From an uncultured Saccharospirillaceae bacterium (lineage in GTDB: Bacteria > Bacteroidota > Bacteroidia > Flavobacteriales_D > CAJJDF01), in assembly GCA_950054195.1 (NCBI GenBank), contig CATLPG010000026.1, forward strand, positions 1 to 40,714: a stretch of 40,714 nucleotides of DNA, given 5' to 3'. Made by a program: the position numbers and the translations under genes. Shown here piece by piece: positions 1 through 40,714 of this stretch; position 1 is the first letter of the stretch, and each line of letters begins with the position of its first letter. A model generated the notes under the pieces. The model saw only the letters and a program-made list of their open reading frames with translations. It was not told where the DNA came from and searched no databases.

Positions 1-545
1 ATGCGATTGATTTATCACTTCTAATTACAGACAACTATAACATGGATACTACGGTTAGAAGAATGAATTGGTATTCTCAAGCTGATTTATTAATTCTCCA
101 AAATAAATATCCAGAAGCTTTGGCTAAACTAGATTCTATCACTCAAGATGTAGATTCTAGTCATTCATTATTCGATGAAATATTATACAAAAAGTATGAA
201 ATATCGTTTTTAAAGAGAGAATATAAAGAAGCAGAAAGTTATTTAAATCAAATCGTAGCTAGTTACCCAGACGATATTTTAGCAGATAATGCGTTATTTA
301 AATTAGGGGAACTGTATGAAAATCAGTTAAGTGATGAAGTAAAAGCTATTAAAACCTACGAAAAGTTACTTTTTGATTATCCAGGCAGTTTATACGTAGT
401 TGAAACCAGAAAGAGGTATAGAAGTTACCGCGAAAACAGGCCAGATTTGTTTGATAATAAGATTAATAAAATAGGCACTGATGGTGAAGATATTTATTAT
501 CAAGACGATGATGGTAATTTAAATAAAATAGAAAAAGAAGATTAA
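1..545 (+). CDS. TPR-repeat protein, C-terminal part (cut by window edge)
   Basis: The reading frame is open from the first in-frame codon (base 3) with no stop, so the ATG at 42 is most likely internal and the gene begins outside the window. The visible 181 residues are helical, with tetratricopeptide-like pairs: a segment around NKYPEALAKLDSI, a second around YKEAESYLNQIVASYPDD, and a third around VKAIKTYEKLLFDYPGS. This is the usual pattern of a TPR scaffold. There is no membrane segment in the visible part, and the C-terminus is acidic. TPR proteins mediate protein contacts, and no specific role can be read from this fragment. Its stop codon shares one base with the start of the next gene (TAATG), so the two are probably co-transcribed and translationally coupled. 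Confidence 0.75.
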   Translation, partial: AIDLSLLITDNYNMDTTVRRMNWYSQADLLILQNKYPEALAKLDSITQDVDSSHSLFDEILYKKYEISFLKREYKEAESYLNQIVASYPDDILADNALFKLGELYENQLSDEVKAIKTYEKLLFDYPGSLYVVETRKRYRSYRENRPDLFDNKINKIGTDGEDIYYQDDDGNLNKIEKED

Positions 546-1219
546 TGCAGATTTTAGAGTTAACTATTTACTCTGAAGATTTATTCTCTCAAAAATCATT
601 TTACAACGATCTTCTAGGTTTTGAGGTTTCTGAAGAAAGCGAGACTAGTTTTTCAATACAAGCTGGAGTCACAAAACTAATATTCATAGCATCAAATCAG
701 TTTACACCATATCATTTTGCAATTAATATACCCAATAATCAACTGTTTGATGCAATTAAATGGATGAAAAGCAAAGGTATCCCTTTGTTAAAAGATGGAA
801 ATAATGAAATCATTGATTTTGAATGGATTCATGCACGATCCATCTATTTTTATGATAAAGACAACAACATAGTTGAATTAATAGCAAGGAAAAAACTAAA
901 TAATCAAAGTTCAAGACCTTTCTCTATGAGTAATTTCTTAGAAGTTTCTGAGATAGGATTACCCAATCAAAATATTGAAAAAATATTTTCACTTTTAAAT
1001 CCTTTAGGCATAAAGCTATTTGCTGGTAATTTAGAACGTTTTGCTATGTTAGGTAATGAGCAAGGTATGTTTTTAGCTGTAAATACAACTATTAAAGATG
1101 ATTGGATTCCTACTGGTGACAAAATAGAACCTTCTGAATTTAGAGCACTTATAAAGCTGAAGAATCTTCACTTAATTGAATACAAAAACAATGAAATTGT
1201 TAGTTTAAAGTCAGTTTAA
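545..1219 (+). CDS. VOC (glyoxalase/bleomycin-resistance fold) family protein
   Basis: A 224-residue protein. Its N-terminal half (residues 1-113) follows the beta-alpha-beta-beta-beta pattern of the vicinal oxygen chelate fold. It has a strand-borne His near 57 (YHFAINI) and a Glu at 111 in NNIVELIAR after a DKDN turn, which are typical metal-ligand positions. The second half (about 132-197, EVSEIGLPNQNIEKIF and on) looks like a diverged second VOC module, giving the two-module length usual for a complete metal site. The family includes glyoxalases, dioxygenases and resistance proteins, and the substrate cannot be told here. It starts on the stop of the TPR gene and converges on pyrE with a 4-bp overlap of the 3' ends. 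Confidence 0.8.
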   Translation: MQILELTIYSEDLFSQKSFYNDLLGFEVSEESETSFSIQAGVTKLIFIASNQFTPYHFAINIPNNQLFDAIKWMKSKGIPLLKDGNNEIIDFEWIHARSIYFYDKDNNIVELIARKKLNNQSSRPFSMSNFLEVSEIGLPNQNIEKIFSLLNPLGIKLFAGNLERFAMLGNEQGMFLAVNTTIKDDWIPTGDKIEPSEFRALIKLKNLHLIEYKNNEIVSLKSV

Positions 1220-1845
1220 ACCTTTTGAGAGTGCCATTCAACTAGCATGTCGTAATCACTTTCTGTAATAAATTCCTTATCTCGAGCAACTGTAGCTAAA
1301 ATATTAAAATTGGACAGTGAGTAATAGCTACAATTAGATTTTTCAAAATTTTCTTTAGCAATAGGAAAGTTATAATCAAAAATGGCAATAACACCTTTAA
1401 CAATAGCTTGTCGATCCCTTACAGCATCTACAGCTTTTAAAGAACTTCCACCTGTAGAAATTAAATCTTCTATTAAAATTACATTCTGACCAGGATTTAC
1501 AATTCCTTCGATCATGTTTTGTAATCCATGCTCTTTTGCTTTTGATCGAACATATGCAAAAGGTAATTCCATTTCTTGAGCTACTAATGAGCCAAGAGGA
1601 ACTCCTCCTGTAGCAATACCTGCTACTACATCTGGTCGCCCGTAGGATTCACGAAGAATTTCAACAAGCTGTTGCCTAACAAAAGTTCTGATTTGTGGAT
1701 ATGATAAAATCACTCGATTATCACAATAGATAGGTGACTTAATACCAGAGGCCCAAGTGAAGGGTTCTTTAGGATTAAGCTTAACCGCTTTGATTTGTAA
1801 TAAAAATTCGGCTACCTTAGCAGCTGTTTGTTGATTTAAAATCAT
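1216..1845 (-). CDS. pyrE: orotate phosphoribosyltransferase
   Basis: This 209-residue enzyme converts orotate plus PRPP to OMP in de novo pyrimidine synthesis. The PRPP-binding signature VILIEDLISTGGSS lies at residues 122-135. The orotate-binding region FTWASGIKSPIYCDNR is at 29-44, and the flexible-loop segment RSKAKEHG is at 100-107. Length and motif order are standard for PyrE, so the assignment is firm. The start is the ATG at 1845, only 8 bp from the divergent NUDIX start codon. The promoter I see for this gene (1851-1879) lies inside the NUDIX coding sequence, so the transcript should have almost no 5' leader. Confidence 0.95.
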   Translation of the reverse strand: MILNQQTAAKVAEFLLQIKAVKLNPKEPFTWASGIKSPIYCDNRVILSYPQIRTFVRQQLVEILRESYGRPDVVAGIATGGVPLGSLVAQEMELPFAYVRSKAKEHGLQNMIEGIVNPGQNVILIEDLISTGGSSLKAVDAVRDRQAIVKGVIAIFDYNFPIAKENFEKSNCSYYSLSNFNILATVARDKEFITESDYDMLVEWHSQKV

Positions 1846-1850
1846 GGCTA

Positions 1851-1879
1851 CAAATGTATAAAGTTTTTATAGATGACAA
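1851..1879 (-). promoter_or_regulatory. pyrE promoter, Bacteroidota type, inside the NUDIX gene
   Basis: Reading the minus strand, a TTG (1879-1877) is followed after 18 bp by TACATTTG (1858-1851), an exact match to the Bacteroidota TTG-N17-23-TAnnTTTG form. The -7 element overlaps the NUDIX ATG (1854-1856). The expected transcription start is within a few bases of the pyrE ATG at 1845, so the mRNA should be leaderless or nearly so. Confidence 0.65.
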
Positions 1880-2462
1880 GATATTTTATGTATTAATTAA
1901 TGCATCAAAATCAGTTTTAAATACCAATATCAAATTATATCAGGCAAAAATGTTTGATCAAGTTTTTGATTTACTGAAAGCTAACACCCAACCAATAGCT
2001 TTTACTTTTTTTTCGAAAAAAGAAGCTCAGAAAGCTATTTCGAAAAAATTTACATGGGTAACAGCAGCAGGAGGTCTTGTAAAGAATGATCAAGATGAAC
2101 TCTTGTTAATTTTTAGAAATGGTCAATGGGATTTACCAAAGGGTAAACTCGAAAAGAATGAAAAAAATAAACACACTGCAATTAGAGAAGTAGAAGAAGA
2201 GTGTGGTATATCTAAACCGAAAATTATTAATGGTTTAAAAAAGACTTACCATACCTACAAGTTGGATGACAAGATTGTTTTTAAGGAAAGTGTTTGGTAT
2301 GAAATGTCGTATAAAGGAAAAGAAATACCTACACCCCAAAAAGAAGAAGGGATAGATTTAGCTATTTGGATGAATAAAGAGCAAATAGAGGATAAATACC
2401 CTTTTATGTATCCTGCAATAAAAGAACTTTTAGAAGAGTATTTAAAGAATGAAGAAAATTAA
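1854..2462 (+). CDS. NUDIX hydrolase
   Basis: A 202-residue protein with a perfect Nudix box (G-x5-E-x7-REVEEECGI) at residues 97-119, beginning GKLEKNE. This helix-loop-helix binds the divalent metal and positions the pyrophosphate of a nucleoside-diphosphate-linked substrate. The N-terminal 65 residues (from MYKVFIDDK) form an extra domain that is common in Bacteroidota members of this group, and the Nudix fold follows from TWVTAAGGLV. The exact substrate is not deducible. The gene is divergent from pyrE with 8 bp between start codons, an arrangement that suggests shared control. I see no perfect promoter for it within the pyrE side. Confidence 0.88.
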   Translation: MYKVFIDDKIFYVLINASKSVLNTNIKLYQAKMFDQVFDLLKANTQPIAFTFFSKKEAQKAISKKFTWVTAAGGLVKNDQDELLLIFRNGQWDLPKGKLEKNEKNKHTAIREVEEECGISKPKIINGLKKTYHTYKLDDKIVFKESVWYEMSYKGKEIPTPQKEEGIDLAIWMNKEQIEDKYPFMYPAIKELLEEYLKNEEN

Positions 2463-2485
2463 AGACATCTAAAATCTTTAATTTT

Positions 2486-2516
2486 TTGTTGGATATAAAA
2501 ATATCCTATATATTTG
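2486..2516 (+). promoter_or_regulatory. promoter of tRNA-His
   Basis: TATATTTG at 2509-2516 matches the Bacteroidota -7 element TAnnTTTG exactly. TTG triplets at 2486-2488 and 2489-2491 give 20- or 17-bp spacers. It lies about 30 bp before the mature 5' end of the tRNA. Confidence 0.65.
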
Positions 2517-2547
2517 CATCCGCTTCCAAAATAAAGGAGGCGAACAT

Positions 2548-2622
2548 GGTGATTGTAGCTCAGTTGGTTAGAGTATCGGTTTGTGGTTCCGAGGGTCGCG
2601 GGTTCGAATCCCGTCTTTCACC
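2548..2622 (+). tRNA. tRNA-His (anticodon GTG)
   Basis: The cloverleaf is readable: GCTC/GAGT D stem, anticodon loop TTGTGGT with GTG at 2583-2585, T arm GCGGG-TTCGAAT-CCCGT. The extra 5' G (2548) opposite discriminator C (2622) is the hallmark of tRNA-His. CCA is not encoded. Three T-T oppositions are visible: positions 5/68 and 6/67 in the acceptor stem (GTGATTG against CTTTCAC) and 31/39 in the anticodon stem. The identity is secure; structural quality is below average. Confidence 0.9.
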
Positions 2623-2629
2623 CATTAGT

Positions 2630-2659
2630 AAAAGCTCGGTATTTAGGTATCGAGCTTTT
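2630..2659 (+). terminator. intrinsic terminator after tRNA-His
   Basis: A 12-bp hairpin: arm AAAAGCTCGGTA (2630-2641), six-base loop, arm TATCGAGCTTTT (2648-2659), with one G-T wobble. The A-run on one side and T-run on the other make it potentially bidirectional. It ends only 20 bp before the next start codon. Confidence 0.8.
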
Positions 2660-2679
2660 CTGCTTTAAGCAACAAATGA

Positions 2680-4275
2680 ATGGCTCTCATGCTAAAAAGC
2701 TTTAAAAAATATTTTCACTTTTCATTTTTAGTTTATTTTTTTGGTTTATTCCTACTGTTTTCATGTGCTAAAAATCAATCAGTAGAGGTAGATTATTCCT
2801 TTGAGGCTGCAAAAAATGTCACAGTAGGTATTGAAGATTTTGATAAAGTAACATTCGAGTCTTTTCATGATTTAAACCTAGGTTTTTTTAGAGGAAATGT
2901 TTGGATAAAATTAGATATTAAAAATCCAAGCAAGCAAAGTAAATCCTGTATGTTTGTTAGTAACGACAGGTTCAATAGAAATTATACGTTTTACAAACTT
3001 GATACAACAAATAAGCGCTTAAAACTAGTTAACCATATAGATGATTTATCAACTCAAGATCATAGAACGTATAATAGTCCAAATCCTAATCTTAAAATTG
3101 ATTTAGCTCCAAATGAAGAATCAATTTATTTAATTACATCTTCTAGCGATGGAAGAACTAAGGATGCAACTCCTAGGATTACTTCCCTTGAAAATTATCA
3201 TAGTTTTGACTTAGGGAATGCAGTCTGGGATCTGATACTCTATACCATTATCATTATTTTACTCTTGGTTAATGTTTACTTATGGAGTGTTTACAAAAGA
3301 AAAATTTATTTGTATTATATTCTTTATATCCTATCTACCATATTTGTTTATTTAGGAATAGAAGGGTACTTGTTGTGCTTGAATATCAAACAAATTACAA
3401 TTGATCATATTGTGTTTGTATCGGTTAAATTGTGGGCATTTTCATTAATCATGTATACAGCTAAGTTTTTAGAAATTGATGTTGTAGCACCTAAGTATTA
3501 TAGGTTTGTAAAAACTATGCTAATAGTTGTTTTAGGTAGTATTTTGGTATACCAATTTGTATTCTTTTATACTTCTATTCAATATTTACATTATTTTGAA
3601 AATCTACTCACTGTACTTTGGTTATTAATTATAATTATAACCCTAGTTCTTTCAGCAAAAAAACGTTGGTTAGAGTTAAAATACTATTTAATTCCTCTTG
3701 CTTTTTTTATTGCATTTACTGTATTTGGAATAGTTAATGTTCACTTTCAGATTTTTACAGGAAACTCTTTTACTTATGTAAAAATAGGAGCAATATTTGA
3801 GTTTATTGGTTTTACCTATTTTATGACTTCATTAGTGAAAAGAAAAATTGAGCGAGGAGATAAGTTGATAGCAGAAGTAAATAAACAACGAGTAGAATTA
3901 GTTGAAAAATCAAAGAAGTTGGAAGAGCTTAACGTTTTACTGAAAGAAAAAACAAGCATAGAAAAAACGGATCTATTAAATATTTTTGCTTTGCTAGAAA
4001 ATTCCTTATCGAACGAAGAAGAATGGGATAATTTCAAAAATAAATTTCAGCATTTAAATCCTAACTTTTTAAATGAACTAGAGTCTCATCATCCCAACTT
4101 ATCTAAAAGCGAAATTCGTTTGTTGACTCTCATAAGGATTGGGTATTCTCAAAAAGAAATAGCAAATTTTCTAAATATTGCTCCTGGAAGTGTTAAAAAG
4201 GCAAGAACAAGAGTGCGTAAAAAATTAAACCTTTCGGAGGAAATAAACCTCAATGAATATCTAGGTGCTTTATAA
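2680..4275 (+). CDS. 7TMR-DISM receptor fused to a LuxR-type HTH (membrane-tethered regulator)
   Basis: A 531-residue protein. It has an N-terminal signal with a lipobox-like LFSC (Cys29), then a periplasmic beta-rich domain (about 35-170) containing FRGNVWIKLDIKN, characteristic of the 7TMR-DISM extracellular domain 2. Seven hydrophobic helices follow at about 183-204, 208-232, 243-262, 277-298, 309-326, 333-356 and 366-386, then a charged coiled coil (387-425). The C-terminal HTH (474-518, LSKSEIRLLTLIRIGYSQKEIANFLNI) is of the LuxR/GerE type common in Bacteroidota sensors. It probably senses a periplasmic or envelope signal and regulates transcription directly from the membrane; the ligand and target genes are unknown. 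It starts just after the tRNA-His terminator and precedes a kinase/regulator pair. Confidence 0.85.
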   Translation: MALMLKSFKKYFHFSFLVYFFGLFLLFSCAKNQSVEVDYSFEAAKNVTVGIEDFDKVTFESFHDLNLGFFRGNVWIKLDIKNPSKQSKSCMFVSNDRFNRNYTFYKLDTTNKRLKLVNHIDDLSTQDHRTYNSPNPNLKIDLAPNEESIYLITSSSDGRTKDATPRITSLENYHSFDLGNAVWDLILYTIIIILLLVNVYLWSVYKRKIYLYYILYILSTIFVYLGIEGYLLCLNIKQITIDHIVFVSVKLWAFSLIMYTAKFLEIDVVAPKYYRFVKTMLIVVLGSILVYQFVFFYTSIQYLHYFENLLTVLWLLIIIITLVLSAKKRWLELKYYLIPLAFFIAFTVFGIVNVHFQIFTGNSFTYVKIGAIFEFIGFTYFMTSLVKRKIERGDKLIAEVNKQRVELVEKSKKLEELNVLLKEKTSIEKTDLLNIFALLENSLSNEEEWDNFKNKFQHLNPNFLNELESHHPNLSKSEIRLLTLIRIGYSQKEIANFLNIAPGSVKKARTRVRKKLNLSEEINLNEYLGAL

Positions 4276-4320
4276 CTTAAATAGTAGGTTAATATTTCTA
4301 AAGCTAGTAAAAACAATAGC

Positions 4321-4341
4321 TGTACCCCTTTTTGTACCCCT
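4321..4341 (+). promoter_or_regulatory. direct repeat TGTACCCCT, candidate regulator site
   Basis: TGTACCCCT occurs at 4321-4329 and again at 4333-4341, a 12-bp period that puts both on nearly the same face of the helix. TACCCCT fits the TACYYMT heptamer known for E. coli NarL, a relative of the response regulator encoded downstream. A weak -7-like TATATTTA lies at 4373-4380, which would place the repeats roughly 50-60 bp before a start site. Binding is inferred. Confidence 0.4.
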
Positions 4342-4435
4342 GTATTAAAATATATTCTGCCTGTAAAGGAGCTATATTTATGCTGTGGTTTATTTATGTG
4401 AAACAAGTACGTAATTAGCCATATTTAATTAATTA

Positions 4436-4455
4436 GGTACTTAGAAAGCAGTACC
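4436..4455. promoter_or_regulatory. inverted repeat GGTACT-N8-AGTACC before the kinase
   Basis: Perfect 6-bp arms (4436-4441 and 4450-4455) around an 8-base spacer, 22 bp upstream of the kinase ATG. It could be an operator or a small leader hairpin. GTAC tetramers recur several times in this intergenic region. Confidence 0.3.
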
Positions 4456-4477
4456 AACTAGTTCGTATTTGCCAAAC

Positions 4478-5677
4478 ATGTTTAATAATCTTTCAGAACA
4501 ATTAATTCATAGGAAACTTCAAAGTGATGAGCTGTCATTCACTAAAGCAAAAACACTGTTGATTTTGCTTCTTTTTTTTCTTTGTGTTTTAATTGGTTAT
4601 AGTTCCTTCTTTTTAGTTAAAAACCCTCAATTTAACATAAAAACAACATTAAATCTTTTGGGGATACTAGCTGTATTGATAGCTCTCTTTTTATTAAAGA
4701 AAACTCAAAACATCAAAAACCCAACAAGGATATTAAATTACTTAGGAATGATTCTCATAACTGGTGGAGTCTATTTATCGGGAGGTTTAGCCTCAAATGA
4801 TATTCTTTGGTATTTTGTATGTTCGGTTTCCAGTCTTTTGTTTATTGGTATGTTAGATGGTATAATCGCTACTTCTGTCTCTTTATTAGCCATAACAACT
4901 TTTTATTTAATAGACATACTAAAACTAGTTGACTTTCCTTATGATGAACTAACAAGAGGTATTCATTATCGTTATATCAATGCTGTTATTATAGTGACGA
5001 TTTTATTTTTTTTAGTTTTGGTTTTAGTCAAAAGAAACCATAGGTTACATGGTATTATAAAGGATATTCAAAGTAATCAAATGAGAGAATCTATATCTCA
5101 GGATTTTCATGATGAATTAGGAAATAAACTAGCATCAATTGTTCATTTATCTAAGCGTTTGAAATCAACAACAAATCAAGAAACAAAAAAAAACATGTTA
5201 GATGTTATTGAAAAAGAAGCTGTACAGGTATATGATAACTTTCGTGATTTTATTTGGGCTAATGATACGAATAACCTTACTGTAAAATTATTGTTTGAAC
5301 ATCTAAACGACTTCAATCACAACTTATTTGCATTTAAAGATATATCAACAGAAAGTACTTTAAATACTAAAAATGAAGAGGGAGAAACACTTTTGCGAGC
5401 AAAAACAGCAAGACATTTAATCTTAATTTTCAAAGAGATAATGACTAATATATACAAGCATGCAAAGGCTAGTAACGTGGAGTGGTCACTTACGGCAGTA
5501 CAGAAAAAACTTACATTAACTATAGTTGATGATGGTATTGGATTCAGTCTCGATTCTCCATCAGATGGACAAGGTATGTTAAGTATAAACAAAAGAGTAA
5601 AACAGTTAAACTCTACTCTTGAGATTTCTTCTGTTGAACAAAAGGGAACAAGAATAAAAATTGAAGTGAATATATAA
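4478..5677 (+). CDS. six-TM sensor histidine kinase (HisKA_3 / NarX-LytS-like)
   Basis: A 399-residue kinase from the ATG at 4478; an in-frame TTG at 4469 is a less likely start. Six hydrophobic segments occupy about residues 23-185 with no large periplasmic domain, so the signal is probably sensed in or at the membrane. The dimerisation/phosphotransfer helix has SQDFHDELGNKLASIVHLS, with the phospho-acceptor His at about 211. The HATPase domain follows, with the N box EIMTNIYKHAKAS and the G1 box DDGIGF, and ends in GTRIKIEVNI. Autophosphorylation on His and transfer to a response regulator are expected. The response-regulator gene starts 15 bp downstream, so the two form a two-component operon. 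Confidence 0.88.
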   Translation: MFNNLSEQLIHRKLQSDELSFTKAKTLLILLLFFLCVLIGYSSFFLVKNPQFNIKTTLNLLGILAVLIALFLLKKTQNIKNPTRILNYLGMILITGGVYLSGGLASNDILWYFVCSVSSLLFIGMLDGIIATSVSLLAITTFYLIDILKLVDFPYDELTRGIHYRYINAVIIVTILFFLVLVLVKRNHRLHGIIKDIQSNQMRESISQDFHDELGNKLASIVHLSKRLKSTTNQETKKNMLDVIEKEAVQVYDNFRDFIWANDTNNLTVKLLFEHLNDFNHNLFAFKDISTESTLNTKNEEGETLLRAKTARHLILIFKEIMTNIYKHAKASNVEWSLTAVQKKLTLTIVDDGIGFSLDSPSDGQGMLSINKRVKQLNSTLEISSVEQKGTRIKIEVNI

Positions 5678-5692
5678 AACAGATTAAGCACA

Positions 5693-6313
5693 GTGGATTA
5701 CGGAGTAATAATAGTAGAAGATAATATTCACATGAGAAATTCCTTAGCAGATTATGTTGAGGAAGCTGATGGTTTTTGTTTACTAGGAGCATATTCTTCA
5801 TGTGAGGAAATGCTTTTAAAGCTAGTTGAAAAAAAACCGCGAATAGTTTTGATGGATATTGATTTATCAGGTATGGATGGCATTCAAGGAACGAGTGAGC
5901 TAAAAAAAATATCTCCAAAATCTGATGTAATTATGATTACAGTTTTTGAAAACAGTGAAAATGTTTTTTCAGCTCTAAAAGCTGGAGCAACTGGATACTT
6001 AACAAAAACAATAGATGGTAAAGAATTGATTTTGGCAATGAGAGAATGTGTGAAAGGTGGAGCTCCTATGAGTATGAAAATAGCACGATTAATTATTTCT
6101 TCATTTAATAGAAATCCTAAAAACCCGCTGTCTGATAGAGAAATTGAAATTCTAACAGAGTTGGCTAATGGTAAAAGTTATAGAGGCGTTTCTGATGTAT
6201 TGTGCATTTCTGTAGATGCTGTAAAATATCACATAAAATCAATATATGTAAAACTAAGTGCCACTTCTAAACAAGAGGCTCTAGAGATAGCACGAAGAGA
6301 GAAATACATTTAA
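5693..6313 (+). CDS. NarL/FixJ-family response regulator
   Basis: A 206-residue two-domain regulator. The receiver domain (residues 4-120) has the acidic pair Glu9-Asp10, phospho-acceptor Asp55 in VLMDIDLSGMDG, Thr83 and Lys105 in GYLTKT. The LuxR/GerE HTH (about 141-198) starts LSDREIEILTELANGKSY and contains VDAVKYHIKSIYVKL. I accept GTG at 5693 as the start because the first beta strand (DYGVIIVED) begins at once and no upstream ATG is available. Partner of the upstream kinase. Phosphorylation should promote dimerisation and DNA binding. TACCC half-sites occur on both sides of this operon. Confidence 0.93.
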   Translation: MDYGVIIVEDNIHMRNSLADYVEEADGFCLLGAYSSCEEMLLKLVEKKPRIVLMDIDLSGMDGIQGTSELKKISPKSDVIMITVFENSENVFSALKAGATGYLTKTIDGKELILAMRECVKGGAPMSMKIARLIISSFNRNPKNPLSDREIEILTELANGKSYRGVSDVLCISVDAVKYHIKSIYVKLSATSKQEALEIARREKYI

Positions 6314-6318
6314 TAAAT

Positions 6319-6333
6319 TACCCGAAATGGGTA
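6319..6333. promoter_or_regulatory. inverted repeat TACCC-N5-GGGTA, candidate operator
   Basis: Perfect 5-bp arms TACCC (6319-6323) and GGGTA (6329-6333), one base before the TTG of the putative downstream promoter. Its centre is about 43 bp before the inferred start site, a usual activator position. The half-site matches the TACCC core of the direct repeats at 4321-4341. There is no T-run after it, so it is unlikely to be a terminator. Confidence 0.45.
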
Positions 6334-6334
6334 G

Positions 6335-6363
6335 TTGACGAACAACACTTTACTCTAATTTTA
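6335..6363 (+). promoter_or_regulatory. putative promoter of the secreted-protein operon
   Basis: TTG at 6335-6337, an 18-bp spacer, then TAATTTTA at 6356-6363, matching seven of eight positions of TAnnTTTG. It lies about 60 bp before the ATG at 6425. The imperfect -7 box would suit an activator-dependent promoter. Confidence 0.4.
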
Positions 6364-6424
6364 TTAGATATTATTATCATAAAACACCAATACCAAAAAC
6401 TATATTATTTATAAATAGAAATAC

Positions 6425-6814
6425 ATGGAAAAATCTATTAAAATCAAACAAGAATTTAACTCATTAGATAAAATCAAAGATTTCATAAATACAGAATCAA
6501 CTTTTGAAGCTTCTAAAGAATATGATCATTGGGATTTAAGAACAGATAGTAAAGGTCAAATGGAACAATGTGTGGTGATTAAAAAAAGTAACATGCACGG
6601 AGTTAGAGCCTATTTATCTAGTGGCGATACGCTTAAAATAGATTATATCATTCCTAACAAAGTAATGAATGCTTATTTCGGTAAGAGTCAAAAAGCAAGG
6701 AGAAACGTATTGGAAATGATAGCAGGATCAATAAAAACGACATTACTTGCTGGTTCTCAGAAAAAAGCTTTTGAAGAAATCACACATTCGTTCACTAAAA
6801 TAGAAATTAATTAA
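6425..6814 (+). CDS. small conserved-looking protein of unknown function
   Basis: A 129-residue soluble protein with no signal peptide or membrane segment. It is rich in Lys and Glu, and reads as an alpha/beta pattern: N-terminal helix (about 11-30), a central beta-rich part with QCVVIKKSNMHGVRAYLSSGDTLK split by a turn, and a C-terminal helical half containing a basic stretch (KSQKARRNVLEM) and LAGSQKKAFEEIT. I do not recognise a family. It is the first gene of a probable operon, 19 bp before the beta-propeller repeat gene, and directly follows the two-component operon. It could be a cytoplasmic partner or regulator of the secreted proteins; that is only context. The regular codon use and clean start support a real gene. 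Confidence 0.7.
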   Translation: MEKSIKIKQEFNSLDKIKDFINTESTFEASKEYDHWDLRTDSKGQMEQCVVIKKSNMHGVRAYLSSGDTLKIDYIIPNKVMNAYFGKSQKARRNVLEMIAGSIKTTLLAGSQKKAFEEITHSFTKIEIN

Positions 6815-6833
6815 TCACATATAAATTTAAAAA

Positions 6834-8522
6834 ATGAAAAAAATACTACTTATACAGACGCTAATTTTTGCTGCTTTTTTTAGTGCAAGTGCTCAAAATT
6901 TTGAATGGGCAAAAGGAATTCAAGGAGATGTATATAACTCTGGAGAGTCAATAACCTATGATGCTGCAGGTAACTCATATATTGCAGGTCGCTTTTTTGA
7001 TACCGTTGATTTTGACCCAGGAGCAGGAGTTTTTAACTTAACTTCTGGTGTGGGATCTGATATTTACATCCTAAAATTAGATGCTTTAGGTGATTTTGTG
7101 TGGGCTAAAAGTATTGGTGGAACATCAGAAGATAGACCAAGTTCAATACATGTTGATGAAGGAGGTGATATTTATGTCACAGGCTTCTTCTCTGATACGG
7201 TAGATTTTGATCCAGGAGTAGGAGTAAACAACTTAATTTCTGAAGGATTCAAAGATATTTTTGTATTAAAATTAAATTCATTTGGAGACTTTGTTTGGGC
7301 AAAACAATTTGGAGGCACAGCTAATGATGAAGGATATGACATTACAGTAGATGTAAACAGATTTGTGTACGTTACAGGAACCTTTTCTGGCACTGCAGAT
7401 TTTGATCCAGGAGCAGGTACAAGTAACTTAATTTCAGAAGGAGCATTTGATGGTTTTGTATTAAAATTACTTCCTTCTGGAGATTTAAATTGGGTAAAAA
7501 AAGTAGGAGGACCAAACGATGATGACGCATCTTTTTCTATAGATTTAGATTCTTCTAATAATGTATATACTACTGGTTACTTCAGGGATTCAGTCGATTT
7601 TGATCCAGGAGCGGGTACAGCTAATGTAACCTCAAATGGAATGCGTGATGGATACATCTTGAAGTTTGATGGAGCAGGTAATTATGTATGGGTTAAAACT
7701 ATAGGTAGTTTTGCTCAAGATTACGTTAGAGATATTACTATCGATGATGCTACTGGAGATGTATTTGTAACAGGAGAATTCCAATTTACTGTGGATTTTG
7801 ATCCTGGTACTGATACAGCTAATTTAGTTTCCAATGGAATATTAGATGCTTATGTATTGAAGTTAAACGCTAACGGGGATTATGTATGGGCAAAAAGTTA
7901 TGGAGGAGATAGTTTTGAAAACTCAACGTCAATTAGTCTAGATGGGGACGGAAACATTTACACCACAGGAAATTTTTATGATACAGCTGATTTTGATCCA
8001 GGAATTAATACCGTTAACCTTATAGCTACTGGATCTAGCGCTGATATTTTTATCTTAAAGTTATCTCCATTAGGTGATTATGTTTGGGCAGGAAGTATAG
8101 GTGAAACTGGAGATGATCTAGGAAACTGTATTACGGTAGATGATGCATGTAATATATATACGACAGGATATTATTTAGATACCGCAGATTTTGATACTGG
8201 GACAGGAACTAATACTTTATTTAATAATGGGGGAGGTCAATCATATGCTTTAAAGCTAAGCTGCCAATTAACTACTGGTTTGGATGATGATGTTTTTAGT
8301 AATTATTCATTGTCAATTTACCCTAACCCTACAAGTTCTCAACTAACAATTAATTATGAAGGAGAAATTAGTGAAATCAATATTATAGATATTAAAGGAA
8401 AAACAATCAAACAATTTTCCTCTGCTAAAACGATAGAAGTAGCTGATTTAGTTGCAGGGGTATACTTTCTACAAATTAAATCAGATAGAAATGTAATCAA
8501 TAGAAAATTTATTAAGGAATAA
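6834..8522 (+). CDS. SBBP-type beta-propeller repeat protein with T9SS sorting domain
   Basis: A 562-residue secreted protein. The signal peptide is residues 1-20 (cleavage near SASA-QN). Residues 21-475 hold seven repeats of about 65 residues, each with a core like DTVDFDPGAGxxNL at about 59, 124, 189, 255, 321, 387 and 452, followed by ILKLDxxGDFVWAKSIGG. This is the SBBP-type propeller blade pattern; the Asp-rich DFDPG turns could bind calcium. The last 75 residues start with SIYPNPTSSQL and end in KFIKE, a type A C-terminal sorting domain that directs export and surface attachment by the type IX system. It is probably a surface or extracellular binding protein. It is cotranscribed with its neighbours (gaps of 19 and 11 bp). 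Confidence 0.88.
   Translation: MKKILLIQTLIFAAFFSASAQNFEWAKGIQGDVYNSGESITYDAAGNSYIAGRFFDTVDFDPGAGVFNLTSGVGSDIYILKLDALGDFVWAKSIGGTSEDRPSSIHVDEGGDIYVTGFFSDTVDFDPGVGVNNLISEGFKDIFVLKLNSFGDFVWAKQFGGTANDEGYDITVDVNRFVYVTGTFSGTADFDPGAGTSNLISEGAFDGFVLKLLPSGDLNWVKKVGGPNDDDASFSIDLDSSNNVYTTGYFRDSVDFDPGAGTANVTSNGMRDGYILKFDGAGNYVWVKTIGSFAQDYVRDITIDDATGDVFVTGEFQFTVDFDPGTDTANLVSNGILDAYVLKLNANGDYVWAKSYGGDSFENSTSISLDGDGNIYTTGNFYDTADFDPGINTVNLIATGSSADIFILKLSPLGDYVWAGSIGETGDDLGNCITVDDACNIYTTGYYLDTADFDTGTGTNTLFNNGGGQSYALKLSCQLTTGLDDDVFSNYSLSIYPNPTSSQLTINYEGEISEINIIDIKGKTIKQFSSAKTIEVADLVAGVYFLQIKSDRNVINRKFIKE
6990..8258 (+). repeat. seven tandem coding repeats, about 196 bp period
   Basis: In-frame tandem repeats encoding the DFDPG blades. 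The nucleotide sequence around GATTTTGATCCAGGAGCAGG recurs with only small changes, so slippage or recombination could change the number of blades between strains. Confidence 0.8.
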
Positions 8523-8533
8523 ATATAACAATC

Positions 8534-10135
8534 ATGAAAAAAACAATACTTAAAACAAGCGTTTTATCAATACTTAGCTTTGGAGCTTTTGCTCAAACAG
8601 TAAACATCCCTGATGCTAATTTTAAAGCTCATTTACTCGCACAGACATCCATAAACACCAATTCGGATAGTGAAATTCAAGTAAGTGAAGCTATGAGTTT
8701 TAATGGGTCAATTGCTATTTCTAGCTTAGGAATAGCAGATTTAACAGGAATAGAATTCTTTCCTAACATCACGGGGTTAACTTGTGATTTTAATAACCTA
8801 ACATCTTTAGATGTTTCATCTAATACATCATTGATTAGTCTAATTTGTAATAATAATAGTATTACATCATTAAATACAACTGGTTGTACACTTATCACAT
8901 CTATTGCAGCATCGTCTAACAATATAACTAGTGTAGATTTATCAACAAACACAGCATTACAGATAGTAAACTTAGGTATCAATAGTTTGACTAGTTTAGA
9001 TCTTACTTCAAATGTTAATTTAACCGATGTTTATTGTTTTAGTAATAACTTATCAAGCTTAAATGTAGCAAATGGTAACAATACAAACATAAATAGCTTT
9101 GTAAGTACTGGTAATCCAAATTTAACGTGTATTCAAGTAGATGATGTAGCTTACAGTACAACCAATTGGACTAATATTGATGCTCAAACAAGTTTTAGCT
9201 TGAATTGTTGTGTAGTAAATATTCCTGATGCAAACTTTAAAGTATACTTAGTGGGTAATACAGGTATTAATACCAATGCTGATAGTGAAATTCAATGTTC
9301 TGAAGCGGCAGCTTTTACAGGTACTATTAACTGCCAAGGTATGAATATTTCTGATTTAACAGGTATTGAGGCTTTTACCTCATTAACAACATTACTTTGT
9401 GGAAATAATCCACTAGGAACAATCGATGTGTCTCAAAATACTGCATTATTAACCTTTCAGCCATACAATAATAATTTGAGCTCATTAGATGTTACAGCTA
9501 ATACAGCTTTAGGAAACTTGGTTTGTTATGGCAATAATTTAACAACTTTAGATGTTACTCAAAATCCAAATTTAAACATATTTGTATGTAGAAAAAATGA
9601 CTTAACAAGTTTAGATTTAACTAATAATACAAGTTTAAATGTTTTAGTTTGTGATAGTAATGATCTAACCTTATTAGATGTTAGTGCAAGTTCTGGCATA
9701 ACAACATTAAATTGTAGTGATAATAGTTTAACATCCTTGGTACTTTTTAATATTGATCCAACAACAAGTTCACTTGATGCAACCTCCAACCCTGATTTAT
9801 TATGTATTGAAGTCGATGATATAACACTGGCTCAAGCAAATTGGACAAATATTGATCCAGTAGCTAGCTTTAGTACCAATTGTAACCTTACCACCGAGAT
9901 TAATGAAAACAGTAAACTAAATAATTTAATAGTGTTTCCTAACCCTTCTTCTAATAAAATTACAATTAGTGGGCTTAAAGGTTTACAACAACTAGAAATA
10001 CTAGATGTTACGGGTAAAATAGTTATCAACCTAACAGTTTCTAATAATCAAAATATAAATATAGAATCTTTGCCAAAAGGACTTTATTTTGTTAGAATTA
10101 GTAATAATTTACCACTAAAATTCATAAAACAATAA
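8534..10135 (+). CDS. duplicated leucine-rich-repeat protein with T9SS sorting domain
   Basis: A 533-residue secreted protein with a signal peptide at 1-20 (FGAFA-Q). It contains two homologous modules: residues 23-226 and 228-450. Each begins VNIPDANFK, continues with an SDSEIQxSEA/ADSEIQCSEA segment, then DLTGIE and a run of about 21-residue repeats of the type NNLTSLDVSxNTxLxxLxC. Each ends with a VDD....NWTNID..xSFSxNC cap. The repeats resemble the internalin-like leucine-rich repeats common in Bacteroidota surface proteins. The C-terminus (about 464-533, LIVFPNPSSNKITISG to KFIKQ) is a type A T9SS sorting domain. It is likely a surface-exposed binding or adhesion protein. Last gene of the operon; a strong hairpin follows. 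Confidence 0.88.
   Translation: MKKTILKTSVLSILSFGAFAQTVNIPDANFKAHLLAQTSINTNSDSEIQVSEAMSFNGSIAISSLGIADLTGIEFFPNITGLTCDFNNLTSLDVSSNTSLISLICNNNSITSLNTTGCTLITSIAASSNNITSVDLSTNTALQIVNLGINSLTSLDLTSNVNLTDVYCFSNNLSSLNVANGNNTNINSFVSTGNPNLTCIQVDDVAYSTTNWTNIDAQTSFSLNCCVVNIPDANFKVYLVGNTGINTNADSEIQCSEAAAFTGTINCQGMNISDLTGIEAFTSLTTLLCGNNPLGTIDVSQNTALLTFQPYNNNLSSLDVTANTALGNLVCYGNNLTTLDVTQNPNLNIFVCRKNDLTSLDLTNNTSLNVLVCDSNDLTLLDVSASSGITTLNCSDNSLTSLVLFNIDPTTSSLDATSNPDLLCIEVDDITLAQANWTNIDPVASFSTNCNLTTEINENSKLNNLIVFPNPSSNKITISGLKGLQQLEILDVTGKIVINLTVSNNQNINIESLPKGLYFVRISNNLPLKFIKQ
8597..9883 (+). repeat. internal gene duplication within the LRR gene
   Basis: Two in-frame copies (about 8597-9211 and 9215-9883) share start and end caps at the protein level, with the leucine-rich repeats between them diverged in number and sequence. 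This is consistent with duplication of a whole LRR unit. Confidence 0.75.
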
Positions 10136-10167
10136 ATACGTTCAATTTTTGAATCATTAAATAGTTT

Positions 10168-10220
10168 GTCTTTCGAAGCAGGAGTATAAGTAGCTGAAGT
10201 TACTCCAAGCTTTGAAAGAC
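10168..10220. terminator. bidirectional hairpin between convergent genes
   Basis: Outer arms GTCTTTCGAAGC (10168-10179) and GCTTTGAAAGAC (10209-10220) pair over 12 bp with one wobble. Inner arms GGAGTA (10181-10186) and TACTCC (10201-10206) extend it. TCTTTATTT follows on the plus strand. It separates the LRR gene from the reductase gene and can serve both. Confidence 0.65.
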
Positions 10221-10227
10221 TCTTTAT

Positions 10228-11202
10228 TTAGTTAAGTTTGATAATTACATTCCCTTTTTTATGCCCAGCATCAACATATCTATGTGCTTCTTGAATTTGA
10301 TCTAAAGAGTATGTTCTGTCAATAACAGTTTTTAACTTATTAGTAGATAGCATATCGCTAATTTTAATTAAGTCTCTTAACTGTTGCTCTTGTTTTCGCA
10401 GGCCAGTAGCAGCAAACTTCAATTTCTTTTTTGAAAATGGATTTATAAAAAGCATGTGGAGTAATGTCGGAAACTTCATAACTGGAGTTAAAAAAACGCC
10501 ATCTTTTGTTAGGTTTCTTTTTACTTTTCTGAAAGTCAATTTCCCAACAGTATCAAAGATAACATGGTATTCATTTGTATTTCTTTCCAGTTCTTTTTTT
10601 GTATAATCTAATACATGATTGGCTCCGAGTTGTTTTACTAGTGTTTTATTTTTTTCACTACAAACAGCCGTAACTTCAGCTCCAAATTCTTTCGCTAGCT
10701 GTATAGCTGCCGTTCCAATACTTCCAGATGCTCCGTTAATTAATACCTTATCTCTAGGTTTTATAGATACTTGATCGGTAAAAAAGGCTAAAGCTGTACT
10801 ACCTCCATCAATAATTCCAGTAGCTTCTTCGGCACTAATATTATTAGGTTGATGTATAATCATTTCGTCTTGGGAAAGACAAATGTACTCAGCATAAGTA
10901 CCACATTTTAAGCTTGTAGCTGCCATTACTTTATCACCTGCTTTAAACTTGCTAATCTTTAAGCCAACAGCTTCAACTACTCCAGCTAAGTCTGTACCAG
11001 GAACTTTTACTTTTGGTTTTGATATACCAGTAAAAAGACGTCCAAAATAGGGTTTTCCTGTTCTCATCATAGTACTAGCACGGGTAACTGCAGTAGCATA
11101 AATTTTAACAAGTACTTCATTTTCTTTAGGAACTGGTTTAGCTATACTTTTAACTTGAAGAACCTCAGGTCCACCGTATGCATTAACAATAATTGCTTTC
11201 AT
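10228..11202 (-). CDS. zinc-independent medium-chain alcohol dehydrogenase / quinone oxidoreductase-like protein
   Basis: A 324-residue MDR-superfamily protein. It has an N-terminal GroES-like domain (MKAIIVNAYGGPEVLQV, GTDLAGVVEAVG) and a Rossmann domain with the NAD(P)H-binding turn LINGASGSIGTAAIQLAK at about 154-171, then a GANHVLDY segment and a VIFDTVG strand. The Cys/His cluster for structural zinc is absent, which points to the quinone oxidoreductase-like NADPH-dependent branch. The physiological substrate is unknown. It is preceded, in the same direction, by the TolB/TPR/AraC regulator, which could control it. A -7 box lies 33 bp upstream of the ATG. Confidence 0.85.
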   Translation of the reverse strand: MKAIIVNAYGGPEVLQVKSIAKPVPKENEVLVKIYATAVTRASTMMRTGKPYFGRLFTGISKPKVKVPGTDLAGVVEAVGLKISKFKAGDKVMAATSLKCGTYAEYICLSQDEMIIHQPNNISAEEATGIIDGGSTALAFFTDQVSIKPRDKVLINGASGSIGTAAIQLAKEFGAEVTAVCSEKNKTLVKQLGANHVLDYTKKELERNTNEYHVIFDTVGKLTFRKVKRNLTKDGVFLTPVMKFPTLLHMLFINPFSKKKLKFAATGLRKQEQQLRDLIKISDMLSTNKLKTVIDRTYSLDQIQEAHRYVDAGHKKGNVIIKLN

Positions 11203-11234
11203 TGTATTTAGTTTTTGATTGTTTAACCTGAAAA

Positions 11235-11242
11235 CAAATCTA
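11235..11242 (-). promoter_or_regulatory. -7 element for the reductase gene
   Basis: TAGATTTG on the minus strand (11242-11235) matches TAnnTTTG exactly, 33 bp before the ATG at 11202. No good TTG at the right spacing, so it may need an activator such as the adjacent AraC-type regulator. Confidence 0.4.
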
Positions 11243-11334
11243 ATGACATGTAGTTTGTAAAACGTTCGGAATCAAAATCATGAAGTTCCAGATTATAAAT
11301 CAGAACCTTTTTTAATTTGCCTAACAATAAACGA

Positions 11335-13119
11335 TTATTGTTTTTCAATCCATGCTTTGGGAGAAAAACCCGTAGCCTTTTTAAAATAAGTATTGAAAAC
11401 AGTTTTAGAATTAAATCCACTTTCATAAGCTAGCCCAAGGAGGCTAAATAGGCTATTGTTAGGATCAAGAGCTAGTTCTTTAAAATGCTCAATACGGTGT
11501 TTGTTGATGAACTGGTTAAAGTTTTGTTCATGTATTTCATTGATAAGCCAAGACAACTTATTTGGGTGTATATTTATTTGACTGGCTAATGACCTTAATG
11601 TTAAATCAGGGTCTAAAAAAGGTTTTTCTTGCTCAATATGAGTTAATAATTTTTTTCGATACTCCTCTGCTAAGGATTTAGTTAATAAAGCTTTCTTTAA
11701 AGGTTTAGTAGGAGAGGAGATATTAGTTTTAAAGAGCTTATCGTGGAACCTCTGATACCTGTTGTCGTTTCGTAGTTTATCGACCATGGGATCAGAATAA
11801 CGTAGCATTAATAGGGTTGATTTATTTTCAATTCCAGATGCTACCCAATGAAAGGCTTTGTCTATTTCACCAGTAACTGCGTACATCATAAAGAGAAACG
11901 AATCAGAAGTAAAGCCATCAGGAGATTGAGCTTGCTTTTGGAGCTTACTCATATATTTTTCCATATTTTTTTGATCCTCTTTATGAGCATAAGCTAAACA
12001 AATAGCTCCCGTCTTCTCTCCCTCAGCCAGCTGAACATCATAATCATTAAAATAATGAATTACTCTATCATATTGTCCTATTTTAATTAAGCATAAGGTC
12101 ATTACAGCATGAGCAGGAATATTTTTTGGATTTACATAAATACAATCAGATAATTGTTTGTAAGCATCCTCATAGTTTCTGCACATATAATCAAAGTATG
12201 CTTTAAAAAATAGTGTTTCCTGATTGAGTGGGTCTATACCCAGAGCAATATCTAAATGTTCTTTTGCTTGTGCTGTGTTTCCAGCAAGCACATGTAGAAA
12301 AGACATGAATTGTTGTGCCTCTGTGTAATTGGGTTTTTGATGAATTGATTTTAGGCCATATTTCATGGCTTTGGCAAAATCACACTCGGTAAAAAAAGCA
12401 CTGTGTCCTTTTTGATAAAAGGCTTCTGGGTTTTTAGGATCTAGCTCAAGAGCTTTATCAATAAGTTCATTACATTTCATCCAAGCTTCTTGAAAGGGGA
12501 TAGCTCCAATCATTCCCATAAAGCTGTAAACATCTGCTAAGCCAACCATCGATTGAACATGTTTAGAGTCAAGTGCTAAGCTCTTCTTGTAATATTCCTT
12601 GGCTTTTTGAGCATCATCAGGATTCCATTTGTTTTTATGAAACTTTGCTATTAATGAATATTCATAAGCACTAATATTATCGGTCTGAAAATCAACTAAA
12701 TGTTCGGATAGTTCAAAGTGTCCAAAATTTTCTCTGATTTTATCAGCAATCAATAAGCTGATTTCATCTTGAACTTTAAAAATATCACTTATATCACGAT
12801 CCCAAGTATCAGAAAAAAAATGAAAATCACCTTTAGCTTGAATAAGTTGAGCAGTAATTCTAACTTTATTACCTCCAAATCGAATACTACCCTCAAGAAT
12901 AAGGGACACTCCAAGTTCCATACCAATTTTTGGAATGGGAATATTTTTGTCCTTATAATAAAAAGAGGATGTTCGAGAAGTTACTTTTAGGTCATGAATT
13001 CTAGTTAGAGCATTTATGATTTCTTCTGTAATACCATCTGCAAAAAACTCATTATCCTTTCGATCACTGATATTAAGGAAAGGAAGTACGGCTATTGATT
13101 TATTATCTTCAGAAATCAT
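11335..13119 (-). CDS. TolB-like domain / TPR / AraC-type DNA-binding regulator
   Basis: A 594-residue soluble fusion. Residues 6-135 form a TolB/FlgO-like N-terminal domain with SIAVLPFLNIS, DGITEEIINALTRI, and LGVSLILEGSIR, followed by VQDEISLLIADKI. This unit is known from adenylate cyclases and regulators. Residues about 150-460 are TPR helices such as KAKEYYKKSLALD and KALELDPKNPEAFYQKGH. The C-terminal 95 residues (LRSLASQINIHPNKLSWLIN, ESGFNSKTVFNTYFKKATGFSP) are a complete AraC double HTH. There is no membrane segment. It probably responds to a small-molecule or protein signal through the N-terminal and TPR parts. A -7 element TAAATTTG lies at 13148-13141. The reductase downstream is a candidate target. 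Confidence 0.85.
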   Translation of the reverse strand: MISEDNKSIAVLPFLNISDRKDNEFFADGITEEIINALTRIHDLKVTSRTSSFYYKDKNIPIPKIGMELGVSLILEGSIRFGGNKVRITAQLIQAKGDFHFFSDTWDRDISDIFKVQDEISLLIADKIRENFGHFELSEHLVDFQTDNISAYEYSLIAKFHKNKWNPDDAQKAKEYYKKSLALDSKHVQSMVGLADVYSFMGMIGAIPFQEAWMKCNELIDKALELDPKNPEAFYQKGHSAFFTECDFAKAMKYGLKSIHQKPNYTEAQQFMSFLHVLAGNTAQAKEHLDIALGIDPLNQETLFFKAYFDYMCRNYEDAYKQLSDCIYVNPKNIPAHAVMTLCLIKIGQYDRVIHYFNDYDVQLAEGEKTGAICLAYAHKEDQKNMEKYMSKLQKQAQSPDGFTSDSFLFMMYAVTGEIDKAFHWVASGIENKSTLLMLRYSDPMVDKLRNDNRYQRFHDKLFKTNISSPTKPLKKALLTKSLAEEYRKKLLTHIEQEKPFLDPDLTLRSLASQINIHPNKLSWLINEIHEQNFNQFINKHRIEHFKELALDPNNSLFSLLGLAYESGFNSKTVFNTYFKKATGFSPKAWIEKQ

Positions 13120-13140
13120 CTAAGAAGTAAAGATATAAAC

Positions 13141-13148
13141 CAAATTTA
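13141..13148 (-). promoter_or_regulatory. -7 element for the TolB/TPR/AraC gene
   Basis: TAAATTTG on the minus strand (13148-13141) matches TAnnTTTG exactly, 22 bp before the ATG at 13119. No clear TTG element at the usual spacing. Confidence 0.4.
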
Positions 13149-13245
13149 GTTACTCAAAGAAATTACTGTTTATCCAGCTTTAATAAAGTATCATTTCTAA
13201 AACGCATAATTAGAAATACTAGATTCAACTGGAAAAATAATTCAA

Positions 13246-13440
13246 TCAAATTAAGACTTCAGCCTCCGTAAACTTTTTATGATAAGCGAGAGGACTAATT
13301 CTAACGTAACGTTTAACTATATCCCTAAAAGCCTTTGGATCATTGTAGTCAACCGAATACACACTGTGTTGACTACATTATTATTACCATTTTCTAATAA
13401 TTTTTTTGCTGATTCTACTCTAACGTGGTGGATACATCGA
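13246..13440 (-). pseudogene. decayed AraC-family regulator (C-terminal DNA-binding remnant)
   Basis: On the minus strand, one frame reads IHHVRVESAKKLLENGNNN. After a frameshift near 13362-13368, another frame reads VYSVDYNDPKAFRDIVKRYV then RISPLAYHKKF and stops at 13246. These two pieces are the linker helix and second HTH of an AraC/XylS DNA-binding domain, resembling the GlxA group. The first HTH and the whole N-terminal domain are missing; only 64 bp lie between the recognisable part and rdgB. No open frame spans it. It differs in sequence from the intact AraC gene next door, so it is a separate dead gene rather than a recent copy. This accounts for most of the 385-bp gap 13120-13504. 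Confidence 0.75.
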
Positions 13441-13504
13441 ACTAGAGTATTTCAAGTAGATTATTTAAACTATACAATAGATGTATAAGAAGATTAAAAG
13501 GTTT

Positions 13505-14080
13505 TTAATTAGTAGAAGTTAAGAACTCAACCAATTGATCAACAGCAAGTGCTCTATGGCTGATCTTGTTTTTTTCTTCAAGTGATAGTTCGGCAAACGT
13601 TTGGGAATAGCCATCTGGGACAAAAATTGGATCATAACCAAATCCTTTTTTTCCTCTTTTTTCTTTTAAAATAGTACCATTAACTATCCCTGTAAAAGTA
13701 TGTTCTTTCCCTTCTAAAAATAAGCTGACAACAGTTTTAAAGCGAGCTTTTCTGTTTTCAATGCCGTTTAATTTTTGAAGAACGAGCTCCATGTTTTTTT
13801 CTGCATTTTTGTCTTCTCCAGCGTAACGCGCAGAATATACACCTGGTTCTCCGTTTAAGGCTTCAATTTCTAGTCCAGTATCATCAGAAAAACAATCAAC
13901 ATTATAATTATTATAGATGTAGGTGGATTTAATAGAAGCATTGCCTTCAATCGTTTTTGCCGTTTCAGGAATATCTTCTTCGATTCCAAATGCCTTTAAG
14001 CCGATAATATCAAAAGAGGGGAGCTTAGCTTTTACCTCCTTAATTTTATTCTCATTGTTACTAGCAAAAATTAGTTTCAT
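13505..14080 (-). CDS. rdgB: non-canonical purine NTP pyrophosphatase (RdgB/HAM1)
   Basis: A 191-residue enzyme that hydrolyses ITP, dITP and XTP to monophosphates, keeping deaminated purines out of nucleic acids. Family signatures are all present: the N-terminal [12 protein letters not shown], the metal/substrate segment [13 protein letters not shown] followed by [10 protein letters not shown], and the C-terminal [15 protein letters not shown], then SHRALA. The length is standard. It starts 18 bp downstream of the outer-membrane protein gene, so the two are probably co-transcribed. Confidence 0.94.
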
Positions 14081-14098
14081 ACTATTTAGTAATTCGAA

Positions 14099-14809
14099 TT
14101 ATCGTTTAGATTTACTTTTATCCTCATGAAAGTAGTATCGTAAGTCCAATGTAAGGTAATTACCGAGTAAAGCACCTCTTATTTTTTGTTCTTCGTTAGC
14201 TAAATCATCGTAAATTACTTCTGTAACACCAATTGCTTGAAAAGGAGAGTTTAAGGATGCTCCGAAGTAAAATGTACCAGATTTATCTGTTTTAAATTCA
14301 TAGCCAACATTAGCAATTAGAGCTAAATTTAGTTTTTTAGCATTCGTATACTGACGGAAATTTTTATCCTCAGTACCTGATGCTACACTTGAGGCTGTCC
14401 AGCTAGTAGTAATTCCTGTCGCTGCACTTATAAATGAACTTCTAGAGAGTTGAACTATAACTAATCCTTTTATAGGTGTTTCATATCCTACAATGCTGAA
14501 ATCATCTGTGCCAGTTGCTCCCGAAGATGCAACAGAGGCTTCATATTTAAAATTTCTACGAACGTAGTTTATTCCACTTTCAAGACTTAATCGTTTTAAA
14601 ATATTCCAACGAATTACACCTCCAAAATTTAACCCAAGTGTTTGAGTAAAATCAACAGAAAGATCATCATTAGTCAGTGATAAATTCTCTACGTTTAAAA
14701 ACTCAACAGGCAAAATAGGTTTATACTGAAAACCAAAGGTAACTTGTCCTTTTTGAGTATAACTCGACAGGCAAATTAAAAAACATACTATTACTAAAAT
14801 CGTCTTCAT
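14099..14809 (-). CDS. outer-membrane beta-barrel protein
   Basis: A 236-residue protein with a signal peptide (residues 1-18, CLSSYTQ). It has alternating polar/hydrophobic strands ending in aromatic residues, for example GQVTFGFQYKPIL, LSLESGINYVRRNFKYEAS, LIANVGYEFKTDKSGTFYFG and YLTLDLRYYFHEDK. This is the pattern of a small 8-10 strand barrel of the OmpA/porin-like type seen throughout Bacteroidota. The function is unknown: structural, a small pore, or attachment. It precedes rdgB by 18 bp in the same direction. An AT-rich hairpin separates it from the M16 pair. Confidence 0.75.
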   Translation of the reverse strand: MKTILVIVCFLICLSSYTQKGQVTFGFQYKPILPVEFLNVENLSLTNDDLSVDFTQTLGLNFGGVIRWNILKRLSLESGINYVRRNFKYEASVASSGATGTDDFSIVGYETPIKGLVIVQLSRSSFISAATGITTSWTASSVASGTEDKNFRQYTNAKKLNLALIANVGYEFKTDKSGTFYFGASLNSPFQAIGVTEVIYDDLANEEQKIRGALLGNYLTLDLRYYFHEDKSKSKR

Positions 14810-14823
14810 GAAAATAAAACCTA

Positions 14824-14863
14824 AAATAAATATACGCTTCTAATGTTAGAATAGTATTTATTT
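14824..14863 (-). terminator. AT-rich hairpin after the M16 pair
   Basis: Arms AAATAAATA (14824-14832) and TATTTATTT (14855-14863) pair over 9 bp, with an inner TTCTAA/TTAGAA stem at 14838-14851. On the minus strand it is followed by TTTTATTTT. Placed 43 bp after the stop of the M16 operon, it fits a weak intrinsic terminator. Confidence 0.4.
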
Positions 14864-14906
14864 AACCAGTGGTTTATTTAATGTAAGTTTATTGAAATTA
14901 ACGGAT

Positions 14907-16184
14907 CTACCTAAAATCAACTGAACCAGCTACAATAATACTTAAATCAGTTAAATACTTATTAGCAATTTCTCTTAATTTTTCGGGAGTTGCTGAATGA
15001 ATATCTTGAATAAATAAATCATAATGATTATCAGCTAAGCCATTAAAATGAATGGTTTTGTAACGTTCTAATAAGTCAAACGGACCATCTGTATTTTTTA
15101 ATAAAGAACCTAAAATATAATTTTTAACGATATTCAATTCCTTTTCGGGAATCAACTCTGTTTTAATTTTGTTAATTTCTGATTGTATTTCTTTAATGGC
15201 ATCTTTAGTAACATCGCTACCAACTTCTGTTGAAATAATAAAATTCCCAATTTCTTTTTTAGATGAAATTCCAGAACCAATACCGTAGGTGTAACCTTTG
15301 TCTTCTCGGATATTCATCATTAAGCGAGAACCAAAATATCCTCCCAACACGGTATTTAAAATTTGAAAATGATTGAAATCCTCATGATCAATTTTAATTG
15401 TTGGTTTTCCAAAACGAATCGCAGATTGAATAGCACCTTTCTTTTCTTTGAAAACGTTTACTTGCTTGTAATCAGGCAAAGTAAAATTAAAAGTTACTTC
15501 ATCATTTTTATCAATTGGTAGTTGTCCAATTTGACCTTCAATAAACTGTTTTAATACTGGAGATACGTTACCAGCAATAAATACAGTCGCTTCACTTAGT
15601 GTATAATGTTTTTGGTAGAAAGCTAGTAAATCTTCTCTTGTAACTTGATCATAATCTTCTTCTGTGGCAACTTTTCCATATTCACTACCATTAAATATGG
15701 TTTTTACATATGCCTGACTAGATAATGTAGCTACTTTTTCTTGTCCTAAGAGATAGTTTTGTTTGCTTCTATTCAAGTATTTATCAATTTCATTTTGAGG
15801 AAAAGAAGCACTAGTAATTATATTCAGAACAATAGGAAGCACATTATCTATGTGCTTATTTAAGCAATACAAACTTACTGTAGCATAATCGTTGTTAAGC
15901 TCTGTTTCTAGGAAAGCACCATAAAAATCAATTGCATCAGCTATTTCCTTAGAGGAGTATTTATCTGTTCCTTCATTTAATACATTTTTGACGGTAGAAG
16001 CCACAAGTGCCTTCGTTTGGTATTTTGTTCCAGCTGGAAAAACTACATCTAGCTTAATAACATCTTCAGATCCTAAATGGTAACTGTAAACGGGAATACC
16101 GTTTTCTAATTTCCAATGATCGGGAAGTATAAAATTTATATTATCAATAGGTTGTGCCTTGGGAGCTATGGTTCGATCTAACAT
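14907..16184 (-). CDS. M16 peptidase family, non-catalytic partner subunit
   Basis: A 425-residue protein with the M16 (pitrilysin) fold: N-terminal half with LENGIPVYSYHLGSEDVIKLDVVF, C-terminal half with MMNIREDKGYTYGIGSGISS. The zinc motif HxxEH is absent; the corresponding region reads VLNEGTDKYSSKE. The Arg and Tyr of the RxxKGYxYG segment, which bind substrate in the partner subunit of two-chain M16 enzymes, are kept. It therefore very probably pairs with the catalytic subunit encoded immediately upstream (3 bp between genes). No signal peptide is evident, so a cytoplasmic or periplasmic-facing site cannot be settled from sequence. Confidence 0.9.
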   Translation of the reverse strand: MLDRTIAPKAQPIDNINFILPDHWKLENGIPVYSYHLGSEDVIKLDVVFPAGTKYQTKALVASTVKNVLNEGTDKYSSKEIADAIDFYGAFLETELNNDYATVSLYCLNKHIDNVLPIVLNIITSASFPQNEIDKYLNRSKQNYLLGQEKVATLSSQAYVKTIFNGSEYGKVATEEDYDQVTREDLLAFYQKHYTLSEATVFIAGNVSPVLKQFIEGQIGQLPIDKNDEVTFNFTLPDYKQVNVFKEKKGAIQSAIRFGKPTIKIDHEDFNHFQILNTVLGGYFGSRLMMNIREDKGYTYGIGSGISSKKEIGNFIISTEVGSDVTKDAIKEIQSEINKIKTELIPEKELNIVKNYILGSLLKNTDGPFDLLERYKTIHFNGLADNHYDLFIQDIHSATPEKLREIANKYLTDLSIIVAGSVDFR

Positions 16185-16187
16185 GAT

Positions 16188-17423
16188 TTAATTTTTTGCT
16201 TTGTAATACAGTGTGCTACAATTTGAAGGTACGATTGTTTCTTTCATTACTCGCTGAATGTCATCAATAGAAACCTGGTTATATTTCTCTGCTTCTTCAT
16301 TTGCCCAATTGGCATCACCAAGAAGTTCAAAGTAAGCTAGTTTCATAGCTTTATTTAATACGTTCATATGTGTAAAAGCATTTGTACTTTCTACTTTGTT
16401 CTTTACTTTGGTAAGCTCTTGGTTAGAAACAGGATATTTTTGTACCTCTTTAATGCAATCAAGAATAGCAAGGTTGGCAACATTAATGTCAACACCATTT
16501 TTTACTTTACCAGAAATCACGAATAAACCTTCGTCAGAACTTCCCATTTGGTAGGCACTAATATCGGTAAATAGTTCTTTCTCCTTTACGAGTGTTTGGT
16601 ATAATCGGGAAGAGTTTCCTCTACTTAATACATCTGTAGCTAAGTCAAAGGCATAATAATCTGGGTGCATTCGATCACACATGTGCCAAGCTTTATAGAT
16701 CGCTGATTGAGGCACATCCCGTTCAACCTCTAAAAACCGAGCTTCTGTTTGTTTAGGCTCTTTTGGGAGATTTCGAGTATAGTCACCTTGATTTTTAATA
16801 CCACCAAACCAATAATTTGTTTTTTCCAACATTTCTTCGGGATCAACATCTCCAGCAATACATAAAACAGCATTATTCGGATTGTAGTGGGCTTTAAAGA
16901 AGGCTTTAACGTCTTCCATTTTAGCATCTTCGATATGTTTAATCTCTTTTCCGATAGTTGCCCACTTATACGGATGTTCTTTGTAGGCTAACGGACGAAG
17001 AAGTAACCATAAATCTCCGTAAGGTTGGTTTAAATAGCGTTGTTTAAACTCTTCGATTACCACATTGCGTTGTACTTCTAAACTTTTTGGTGTGAATGCT
17101 AAGTCCAACATACGGTCACTTTCTAGCCAAAAAGCAGTATCAATATTTTGCTTTGGTAGCGTGATGTAATAATTGGTGATGTCGTTACTTGTAAACGCAT
17201 TGTTTTGTCCACCAACAGCTTGGAGCGGTTTATCGAACTCTGCGATATTTTTTGAACCGCCAAACATTAAGTGTTCGAAAAGGTGAGCAAAACCAGTTAA
17301 TTTTTCGTCTTCGTCTCTAGCACCAACATCATAAAGCACATTAAAAGCGACTATTGGTGTGGATTTGTCTTGATGAACGATAAGTCGCAAACCGTTATCA
17401 AGGGTATATTTTGTGAATTTCAT
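16188..17423 (-). CDS. M16 zinc metallopeptidase, catalytic subunit
   Basis: A 411-residue pitrilysin-family protease. The inverted zinc motif HLFEH is at residues 47-51, with Glu50 as the general base. The third ligand is expected in NVVIEEFKQRY (Glu124/125). The N-terminal sequence (TLDNGLRLIVHQDKSTPIV, YDVGARDEDEKLTGFAHL) is typical of the mitochondrial-processing-peptidase-like group. With its inactive partner it should form a chamber that degrades short peptides. A hairpin followed by a run of T residues lies within 20 bp of the start codon, so leader-mediated control or an upstream terminator is possible. Confidence 0.92.
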   Translation of the reverse strand: MKFTKYTLDNGLRLIVHQDKSTPIVAFNVLYDVGARDEDEKLTGFAHLFEHLMFGGSKNIAEFDKPLQAVGGQNNAFTSNDITNYYITLPKQNIDTAFWLESDRMLDLAFTPKSLEVQRNVVIEEFKQRYLNQPYGDLWLLLRPLAYKEHPYKWATIGKEIKHIEDAKMEDVKAFFKAHYNPNNAVLCIAGDVDPEEMLEKTNYWFGGIKNQGDYTRNLPKEPKQTEARFLEVERDVPQSAIYKAWHMCDRMHPDYYAFDLATDVLSRGNSSRLYQTLVKEKELFTDISAYQMGSSDEGLFVISGKVKNGVDINVANLAILDCIKEVQKYPVSNQELTKVKNKVESTNAFTHMNVLNKAMKLAYFELLGDANWANEEAEKYNQVSIDDIQRVMKETIVPSNCSTLYYKAKN

Positions 17424-17431
17424 AGTAATGA

Positions 17432-17469
17432 TTAAAAAAATAAAAGCCTATACATTTTGTATAAGCTTT
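17432..17469 (-). terminator. hairpin plus T-run directly before the M16 operon
   Basis: On the minus strand, arms at 17469-17458 and 17454-17443 (AAAGC and TATACA segments) pair over 11 of 12 positions with a three-base loop. It is followed by TATTTTTTTT and, after 19 nt in total, the M16 ATG. It is formally an intrinsic terminator for the 17540-17941 gene, but it leaves no room for a promoter before the M16 genes. Confidence 0.6.
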
Positions 17470-17479
17470 AATAATATAA

Positions 17480-17511
17480 AAGTAATGAATTAACTAAAAA
17501 AGGCATTACTT
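17480..17511. repeat. inverted repeat AAGTAATG/CATTACTT
   Basis: Perfect 8-bp arms (17480-17487 and 17504-17511) with a 16-base loop, just upstream (minus strand) of the terminator-like hairpin. The two structures could be alternatives in one leader. Confidence 0.45.
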
Positions 17512-17539
17512 GAAATAAAAAAGTATCAGCTAATTACTT

Positions 17540-17941
17540 TCAGTTTGTAGTTGAAAGCACAGCAAAAATTAGAATTATACTAGTTATTACCATATATAAA
17601 CTATAAAAAATAAATGACCAAAATTTTGATAAATTAAGAAAAGATGTCTTTTTATTAAACCAATAAGAAACACCACCGATAAGTAGTAGCATCACTATGA
17701 TTAAAAAAAGCATAATTGTATTTTCTGCCTCAGGATAACTGCTTTTATAATGATATGACAAATAAAAATATGTAATACCTACAGCTAAGATTGAACTAAC
17801 TATAAAAGTAATCGTAGCGTATAAAAATGATGATAAAAATTCAAATTTCCCCTTGTAAAATGGAGATTTGACTTCTAAGTATATTGCTAAACTAAAAATT
17901 AGCAATATTAAAATAATTATGTAGCTTGTAGTTGTAGCCAT
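17540..17941 (-). CDS. small four-TM membrane protein, unknown
   Basis: A 133-residue protein made almost wholly of four hydrophobic helices (about 5-21, 36-58, 77-95, 112-131), with short charged loops such as EVKSPFYKGKF and WFNKKTSFLNLSK. I do not recognise a family. It follows the lipoprotein-like gene at 18001-18852 by about 60 bp on the same strand, and both are multi-TM, so they may be functionally linked. A terminator-like hairpin lies downstream. Confidence 0.65.
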   Translation of the reverse strand: MATTTSYIIILILLIFSLAIYLEVKSPFYKGKFEFLSSFLYATITFIVSSILAVGITYFYLSYHYKSSYPEAENTIMLFLIIVMLLLIGGVSYWFNKKTSFLNLSKFWSFIFYSLYMVITSIILIFAVLSTTN

Positions 17942-18000
17942 ATTTTTTTATTAGGATTAAATTACTTTTTTTATATTCTATAAGATCATAAGATATTTTG

Positions 18001-18852
18001 TCATCTAAAAAAGTAGCTCATGAGCCCCATAACACCCAAGATGATTAAATATAGTACATAAATCAACGTTGAAACTAAAAATGAAAGATTACCAAAAGGG
18101 GCAATTAAAGCAAAAAATATGCTAATTAGAATAGTTTCCCCTAAAAGGATGCCCCCAGTAATAATGGCAAAAATAATCTCTTGGGTTGTTATTGATGTTT
18201 GATGTTGTTCAAGGTCAAATGAGGTAGCATAAAGTAGAAATATAAGCGTGAAAAAGCCATTTAGAAAAGTTAAAGCAATTGATAAAAGTAGATATATGGT
18301 TACCGAAATAGGTGTAAGAATACCTAAGAAGATAGGAGCACTTAAACTTAAATAAATAGTTAATGCTAATATCAATAAAATTGTAAAAGCAAGTGGGGCA
18401 TCATCGTCTTCAATAGTAGACATTTTTTTATACGATGAACCTCTGTAGATTTTTGAAGTTTTGTCTCTTGGTTTTTGAGAGAAAATACTACTTGATATTG
18501 ATGTATCAATGTTTCTTTTAACCGTGTGGTAATTTATTTGATTTTTAGGGCTATCAATTGTTTTATTACTCTTTAGAGGAGAGAGTTCCTTATGATTAAT
18601 AATTGTGTCTTCCAACTTTTTCGACTCATTAACTACCTGTTTATAAGAGGTGTTTTTTATATCATTAGTTAATTCAATTTTTTCATCATAATAAGTTTTA
18701 TTAGCTAAGCTTTTAGCCTTGGTATTTTTAATAAAACTATTCCACTGCACATGATACCCTTTACGATGTAATCGCTTTTCCATTGTACATGAAAAGAGCG
18801 TTACTGCAAGTAGTGATAATAAGGTTAGTTTTTTTAAACTATGAGTAGACAT
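18001..18852 (-). CDS. predicted lipoprotein with C-terminal membrane helices
   Basis: A 283-residue protein with two parts. The N-terminus has a lipoprotein signal (LLSLLAVTLFSC, Cys at about 22), directly followed by TMEKRLHRKGYHVQWN, a motif I recognise as recurrent after the lipobox in Bacteroidota proteins of unknown role. A polar, Lys/Ser/Asn-rich region (about 40-150) follows. The last 130 residues contain four hydrophobic helices, resembling membrane tails seen in such proteins. If both the lipid anchor and the helices are used, the polar region would sit outside the cytoplasmic membrane. Function unknown. Nothing recognisable lies in the 190 bp upstream (18853-19042). Confidence 0.65.
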   Translation of the reverse strand: MSTHSLKKLTLLSLLAVTLFSCTMEKRLHRKGYHVQWNSFIKNTKAKSLANKTYYDEKIELTNDIKNTSYKQVVNESKKLEDTIINHKELSPLKSNKTIDSPKNQINYHTVKRNIDTSISSSIFSQKPRDKTSKIYRGSSYKKMSTIEDDDAPLAFTILLILALTIYLSLSAPIFLGILTPISVTIYLLLSIALTFLNGFFTLIFLLYATSFDLEQHQTSITTQEIIFAIITGGILLGETILISIFFALIAPFGNLSFLVSTLIYVLYLIILGVMGLMSYFFR

Positions 18853-19042
18853 TTTATTCTTAATTTTTTGTTAATGCAAATGGATATTACAATCCCTATG
18901 CCAAAAAATTAAAATAAAAGTAAAATATCGATAACTGATTGTTTTTTAAGTCGTTGATAAGTGATGTTTTCACGGTCTAGGCGTTAAAAACTGGTCAGAT
19001 CCAAGCGTGGAACAACTAAATAGATTAATCTCGATTATAGAG

Positions 19043-20125
19043 TTAATTTTTATAAAAAGGAGGTCTAACTACCTTAGCTTTTAGCTGCTTTTTACGAATC
19101 TGAACGAATATTTCGGTTTCAGGTTTAGCGAAATCAGTAGATACATATCCTAAACCAATTCCTTTATCTAAAGATGGTGCCATTGTACCAGAGGTAGTTT
19201 CACCAATCACGTTTCCTTCTTGGTCAACGAGTTCGTAACCCTTTCTAGGTATACCTCTTTCAATCATTTCGAAACCCACCAATTTTCTAGAAACACCTTC
19301 TTCTTTCTGCTTAGCAAGTTCTTCTGAATTTACGAAGTCTTTTGAAAATTTAGTAATCCATCCTAATCCAGCTTCTAGTGGAGAAGTAGTATCGTCAATA
19401 TCGTTGCCATATAAGCAGTAGCCCATTTCTAGTCTAAGCGTATCCCTAGCAGCTAAACCAATTGGTTTGATTCCAAAATCAGCACCAGCTTCTAATACTT
19501 TATCCCAAATTTGCTTTGCTTCACTATTTTTACAATAAATTTCAAATCCGCCAGAGCCTGTATATCCAGTAGCTGATATAATTACGTGATCAATTCCAGC
19601 AAACGGACCAACTTCAAAATTGTAAAATTTTATACCAGCTAAGTCAACAGAAGTTAAACTTTGCATAGCCTCAACAGCTTTAGGACCTTGAATAGCTAAT
19701 AAGGAATAATCATTAGATAAATCACGCATAGTTGCTCCCATGGTATTATACTTCTCAATCCAATTCCAGTCTTTTTCAATATTAGAAGCATTAACTACTA
19801 ATAAATAAGTCTCTTCTTTAACTTGGTAAACAATTAAATCATCAACAATACCACCTTTGTCGTTTGGCATACAGCTGTATTGTGCTTTTCCAACTGTTAG
19901 TTTAGAAGCGTCATTAGAAGTAACCTTTTGAACCAATTCAAGTGCTTGAGGTCCTTCAATTAAAAACTCTCCCATATGAGATACGTCAAAAACACCTACA
20001 GCTTTTCTTACGGTTTCATGCTCAATAGATAATCCCTCATATTGTAGAGGCATATAATATCCTGCAAATTCAACCATTTTTGCACCTAAATCAATGTGTG
20101 TAGAGGTTAAAGCTGTTTTTTTCAT
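19043..20125 (-). CDS. gcvT: aminomethyltransferase, glycine cleavage system T protein
   Basis: A 360-residue enzyme of the glycine cleavage system. It transfers the aminomethyl group from lipoylated H protein to tetrahydrofolate, releasing ammonia. Typical segments are [49 protein letters not shown], the folate-binding [11 protein letters not shown], and the C-terminal beta barrel with [12 protein letters not shown] start at the ATG at 20125, since the upstream frame is open to a TTG at 20161 but family proteins begin at MKKTALT. No gcvP or gcvH is nearby, the usual scattered arrangement in this phylum. A perfect -7 box lies 34 bp upstream. Confidence 0.94.
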
Positions 20126-20158
20126 AGTATTTGATATGGTTATATATTTAATGTGGTT

Positions 20159-20166
20159 CAAAAGTA
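20159..20166 (-). promoter_or_regulatory. -7 element for gcvT
   Basis: TACTTTTG on the minus strand (20166-20159) matches TAnnTTTG and sits 34 bp before the gcvT ATG. It is next to the 3' end of the upstream phosphatase gene. No TTG at the standard distance is visible. Confidence 0.4.
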
Positions 20167-20167
20167 A

Positions 20168-21427
20168 TCATTTCCTTTGATTGATGGTATAGTCCCAGAT
20201 TTTTCTTCCATCAACATCGTGAAGAGAAAGTATACACTCACGTTTACCTGTTTCCCCTTTGATTTGCACTTTAGCATAGTTGTGCTTATGGTAGTAGGTG
20301 TTAGGTACGTTGTTAGTATTCACTTCTCTTTTTCTCAGATACTGTTTAAATGCAGTAAGCGGAGAGGTCGTTAAATCATGAATAATAACTGAGTCTTCTT
20401 CATATTTGCTAAGTTCAGCAAAATGTCGGTCACCACTTAAAAACACAGTATTCTGAATTTCATTTTCAACAATAAAATCTAATAATTCTTGCCTTTCGTT
20501 GCCATTATTGTTTTTCCATGACTCGTGGATGCTACCATTATTTAAAAACTGTGTGCCAGTACATACAAATTTAAATGAACCTGTAGAGCTTGAAAGCTTT
20601 TGTTTCAACCAATTCATTTGATTGGTACCAATAACATGGGTGTCATCATAAAAGTAGCGTACATCCAACATGATGATATGTATATCTTGATAATAAAAAT
20701 CAAAATAAAGACCCTCGTCTTCATTAAAGGCATTTGGCCAGCTGTTCTCAAAAATAAGTTCCGATTGCTCTTTTCTTTTATACGAGTTGCCAGCATTATT
20801 AGGTCCAAAATCGTGATCGTCCCAGGTAGCATATTGTACAACGTTTTCTAAGAATGCTTTTAGTTCTTTTGTTTGCCTTACTTTAAGCATTTTCTTAACC
20901 ATTCGTTTGATCGATTTATATTCGTGTAAATAATAAATATTATCTCCCAACCAAAGCATAAATTCTGGGTTTTCATTAAGCATTGAAGTAAATACTTTTC
21001 TGTTCTTCTTTTTTGTGTCAAAAATCCGATCAATATTCGTACTAATAAAAGCACATGAACCAGTAACAAATGAGAAGGAACTTGTGTCTTGAGACAAAGT
21101 TTTGAATTGAAAAGTAGAGTCTGATTGTTGTCCGTTTTTAAATAAATTGATGGTTAACGTATATGATTTATTTGGACTTAATCCATTAACAACAAAGTTT
21201 TGAGTCGGACGATAGAATAAAAACTCATTAAAAGAACTTTTTTGATAAAAACCATCTTTATTAGTTACCTCAATATTTCCAGAGTCAATATCAGAAAAAT
21301 AACACCAAAATTTCACAGAATTAGTTGTTAGGTCTCCAAAAATAGGGCCAGCTTTTACCTCCTGACTAACTGATTTAAAGCTAAATGACATCAGTATTAA
21401 TAGTAAACTAAGGCTAATTATTTTCAT
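20168..21427 (-). CDS. PhoD-like alkaline phosphatase / phosphodiesterase
   Basis: A 419-residue secreted enzyme. The signal peptide is about 1-21 (LMSFSFKSVSQ). An N-terminal fibronectin-like domain follows (GPIFGDLTTNSVKFWCY), then the metallophosphatase domain with TGSCAF, FMLWLGDNIYYLHE, the Asp-rich ATWDDHDFGPNNAG, the segment MLDVRYFYDD, and LSGDRHFAEL near the C-terminus. These match the PhoD metal-binding motifs (two metals, Fe/Ca in known enzymes). PhoD family members hydrolyse phosphodiesters or phosphomonoesters, often for phosphate scavenging; the substrate here is not set by sequence. No T9SS tail is present. It is followed by gcvT on the same strand. Confidence 0.88.
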   Translation of the reverse strand: MKIISLSLLLILMSFSFKSVSQEVKAGPIFGDLTTNSVKFWCYFSDIDSGNIEVTNKDGFYQKSSFNEFLFYRPTQNFVVNGLSPNKSYTLTINLFKNGQQSDSTFQFKTLSQDTSSFSFVTGSCAFISTNIDRIFDTKKKNRKVFTSMLNENPEFMLWLGDNIYYLHEYKSIKRMVKKMLKVRQTKELKAFLENVVQYATWDDHDFGPNNAGNSYKRKEQSELIFENSWPNAFNEDEGLYFDFYYQDIHIIMLDVRYFYDDTHVIGTNQMNWLKQKLSSSTGSFKFVCTGTQFLNNGSIHESWKNNNGNERQELLDFIVENEIQNTVFLSGDRHFAELSKYEEDSVIIHDLTTSPLTAFKQYLRKREVNTNNVPNTYYHKHNYAKVQIKGETGKRECILSLHDVDGRKIWDYTINQRK

Positions 21428-21535
21428 AGAGAATGAATTGTAAGTCTTTTTCTAGACTGGATTATTGGGCTACAAATTAAATGAAAAGTAAGGACAAAAG
21501 CGTAAATCTGTTTGTTCTATTTAGATTAAAATAAA

Positions 21536-22825
21536 GTGTCACCAATAAATTTTATTGATGAGAAGGAATTAAATAACTTAGTAAAGTATATGCACAACCA
21601 ATACTTATCAAAATATGGTTTTAAACCACCTCAAGTAAATAAAGAGGTGTCTAAATCATTACATTTTATCGTTGTAATCCCATGTTTTAATGAACCTGAT
21701 ATCATTTCAACACTTGATAGCTTAAAAGGTTGTGTGAAGCCAAACCGAGAGGTAGAGGTAATTATTGTAGTAAATCAATCTGAAAATGTACCCAAATCAA
21801 TTGATGAACGTAACAAACAAACGGTAAAGGATATTCATGAATGGCAGGAAAACAACACTTTTTGGTTTTCAATCCATTTACTTTACGAAGATAGCCTGCC
21901 TAAAAAGCATGCAGGTGTTGGTTTAGCACGTAAAATAGGTATGGATGAAGCTGTTTTTAGGTTTCATCAAATTGATAATGATCAAGGAATAATAGTTTGT
22001 TTAGATGCTGACTGTACTGTTGCCCCTAATTATTTTCAAGAAATAGAACAGCATTTTGAAGACCATCCAAAAACTCCTGGTTGTGCAATACACTACGAAC
22101 ATCCACTGCAAGGGAATGATTTTTCAACTGAAAACTATACGGGAATTATTAATTATGAATTGTTTTTGCGGTATTATAATTTGGGGTTAAGCTTTGCAGG
22201 TTTTCCATACGCTTATCATACGGTTGGTTCTAGTATGGCAGTAAGATCTTATGCTTATCAAAAGCAGGGAGGAATGAATAAGCGAAAAGCAGGGGAGGAC
22301 TTTTATTTTCTACATAAAATAATTAAACTAGGAGGATTTACTACACTAAATAAAACAGTTGTTTATCCATCTGCCCGAACTTCTGAACGGGTTCCTTTTG
22401 GAACAGGAAAAGCTATTAATGATTTTCTTCAACAATTAGATTATAATTATTACTCGACCTATGATTTCGAGATATTTAAAACCCTAAAACGTTTTGTTCA
22501 AGCATGTGAAGAGATATATGAAAATGAAACTTATGTTTTCGAAGATGAAAGTTTAAATCAATCCCTAACAGAAATTTCTTTCCAATCATCTATTAATGAA
22601 ATAAAAAGGAATACCGTTGGATTTGATAGCTTTAAAAAAAGATTTTTTCAGTATTTTGATGCCTTTAAAGTATTAAAATTTGTTCATTTCGCTCGTGACA
22701 ACTTTTACCCTAATCAAGAAATAAAAGACCAAGTTAATCTGTTATTGAGTGTGTATGGTATAAATACGATTAACGACAAAAAAGAACAATTAATAAAATT
22801 AAGGGAGCTGGAGAAGCATGATTAA
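21536..22825 (+). CDS. family 2 glycosyltransferase
   Basis: A 429-residue protein with a GT-A fold. The nucleotide-sugar-binding strand is LHFIVVIPCFNEPDIISTL (about 41-60). The metal-binding DxD-like motif is VCLDADCTV (about 157-165), and the acceptor/catalytic region is KRKAGEDFYFLHKI. There is no membrane helix, so it is probably cytoplasmic. The start is GTG at 21536; the next ATG (21590) would cut residues before the fold. It overlaps the SanA-like gene by 8 bp, so the pair is co-translated. Linkage suggests envelope polysaccharide or glycan work; substrates unknown. Confidence 0.82.
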   Translation: MSPINFIDEKELNNLVKYMHNQYLSKYGFKPPQVNKEVSKSLHFIVVIPCFNEPDIISTLDSLKGCVKPNREVEVIIVVNQSENVPKSIDERNKQTVKDIHEWQENNTFWFSIHLLYEDSLPKKHAGVGLARKIGMDEAVFRFHQIDNDQGIIVCLDADCTVAPNYFQEIEQHFEDHPKTPGCAIHYEHPLQGNDFSTENYTGIINYELFLRYYNLGLSFAGFPYAYHTVGSSMAVRSYAYQKQGGMNKRKAGEDFYFLHKIIKLGGFTTLNKTVVYPSARTSERVPFGTGKAINDFLQQLDYNYYSTYDFEIFKTLKRFVQACEEIYENETYVFEDESLNQSLTEISFQSSINEIKRNTVGFDSFKKRFFQYFDAFKVLKFVHFARDNFYPNQEIKDQVNLLLSVYGINTINDKKEQLIKLRELEKHD

Positions 22826-23459
22826 ATGGTTAAAAAAAATATTTTTTATTTCATTAGCATTAGGTATAATTTGCTTTTTAGGATCCTTGTGGGCAAATGT
22901 TCATGTAAAATCTCATGCTGAAAAAAAGATGTTTGATAAAACTAGCAAAATTCCTAAAAACAGAGTTGGTTTAGTGTTAGGAACATCAAAATATATGGTT
23001 GGTGGTGGTATAAATGGTTATTTCAAGCATCGAATGGATGCAGCTTATCAACTCTACAAAAATAAAAAAGTAGATCGTCTAATTGTTAGTGGTGATAATC
23101 ATAAAAAAGGCTACAATGAGCCACAACAAATGAAAGATTACTTGGTTGATTTAGGAGTGAAAGAAGATCATATATACCTTGATTATGCTGGTTTCAGAAC
23201 GTTTGATTCGATGATTCGGGCAAAGGAAATTTTTGGGCAAGACACACTTACAATTATCTCTCAAAAATTTCATAATGAACGAGCATTATTTATTTGTGAA
23301 AGTGTTGGTGTTGAAGCTGTTGCATATAACGCAAAAATGCCTTACTTTACTAAAAGAATGAGAATTCGAGAGTATTTAGCAAAGTGTAAAGCAGTTTTAG
23401 ACATCTATTTGTTAAGAACTAAGCCTAAGTTTTTAGGCGAAAAAATTGAAATTAGATGA
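22818..23459 (+). CDS. SanA/YdcF-type DUF218 membrane protein
   Basis: A 213-residue protein with one N-terminal membrane helix (about 6-26). A DUF218 domain follows: NRVGLVLGTSKYMVGGGING, RMDAAYQLYKNKKVDRLIVSG, the conserved DYAGFRTFDSMIRAKEIF and QKFHNERALFIC. This is the pattern of SanA, an envelope-permeability protein linked to vancomycin sensitivity in enterobacteria; the biochemical function is not settled. The domain should face the periplasm. The gene overlaps the glycosyltransferase (8 bp), and the next gene starts 37 bp downstream, so these three look like one envelope operon. Confidence 0.85.
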   Translation: MIKWLKKIFFISLALGIICFLGSLWANVHVKSHAEKKMFDKTSKIPKNRVGLVLGTSKYMVGGGINGYFKHRMDAAYQLYKNKKVDRLIVSGDNHKKGYNEPQQMKDYLVDLGVKEDHIYLDYAGFRTFDSMIRAKEIFGQDTLTIISQKFHNERALFICESVGVEAVAYNAKMPYFTKRMRIREYLAKCKAVLDIYLLRTKPKFLGEKIEIR

Positions 23460-23496
23460 TAAACTAGCTATTTTCATTTGTTGCAATAATTCCCAC

Positions 23497-25347
23497 ATGA
23501 ATAGATATATCATAATTTTTAGTTTTTTATTGCTATCCACTATCGGTTTAGCACAGCAAAAAACAAGATTCATAGCACCTCAATTACCCCAAGTAAACCC
23601 TAAAGAAGCCAAAGCTAAAGATTGGGGAGTGTTGATTCAAAATATGGAAGCACCAATTCCGGGTGGTAACTCATACAGAGAGTTTTTACTAGAAAAAAAG
23701 GAAAAGATTAGTCAAAAATATCCTAGACACGGAATGCCAATGTCTAGTCGAGATATTACACTTATCGACACCATCGGTGTAGGGATGTCTTTTATGACAA
23801 ATATTGGAGGACATGGAATACCAAATGATAATTCGATGGCTATTTCTAATGATGGAATACTAATTTCTGCTTTTAACTCAGCAATTTATATTTATGATAC
23901 AGAAGCAGATACTGTCATGGCAGAAGTATCATTGGATTTCTTTAGAGATCAACTTGGATTAACTGCTCATAGTTATGATCCTAAATTGGTGTATGATCCT
24001 GACAATGATCGCTTTATTCTAGCTTTTTTAATAGGTCGACTATCAACAGATAGTAAGATTATTACTTGTTTTTCAACAACGAATAACCCAATGGATCCAT
24101 GGAATGTGTATGCAGTACCAGGAAACCCTTTAAATGATACTTCATGGAGTGATTACCCTGCAATTGCTATTACAAAGTCAGATTTATACATAACAATGAA
24201 TTTGCTAAAAGAAAACCAACCATGGCAAACAGCATTTAAGCAAACCGTTATATGGCAAATTGAGAAAGAATCAGGTTATCAAGGGGACACAGCTTTAACA
24301 TTGGATTTATTTCATGAGATAAAGGAAGGAGGAATTAAAATTAGAAATATGCACCCTGTTAGAGGTGGCTTTGATATAAAAGGACCAAACCAATACTTTT
24401 TATCAAATAGAAATTTTGCAGACCAAAGTGATACCATCTACTTTATTGAGGTTACGGATAACTTGGCAAGTGGAAATGCCCAAGTTAATGTACAATTATT
24501 AAGTGCAGATCAAGATTATTATTTGGCACCAAGTGCGCAACAAAAGGAGTTTACTTTCCAAAAGTTTCAAACCAACGATTCTAGAGTATTAGGTGGAATT
24601 CTAGAAAACAACCGAATAGAGTTTGTACAAAACACCTTACATCCATCAACAGGGAATGTAGCTGTTTTTCACGGAATAATTGAAGATGTAAATAATCCAT
24701 CAATTAAAAGCAATTTTATTTTTGATGACAGTTTAGAATATGGTTATCCTAATATTGCGTATGCTGGATCAGAGACAAATGAAACAAAATCGATTATAGG
24801 ATTTAACCATACTTCATATTGGCATTTTCCTGGTCATTCAGCTGTTTATTCAGACGGGAGTGCATATTCAGAAATAAAAATGGTAAAAAGAGGGGAAGGA
24901 GTAGTGTCTTCTCAAAGTGGATATAACCAACGTTGGGGAGATTATTTAGGTGTTCAGCGTAGATACAATAACCCATGTGAACTATGGATGACAGGTTACT
25001 TTGGGGATGCAGGAGGAGATAATAAGAGCTGGGCATCTCAGCTTTATGCTCCTGGAGACTGTTTTGATAAGGTCGACACACTTCGTGAATTCGTTAATGG
25101 AAATGTATTTCCTAACCCAACGGTAGATTTTGCTGAAATACATTTTAACCTATCTGCTGATCAAAATGTGATTATTGATTTAGTTGATAACTATGGTAAT
25201 TTAGTTAAGAGACTGCTTCAAGATGATTTAAAGGCAGGAGAAAACCGACTAACTTTTTCAACTAGATTATTGGCTTCTGGAAATTATTTTATCAGAATAT
25301 ATAACGGGAAAGACCGAATCTTAACCAAAAAGATAGTAAAGAGGTAA
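23497..25347 (+). CDS. large secreted protein with T9SS sorting domain, unknown function
   Basis: A 616-residue protein from the ATG at 23497. An upstream in-frame ATG at 23446 overlaps sanA and would spoil the signal peptide. The signal peptide is MNRYIIIFSFLLLSTIGLAQ. The body (about 55-530) contains IGGHGIPNDNSMAISNDGILIS, a SAHSYDPKLVYDPDNDRF-like stretch, and SWSDYPAIAITKSDLYITMN, which read as beta-propeller-type blades. It ends with VFPNPTVDFAEIHFN and KKIVKR, the type A T9SS sorting domain. No catalytic motif is apparent. It is probably a surface or extracellular protein exported via T9SS, in an operon with the glycosyltransferase and SanA-like genes. Confidence 0.85.
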   Translation: MNRYIIIFSFLLLSTIGLAQQKTRFIAPQLPQVNPKEAKAKDWGVLIQNMEAPIPGGNSYREFLLEKKEKISQKYPRHGMPMSSRDITLIDTIGVGMSFMTNIGGHGIPNDNSMAISNDGILISAFNSAIYIYDTEADTVMAEVSLDFFRDQLGLTAHSYDPKLVYDPDNDRFILAFLIGRLSTDSKIITCFSTTNNPMDPWNVYAVPGNPLNDTSWSDYPAIAITKSDLYITMNLLKENQPWQTAFKQTVIWQIEKESGYQGDTALTLDLFHEIKEGGIKIRNMHPVRGGFDIKGPNQYFLSNRNFADQSDTIYFIEVTDNLASGNAQVNVQLLSADQDYYLAPSAQQKEFTFQKFQTNDSRVLGGILENNRIEFVQNTLHPSTGNVAVFHGIIEDVNNPSIKSNFIFDDSLEYGYPNIAYAGSETNETKSIIGFNHTSYWHFPGHSAVYSDGSAYSEIKMVKRGEGVVSSQSGYNQRWGDYLGVQRRYNNPCELWMTGYFGDAGGDNKSWASQLYAPGDCFDKVDTLREFVNGNVFPNPTVDFAEIHFNLSADQNVIIDLVDNYGNLVKRLLQDDLKAGENRLTFSTRLLASGNYFIRIYNGKDRILTKKIVKR

Positions 25348-25390
25348 AATAGAAAAGCCTTTTATAACTCTATAACATACTTAAAAAACT

Positions 25391-27532
25391 ATGAAGAAAT
25401 TTTATTTTCTAGCGTTAACAGTTTTTGTTTTTAATGTATCATTTAGTCAAACAAACTTTTTTAAAAAAGATACATTAACCCTTAGTGATGCTGTTTTAGG
25501 CTATTATAAAGGCTTATACCCAAAACAAGTAAAAAGATTAGCATGGCTTAGTGATGTTGATAAATACTTTTACGCTACGGATACTTCTTACATTGTTAAA
25601 AAGGCTAAAAAGTGTAAAAAAGATGTTGAAATTACCTTGTCAGAATTTAAAAAAGGAGATACATCCTTAAATAGAATTCCCTATGTAGAGCACGCAACTG
25701 ATAAACTTTTTGTTTATAGAGGAGCAGAAGGTGTTACTTGGTATGATTACCGAAAAAATGAAATTGTTACAACTGTTAAGTTACCTTCAGAAGCTACCAA
25801 TGTAGCTATTGACTTTGATAGAAAACAAGTGGCTTATACTATTGATAATAACCTTTACATGGCTACAATAACCGATTCAAAAGTTGCTGTAGTTGAAAAT
25901 ACAGATGAAAATATTGTTTCTGGTCAAGCCATCCACCGTTATGAATTCGGAATAACTAAAGGAATATTTTGGTCTCCTGATGGAACAAAACTGGCTTTTT
26001 ACCAAAAAGATGAAACTGATGTAGCTGATTATCCACTATTAGATATTACCACAACACCAGGATCTCTCAATTCGATTAAGTATCCAATGGCAGGTCAAAA
26101 AAGTGAGTATGGTAGAGTGGGAGTTTATGATTTAGCTAAAAATAAAGTAATCTACTTAAACACAAAAGGAGCTAAAGATGATTATGTAACAAATCTTACA
26201 TGGGGACCTAAAAGTGAAAGGCTATATATTTTCCAGTTAAATAGAGGGCAGGATGATATGCATTTGAATAGTTTTGATGCTTCTTCAGGAAATCAATTAA
26301 AAAATTTAGTTCACGAAACTCATGAAAAATGGGTAGAACCAGAGTATCCACTCTATTTTAATCCATCAAATGAAAAGGAGGCAATATATTTAACAGAAAA
26401 AAAGGGATATATGACCCCTTACTTGCTAAATATTGAAACAGGAGAGTTAACTGATTTAGTAAATATTTCGTTTCCTGTAACAGAAGTTTTAGGGTTTACT
26501 AAAGATGGAAAATATTTTGACTTCATGGCTACTGGTACTGATGGTAGAAATAACTTAGGGTATCGTTTAGAAATGGCAAGTAAAACCTTAAAGCTGCTTT
26601 CTACCTCTGCAGGAACTCATAGTGTTCAAATAAGTGCTAGTGGTGATTATGCCAGTGACGCTTATTCTGATTTTAAAACGCCTGGAATTACAGAGATTGT
26701 AAAAATAGATAAAGATGAACGTGCAAATATCTTAACTGCTGAAAATCCTTTAGAAAATTACGAAAAAGTATCTACGAGCATGATCACGTTAAAGTCTGAA
26801 GATGGATTTAACCTTTACGGTAGATTAATATTGCCTCCAAACTTTGATAAGGAAAAGAAATACCCTGTTCTAATATATGTTTATGGAGGCCCACATGCTC
26901 AGTTAGTTACAAATAGCTGGCTTGGAGGTGCAAGTTTATGGATGCACTGGTTAGCCAATCAAGATTATATCGTATTTACATTAGATGGGAGAGGTTCTGC
27001 TAATAGAGGTTTTGCTTTCGAAAATGTAATTCATAGAAAGCTTGGAGAAAACGAAATGAAAGATCAATTAGTAGGAGTTGAGTATCTTAAAAAGTTAGCA
27101 TACGTTGATTCTACTAGAATGGCTGTTCATGGGTGGAGTTTTGGAGGCTTCATGACCACCTCATTAATGTTAAATTACCCAGATGTTTTTACAACAGGTG
27201 TTGCTGGAGGTCCAGTGATGGACTGGAAATGGTACGAAGTAATGTATGGTGAACGTTACATGGATATGCCAGAGGAAAATCCAGATGGATACAAACAAAC
27301 AAGTACGATTGATAAAGTAACGAACCTCAAAGGAAAGTTAATGACTATTCATGGTACTATAGATGATGTAGTCGTGATGCAGCATAATTTAGCTTTTCTA
27401 CAAGCATGTGTTTCTAATGGAGTTCAGGTAGATTTCTTTGCTTACCCAATGCATCCGCATAATGTAAGGGGAAAAGACCGTGTACATTTAATGGAAAAAG
27501 TATTAAACTATATTATTGAAAATAATCAATGA
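25391..27532 (+). CDS. dipeptidyl peptidase IV-like S9 serine protease
   Basis: A 713-residue enzyme with a signal peptide (VFNVSFSQ, cleavage near 20), a beta-propeller (about 40-460) and an alpha/beta-hydrolase domain. The nucleophile is Ser583 in HGWSFGG; the acid is Asp658/659 in HGTIDDVV; the His is in YPMHPHNVRG (688/690). The substrate-binding Glu lies in HRYEFGITKG (about 182-191), a single-Glu form usual in bacterial DPPIV. It removes X-Pro or X-Ala dipeptides from peptide N-termini, probably in the periplasm or at the surface. It lies 43 bp after the T9SS gene and overlaps pcm by 4 bp (ATGA). Confidence 0.93.
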   Translation: MKKFYFLALTVFVFNVSFSQTNFFKKDTLTLSDAVLGYYKGLYPKQVKRLAWLSDVDKYFYATDTSYIVKKAKKCKKDVEITLSEFKKGDTSLNRIPYVEHATDKLFVYRGAEGVTWYDYRKNEIVTTVKLPSEATNVAIDFDRKQVAYTIDNNLYMATITDSKVAVVENTDENIVSGQAIHRYEFGITKGIFWSPDGTKLAFYQKDETDVADYPLLDITTTPGSLNSIKYPMAGQKSEYGRVGVYDLAKNKVIYLNTKGAKDDYVTNLTWGPKSERLYIFQLNRGQDDMHLNSFDASSGNQLKNLVHETHEKWVEPEYPLYFNPSNEKEAIYLTEKKGYMTPYLLNIETGELTDLVNISFPVTEVLGFTKDGKYFDFMATGTDGRNNLGYRLEMASKTLKLLSTSAGTHSVQISASGDYASDAYSDFKTPGITEIVKIDKDERANILTAENPLENYEKVSTSMITLKSEDGFNLYGRLILPPNFDKEKKYPVLIYVYGGPHAQLVTNSWLGGASLWMHWLANQDYIVFTLDGRGSANRGFAFENVIHRKLGENEMKDQLVGVEYLKKLAYVDSTRMAVHGWSFGGFMTTSLMLNYPDVFTTGVAGGPVMDWKWYEVMYGERYMDMPEENPDGYKQTSTIDKVTNLKGKLMTIHGTIDDVVVMQHNLAFLQACVSNGVQVDFFAYPMHPHNVRGKDRVHLMEKVLNYIIENNQ

Positions 27533-28173
27533 TAGATTCTTACCGTCATAAAGGAATGAGAAAACAACTCGTAGAAGAGTTGAGAAATAAAGGAATTAGA
27601 GATGAGCAAGTTTTAGAGGCAATTAATAAAGTTCCGCGACACTTTTTTCTTGACAATGCTTTTGTTGAGTTTGCCTATTCTAATAAAGCCTTTCCAATTG
27701 GGGCTGGCCAAACGATCTCCCATCCTTATACAGTAGCTTTCCAAACAGAGTTGCTGCAAGTTAAAAAAGGACATAAAATACTGGAGATCGGTACAGGTTC
27801 AGGCTATCAAACAAGTGTATTAGCCCAACTAGGAGTTAAAATATATAGCATTGAGCGTCAAAAGGAATTGTTTGATAAAACCAAGCTGTTACTTCGTAAA
27901 ATGGAAATCAATGCTAATCTTTACTACGGAGATGGCTATAAAGGAAATACAATTTACCAACCTTATGATGGAATAATAGTAACCTGTGGAGCACCATTTA
28001 TTCCAGAAGATTTATTACGTCAGCTTAAAGTAGGAGGTAGGTTAGTTATTCCTATTGGAGATCTAGGTAGCCAAATTATGACCTTAATTGTTCGAGATTC
28101 CGAAACTGAATTTTCTAAAACCGAATTTGGAGACTTTAAGTTTGTTCCTATGCTGGAGCAAAAGGCTAGATGA
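27529..28173 (+). CDS. pcm: protein-L-isoaspartate O-methyltransferase
   Basis: A 214-residue SAM-dependent methyltransferase that starts repair of isoaspartyl residues in aged proteins. The family marker GQTISHPYTVAFQTELL is at about 60-76, and the SAM-binding motif KILEIGTGSGYQTSVLAQLG is at about 83-102, followed by IYSIERQ and YDGIIVTCGAP. The N-terminus (RHKGMRKQLVEELRNKGI) and length match PCMT. It overlaps the DPPIV stop by 4 bp, so the two are translationally coupled. Confidence 0.94.
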   Translation: MIDSYRHKGMRKQLVEELRNKGIRDEQVLEAINKVPRHFFLDNAFVEFAYSNKAFPIGAGQTISHPYTVAFQTELLQVKKGHKILEIGTGSGYQTSVLAQLGVKIYSIERQKELFDKTKLLLRKMEINANLYYGDGYKGNTIYQPYDGIIVTCGAPFIPEDLLRQLKVGGRLVIPIGDLGSQIMTLIVRDSETEFSKTEFGDFKFVPMLEQKAR

Positions 28174-28243
28174 TTTTCTATTAAATCCAAGCAAATATAA
28201 ATCAAAATACATATATTTCAGTATAATAAACAATGAGTATTAA

Positions 28244-30076
28244 ATGATAAAATGGCATTTTTTTTATATTACAATTTTAATTGGCCTGTCTATTCATGCT
28301 CAAGAAGAGCATTTCACTCATTTAGAACATAAAAAATTAGCTCAAAATCAGCCAGCAGAACTAACTATTCCAAAACAGGGAACAAGAAGTGGGGCTAAAT
28401 GTGAGTTGGATTATGTGTTTTATGGCTTCCACCCATATTGGAAAAATGGTAAAGAAGTAAACTATAATTGGGACTTAATCTCTCATTTTAGTTACTTTGA
28501 TTATGCTGTAAACCCAAGTAACGGTATGCCTTCATCTACACACGGTTTTGAAACGGCAGCTTCAGTTACTACTGCTTTAGCTCAAGGTAAAAAAGTAACG
28601 CTAACGGTAACATGTTTTGGAAATTCAGATAACACAACATTATTGTCTAGTTCTAGTGCAAAGCAAACCCTAATTAACCAACTAATAACATTAATAACTA
28701 ACAGAGGGGCTCATGGGGTATGTATTGACTTTGAAGGAATACCAGCTTCTCAACGTACAAACTTCACAAATTTTATGATTGATTTGAGTACCCAAATGAG
28801 GGCTCAAATCCCAAACGCTGAAATTAGCACAGTGTTATATTCTGTAGATTGGAGTAGTGTAATTGATGTTGCTGCTTTAAACAGCCATTTAGATTATTTT
28901 ATCATCATGGCTTATGATTATTACTGGAGTGGTAGTGCTACAGCTGGTCCAAACAGTCCTTTATATAGTTTCGAAGAGCTAAGCTACACTAGAACGGTTT
29001 CTCGGTCTATTACCGACTATCTTCAGGCAGGTGTATCAAAAGATAAACTCATCTGTGCTTTACCTTTCTACGGAAGAAAATGGCAAGTAACCAATACAAC
29101 AATTCCATCGCCTAGCACAGGAGCTTCTGGTAGTGCTCCTATCTTTTTTGATGATTTTAAGGACAATGTGAATGGGTATTACTCCATTGCTAACAGAAAT
29201 ATTTTTTATCCAAGTGAGCAAACGTACTATAATTACTACATAGGAGGACAGTTAAATCAGTTGTTTATTGATGATGCGTACTCCATGGCAAAAAAACTTA
29301 AGCATATTAGAAATACAGGAATAGCAGGTAGTGGAGCATGGGCATTAGGATACTGTGATGGATATAATGACCTTTGGGATGAGGTAGAAAATTATTTAAC
29401 CAACTGCTATCAAGACCCTTGTAGAGACACAATTTATGATTTTGGTGGACCTCTTCGTAAAACGCATAATAATGAGGATTACATCGTTAAAGTAACTCCA
29501 GATAGTTCCAATGAGAAGGATGTAGAGATTGTATTTGAGTCAATGAATTTAGAAGCAGGGTTTGACTATTTGTATATCTATGAAGGGTCAGATACACTAG
29601 CACCTCAAGTGTTAGGAAGTCCGTTTACAGGAACTACCTTACCCGACACAATTATTATTGATACCAATTTTTTTACCTATCGCTTAAAAACAGATGGAGG
29701 AGTAAAAAGTGATGGTTTTTCATTCACTTACCAATGTTTTGACCAACCTGTAATACCTGTTGATACTATCTCTGATACGACTATAGTAGATACAGGAGAT
29801 GATATGGATACAACTAATACAAGTTATGTTTTGGAGAATCCTAAAGATTGGTTTTCTATTTACCCTAATCCAACTACCAGTGATATAATTATTAATAGCT
29901 TGTTTGAAGGAGATTTTACTATCAATAATCTGGCAGGAAAGAAAGTGATTGAAGGAATCGTTTTTAAAGGTAAAAACGAAATTAATTTATCTCAGTTAAC
30001 TAATGGAACTTATTATATTATACTCAATAGAAACAATGCTGTTTCAATGAGTAAACTCATTAAATTATCTCCATGA
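28244..30076 (+). CDS. GH18 chitinase-like protein with CUB and T9SS domains
   Basis: A 610-residue secreted protein. The signal peptide is 1-19 (GLSIHAQ). The GH18 TIM barrel runs from about 55 to 387: VFYGFHPYWKNGKEVNYNW, then the catalytic strand HGVCIDFEGIP with Asp162 and Glu164 of the DxE pair, then IIMAYDYYW with Asp225/Tyr226, and GSGAWALGYCDG. This is the spore-hydrolase/chitinase type with the short motif rather than the full DGIDIDWE. Residues about 393-498 form a CUB-like domain (Cys-flanked, YDFGGP and FDYLYIYEGSD). The C-terminus (IYPNPTTSDIII to KLIKLSP) is a type A T9SS sorting domain. Probable glycan hydrolase exported to the surface. Overlaps the next gene by 4 bp. Confidence 0.9.
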   Translation: MIKWHFFYITILIGLSIHAQEEHFTHLEHKKLAQNQPAELTIPKQGTRSGAKCELDYVFYGFHPYWKNGKEVNYNWDLISHFSYFDYAVNPSNGMPSSTHGFETAASVTTALAQGKKVTLTVTCFGNSDNTTLLSSSSAKQTLINQLITLITNRGAHGVCIDFEGIPASQRTNFTNFMIDLSTQMRAQIPNAEISTVLYSVDWSSVIDVAALNSHLDYFIIMAYDYYWSGSATAGPNSPLYSFEELSYTRTVSRSITDYLQAGVSKDKLICALPFYGRKWQVTNTTIPSPSTGASGSAPIFFDDFKDNVNGYYSIANRNIFYPSEQTYYNYYIGGQLNQLFIDDAYSMAKKLKHIRNTGIAGSGAWALGYCDGYNDLWDEVENYLTNCYQDPCRDTIYDFGGPLRKTHNNEDYIVKVTPDSSNEKDVEIVFESMNLEAGFDYLYIYEGSDTLAPQVLGSPFTGTTLPDTIIIDTNFFTYRLKTDGGVKSDGFSFTYQCFDQPVIPVDTISDTTIVDTGDDMDTTNTSYVLENPKDWFSIYPNPTTSDIIINSLFEGDFTINNLAGKKVIEGIVFKGKNEINLSQLTNGTYYIILNRNNAVSMSKLIKLSP

Positions 30077-30390
30077 TCTTATATAATGTTACTGTAAATA
30101 TTGACGAAGATATTCACGATGAATGGCTCAAGTGGATGAAAGAAGTTCATGTGCCAGATGTTATGAATACAGGGCTATTTATTGAAAGTAAAATTTGTAG
30201 AATTCATGCTGAAGAAATTGGAGGAAAAGCATACTCGTTCCAATATTTAGCAAAATCAATGGAGGATTATGAACTTTACCAAAAAAAATATGCCCCAGCT
30301 TTACAGCTAGAGCATACGAAAAAGTATAATAATAAATTTGCTGCTTTTAGAACAATTTTAGAGGTTGTTCATCAATCTAAACCAAGCTAG
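30073..30390 (+). CDS. DUF4286 family protein
   Basis: A 105-residue protein: [19 protein letters not shown], then [16 protein letters not shown], and SKICRI, ending in FRTILEVV. These are the features of the Bacteroidota DUF4286 family, a ferredoxin-like alpha/beta fold of unknown function. It starts in the stop of the GH18 gene (ATGA). Its 3' end overlaps the convergent glyA by 14 bp, so the end of either transcript would run antisense to the other. Confidence 0.88.
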
Positions 30391-31657
30391 ATTCTAAAAA
30401 CAAAGGCTTATCTTTCATTAACGTATTAACTTTCCTTCTAATATCTTTTATAATAGAGGGATCTTCACGATTTTCAACAAGATCATCAATATAACCAACA
30501 ATCATTTGAGCTTCACTATTAGATATTCCTCTCGTTGTTATTGCGGCTGAACCTATACGTATTCCCGAGGTAACAAAAGGTGATTTATCATCAAAGGGGA
30601 CCATGTTTTTGTTTACAGTAATATCTGCTAGGCCTAACAAAGCTTCAGCTTCTTTACCAGTAATATTTTTATTTCTTAAATCAATTAACATACTGTGATT
30701 ATCCGTGCCACCAGAGATAATCTCATATCCATGATCAATGAATGATTGAGCCATGGCCTGTGCATTTGTAATGACTTGTTGCCCGTAGGCTTTAAAAGAG
30801 TCGTCTAAAGCTTCTCCAAAAGCAATAGCCTTAGAGGCAATAACATGCTCTAATGGACCTCCTTGTGTTCCTGGAAATACTGCTGAGTCCAATAAAGAAG
30901 ACATCTTTCTAACGACACCTTTAGGAGTTTTTATACCAAACGGATTTTCAAAGTCTTGTCCCATCATAATTACTCCACCTCTTGGTCCTCTAAGTGTTTT
31001 ATGAGTAGTTGTAGTAACTATATGACAGTGTGCTAATGGATCATTTAGTAAGCCTTTAGCAATTAATCCAGCAGGATGAGATATATCAGCCAATAACAAA
31101 GCGCCAACTTCATCAGCAATTTGTCTTAAACGTACATAATCCCAATCCCTTGAATAAGCAGATGCTCCACAAATAATTAGTTTCGGTTGTTCAACCTTGG
31201 CTTTTTGTTCAACTTTATCATAATCTATTCTCCCAGATTCTTTTTCCACACCATAAAAGGTAGGTACATAAAATTTTCCAGAGTAATTAACTGCTGAACC
31301 ATGAGTTAAATGACCTCCATGAGATAAATCAAACCCTAAAATTTTATCACCAGGCTTTAAAATTGCTAACATTACAGCAGCATTTGCTTGAGCTCCAGAG
31401 TGAGGTTGCACATTTGCCCATTCAGCTCCAAAAAGCTCTTTGAGTCTGTCAATAGCTATTTGCTCCACCTGATCCACCACTTCACAGCCACCATAATATC
31501 TTTTGGTTGGTAAACCTTCTGCATATTTATTAGTTAAAACTGATCCCATCGCTTGCATAACTTGTTCGCTAACAAAGTTTTCAGAAGCTATAAGTTCAAT
31601 TCCTCTGAGTTGACGTAGTTTTTCTTCTTCTATTAATTGAAAGATTTGCTTATCCAT
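30377..31657 (-). CDS. glyA: serine hydroxymethyltransferase
   Basis: A 426-residue PLP enzyme interconverting serine plus tetrahydrofolate with glycine plus 5,10-methylene-THF. The N-terminal [33 protein letters not shown], and the PLP lysine Lys220 in [15 protein letters not shown] are all present. It supplies one-carbon units and, through glycine, links to GcvT, encoded 10 kb away. Standard length. Converges on DUF4286 with a 14-bp overlap. Confidence 0.97.
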
Positions 31658-31725
31658 ATCTTAATATTTGATAATTAAAAGTATTAAATCTTTTGTTCTC
31701 CGCTTATTTTTCTAACTATTTTTTG

Positions 31726-31754
31726 TCTTTGTTTCATCAAATCATCTATTTTCG
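31726..31754 (+). promoter_or_regulatory. putative promoter of the patatin gene
   Basis: A TTTG within the T-rich stretch at about 31723-31726, a 21-bp spacer, then TATTTTCG at 31747-31754 (seven of eight positions of TAnnTTTG), 20 bp before the ATG. Confidence 0.35.
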
Positions 31755-31774
31755 TTTACAGTTTCAATAAAACA

Positions 31775-34075
31775 ATGAAAAGGTTACTTCTAACACTTTT
31801 AATATTTACTCAATATGCACTTCAGGCACAAACCGTGGGACTGGTAATGAGTGGTGGTGGTGCTGCTGGTATGGCTCATATTGGCGTGATAAAAGCATTA
31901 GAAGAAAATAATATACCTATAGATTACATTACTGGAACTTCTGCTGGTGCATTGGTAGGGAGTTTTTACTCCGTAGGATATTCTGCAAAAGAAATGGAAG
32001 CATTAGCCAAAAATCAATTAATGCTTGATATGTCAAAAGGGTTGATTGATAAGTATTACGATTACTATTTCAAAAAAAGAGACCCAAATGCTAAAATTGT
32101 AGAGTTTGGTTTTGATGCCGACTTTAACTTTACTAAAGTTTTGCCTTTAAACTTTACTGATCCAGCACTAACTGATTTTTATTTCTTAGAGACATTCACT
32201 ATCCCTTCGCATGAAGCAAATCATAATCTTGATAGTTTGTTTATTCCTCTAAGAACAGTAGCTTCTGATATTGATAAGAATGAATCGTATATATTTAGAG
32301 AAGGGTATTTATCACAAGCTGTTCGAACATCAATGAGTTTCCCATTTTATTTACCAGCAATTGTTGTAGATGATAAATTATTGCTCGATGGAGGATTATA
32401 TAACAACTTTCCTGCTGATGTTATGTACAATGATTTTCTTCCAGATATCATGATAGGGAGTTCTGTTTCATCACCAAGAAAAAAACCAGATCCTGACGAT
32501 ATAACTACCCAAGTATTAAGTATGCTTCAAGCACGTTCTAGTTTTGAAATGAACTGTCAAAATGGAATTCTTATCGAACCCGATGTTACAGATATAAGTA
32601 CTTTTGAATTCGAAAGAAGAGCGTTAGCAATTGAAAGAGGCTACCAAGAAGGGCTAAAATATGTCGATACAATTAAAAAAATTCTAGGAGAAAGAAGAGC
32701 AGATTCAACAGAGTTAGCAGAGAAAAGAAAAAAATATAGAGAACGCACACAGGGAAACATTGTTGTTGATCATGTTGAGGTTAAGGGAGTTAATAAATAT
32801 GAAGAACGCTATATTAGGAGTTTGCTGAAAGACAAAAATGAGGCAATTGAGTTAAGCAAGATGAAAAAGCGTTACTTTAAACTCATTCAAGATGATAAAA
32901 TAAAATTTATATTCCCTCTTCTAATAAAGAATAAGGAAAATAATAACTATACCTTACATATTCGGGTGCGAAAAAACCCGGAATTTAATTTTAGGATTGG
33001 AGGTAATTTCTCATCGAGAGCTGTAAATACGGGGTACTTAGGGTTGGATTACCGTTTCATAACTAGTTATTTTTCCTCAACTCCTTCAATAAATGCTTAT
33101 TTTGGTAGGTTTTATTCTAGCTTAGATCTTTCTGTACGTACCGATTTCCCTCTAGATATTCCTTTTTACATAGAACCATTTGTTACATATAATAGATGGG
33201 ACTACTTTAGGAGTTTTTCATCTTTTTTTGAAGATACTAAACCAGCTTTTCTAATAAAGAATGAAACGTTTGGAGGAGGAACCATAGGGTTCCCTGTAAC
33301 GGAGAGCTCAAGAATTAAGCTAACAACAAAAAATGGGTTAATAGGAAATGAGTATTACCAAACAGATCAATTTTTATCTACGGATACAGCTGATAGAAAT
33401 GAGTTTTACTTCACTAACCTTTTGGCAGAGTTTGAGTATAACTCATTAGATGGATATTATCTTTCAAAATCAGGTAGGCAAATTAGATTTTCAGGAGGTT
33501 ATATCTTTGGAAGTGAGAGAAACTTCCCTGGATCTACGTCAGCATTAGCTAATACGGATACTGTAGTTCAAGCTAATCATAATTATTTATTATTAAAGGG
33601 ACGATACGAAGAGTATTTTGATTTAGGATTAAACTACAAACTAGGCTTTGAAGTTGAAGGAGTATATTCTACGCAAGACTTTTTTGAAAATTATACATCA
33701 ACAATATTAGTTACACCTCAGTATATGCCCACACAAGAACATATGACTAAATTTACTGATGCTTATACAGCAAACCAGTATATTTCTGGAGGAATCAAAA
33801 ATGTTTTCCCGATCAATAACATCTTAGATTTAAGAGTTGAGGGTTATTATTTTCAACCGTTTAAAAACATTATGCGAAATGCAGATAATAAAGCAGAATA
33901 CTCTCCCGTTAACCTAACGAGTAGTTATTATACCTTGTCTGGAGCTTTAGTAATAAATTCTCCAATAGGGCCAACAACCTTTAGAGTAAATTATTGGGAT
34001 CATAGACAAGACAAATTTTCATTTATGGTTAATCTAAATTATACCATATTTAACCGTAAGGCACTTACTTGGTAG
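31775..34075 (+). CDS. patatin-like phospholipase with POTRA and outer-membrane barrel
   Basis: A 766-residue protein. The signal peptide is 1-18 (YALQAQ). The patatin domain (about 21-305) has the oxyanion stretch MSGGGAAGMAHIG, nucleophile Ser56 in GTSAGALVG, and Asp205 in LLLDGGLYNN, a Ser-Asp dyad that hydrolyses acyl esters. A POTRA-like unit follows (about 325-400, VVDHVEVKGVNKYEERYI). Then comes a C-terminal barrel of about 16 amphipathic strands (NFRIGGNFSSRAVNTGYLG to FMVNLNYTIF). This architecture is that of type Vd (PlpD-like) patatin proteins. The phospholipase domain is probably displayed at the outer membrane. A hairpin and a promoter for the next gene follow. Confidence 0.9.
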   Translation: MKRLLLTLLIFTQYALQAQTVGLVMSGGGAAGMAHIGVIKALEENNIPIDYITGTSAGALVGSFYSVGYSAKEMEALAKNQLMLDMSKGLIDKYYDYYFKKRDPNAKIVEFGFDADFNFTKVLPLNFTDPALTDFYFLETFTIPSHEANHNLDSLFIPLRTVASDIDKNESYIFREGYLSQAVRTSMSFPFYLPAIVVDDKLLLDGGLYNNFPADVMYNDFLPDIMIGSSVSSPRKKPDPDDITTQVLSMLQARSSFEMNCQNGILIEPDVTDISTFEFERRALAIERGYQEGLKYVDTIKKILGERRADSTELAEKRKKYRERTQGNIVVDHVEVKGVNKYEERYIRSLLKDKNEAIELSKMKKRYFKLIQDDKIKFIFPLLIKNKENNNYTLHIRVRKNPEFNFRIGGNFSSRAVNTGYLGLDYRFITSYFSSTPSINAYFGRFYSSLDLSVRTDFPLDIPFYIEPFVTYNRWDYFRSFSSFFEDTKPAFLIKNETFGGGTIGFPVTESSRIKLTTKNGLIGNEYYQTDQFLSTDTADRNEFYFTNLLAEFEYNSLDGYYLSKSGRQIRFSGGYIFGSERNFPGSTSALANTDTVVQANHNYLLLKGRYEEYFDLGLNYKLGFEVEGVYSTQDFFENYTSTILVTPQYMPTQEHMTKFTDAYTANQYISGGIKNVFPINNILDLRVEGYYFQPFKNIMRNADNKAEYSPVNLTSSYYTLSGALVINSPIGPTTFRVNYWDHRQDKFSFMVNLNYTIFNRKALTW

Positions 34076-34085
34076 TAATTGACAA

Positions 34086-34116
34086 AGACCTGTTAAAAAA
34101 CCAAGTTTTAAGGTCT
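34086..34116 (+). terminator. hairpin after the patatin gene
   Basis: Arms AGACC (34086-34090) with TTAAAA, and TTTTAA with GGTCT (to 34116), pair over 5 plus 6 bp around a two-base bulge and a short loop. It is followed by a pyrimidine-rich TTAATTCTCTCTC stretch. Its position directly downstream of the stop suits a terminator. Confidence 0.5.
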
Positions 34117-34117
34117 G

Positions 34118-34146
34118 TTAATTCTCTCTCTCTTCTCTTATTTTTG
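34118..34146 (+). promoter_or_regulatory. promoter of the glucosaminidase gene
   Basis: TATTTTTG at 34139-34146 matches TAnnTTTG exactly. A TTA (34118-34120) stands where TTG is expected, with an 18-bp spacer. It lies about 17 bp before the ATG at 34163. Confidence 0.55.
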
Positions 34147-34162
34147 GTAAAATTCATGCGGT

Positions 34163-35140
34163 ATGAAACGAAGTGTTTATATAGTTGTTTTTCTTATAAT
34201 TAATCAAACTTTTGGTCAGCTTATAACTCCAGAAACTTATATTGAAACTTGGAAAGAGACAGCTATAAATAATATGCGGGAGCATAAAATACCTGCTAGT
34301 ATAACATTAGCTCAAGGATTGTTAGAGAGTGGCAACGGTAATAGCCGTTTAGCTATTAAAGGAAACAATCATTTTGGTATTAAATGTCACGGATGGGATG
34401 GTAGTGCAATTTATCATGATGATGATTTAAAGAACGAATGTTTTAGAAAGTATGCATCAGCTGAAGAATCATTTAAAGACCATTCCGTTTTTCTAAAAAA
34501 GAAACGATATGAAAAACTATTTCTTCTAGAAATAACTGATTATAAAGGATGGGCAAAAGAACTTAAACGAGCGGGATATGCTACAAACCCAAAATACCCA
34601 AGATTACTAATTGATTTAATTGAACGTTATAATCTATCACAGTATGATGTTTATACCGAACCCCAGCTAGCACTGAACCAACAAGTTGTTTTTACACCTA
34701 AAGAAGAGTCTGATAATGAAGAGGAAGAGACCCCTTCAAACCTATTAAAAACAGAAGAACTTGATGAAACCACTTATGTACTAGGAAACAAACATCTTAT
34801 TAAAGAAACAGACAATCGAGTATTGTATATCATAGCAAGGAAAGGAGATAATATAGAAAGCCTGTGTGAAGAATTTGATATGAGACCTTGGCAATTTTAT
34901 AAATATAACGATCTACCTAAAGGATCAACTATATCTAAAGGACAGCGATTATTTATAAAGCCTAAAAGATGGAAAGCAAGAAAGGAGTTTCATATTACCA
35001 AAGAAGGGCAAACCATGCATAGTATTTCTCAACAATATGGTATTAAACTTAAAAAATTATATAAAAAGAATAATATGACTTTTGGAAGTGAGCCTTCGGT
35101 AGGTCAAAAGCTTTATTTAAAAAGGAGAAAGAAATCTTAA
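34163..35140 (+). CDS. glucosaminidase-domain protein with two LysM repeats
   Basis: A 325-residue secreted peptidoglycan hydrolase. The signal peptide is 1-18 (IINQTFGQ). The GH73-type glucosaminidase domain (about 20-160) contains ITLAQGLLESGNGNSRLA with catalytic Glu55, NNHFGIKCHGW, and FRKYASAEESFKDHSVFL. A linker (about 172-205) is Glu-rich and low-complexity. Two LysM modules (about 213-260 and 272-320, starting YIIARKGDNIESLC and FHITKEGQTMHSIS) bind glycan. It cleaves the N-acetylglucosaminyl-beta-1,4 link and probably acts in cell separation or wall turnover. It has its own promoter. Confidence 0.92.
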   Translation: MKRSVYIVVFLIINQTFGQLITPETYIETWKETAINNMREHKIPASITLAQGLLESGNGNSRLAIKGNNHFGIKCHGWDGSAIYHDDDLKNECFRKYASAEESFKDHSVFLKKKRYEKLFLLEITDYKGWAKELKRAGYATNPKYPRLLIDLIERYNLSQYDVYTEPQLALNQQVVFTPKEESDNEEEETPSNLLKTEELDETTYVLGNKHLIKETDNRVLYIIARKGDNIESLCEEFDMRPWQFYKYNDLPKGSTISKGQRLFIKPKRWKARKEFHITKEGQTMHSISQQYGIKLKKLYKKNNMTFGSEPSVGQKLYLKRRKKS

Positions 35141-35231
35141 CTAGTTGATAATCTTTCGACTTTAATCATCAAAGCAGAAACATTGTTTCCAATAAATACT
35201 TTGTGTAATTTTATATTGAAAATTATTTAAC

Positions 35232-36245
35232 ATGATAGAAACTGATATAGTTATCATTGGAGCCGGTCCTACTGGTTTATTTACTGTTTTTGAAGCAGGT
35301 TTACTTAAATTAAGATGTCATTTAATCGATTCATTACCACAACCAGGAGGGCAATGTTCTGAAATATACCCTAAAAAACCAATTTACGATATACCAGCTT
35401 ACCCAGAGATTTTAGCGGGAGACTTAACTGATCGTTTAATGGAACAAATAGCTCCTTTTAAACCTGGATTTACGCTTGGTGAAACAGCAGAAACAATTGA
35501 AAAAACGGAAGACGAAAAATTCATTGTAACTACGAATAAAGGAACTAAACATTTAGCTCATTGTGTGGCAATTGCTGGAGGATTAGGTGTTTTTGAGCCT
35601 AGAAAACCACCTGTTGAAAATTTAAGTAGTTTTGAGGATAAAGGAGTGGAATATATCATCAAAGATCCAGAATTATACAGAGATAAAAAAGTTGTAATTT
35701 CTGGAGGAGGTGACTCAGCACTTGATTGGACTATTTATTTAGCAGATGGAGTTGCGAGTGAGGTTTCACTTGTACACAGAAGAACATCTTTTAGAGGTCA
35801 TCTAGATTCTGTGCAAAAAGTGATGGACTTGGCAGATCAAGGTAAAATAAACTTAATCACCAATGCAGAAGTAACCAGTGTTAATGGGAACGGTGTATTA
35901 AACCAAGTAAATATTTCTCATAAAACAGAAGGTAATATTGCAAAAGAGGTAGATCACTGGATCCCATTATTTGGATTATCTCCTAAACTAGGACCTATTG
36001 CTGACTGGGGATTAACAATTGAAAAGAATTCAATCTTAGTGGATACCTTTGATTATAGTACAAATATCCCCGGAATATACGCGATTGGTGATGTGAATAC
36101 TTACCCAGGTAAACTGAAATTAATTCTGTGCGGGTTCCATGAAGCAACATTAATGGTGCAATCAGCTTTTGCTAGAATTTACCCAGACAAGAAAAATGTT
36201 TTAAAATATACTACAGTTAATGGCGTTCAAGGTTTTGAAGCTTAA
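35232..36245 (+). CDS. ferredoxin-NADP+ reductase, thioredoxin-reductase-like type
   Basis: A 337-residue FAD protein. The FAD site is IVIIGAGPTGLFTVFEAG (residues 6-23) with the PQPGGQCSEIYP segment. The NADPH-binding turn is VVISGGGDSALDW (about 154-166), and the flavin-closing GIYAIGDVNTYPGKLKLI follows. The CxxC redox pair of thioredoxin reductase is absent, which marks the ferredoxin/flavodoxin reductase branch (YumC-like). A [2Fe-2S] ferredoxin gene begins 9 bp downstream, so the pair forms an electron-transfer unit from NADPH to ferredoxin-dependent enzymes. No partner oxygenase is nearby. Confidence 0.92.
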   Translation: MIETDIVIIGAGPTGLFTVFEAGLLKLRCHLIDSLPQPGGQCSEIYPKKPIYDIPAYPEILAGDLTDRLMEQIAPFKPGFTLGETAETIEKTEDEKFIVTTNKGTKHLAHCVAIAGGLGVFEPRKPPVENLSSFEDKGVEYIIKDPELYRDKKVVISGGGDSALDWTIYLADGVASEVSLVHRRTSFRGHLDSVQKVMDLADQGKINLITNAEVTSVNGNGVLNQVNISHKTEGNIAKEVDHWIPLFGLSPKLGPIADWGLTIEKNSILVDTFDYSTNIPGIYAIGDVNTYPGKLKLILCGFHEATLMVQSAFARIYPDKKNVLKYTTVNGVQGFEA

Positions 36246-36254
36246 TTTATACTA

Positions 36255-36578
36255 ATGGATACGATTAATATAACTGTAATAGATAGAGATGGAGTTGAGC
36301 ACCAGTTAGAGGCTCCTACCGACATGAACCTTAATATGATGGAGGTTTGTAAAATGAGTGAACTGCCAGTTGAAGGAACCTGTGGGGGAATGGCGATGTG
36401 TGCTTCCTGTCATATGTATGTAGAATCTGATCATGATTTACCAGAAAAATCAGAAGATGAAGAAGATATGCTCGATGAAGCTTTTTTTGTTGATGATGAT
36501 AAAAGCAGACTTGGCTGTCAAATAAAAATAACTGAAGAACTCAACGGACTCAAAGTTAAGTTAGCCCCTGTGGGTTAA
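36255..36578 (+). CDS. [2Fe-2S] ferredoxin
   Basis: A 107-residue ferredoxin of the adrenodoxin-like type. The cluster ligands are Cys43, Cys49 and Cys52 in GTCGGMAMCASC and Cys88 in RLGCQI. The acidic DEEDMLDEAF segment matches the partner-binding region. The start is 9 bp after the reductase stop. It should shuttle electrons between the reductase and unknown acceptors such as hydroxylases or iron-sulphur assembly. Confidence 0.93.
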   Translation: MDTINITVIDRDGVEHQLEAPTDMNLNMMEVCKMSELPVEGTCGGMAMCASCHMYVESDHDLPEKSEDEEDMLDEAFFVDDDKSRLGCQIKITEELNGLKVKLAPVG

Positions 36579-36600
36579 AAAGTTAAGTTTTAGTTAAGTT
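36554..36600 (+). repeat. three copies of AGTTAAGTT
   Basis: AGTTAAGTT at 36554-36562, 36581-36589 and 36592-36600; the last two are 11 bp apart (one helical turn), just upstream of the -7 box at 36623. It could be a binding site or chance AT-rich repetition. Confidence 0.3.
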
Positions 36601-36622
36601 CACTCAATAAACGTAAGCTTTA

Positions 36623-36630
36623 TACATTTG
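36623..36630 (+). promoter_or_regulatory. -7 element for the DUF547 gene
   Basis: TACATTTG matches TAnnTTTG exactly, 34 bp before the ATG at 36664. It shares its last bases with a TTG codon that is not the start. No consensus TTG lies upstream; AGTTAAGTT repeats do. Confidence 0.45.
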
Positions 36631-36663
36631 ACTCGTATATATACCAAACGAATACAAAATACC

Positions 36664-37413
36664 ATGAAAAAAATACTAGGAATTTTAAGTTTAGCATTAG
36701 CTTTTGCTTGCTCAACTACTACATCACCAGCTAAAGCAGGTACACCAATTACGCATGAAAGTTGGACAGCTTTATTACAAAAGCATGTTTCTTCAAGTGG
36801 ATGCGTAAATTACGAAGGATTTAAAAAAGACAAAGCCAAATTATATGCATATTGTGAGTTATTGAGTAAACATCATCCTGCAGATAGTTGGTCAAAAGAT
36901 CAAAAATATGCTTATTGGATTAATGCTTACAATGCTTATACAATCAAATTAATAGTAGATAATTATCCAGTTAAGAGTATTAAAGATTTAGGAGGCACTT
37001 TAACAAACAAAGTATGGGATAAAAAATATATAGAATTAGGAGGAAAAACCTATAGTTTAACAGATATTGAGCATAATATTCTAAGACCAAAATTTAAAGA
37101 TGCAAGAGTACACGCAGCGATAAACTGTGCTTCAATTTCTTGCCCAAACTTATATAATAAAGCGTTTGAGGCAAAAGGCTTAGATGCTACACTGGATAAA
37201 GTATTTAAAAAGTGGGTGAACGATAAATCTAAAAATACTATTACGGCTGATAAATTAGAGATTTCAAAGATTTTTAAATGGTTTGAAGAAGACTTCACAA
37301 GAAATGGACAAACTGTTATTGGTTACATTAACAAGTACAGTGATGTAAAAGTAAAAGCTGATGCTTCTATTTCATATAAATCATATAACTGGAATTTAAA
37401 TAAATGTAGATAA
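36664..37413 (+). CDS. DUF547 family lipoprotein
   Basis: A 249-residue protein from the ATG at 36664; the frame extends upstream only through a TTG that lies in the promoter. The signal/lipobox is MKKILGILSLALAFAC (Cys at 16). The DUF547 body has GCVNYEGFKKDKAKLYAYCE, the marker WINAYNAYTIKLIVDNYP, SLTDIEHNILRPKFKDARVH, and CASISCPNL near the middle. The conserved His and Cys of this family have led to suggestions of a transglutaminase-like or metal-binding fold, but the function is not established. Anchored in the envelope. A strong terminator follows. Confidence 0.87.
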   Translation: MKKILGILSLALAFACSTTTSPAKAGTPITHESWTALLQKHVSSSGCVNYEGFKKDKAKLYAYCELLSKHHPADSWSKDQKYAYWINAYNAYTIKLIVDNYPVKSIKDLGGTLTNKVWDKKYIELGGKTYSLTDIEHNILRPKFKDARVHAAINCASISCPNLYNKAFEAKGLDATLDKVFKKWVNDKSKNTITADKLEISKIFKWFEEDFTRNGQTVIGYINKYSDVKVKADASISYKSYNWNLNKCR

Positions 37414-37444
37414 TAACACCGTTAGTTATTATAAACTATTGATG

Positions 37445-37476
37445 AGACCAGCTTTTTGCAAGTTGGTCTTTTTTTT
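37445..37476 (+). terminator. intrinsic terminator after DUF547 gene
   Basis: Ten-base-pair stem AGACCAGCTT (37445-37454) with AAGTTGGTCT (37460-37469), five-base loop, then a T-run (37470-37476). The T-run extends into the stop codon of the convergent gene. Confidence 0.85.
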
Positions 37477-37831
37477 AAACATCATAGACATCAAAAGAAA
37501 TACTTTTTTCATCTTTCTTTTGAATATTATTTTTCTTATTTGAAGTTATCTTTAAAAAAATATCAAATAGCTTGGGACCACATAAAATAGCAATGTGTTC
37601 ACCAGCCCCAGTATTTGTGATTTGTATCTCTTTTGTTACGAAAAACCTAATACCTGCAAAGTGCTCTGCTTCAATATTATAACTGCCAGGGAATAAACTG
37701 ATGCTTTTTGATTGTGTAGGCCATAAAGAAGCCATTTTTTTACCATTAACATAAATATTAATCGAATAAATAGCTCCCCACAAATTACTGTTTCTAGTAA
37801 ATGTTATTTTAGTGAACTCTTCCCCTTCCAT
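37475..37831 (-). CDS. small protein of unknown function, PEGA-like pattern
   Basis: A 118-residue protein, mainly beta: ITFTRNSNLWGAIYSINIYVNGKKMASL then ISLFPGSYNIEAEHFAGIRFFVTKEIQI (read across a loop). The order strand-NGK-strand-PG-Y-strand is like PEGA or carboxypeptidase-regulatory folds, but I cannot assign a family with certainty. The C-terminal 25 residues are Lys/Asp-rich. No signal peptide. It is the last gene of the minus operon, 3 bp after the thioesterase gene. Confidence 0.6.
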   Translation of the reverse strand: MEGEEFTKITFTRNSNLWGAIYSINIYVNGKKMASLWPTQSKSISLFPGSYNIEAEHFAGIRFFVTKEIQITNTGAGEHIAILCGPKLFDIFLKITSNKKNNIQKKDEKSISFDVYDV

Positions 37832-37834
37832 GAA

Positions 37835-38269
37835 CTACTTTTTATAAACAAAGTGTTCTCCATCATCTAAGCTTGCCATCAGTTCTTGTAATTCTTTTGG
37901 AGGTATTGTTAATTTTCTTTTCACCAAGTCCATCCAAGCACCATTGAGCGTTAAATGAGCACATTTTTCATTCTTTTGATTAAAAATTTCATGATGGAGA
38001 GTCCATTTTCTAAAGTCATCGGAATATTCTCCTTTTAGTACATTAACACGAATAGTGTCGTTAAGTGTAAGCTCTTTTAAAAATGTACATTCCTCTTTAA
38101 AAATAATGGGGCCAATTCTATACTGAGCCATTTTATCAGAGCCAAAATTATTTTCTACAAAGAAACGAATACGTGTATGAGCTCCATAATCATAATAAGC
38201 GGAATGACGAACGTGCCTGTTTTGATCGATATCCGACCAGCGAACCTCAATAGTTGTTTCAAAAATCAT
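37835..38269 (-). CDS. 4HBT-family acyl-CoA thioesterase
   Basis: A 144-residue hotdog-fold protein. The N-terminal VRWSDIDQNRHVRHSAYYDY has the Asp (about 15) and following conserved Asn/His expected at the 4-hydroxybenzoyl-CoA thioesterase-type active site. RIGPIIFKEECTFLKEL and the final alpha helix complete the fold. It hydrolyses acyl-CoA thioesters, but chain length and substrate are unknown. It lies 3 bp downstream of the purine phosphorylase stop. Confidence 0.85.
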   Translation of the reverse strand: MIFETTIEVRWSDIDQNRHVRHSAYYDYGAHTRIRFFVENNFGSDKMAQYRIGPIIFKEECTFLKELTLNDTIRVNVLKGEYSDDFRKWTLHHEIFNQKNEKCAHLTLNGAWMDLVKRKLTIPPKELQELMASLDDGEHFVYKK

Positions 38270-38272
38270 AGG

Positions 38273-39088
38273 TTATAAGTTTTTAATGGTCTCTTTAAAA
38301 AGTAACGTAAGTTTTTTTTCCGCTTTTCCAGCGACCTCAATAATTTCTTGAATATTTACAGGTTGTAAATCATCAAAATCGCATTCATCTGTAAGAACAG
38401 AAATCGCAACGCAAGGAATACCCATGTGGCTAGCAGCTATTACTTCAGGAACTGTGCTCATACCAACAGCATCTCCACCTAAAGTATGAATCCATCGGTA
38501 TTCTGCCGCAGTTTCTAACATCGGACCAGGAACAGAAGCATAAATACCTTCTTGAATAGTTATGTCATTTGATTTTGCTGTTTCCTTAATAGCCTTCTTT
38601 AAAGTCGAGTGGTATGCCTCGCTCATATCAGGGAAACGAGGCCCTAAGTCATCGTAGTTTTTACCTATCAAAGCATTAGGCTGAAGATTAATATGATCAT
38701 CAATCAACATTAAATCTCCTTTTTTGAACGACTTATTTATAGCTCCTGCCGCGTTAGAAATAAAGAGTTGCTCAATCCCGAGTAGCTTCATCACTCGAAT
38801 AGGAAAAACAATTTCATCCATAGAGTAACCTTCATAAAAATGAAACCTTCCTTGCATAGCTAGGACTTGTTTCCCACCAAGTTTACCATAGATTAGCTTT
38901 CCTGAATGGAACTCAACCGTAGATAATGGAAAATTAGGGATGTTTTGATAATCAATTTCCTTTTCAATTTCAATCTCAGAAACTAAATTTCCAAGTCCAG
39001 TACCTAAAACAATTCCAATTTTAGCATCTGTTAAACCTGCTTTTTGTAAAAAACTCGCTGTTTCGTTTATTTTTTCAATACCAATCAT
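38273..39088 (-). CDS. punA: purine nucleoside phosphorylase, class I
   Basis: A 271-residue trimeric-type PNP that splits inosine/guanosine with phosphate into base and ribose-1-phosphate. It carries IGIVLGTGLGNLVSEI (phosphate site), VEFHSGKLIYGKLGG, MQGRFHFYEGYSM, SNAAGAINKSFKKGDLMLI and the C-terminal GMSTVPEVIAASHMG. Length and motifs are standard. It overlaps aroE by 4 bp and the thioesterase is 3 bp away, so it is deep inside an operon. Confidence 0.94.
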   Translation of the reverse strand: MIGIEKINETASFLQKAGLTDAKIGIVLGTGLGNLVSEIEIEKEIDYQNIPNFPLSTVEFHSGKLIYGKLGGKQVLAMQGRFHFYEGYSMDEIVFPIRVMKLLGIEQLFISNAAGAINKSFKKGDLMLIDDHINLQPNALIGKNYDDLGPRFPDMSEAYHSTLKKAIKETAKSNDITIQEGIYASVPGPMLETAAEYRWIHTLGGDAVGMSTVPEVIAASHMGIPCVAISVLTDECDFDDLQPVNIQEIIEVAGKAEKKLTLLFKETIKNL

Positions 39089-39846
39089 AAATTATTCCAT
39101 ATTTCCCAAGCTTTTTCAGCTTGCTGTTTGAGCATTACTTCTCCATTTAATATTCTTGCTCCTTTGCGTTTTCCTTGTTGTAAAAATAGTGTTTCTGAAG
39201 GATTATATACCAAATCAATCAACGTGTGCTCATCTGTTAGCAATTCGTAGGGTAGAAGTGGAGCTTCTTCAATATTTGGGTATGTACCAACTGGCGTACA
39301 ATTAATGATCAATTTATGGTATTTGACTACATATTCATTAATATTATTATACCCTAATTGACCATCTTTTGGATTTCTAGACACATATAACGTTTCAATA
39401 CCTTTGCTTTTTAACACATAATCAACTGCTTTAGCTGCACCACCTGTACCAAGAATTAACGCTCGTTCATGCAAGGGTTTTATAAATGGTTTTACCATTC
39501 GTTCAAAACCATATACATCTGTATTAAATCCTTTCCAAACAATTTTATCGTTTAAGCTGATTTTTTTAATGGTATTAACAGCACCAACCGCTCGAGCCTC
39601 ATCAGATAGCTCGTCTAAATACGTAATAACAGATTCTTTATATGGAATGGTAACATTGAAGCCCAACAGATGTGGCTCACTCATTAAATTTGTTACTTCC
39701 TCAATCTTTTCGAGTTCATAAAGTCTGTAAGCGTGATTTGATAAACCTAATTGTTCAAATTTATTTTCGAAATACGTTTTTGAAAAGGAGTGAACCAGCG
39801 ATTGCCCAATAAGCCCTAGGTTTACTTCTTGTTTTTCTTTAATCAT
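39085..39846 (-). CDS. aroE: shikimate dehydrogenase
   Basis: A 253-residue NADPH-dependent enzyme reducing 3-dehydroshikimate to shikimate in aromatic amino-acid synthesis. The N-terminal LGLIGQSLVHSFSKTYF is the shikimate site. FNVTIPYKESV contains catalytic Lys70, with Asp110 in NTDVYGF. The nucleotide turn ILGTGGAAKAV is at 131-141. It overlaps punA by 4 bp and the DUF368 gene by 8 bp. Confidence 0.94.
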   Translation of the reverse strand: MIKEKQEVNLGLIGQSLVHSFSKTYFENKFEQLGLSNHAYRLYELEKIEEVTNLMSEPHLLGFNVTIPYKESVITYLDELSDEARAVGAVNTIKKISLNDKIVWKGFNTDVYGFERMVKPFIKPLHERALILGTGGAAKAVDYVLKSKGIETLYVSRNPKDGQLGYNNINEYVVKYHKLIINCTPVGTYPNIEEAPLLPYELLTDEHTLIDLVYNPSETLFLQQGKRKGARILNGEVMLKQQAEKAWEIWNNL

Positions 39847-40714
39847 CTGTTTTCCCTAATCGTTTCGCTAATGCTTCAATAATAAAGATTAAAGAGAAAC
39901 CAGCTAAAGCCAGTAGCACAGCATATAAGGTTTGAGGTTCGGCTGTTTCATAGCCAATAATTTGATCTCCCTCACGTATAAATGTGTCATAATTACTTGG
40001 AAGAACATTTGGTTCAACTAAATTCACCACTTCCTCCAAAGATTTGCCATTTTCATCAACTTCCCCTAAGTGTTTGACGTGTATTTTTGTTACATGTTTC
40101 CACGGCCATATTTTCCAAAGAGAGCCAACTAAAAAGCCCGTTAAAACTGCAATAGTTGTATTTTCATAGGTATTAAATAGCCATTTTAGAACTCGAGAAA
40201 ATGCTAAAAGTCCAACTATTGCTCCAAGGGCTACTGTACCAAGTACAACATAATCTCCAGTCCCTACGGCTTTTAATACAGCTTGGTAAGCACCAAGTAT
40301 GAGTAAGATGAAGCTACCCGAAATTCCTGGTAAAATCATTGCACAGATAGCAATCATACCACAAACAAAGAGGAATGGTAAACTCTCAGCGTCTCCTAAA
40401 GGTGGTAATAGTGTGATGCCTACAACAATTACTGTACCTATAATTAAGCCCAAAATAGCGGGGATGTTCCACTGCTTTACTTGTTTTCCAATATAAATAA
40501 TACTAGCTACAATTAAACCAAAAAAGAAAGACCACAAGAGAACAGGGTGCTCTTCCATGAGATATTCTAACCGTTTTGCTAAGAGCACAATGCTTATTCC
40601 AATACCAACAAACAGAGAAAGTAAAAAAGTTCCATTAACAGTTTGCCAAACGCCTTTAATTCCTTCTTCTTTGAATGTTTTAATCAAGCCAAAGTTGAAA
40701 GCGTTAATTGATGA
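39839..40714 (-). CDS. DUF368 polytopic membrane protein (N-terminus beyond window edge)
   Basis: The frame remains open to the window's right edge, with SSINAFNFGLIKTFKEEGI before the apparent TTG at 40687, so the true start and the family's N-terminal PGVSGGT segment are outside. The visible part has at least seven hydrophobic helices, including WSFFFGLIVASIIYIG, LFVCGMIAICAMILPGISGS and VVLGTVALGAIVGLLAF. The PGISGS repeat at about 118-123 (of the segment from 40687) is a family marker. DUF368 members have been linked to undecaprenyl-phosphate transport (PopT-like); here that is only family knowledge. It overlaps aroE by 8 bp. Confidence 0.88.
   Translation of the reverse strand, partial: SSINAFNFGLIKTFKEEGIKGVWQTVNGTFLLSLFVGIGISIVLLAKRLEYLMEEHPVLLWSFFFGLIVASIIYIGKQVKQWNIPAILGLIIGTVIVVGITLLPPLGDAESLPFLFVCGMIAICAMILPGISGSFILLILGAYQAVLKAVGTGDYVVLGTVALGAIVGLLAFSRVLKWLFNTYENTTIAVLTGFLVGSLWKIWPWKHVTKIHVKHLGEVDENGKSLEEVVNLVEPNVLPSNYDTFIREGDQIIGYETAEPQTLYAVLLALAGFSLIFIIEALAKRLGKTDD

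Follow-up and report, generated by a model that had tools for sequence, protein, structure and literature searches.

The junction between pyrE and a divergent NUDIX hydrolase gene, whose start codons are 8 bp apart in the 40,714-nucleotide stretch of DNA analysed here (the window, from contig 26 in a genome of 3.27 Mb and 118 contigs), holds a strongly conserved promoter-like element on the minus strand at 1851-1866. From comparison of sequences we propose, with a probability of roughly 0.75, that this is the housekeeping-sigma promoter of pyrE, from which transcription would start at the pyrE ATG or no more than one base away from it, giving a predicted leaderless mRNA. Comparison of related loci establishes the box, its spacing and a synonymous constraint on either side, and shows that the box persists where NUDIX codons have changed and is lost where the divergent gene has moved away. 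What we infer is where transcription starts, that pyrE is translated leaderless, that NUDIX has a facing promoter and that the two promoters exclude each other. A preliminary description of this DNA had seen a promoter with a leaderless pyrE transcript at this place, and that reading survives as the best explanation of the element, shorn of the conserved -33 element that had been part of it. Two coding sequences appear to be constrained, each by the promoter of the opposite gene.

The pyrE-NUDIX junction in the window

On the minus strand, pyrE (1216-1845) encodes a 209 aa orotate phosphoribosyltransferase (TIGR00336, 144.3 bits against a cut-off of 106.8; PF00156), and the NUDIX hydrolase gene, of 202 aa (1854-2462, plus strand; PF00293, 58.1 bits), diverges from it; the top sequence match of the NUDIX protein among solved chains is an Ap4A hydrolase (E 8.6e-11). 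The two start codons, the pyrE ATG at 1843-1845 (minus) and the NUDIX ATG beginning at 1854 (plus), are separated by 8 bp (1846-1853), just as first described. At its other end pyrE is convergent with a plus-strand glyoxalase-like gene (545-1219), with a 4-base overlap between this gene and the pyrE end (1216-1219).

In minus-strand order the junction reads TTG (1879-1877)-N18-TACATTTG (1858-1851)-TAGCC-ATG (1845). The predicted -7 box TACATTTG lies 5 nt before the pyrE ATG, with a sequence and spacing that are kept in relatives, and it takes in three intergenic bases (1851-1853) and the NUDIX ATG and reaches two bases into NUDIX codon 2; it does cover the NUDIX start codon, as the preliminary description had it, without lying wholly within NUDIX codons, as had also been claimed. 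The box agrees with the Bacteroidota housekeeping-sigma consensus, given as TTTG / TAnnTTTG and revised to TAHHTTTG in the available part of PMC6847099, having no G at either free position. The same part of that paper gives 4-5 nt between the -7 box and the start site in F. johnsoniae, and by this rule the first transcribed base of pyrE would be the A of its ATG; the predicted start is 1845 or 1846 (minus), with a leader of 0-1 nt. The conserved promoter core AAACTTTATACATTTG (1851-1866, minus; on the plus strand CAA, NUDIX codons 1-4 and the first base of codon 5) is defined by column counts, with synonymous constraint at NUDIX codons 3 and 4. The TTG at 1877-1879 (minus), which had been taken to complete a textbook TTG-N18-box arrangement, is indeed present in the window, but it recurs at N18 in just 9 of 87 box-bearing loci of the window's order, and we rejected it as a conserved element: it is probably there by chance. 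As the -33 element is in general much less evident (PMC6847099, available part), it does not decide whether a sequence belongs among these promoters.

By itself the box proves nothing, since TAnnTTTG is no commoner than chance in this AT-rich DNA: it is seen 63 times in the window against 67.4 expected from shuffles, and its density is 0.64 per kb per strand in 441 kb. What raises it above chance is its rare spacing together with its conservation in relatives. It is the only minus-strand TAnnTTTG within 780-4034 of the window. Among 305 ATG-ORFs of at least 120 aa (from 400 kb of the own genome plus the window, called mechanically, so that some starts will be wrong), the box stands 3-6 nt before the first ATG in four, pyrE being among those four, and the fullest bin for the box-to-ATG distance is 19-22 nt, with 15 ORFs.

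The promoter core was also considered as a regulon motif, and rejected: in the own genome the 16-mer AAACTTTRTACATTTG is matched exactly at one site, and with as many as 3 mismatches allowed there are 167 sites, whereas a reversed control gives 226. At window 36615-36630, AAGCTTTATACATTTG differs from the pyrE core by one mismatch; an in-frame ATG follows after 33 nt, at 36664, and should this be the start codon, the arrangement, judged by its sequence, resembles that of an ordinary promoter with a leader. Downstream of the NUDIX gene, TATATTTG at 2509-2516 lies 32 nt before a tRNA-His gene (2549-2623) and is probably its promoter; for an RNA family in the leader, Rfam at the gathering threshold gives only a tRNA across the window. 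In the own-genome sample just one further head-to-head pair is separated by no more than 30 bp, that of L168 (6844-7674, minus, and 7686-8231, plus; gap 11 bp), where a TACCTTTG for the plus-strand gene sits within the neighbour's predicted coding sequence.

Conservation of the box and of the codons around it

Within the window's order, a NUDIX match was found in 359 of 399 genomes. Our order set began as 90 loci from the best NUDIX matches (30 returned and 60 fetched, spread over genera by hand); being taken from a best-match list they are selected for similarity, and as relatives sharing ancestry they are not independent. One of them (L039), in which the contig ends before pyrE, was dropped, leaving 89 from 41 genera and 9 families. 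pyrE adjoins NUDIX in all 89, and an ATG stands at the expected pyrE place in all 89, a place at which the search script looks for an ATG. TAnnTTTG lies 3-6 nt before the pyrE ATG in 83/89 loci (41 genera) and within 20 nt of it in 87/89. The spacing is 4 nt in 43 loci, 5 in 34, 6 in five, 9 in four family relatives (L011-L014) and 3 in one, which makes 77 of the 87 box-bearing loci exactly 4-5 nt, the window having 5. Two exceptions without TAnnTTTG, L030 (TACATTTA) and L083 (TATTTTCG), were both counted as misses. A strict pattern with an AAACTTY core is found in 251 of 399 genomes and 54 of 70 genera, a few among the matches listed falling elsewhere; in some f10 loci the box is kept and the AAACTTT block is lost. 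A further order sample of 30 genomes, 23 of them without the strict match, gave no pyrE match in five; in the other 25 pyrE is always divergent from NUDIX, with TAnnTTTG 4-6 nt before its ATG in 19 and, as read by eye, TAnnTTCG at 4 nt in the remaining six.

pyrE was found in 288 of 296 genomes of the class, and 40 pyrE loci were fetched from outside the window's order. NUDIX is on the opposite strand to pyrE in 40/40 of these, and TAnnTTTG lies no more than 6 nt from the pyrE ATG in 29; among the 11 misses, three (L134, L136, L141) have no TAnnTTTG within 60 nt and eight have it at 7-38 nt. Ten class loci have a wide gap, the NUDIX frame being closed before pyrE and the first NUDIX ATG being 38-99 nt away, so that the box falls outside the NUDIX coding sequence (L130, with an unclear NUDIX start, was excluded from the ten). 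The box is still 4-6 nt before pyrE in six of them, so tight packing alone does not account for the spacing.

A natural test came from a scan of 80 named loci, partly from the same genomes as the order set. pyrE was present in 40, all divergent from NUDIX, with the box at 4-6 nt in 35, none in four and at 13 nt in one whose start is doubtful. From the 40 loci without a pyrE match we read 35, leaving out L208, L211, L215, L218 and L254 as unreadable at the start; these 35, mostly Chryseobacterium and Epilithonimonas (including L197 and L201), are related genomes rather than 35 independent cases, and none has a pyrE match within 1.5 kb of NUDIX, the span that was fetched. In 33/35 the place of pyrE is taken by a CoxG-like gene (assigned to PF06240 in both cases tested), divergent and within 60 nt of NUDIX, and the minus-strand TAnnTTTG is kept in all 33. 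It is lost in L225 and L226, where 893 and 389 nt separate the CoxG-like gene from NUDIX, with a plus-strand gene lying between the two in L225. Both of these loci keep the codons TAT AAA GTT TTT, so that loss of the box is not immediately followed by loss of the codon block; part of the NUDIX codon conservation may have another cause or be inherited, as the f10 loci, L225 and L226 indicate.

The box also outlasts changes in the NUDIX start. Sixteen order loci have no ATG at the box, and there the NUDIX frame runs on to an ATG that overlaps the pyrE ATG (CATG); in 16/16 the box is TAnnTTTG at exactly 4 nt. Conservation beyond codon needs was the check that the preliminary description had itself set, and the 83 order loci and these 16 bear it out. 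Codon use points the same way. Across 88 loci (L083 left out), the NUDIX Val4 codon is GTT in 80, GTA in eight and GTC or GTG in none, where the gene-specific expectation for GTT and GTA together is 55; codon 3 is AAA in 85, GAA in three and AAG in none, where AAA is expected in 58/84. Both rules, GTW at Val4 and AAA at Lys3, hold in 40/40 genera, and Tyr2 and Phe5 use both of their codons, as the background does. The base three before the NUDIX ATG is C in the box; own-genome ORFs have 41% A and 16% C there, and the partner of that C, the G of TTTG, is present in 87/88 loci. The base would be C because the box needs it.

A candidate facing box on the NUDIX side

On the plus strand, a candidate NUDIX -7 box, TACCTTAG at 1813-1820, lies within pyrE codons 9-11, with one mismatch to TAnnTTTG; the 1.85 kb available upstream of NUDIX in the window holds no perfect plus-strand TAnnTTTG. 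Five family relatives (L010-L014) have a perfect TACCTTTG at this NUDIX-side place, and at least five of the six fixed letters are matched in 72/89 order loci. pyrE codons 9-11 are strongly biased towards YTA-AAR-GTA, which gives TACYTTTA/G on the NUDIX strand: in the order loci Val is GTA in 70/75 and Leu is TTA or CTA in 66/68, where the rest of pyrE has GTA at.30 and TTA plus CTA at.42. A general early-codon bias as the cause of this conservation is unsupported, codons 8-13 being unbiased against later ones in the 305 own-genome ORFs. In the 40 class loci, which lie outside the order, we read the codon bias on the NUDIX side as weak.

In ten g10 loci the NUDIX-side box at codons 9-11 is matched in only 2-4 of the six letters; these have a perfect TATCTTTG at pyrE nt 12-19, and the NUDIX start has moved too. 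As the ten belong to one genus, this is perhaps one event. TAnnTTTG at pyrE nt 12-19 occurs in five other loci, four of which (L011-L014) have it beside the first box. CATG-overlapping starts and a perfect NUDIX-strand box at pyrE nt 12-19 are seen together in L019-L021, L028, L040, L045, L047, L048, L055 and L056.

The 4-5 nt rule would place the NUDIX transcription start near 1825, with a leader of about 28 nt, close to the median leader of 24 nt given for F. psychrophilum in the available part of PMC9723704. The geometry of the two boxes and the same rule would make the 5′ ends of the pyrE and NUDIX mRNAs overlap at 1825-1845. That NUDIX is transcribed from its own facing promoter in pyrE codons 9-11 we regard as an even proposition. 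The pyrE codon 9-11 bias, facing promoters that each lie inside the other gene, and mRNA 5′ ends overlapping by about 20 nt would be what is new here.

Mechanism, alternatives and known systems

We propose that housekeeping-sigma RNA polymerase would recognise TACATTTG over the first NUDIX codon and start transcription at the pyrE ATG, give or take one base, pyrE then being translated from a leaderless mRNA, and that NUDIX would most likely be read from the weaker facing box in pyrE codons 9-11. With facing boxes in each other's gene, the pyrE and NUDIX promoters would exclude each other, and the first 20 or so nt of their mRNAs would be complementary. The preliminary description had suggested that polymerase on the pyrE promoter would block NUDIX initiation and so couple the two genes; such coupling would gain a concrete form from the candidate facing box. 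At its fullest, the proposal is of a switch: two divergent housekeeping genes, each with the promoter of the other in its first codons, the promoters facing, the polymerases mutually exclusive and the NUDIX leader complementary to the leaderless pyrE start, its AUG included. We put this forward tentatively, as a possibility with the odds somewhat against it. If true, the switch would be held by double coding across an order, one of the two genes being read at a time, and the antisense NUDIX leader could cover the only ribosome entry point of pyrE.

Other explanations of the block can be weighed against this. Were it conserved only for the NUDIX N-terminus (MYKVF) and translation start, with pyrE transcribed from elsewhere, then the near-invariance of the YKVF codons, and their persistence in L225 and L226 without the box, would fit well; however, the rare C three before the NUDIX ATG is non-coding and yet its partner G is almost always kept, the box is retained in all 16 loci with NUDIX starting elsewhere, the constraint falls on only some of the degenerate codons, the spacing holds in six of the ten wide-gap class loci, where the box is clear of the NUDIX gene, and the box disappears where the divergent gene has moved away. 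We consider this explanation improbable. Just as improbable, in our view, is that pyrE has another main start, for instance a sigma-54 one, with the box as a secondary promoter. Table 2A of PMC9723704, in the part available, does place the F. psychrophilum pyrE start under SM4, a sigma-54-type -24/-12 motif, and this published assignment counts against our best explanation; but TGG-N8/9-TTGC within 250 nt upstream of pyrE is found in just 2/89 order and 2/40 class loci, a set that has the F. psychrophilum junction outside it, and is absent in the window.

Two further possibilities, each less probable than our preferred reading, sit closer to it. The promoter may be right and the mRNA have a leader of a few nt, or mixed starts, which overlaps with the 0-1 nt that we allow: the spacings of 5 in the window, 6 in five loci and 9 in L011-L014 would suit this, against which the large majority of loci at exactly 4-5 nt would place the start at or next to the ATG. 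NUDIX, for its part, could be without its own facing promoter and be served by plus-strand read-through across pyrE, which is compatible with the pyrE promoter and in keeping both with the want of a perfect plus-strand box in the 1.85 kb and with the plus-strand gene at 545-1219 that runs into the pyrE end; the codon bias at pyrE codons 9-11 and the perfect TACCTTTG in 5/5 family relatives argue against it. Also to be counted against a leaderless pyrE promoter with a facing NUDIX box are the minority standing of leaderless mRNAs in published maps, the 11 misses in the class, the unconserved -33 and the mismatch in the window's NUDIX box. E. coli pyrimidine promoters show UTP-dependent slippage at the start; slippage of this kind at the pyrE start (AUGAUUUU) was left as weak, TTTT occurring in the first 9 nt of 41/89 loci only.

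Among the matches listed, no title points to an earlier account of this junction or of a leaderless pyrE in such bacteria. With Bacteroidota housekeeping-sigma promoters the pyrE junction has in common the -7 box and an AT-rich upstream block; in contrast to them, its box overlies the start codon of the neighbour and its -33 is not conserved. The F. psychrophilum pyrE start under SM4 is mapped and sigma-54-assigned (PMC9723704, available part), whereas such a motif is uncommon in the loci here. Bidirectional promoters of E. coli, as far as the available part of PMC12825309 describes them, likewise have opposed starts about 20 bp apart and a possible competition for RNA polymerase, although for the five tested there basal transcription was too low for it. 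In those promoters one -10 is shared, with the starts inside it or flanking it, whereas here two separate facing boxes would give overlapping transcripts: no shared symmetric -10 of that type is found, the candidate boxes at 1813-1820 (plus) and 1851-1858 (minus) being separate and pointing at each other.

In the available parts of the published maps, 87% of leaders are longer than 10 nt (PMC6847099), leaderless mRNAs make up 5.5% in F. psychrophilum (PMC9723704) and 3.7% of B. thetaiotaomicron mRNAs have a leader of less than 10 nt (PMC7366714). A 5′ end at the AUG, as in these leaderless mRNAs, is likewise predicted for pyrE; the difference is that here the prediction concerns a single housekeeping gene and extends to most order loci and to 29/40 class loci. 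Bacteroidota are, to our knowledge, naturally without Shine-Dalgarno sites, and leaderless mRNAs are a small minority in these maps. The junction matters as a natural case: pyrE, predicted to be leaderless in most loci, would let the start of the ribosome at a 5′-terminal AUG be followed in one and the same gene.
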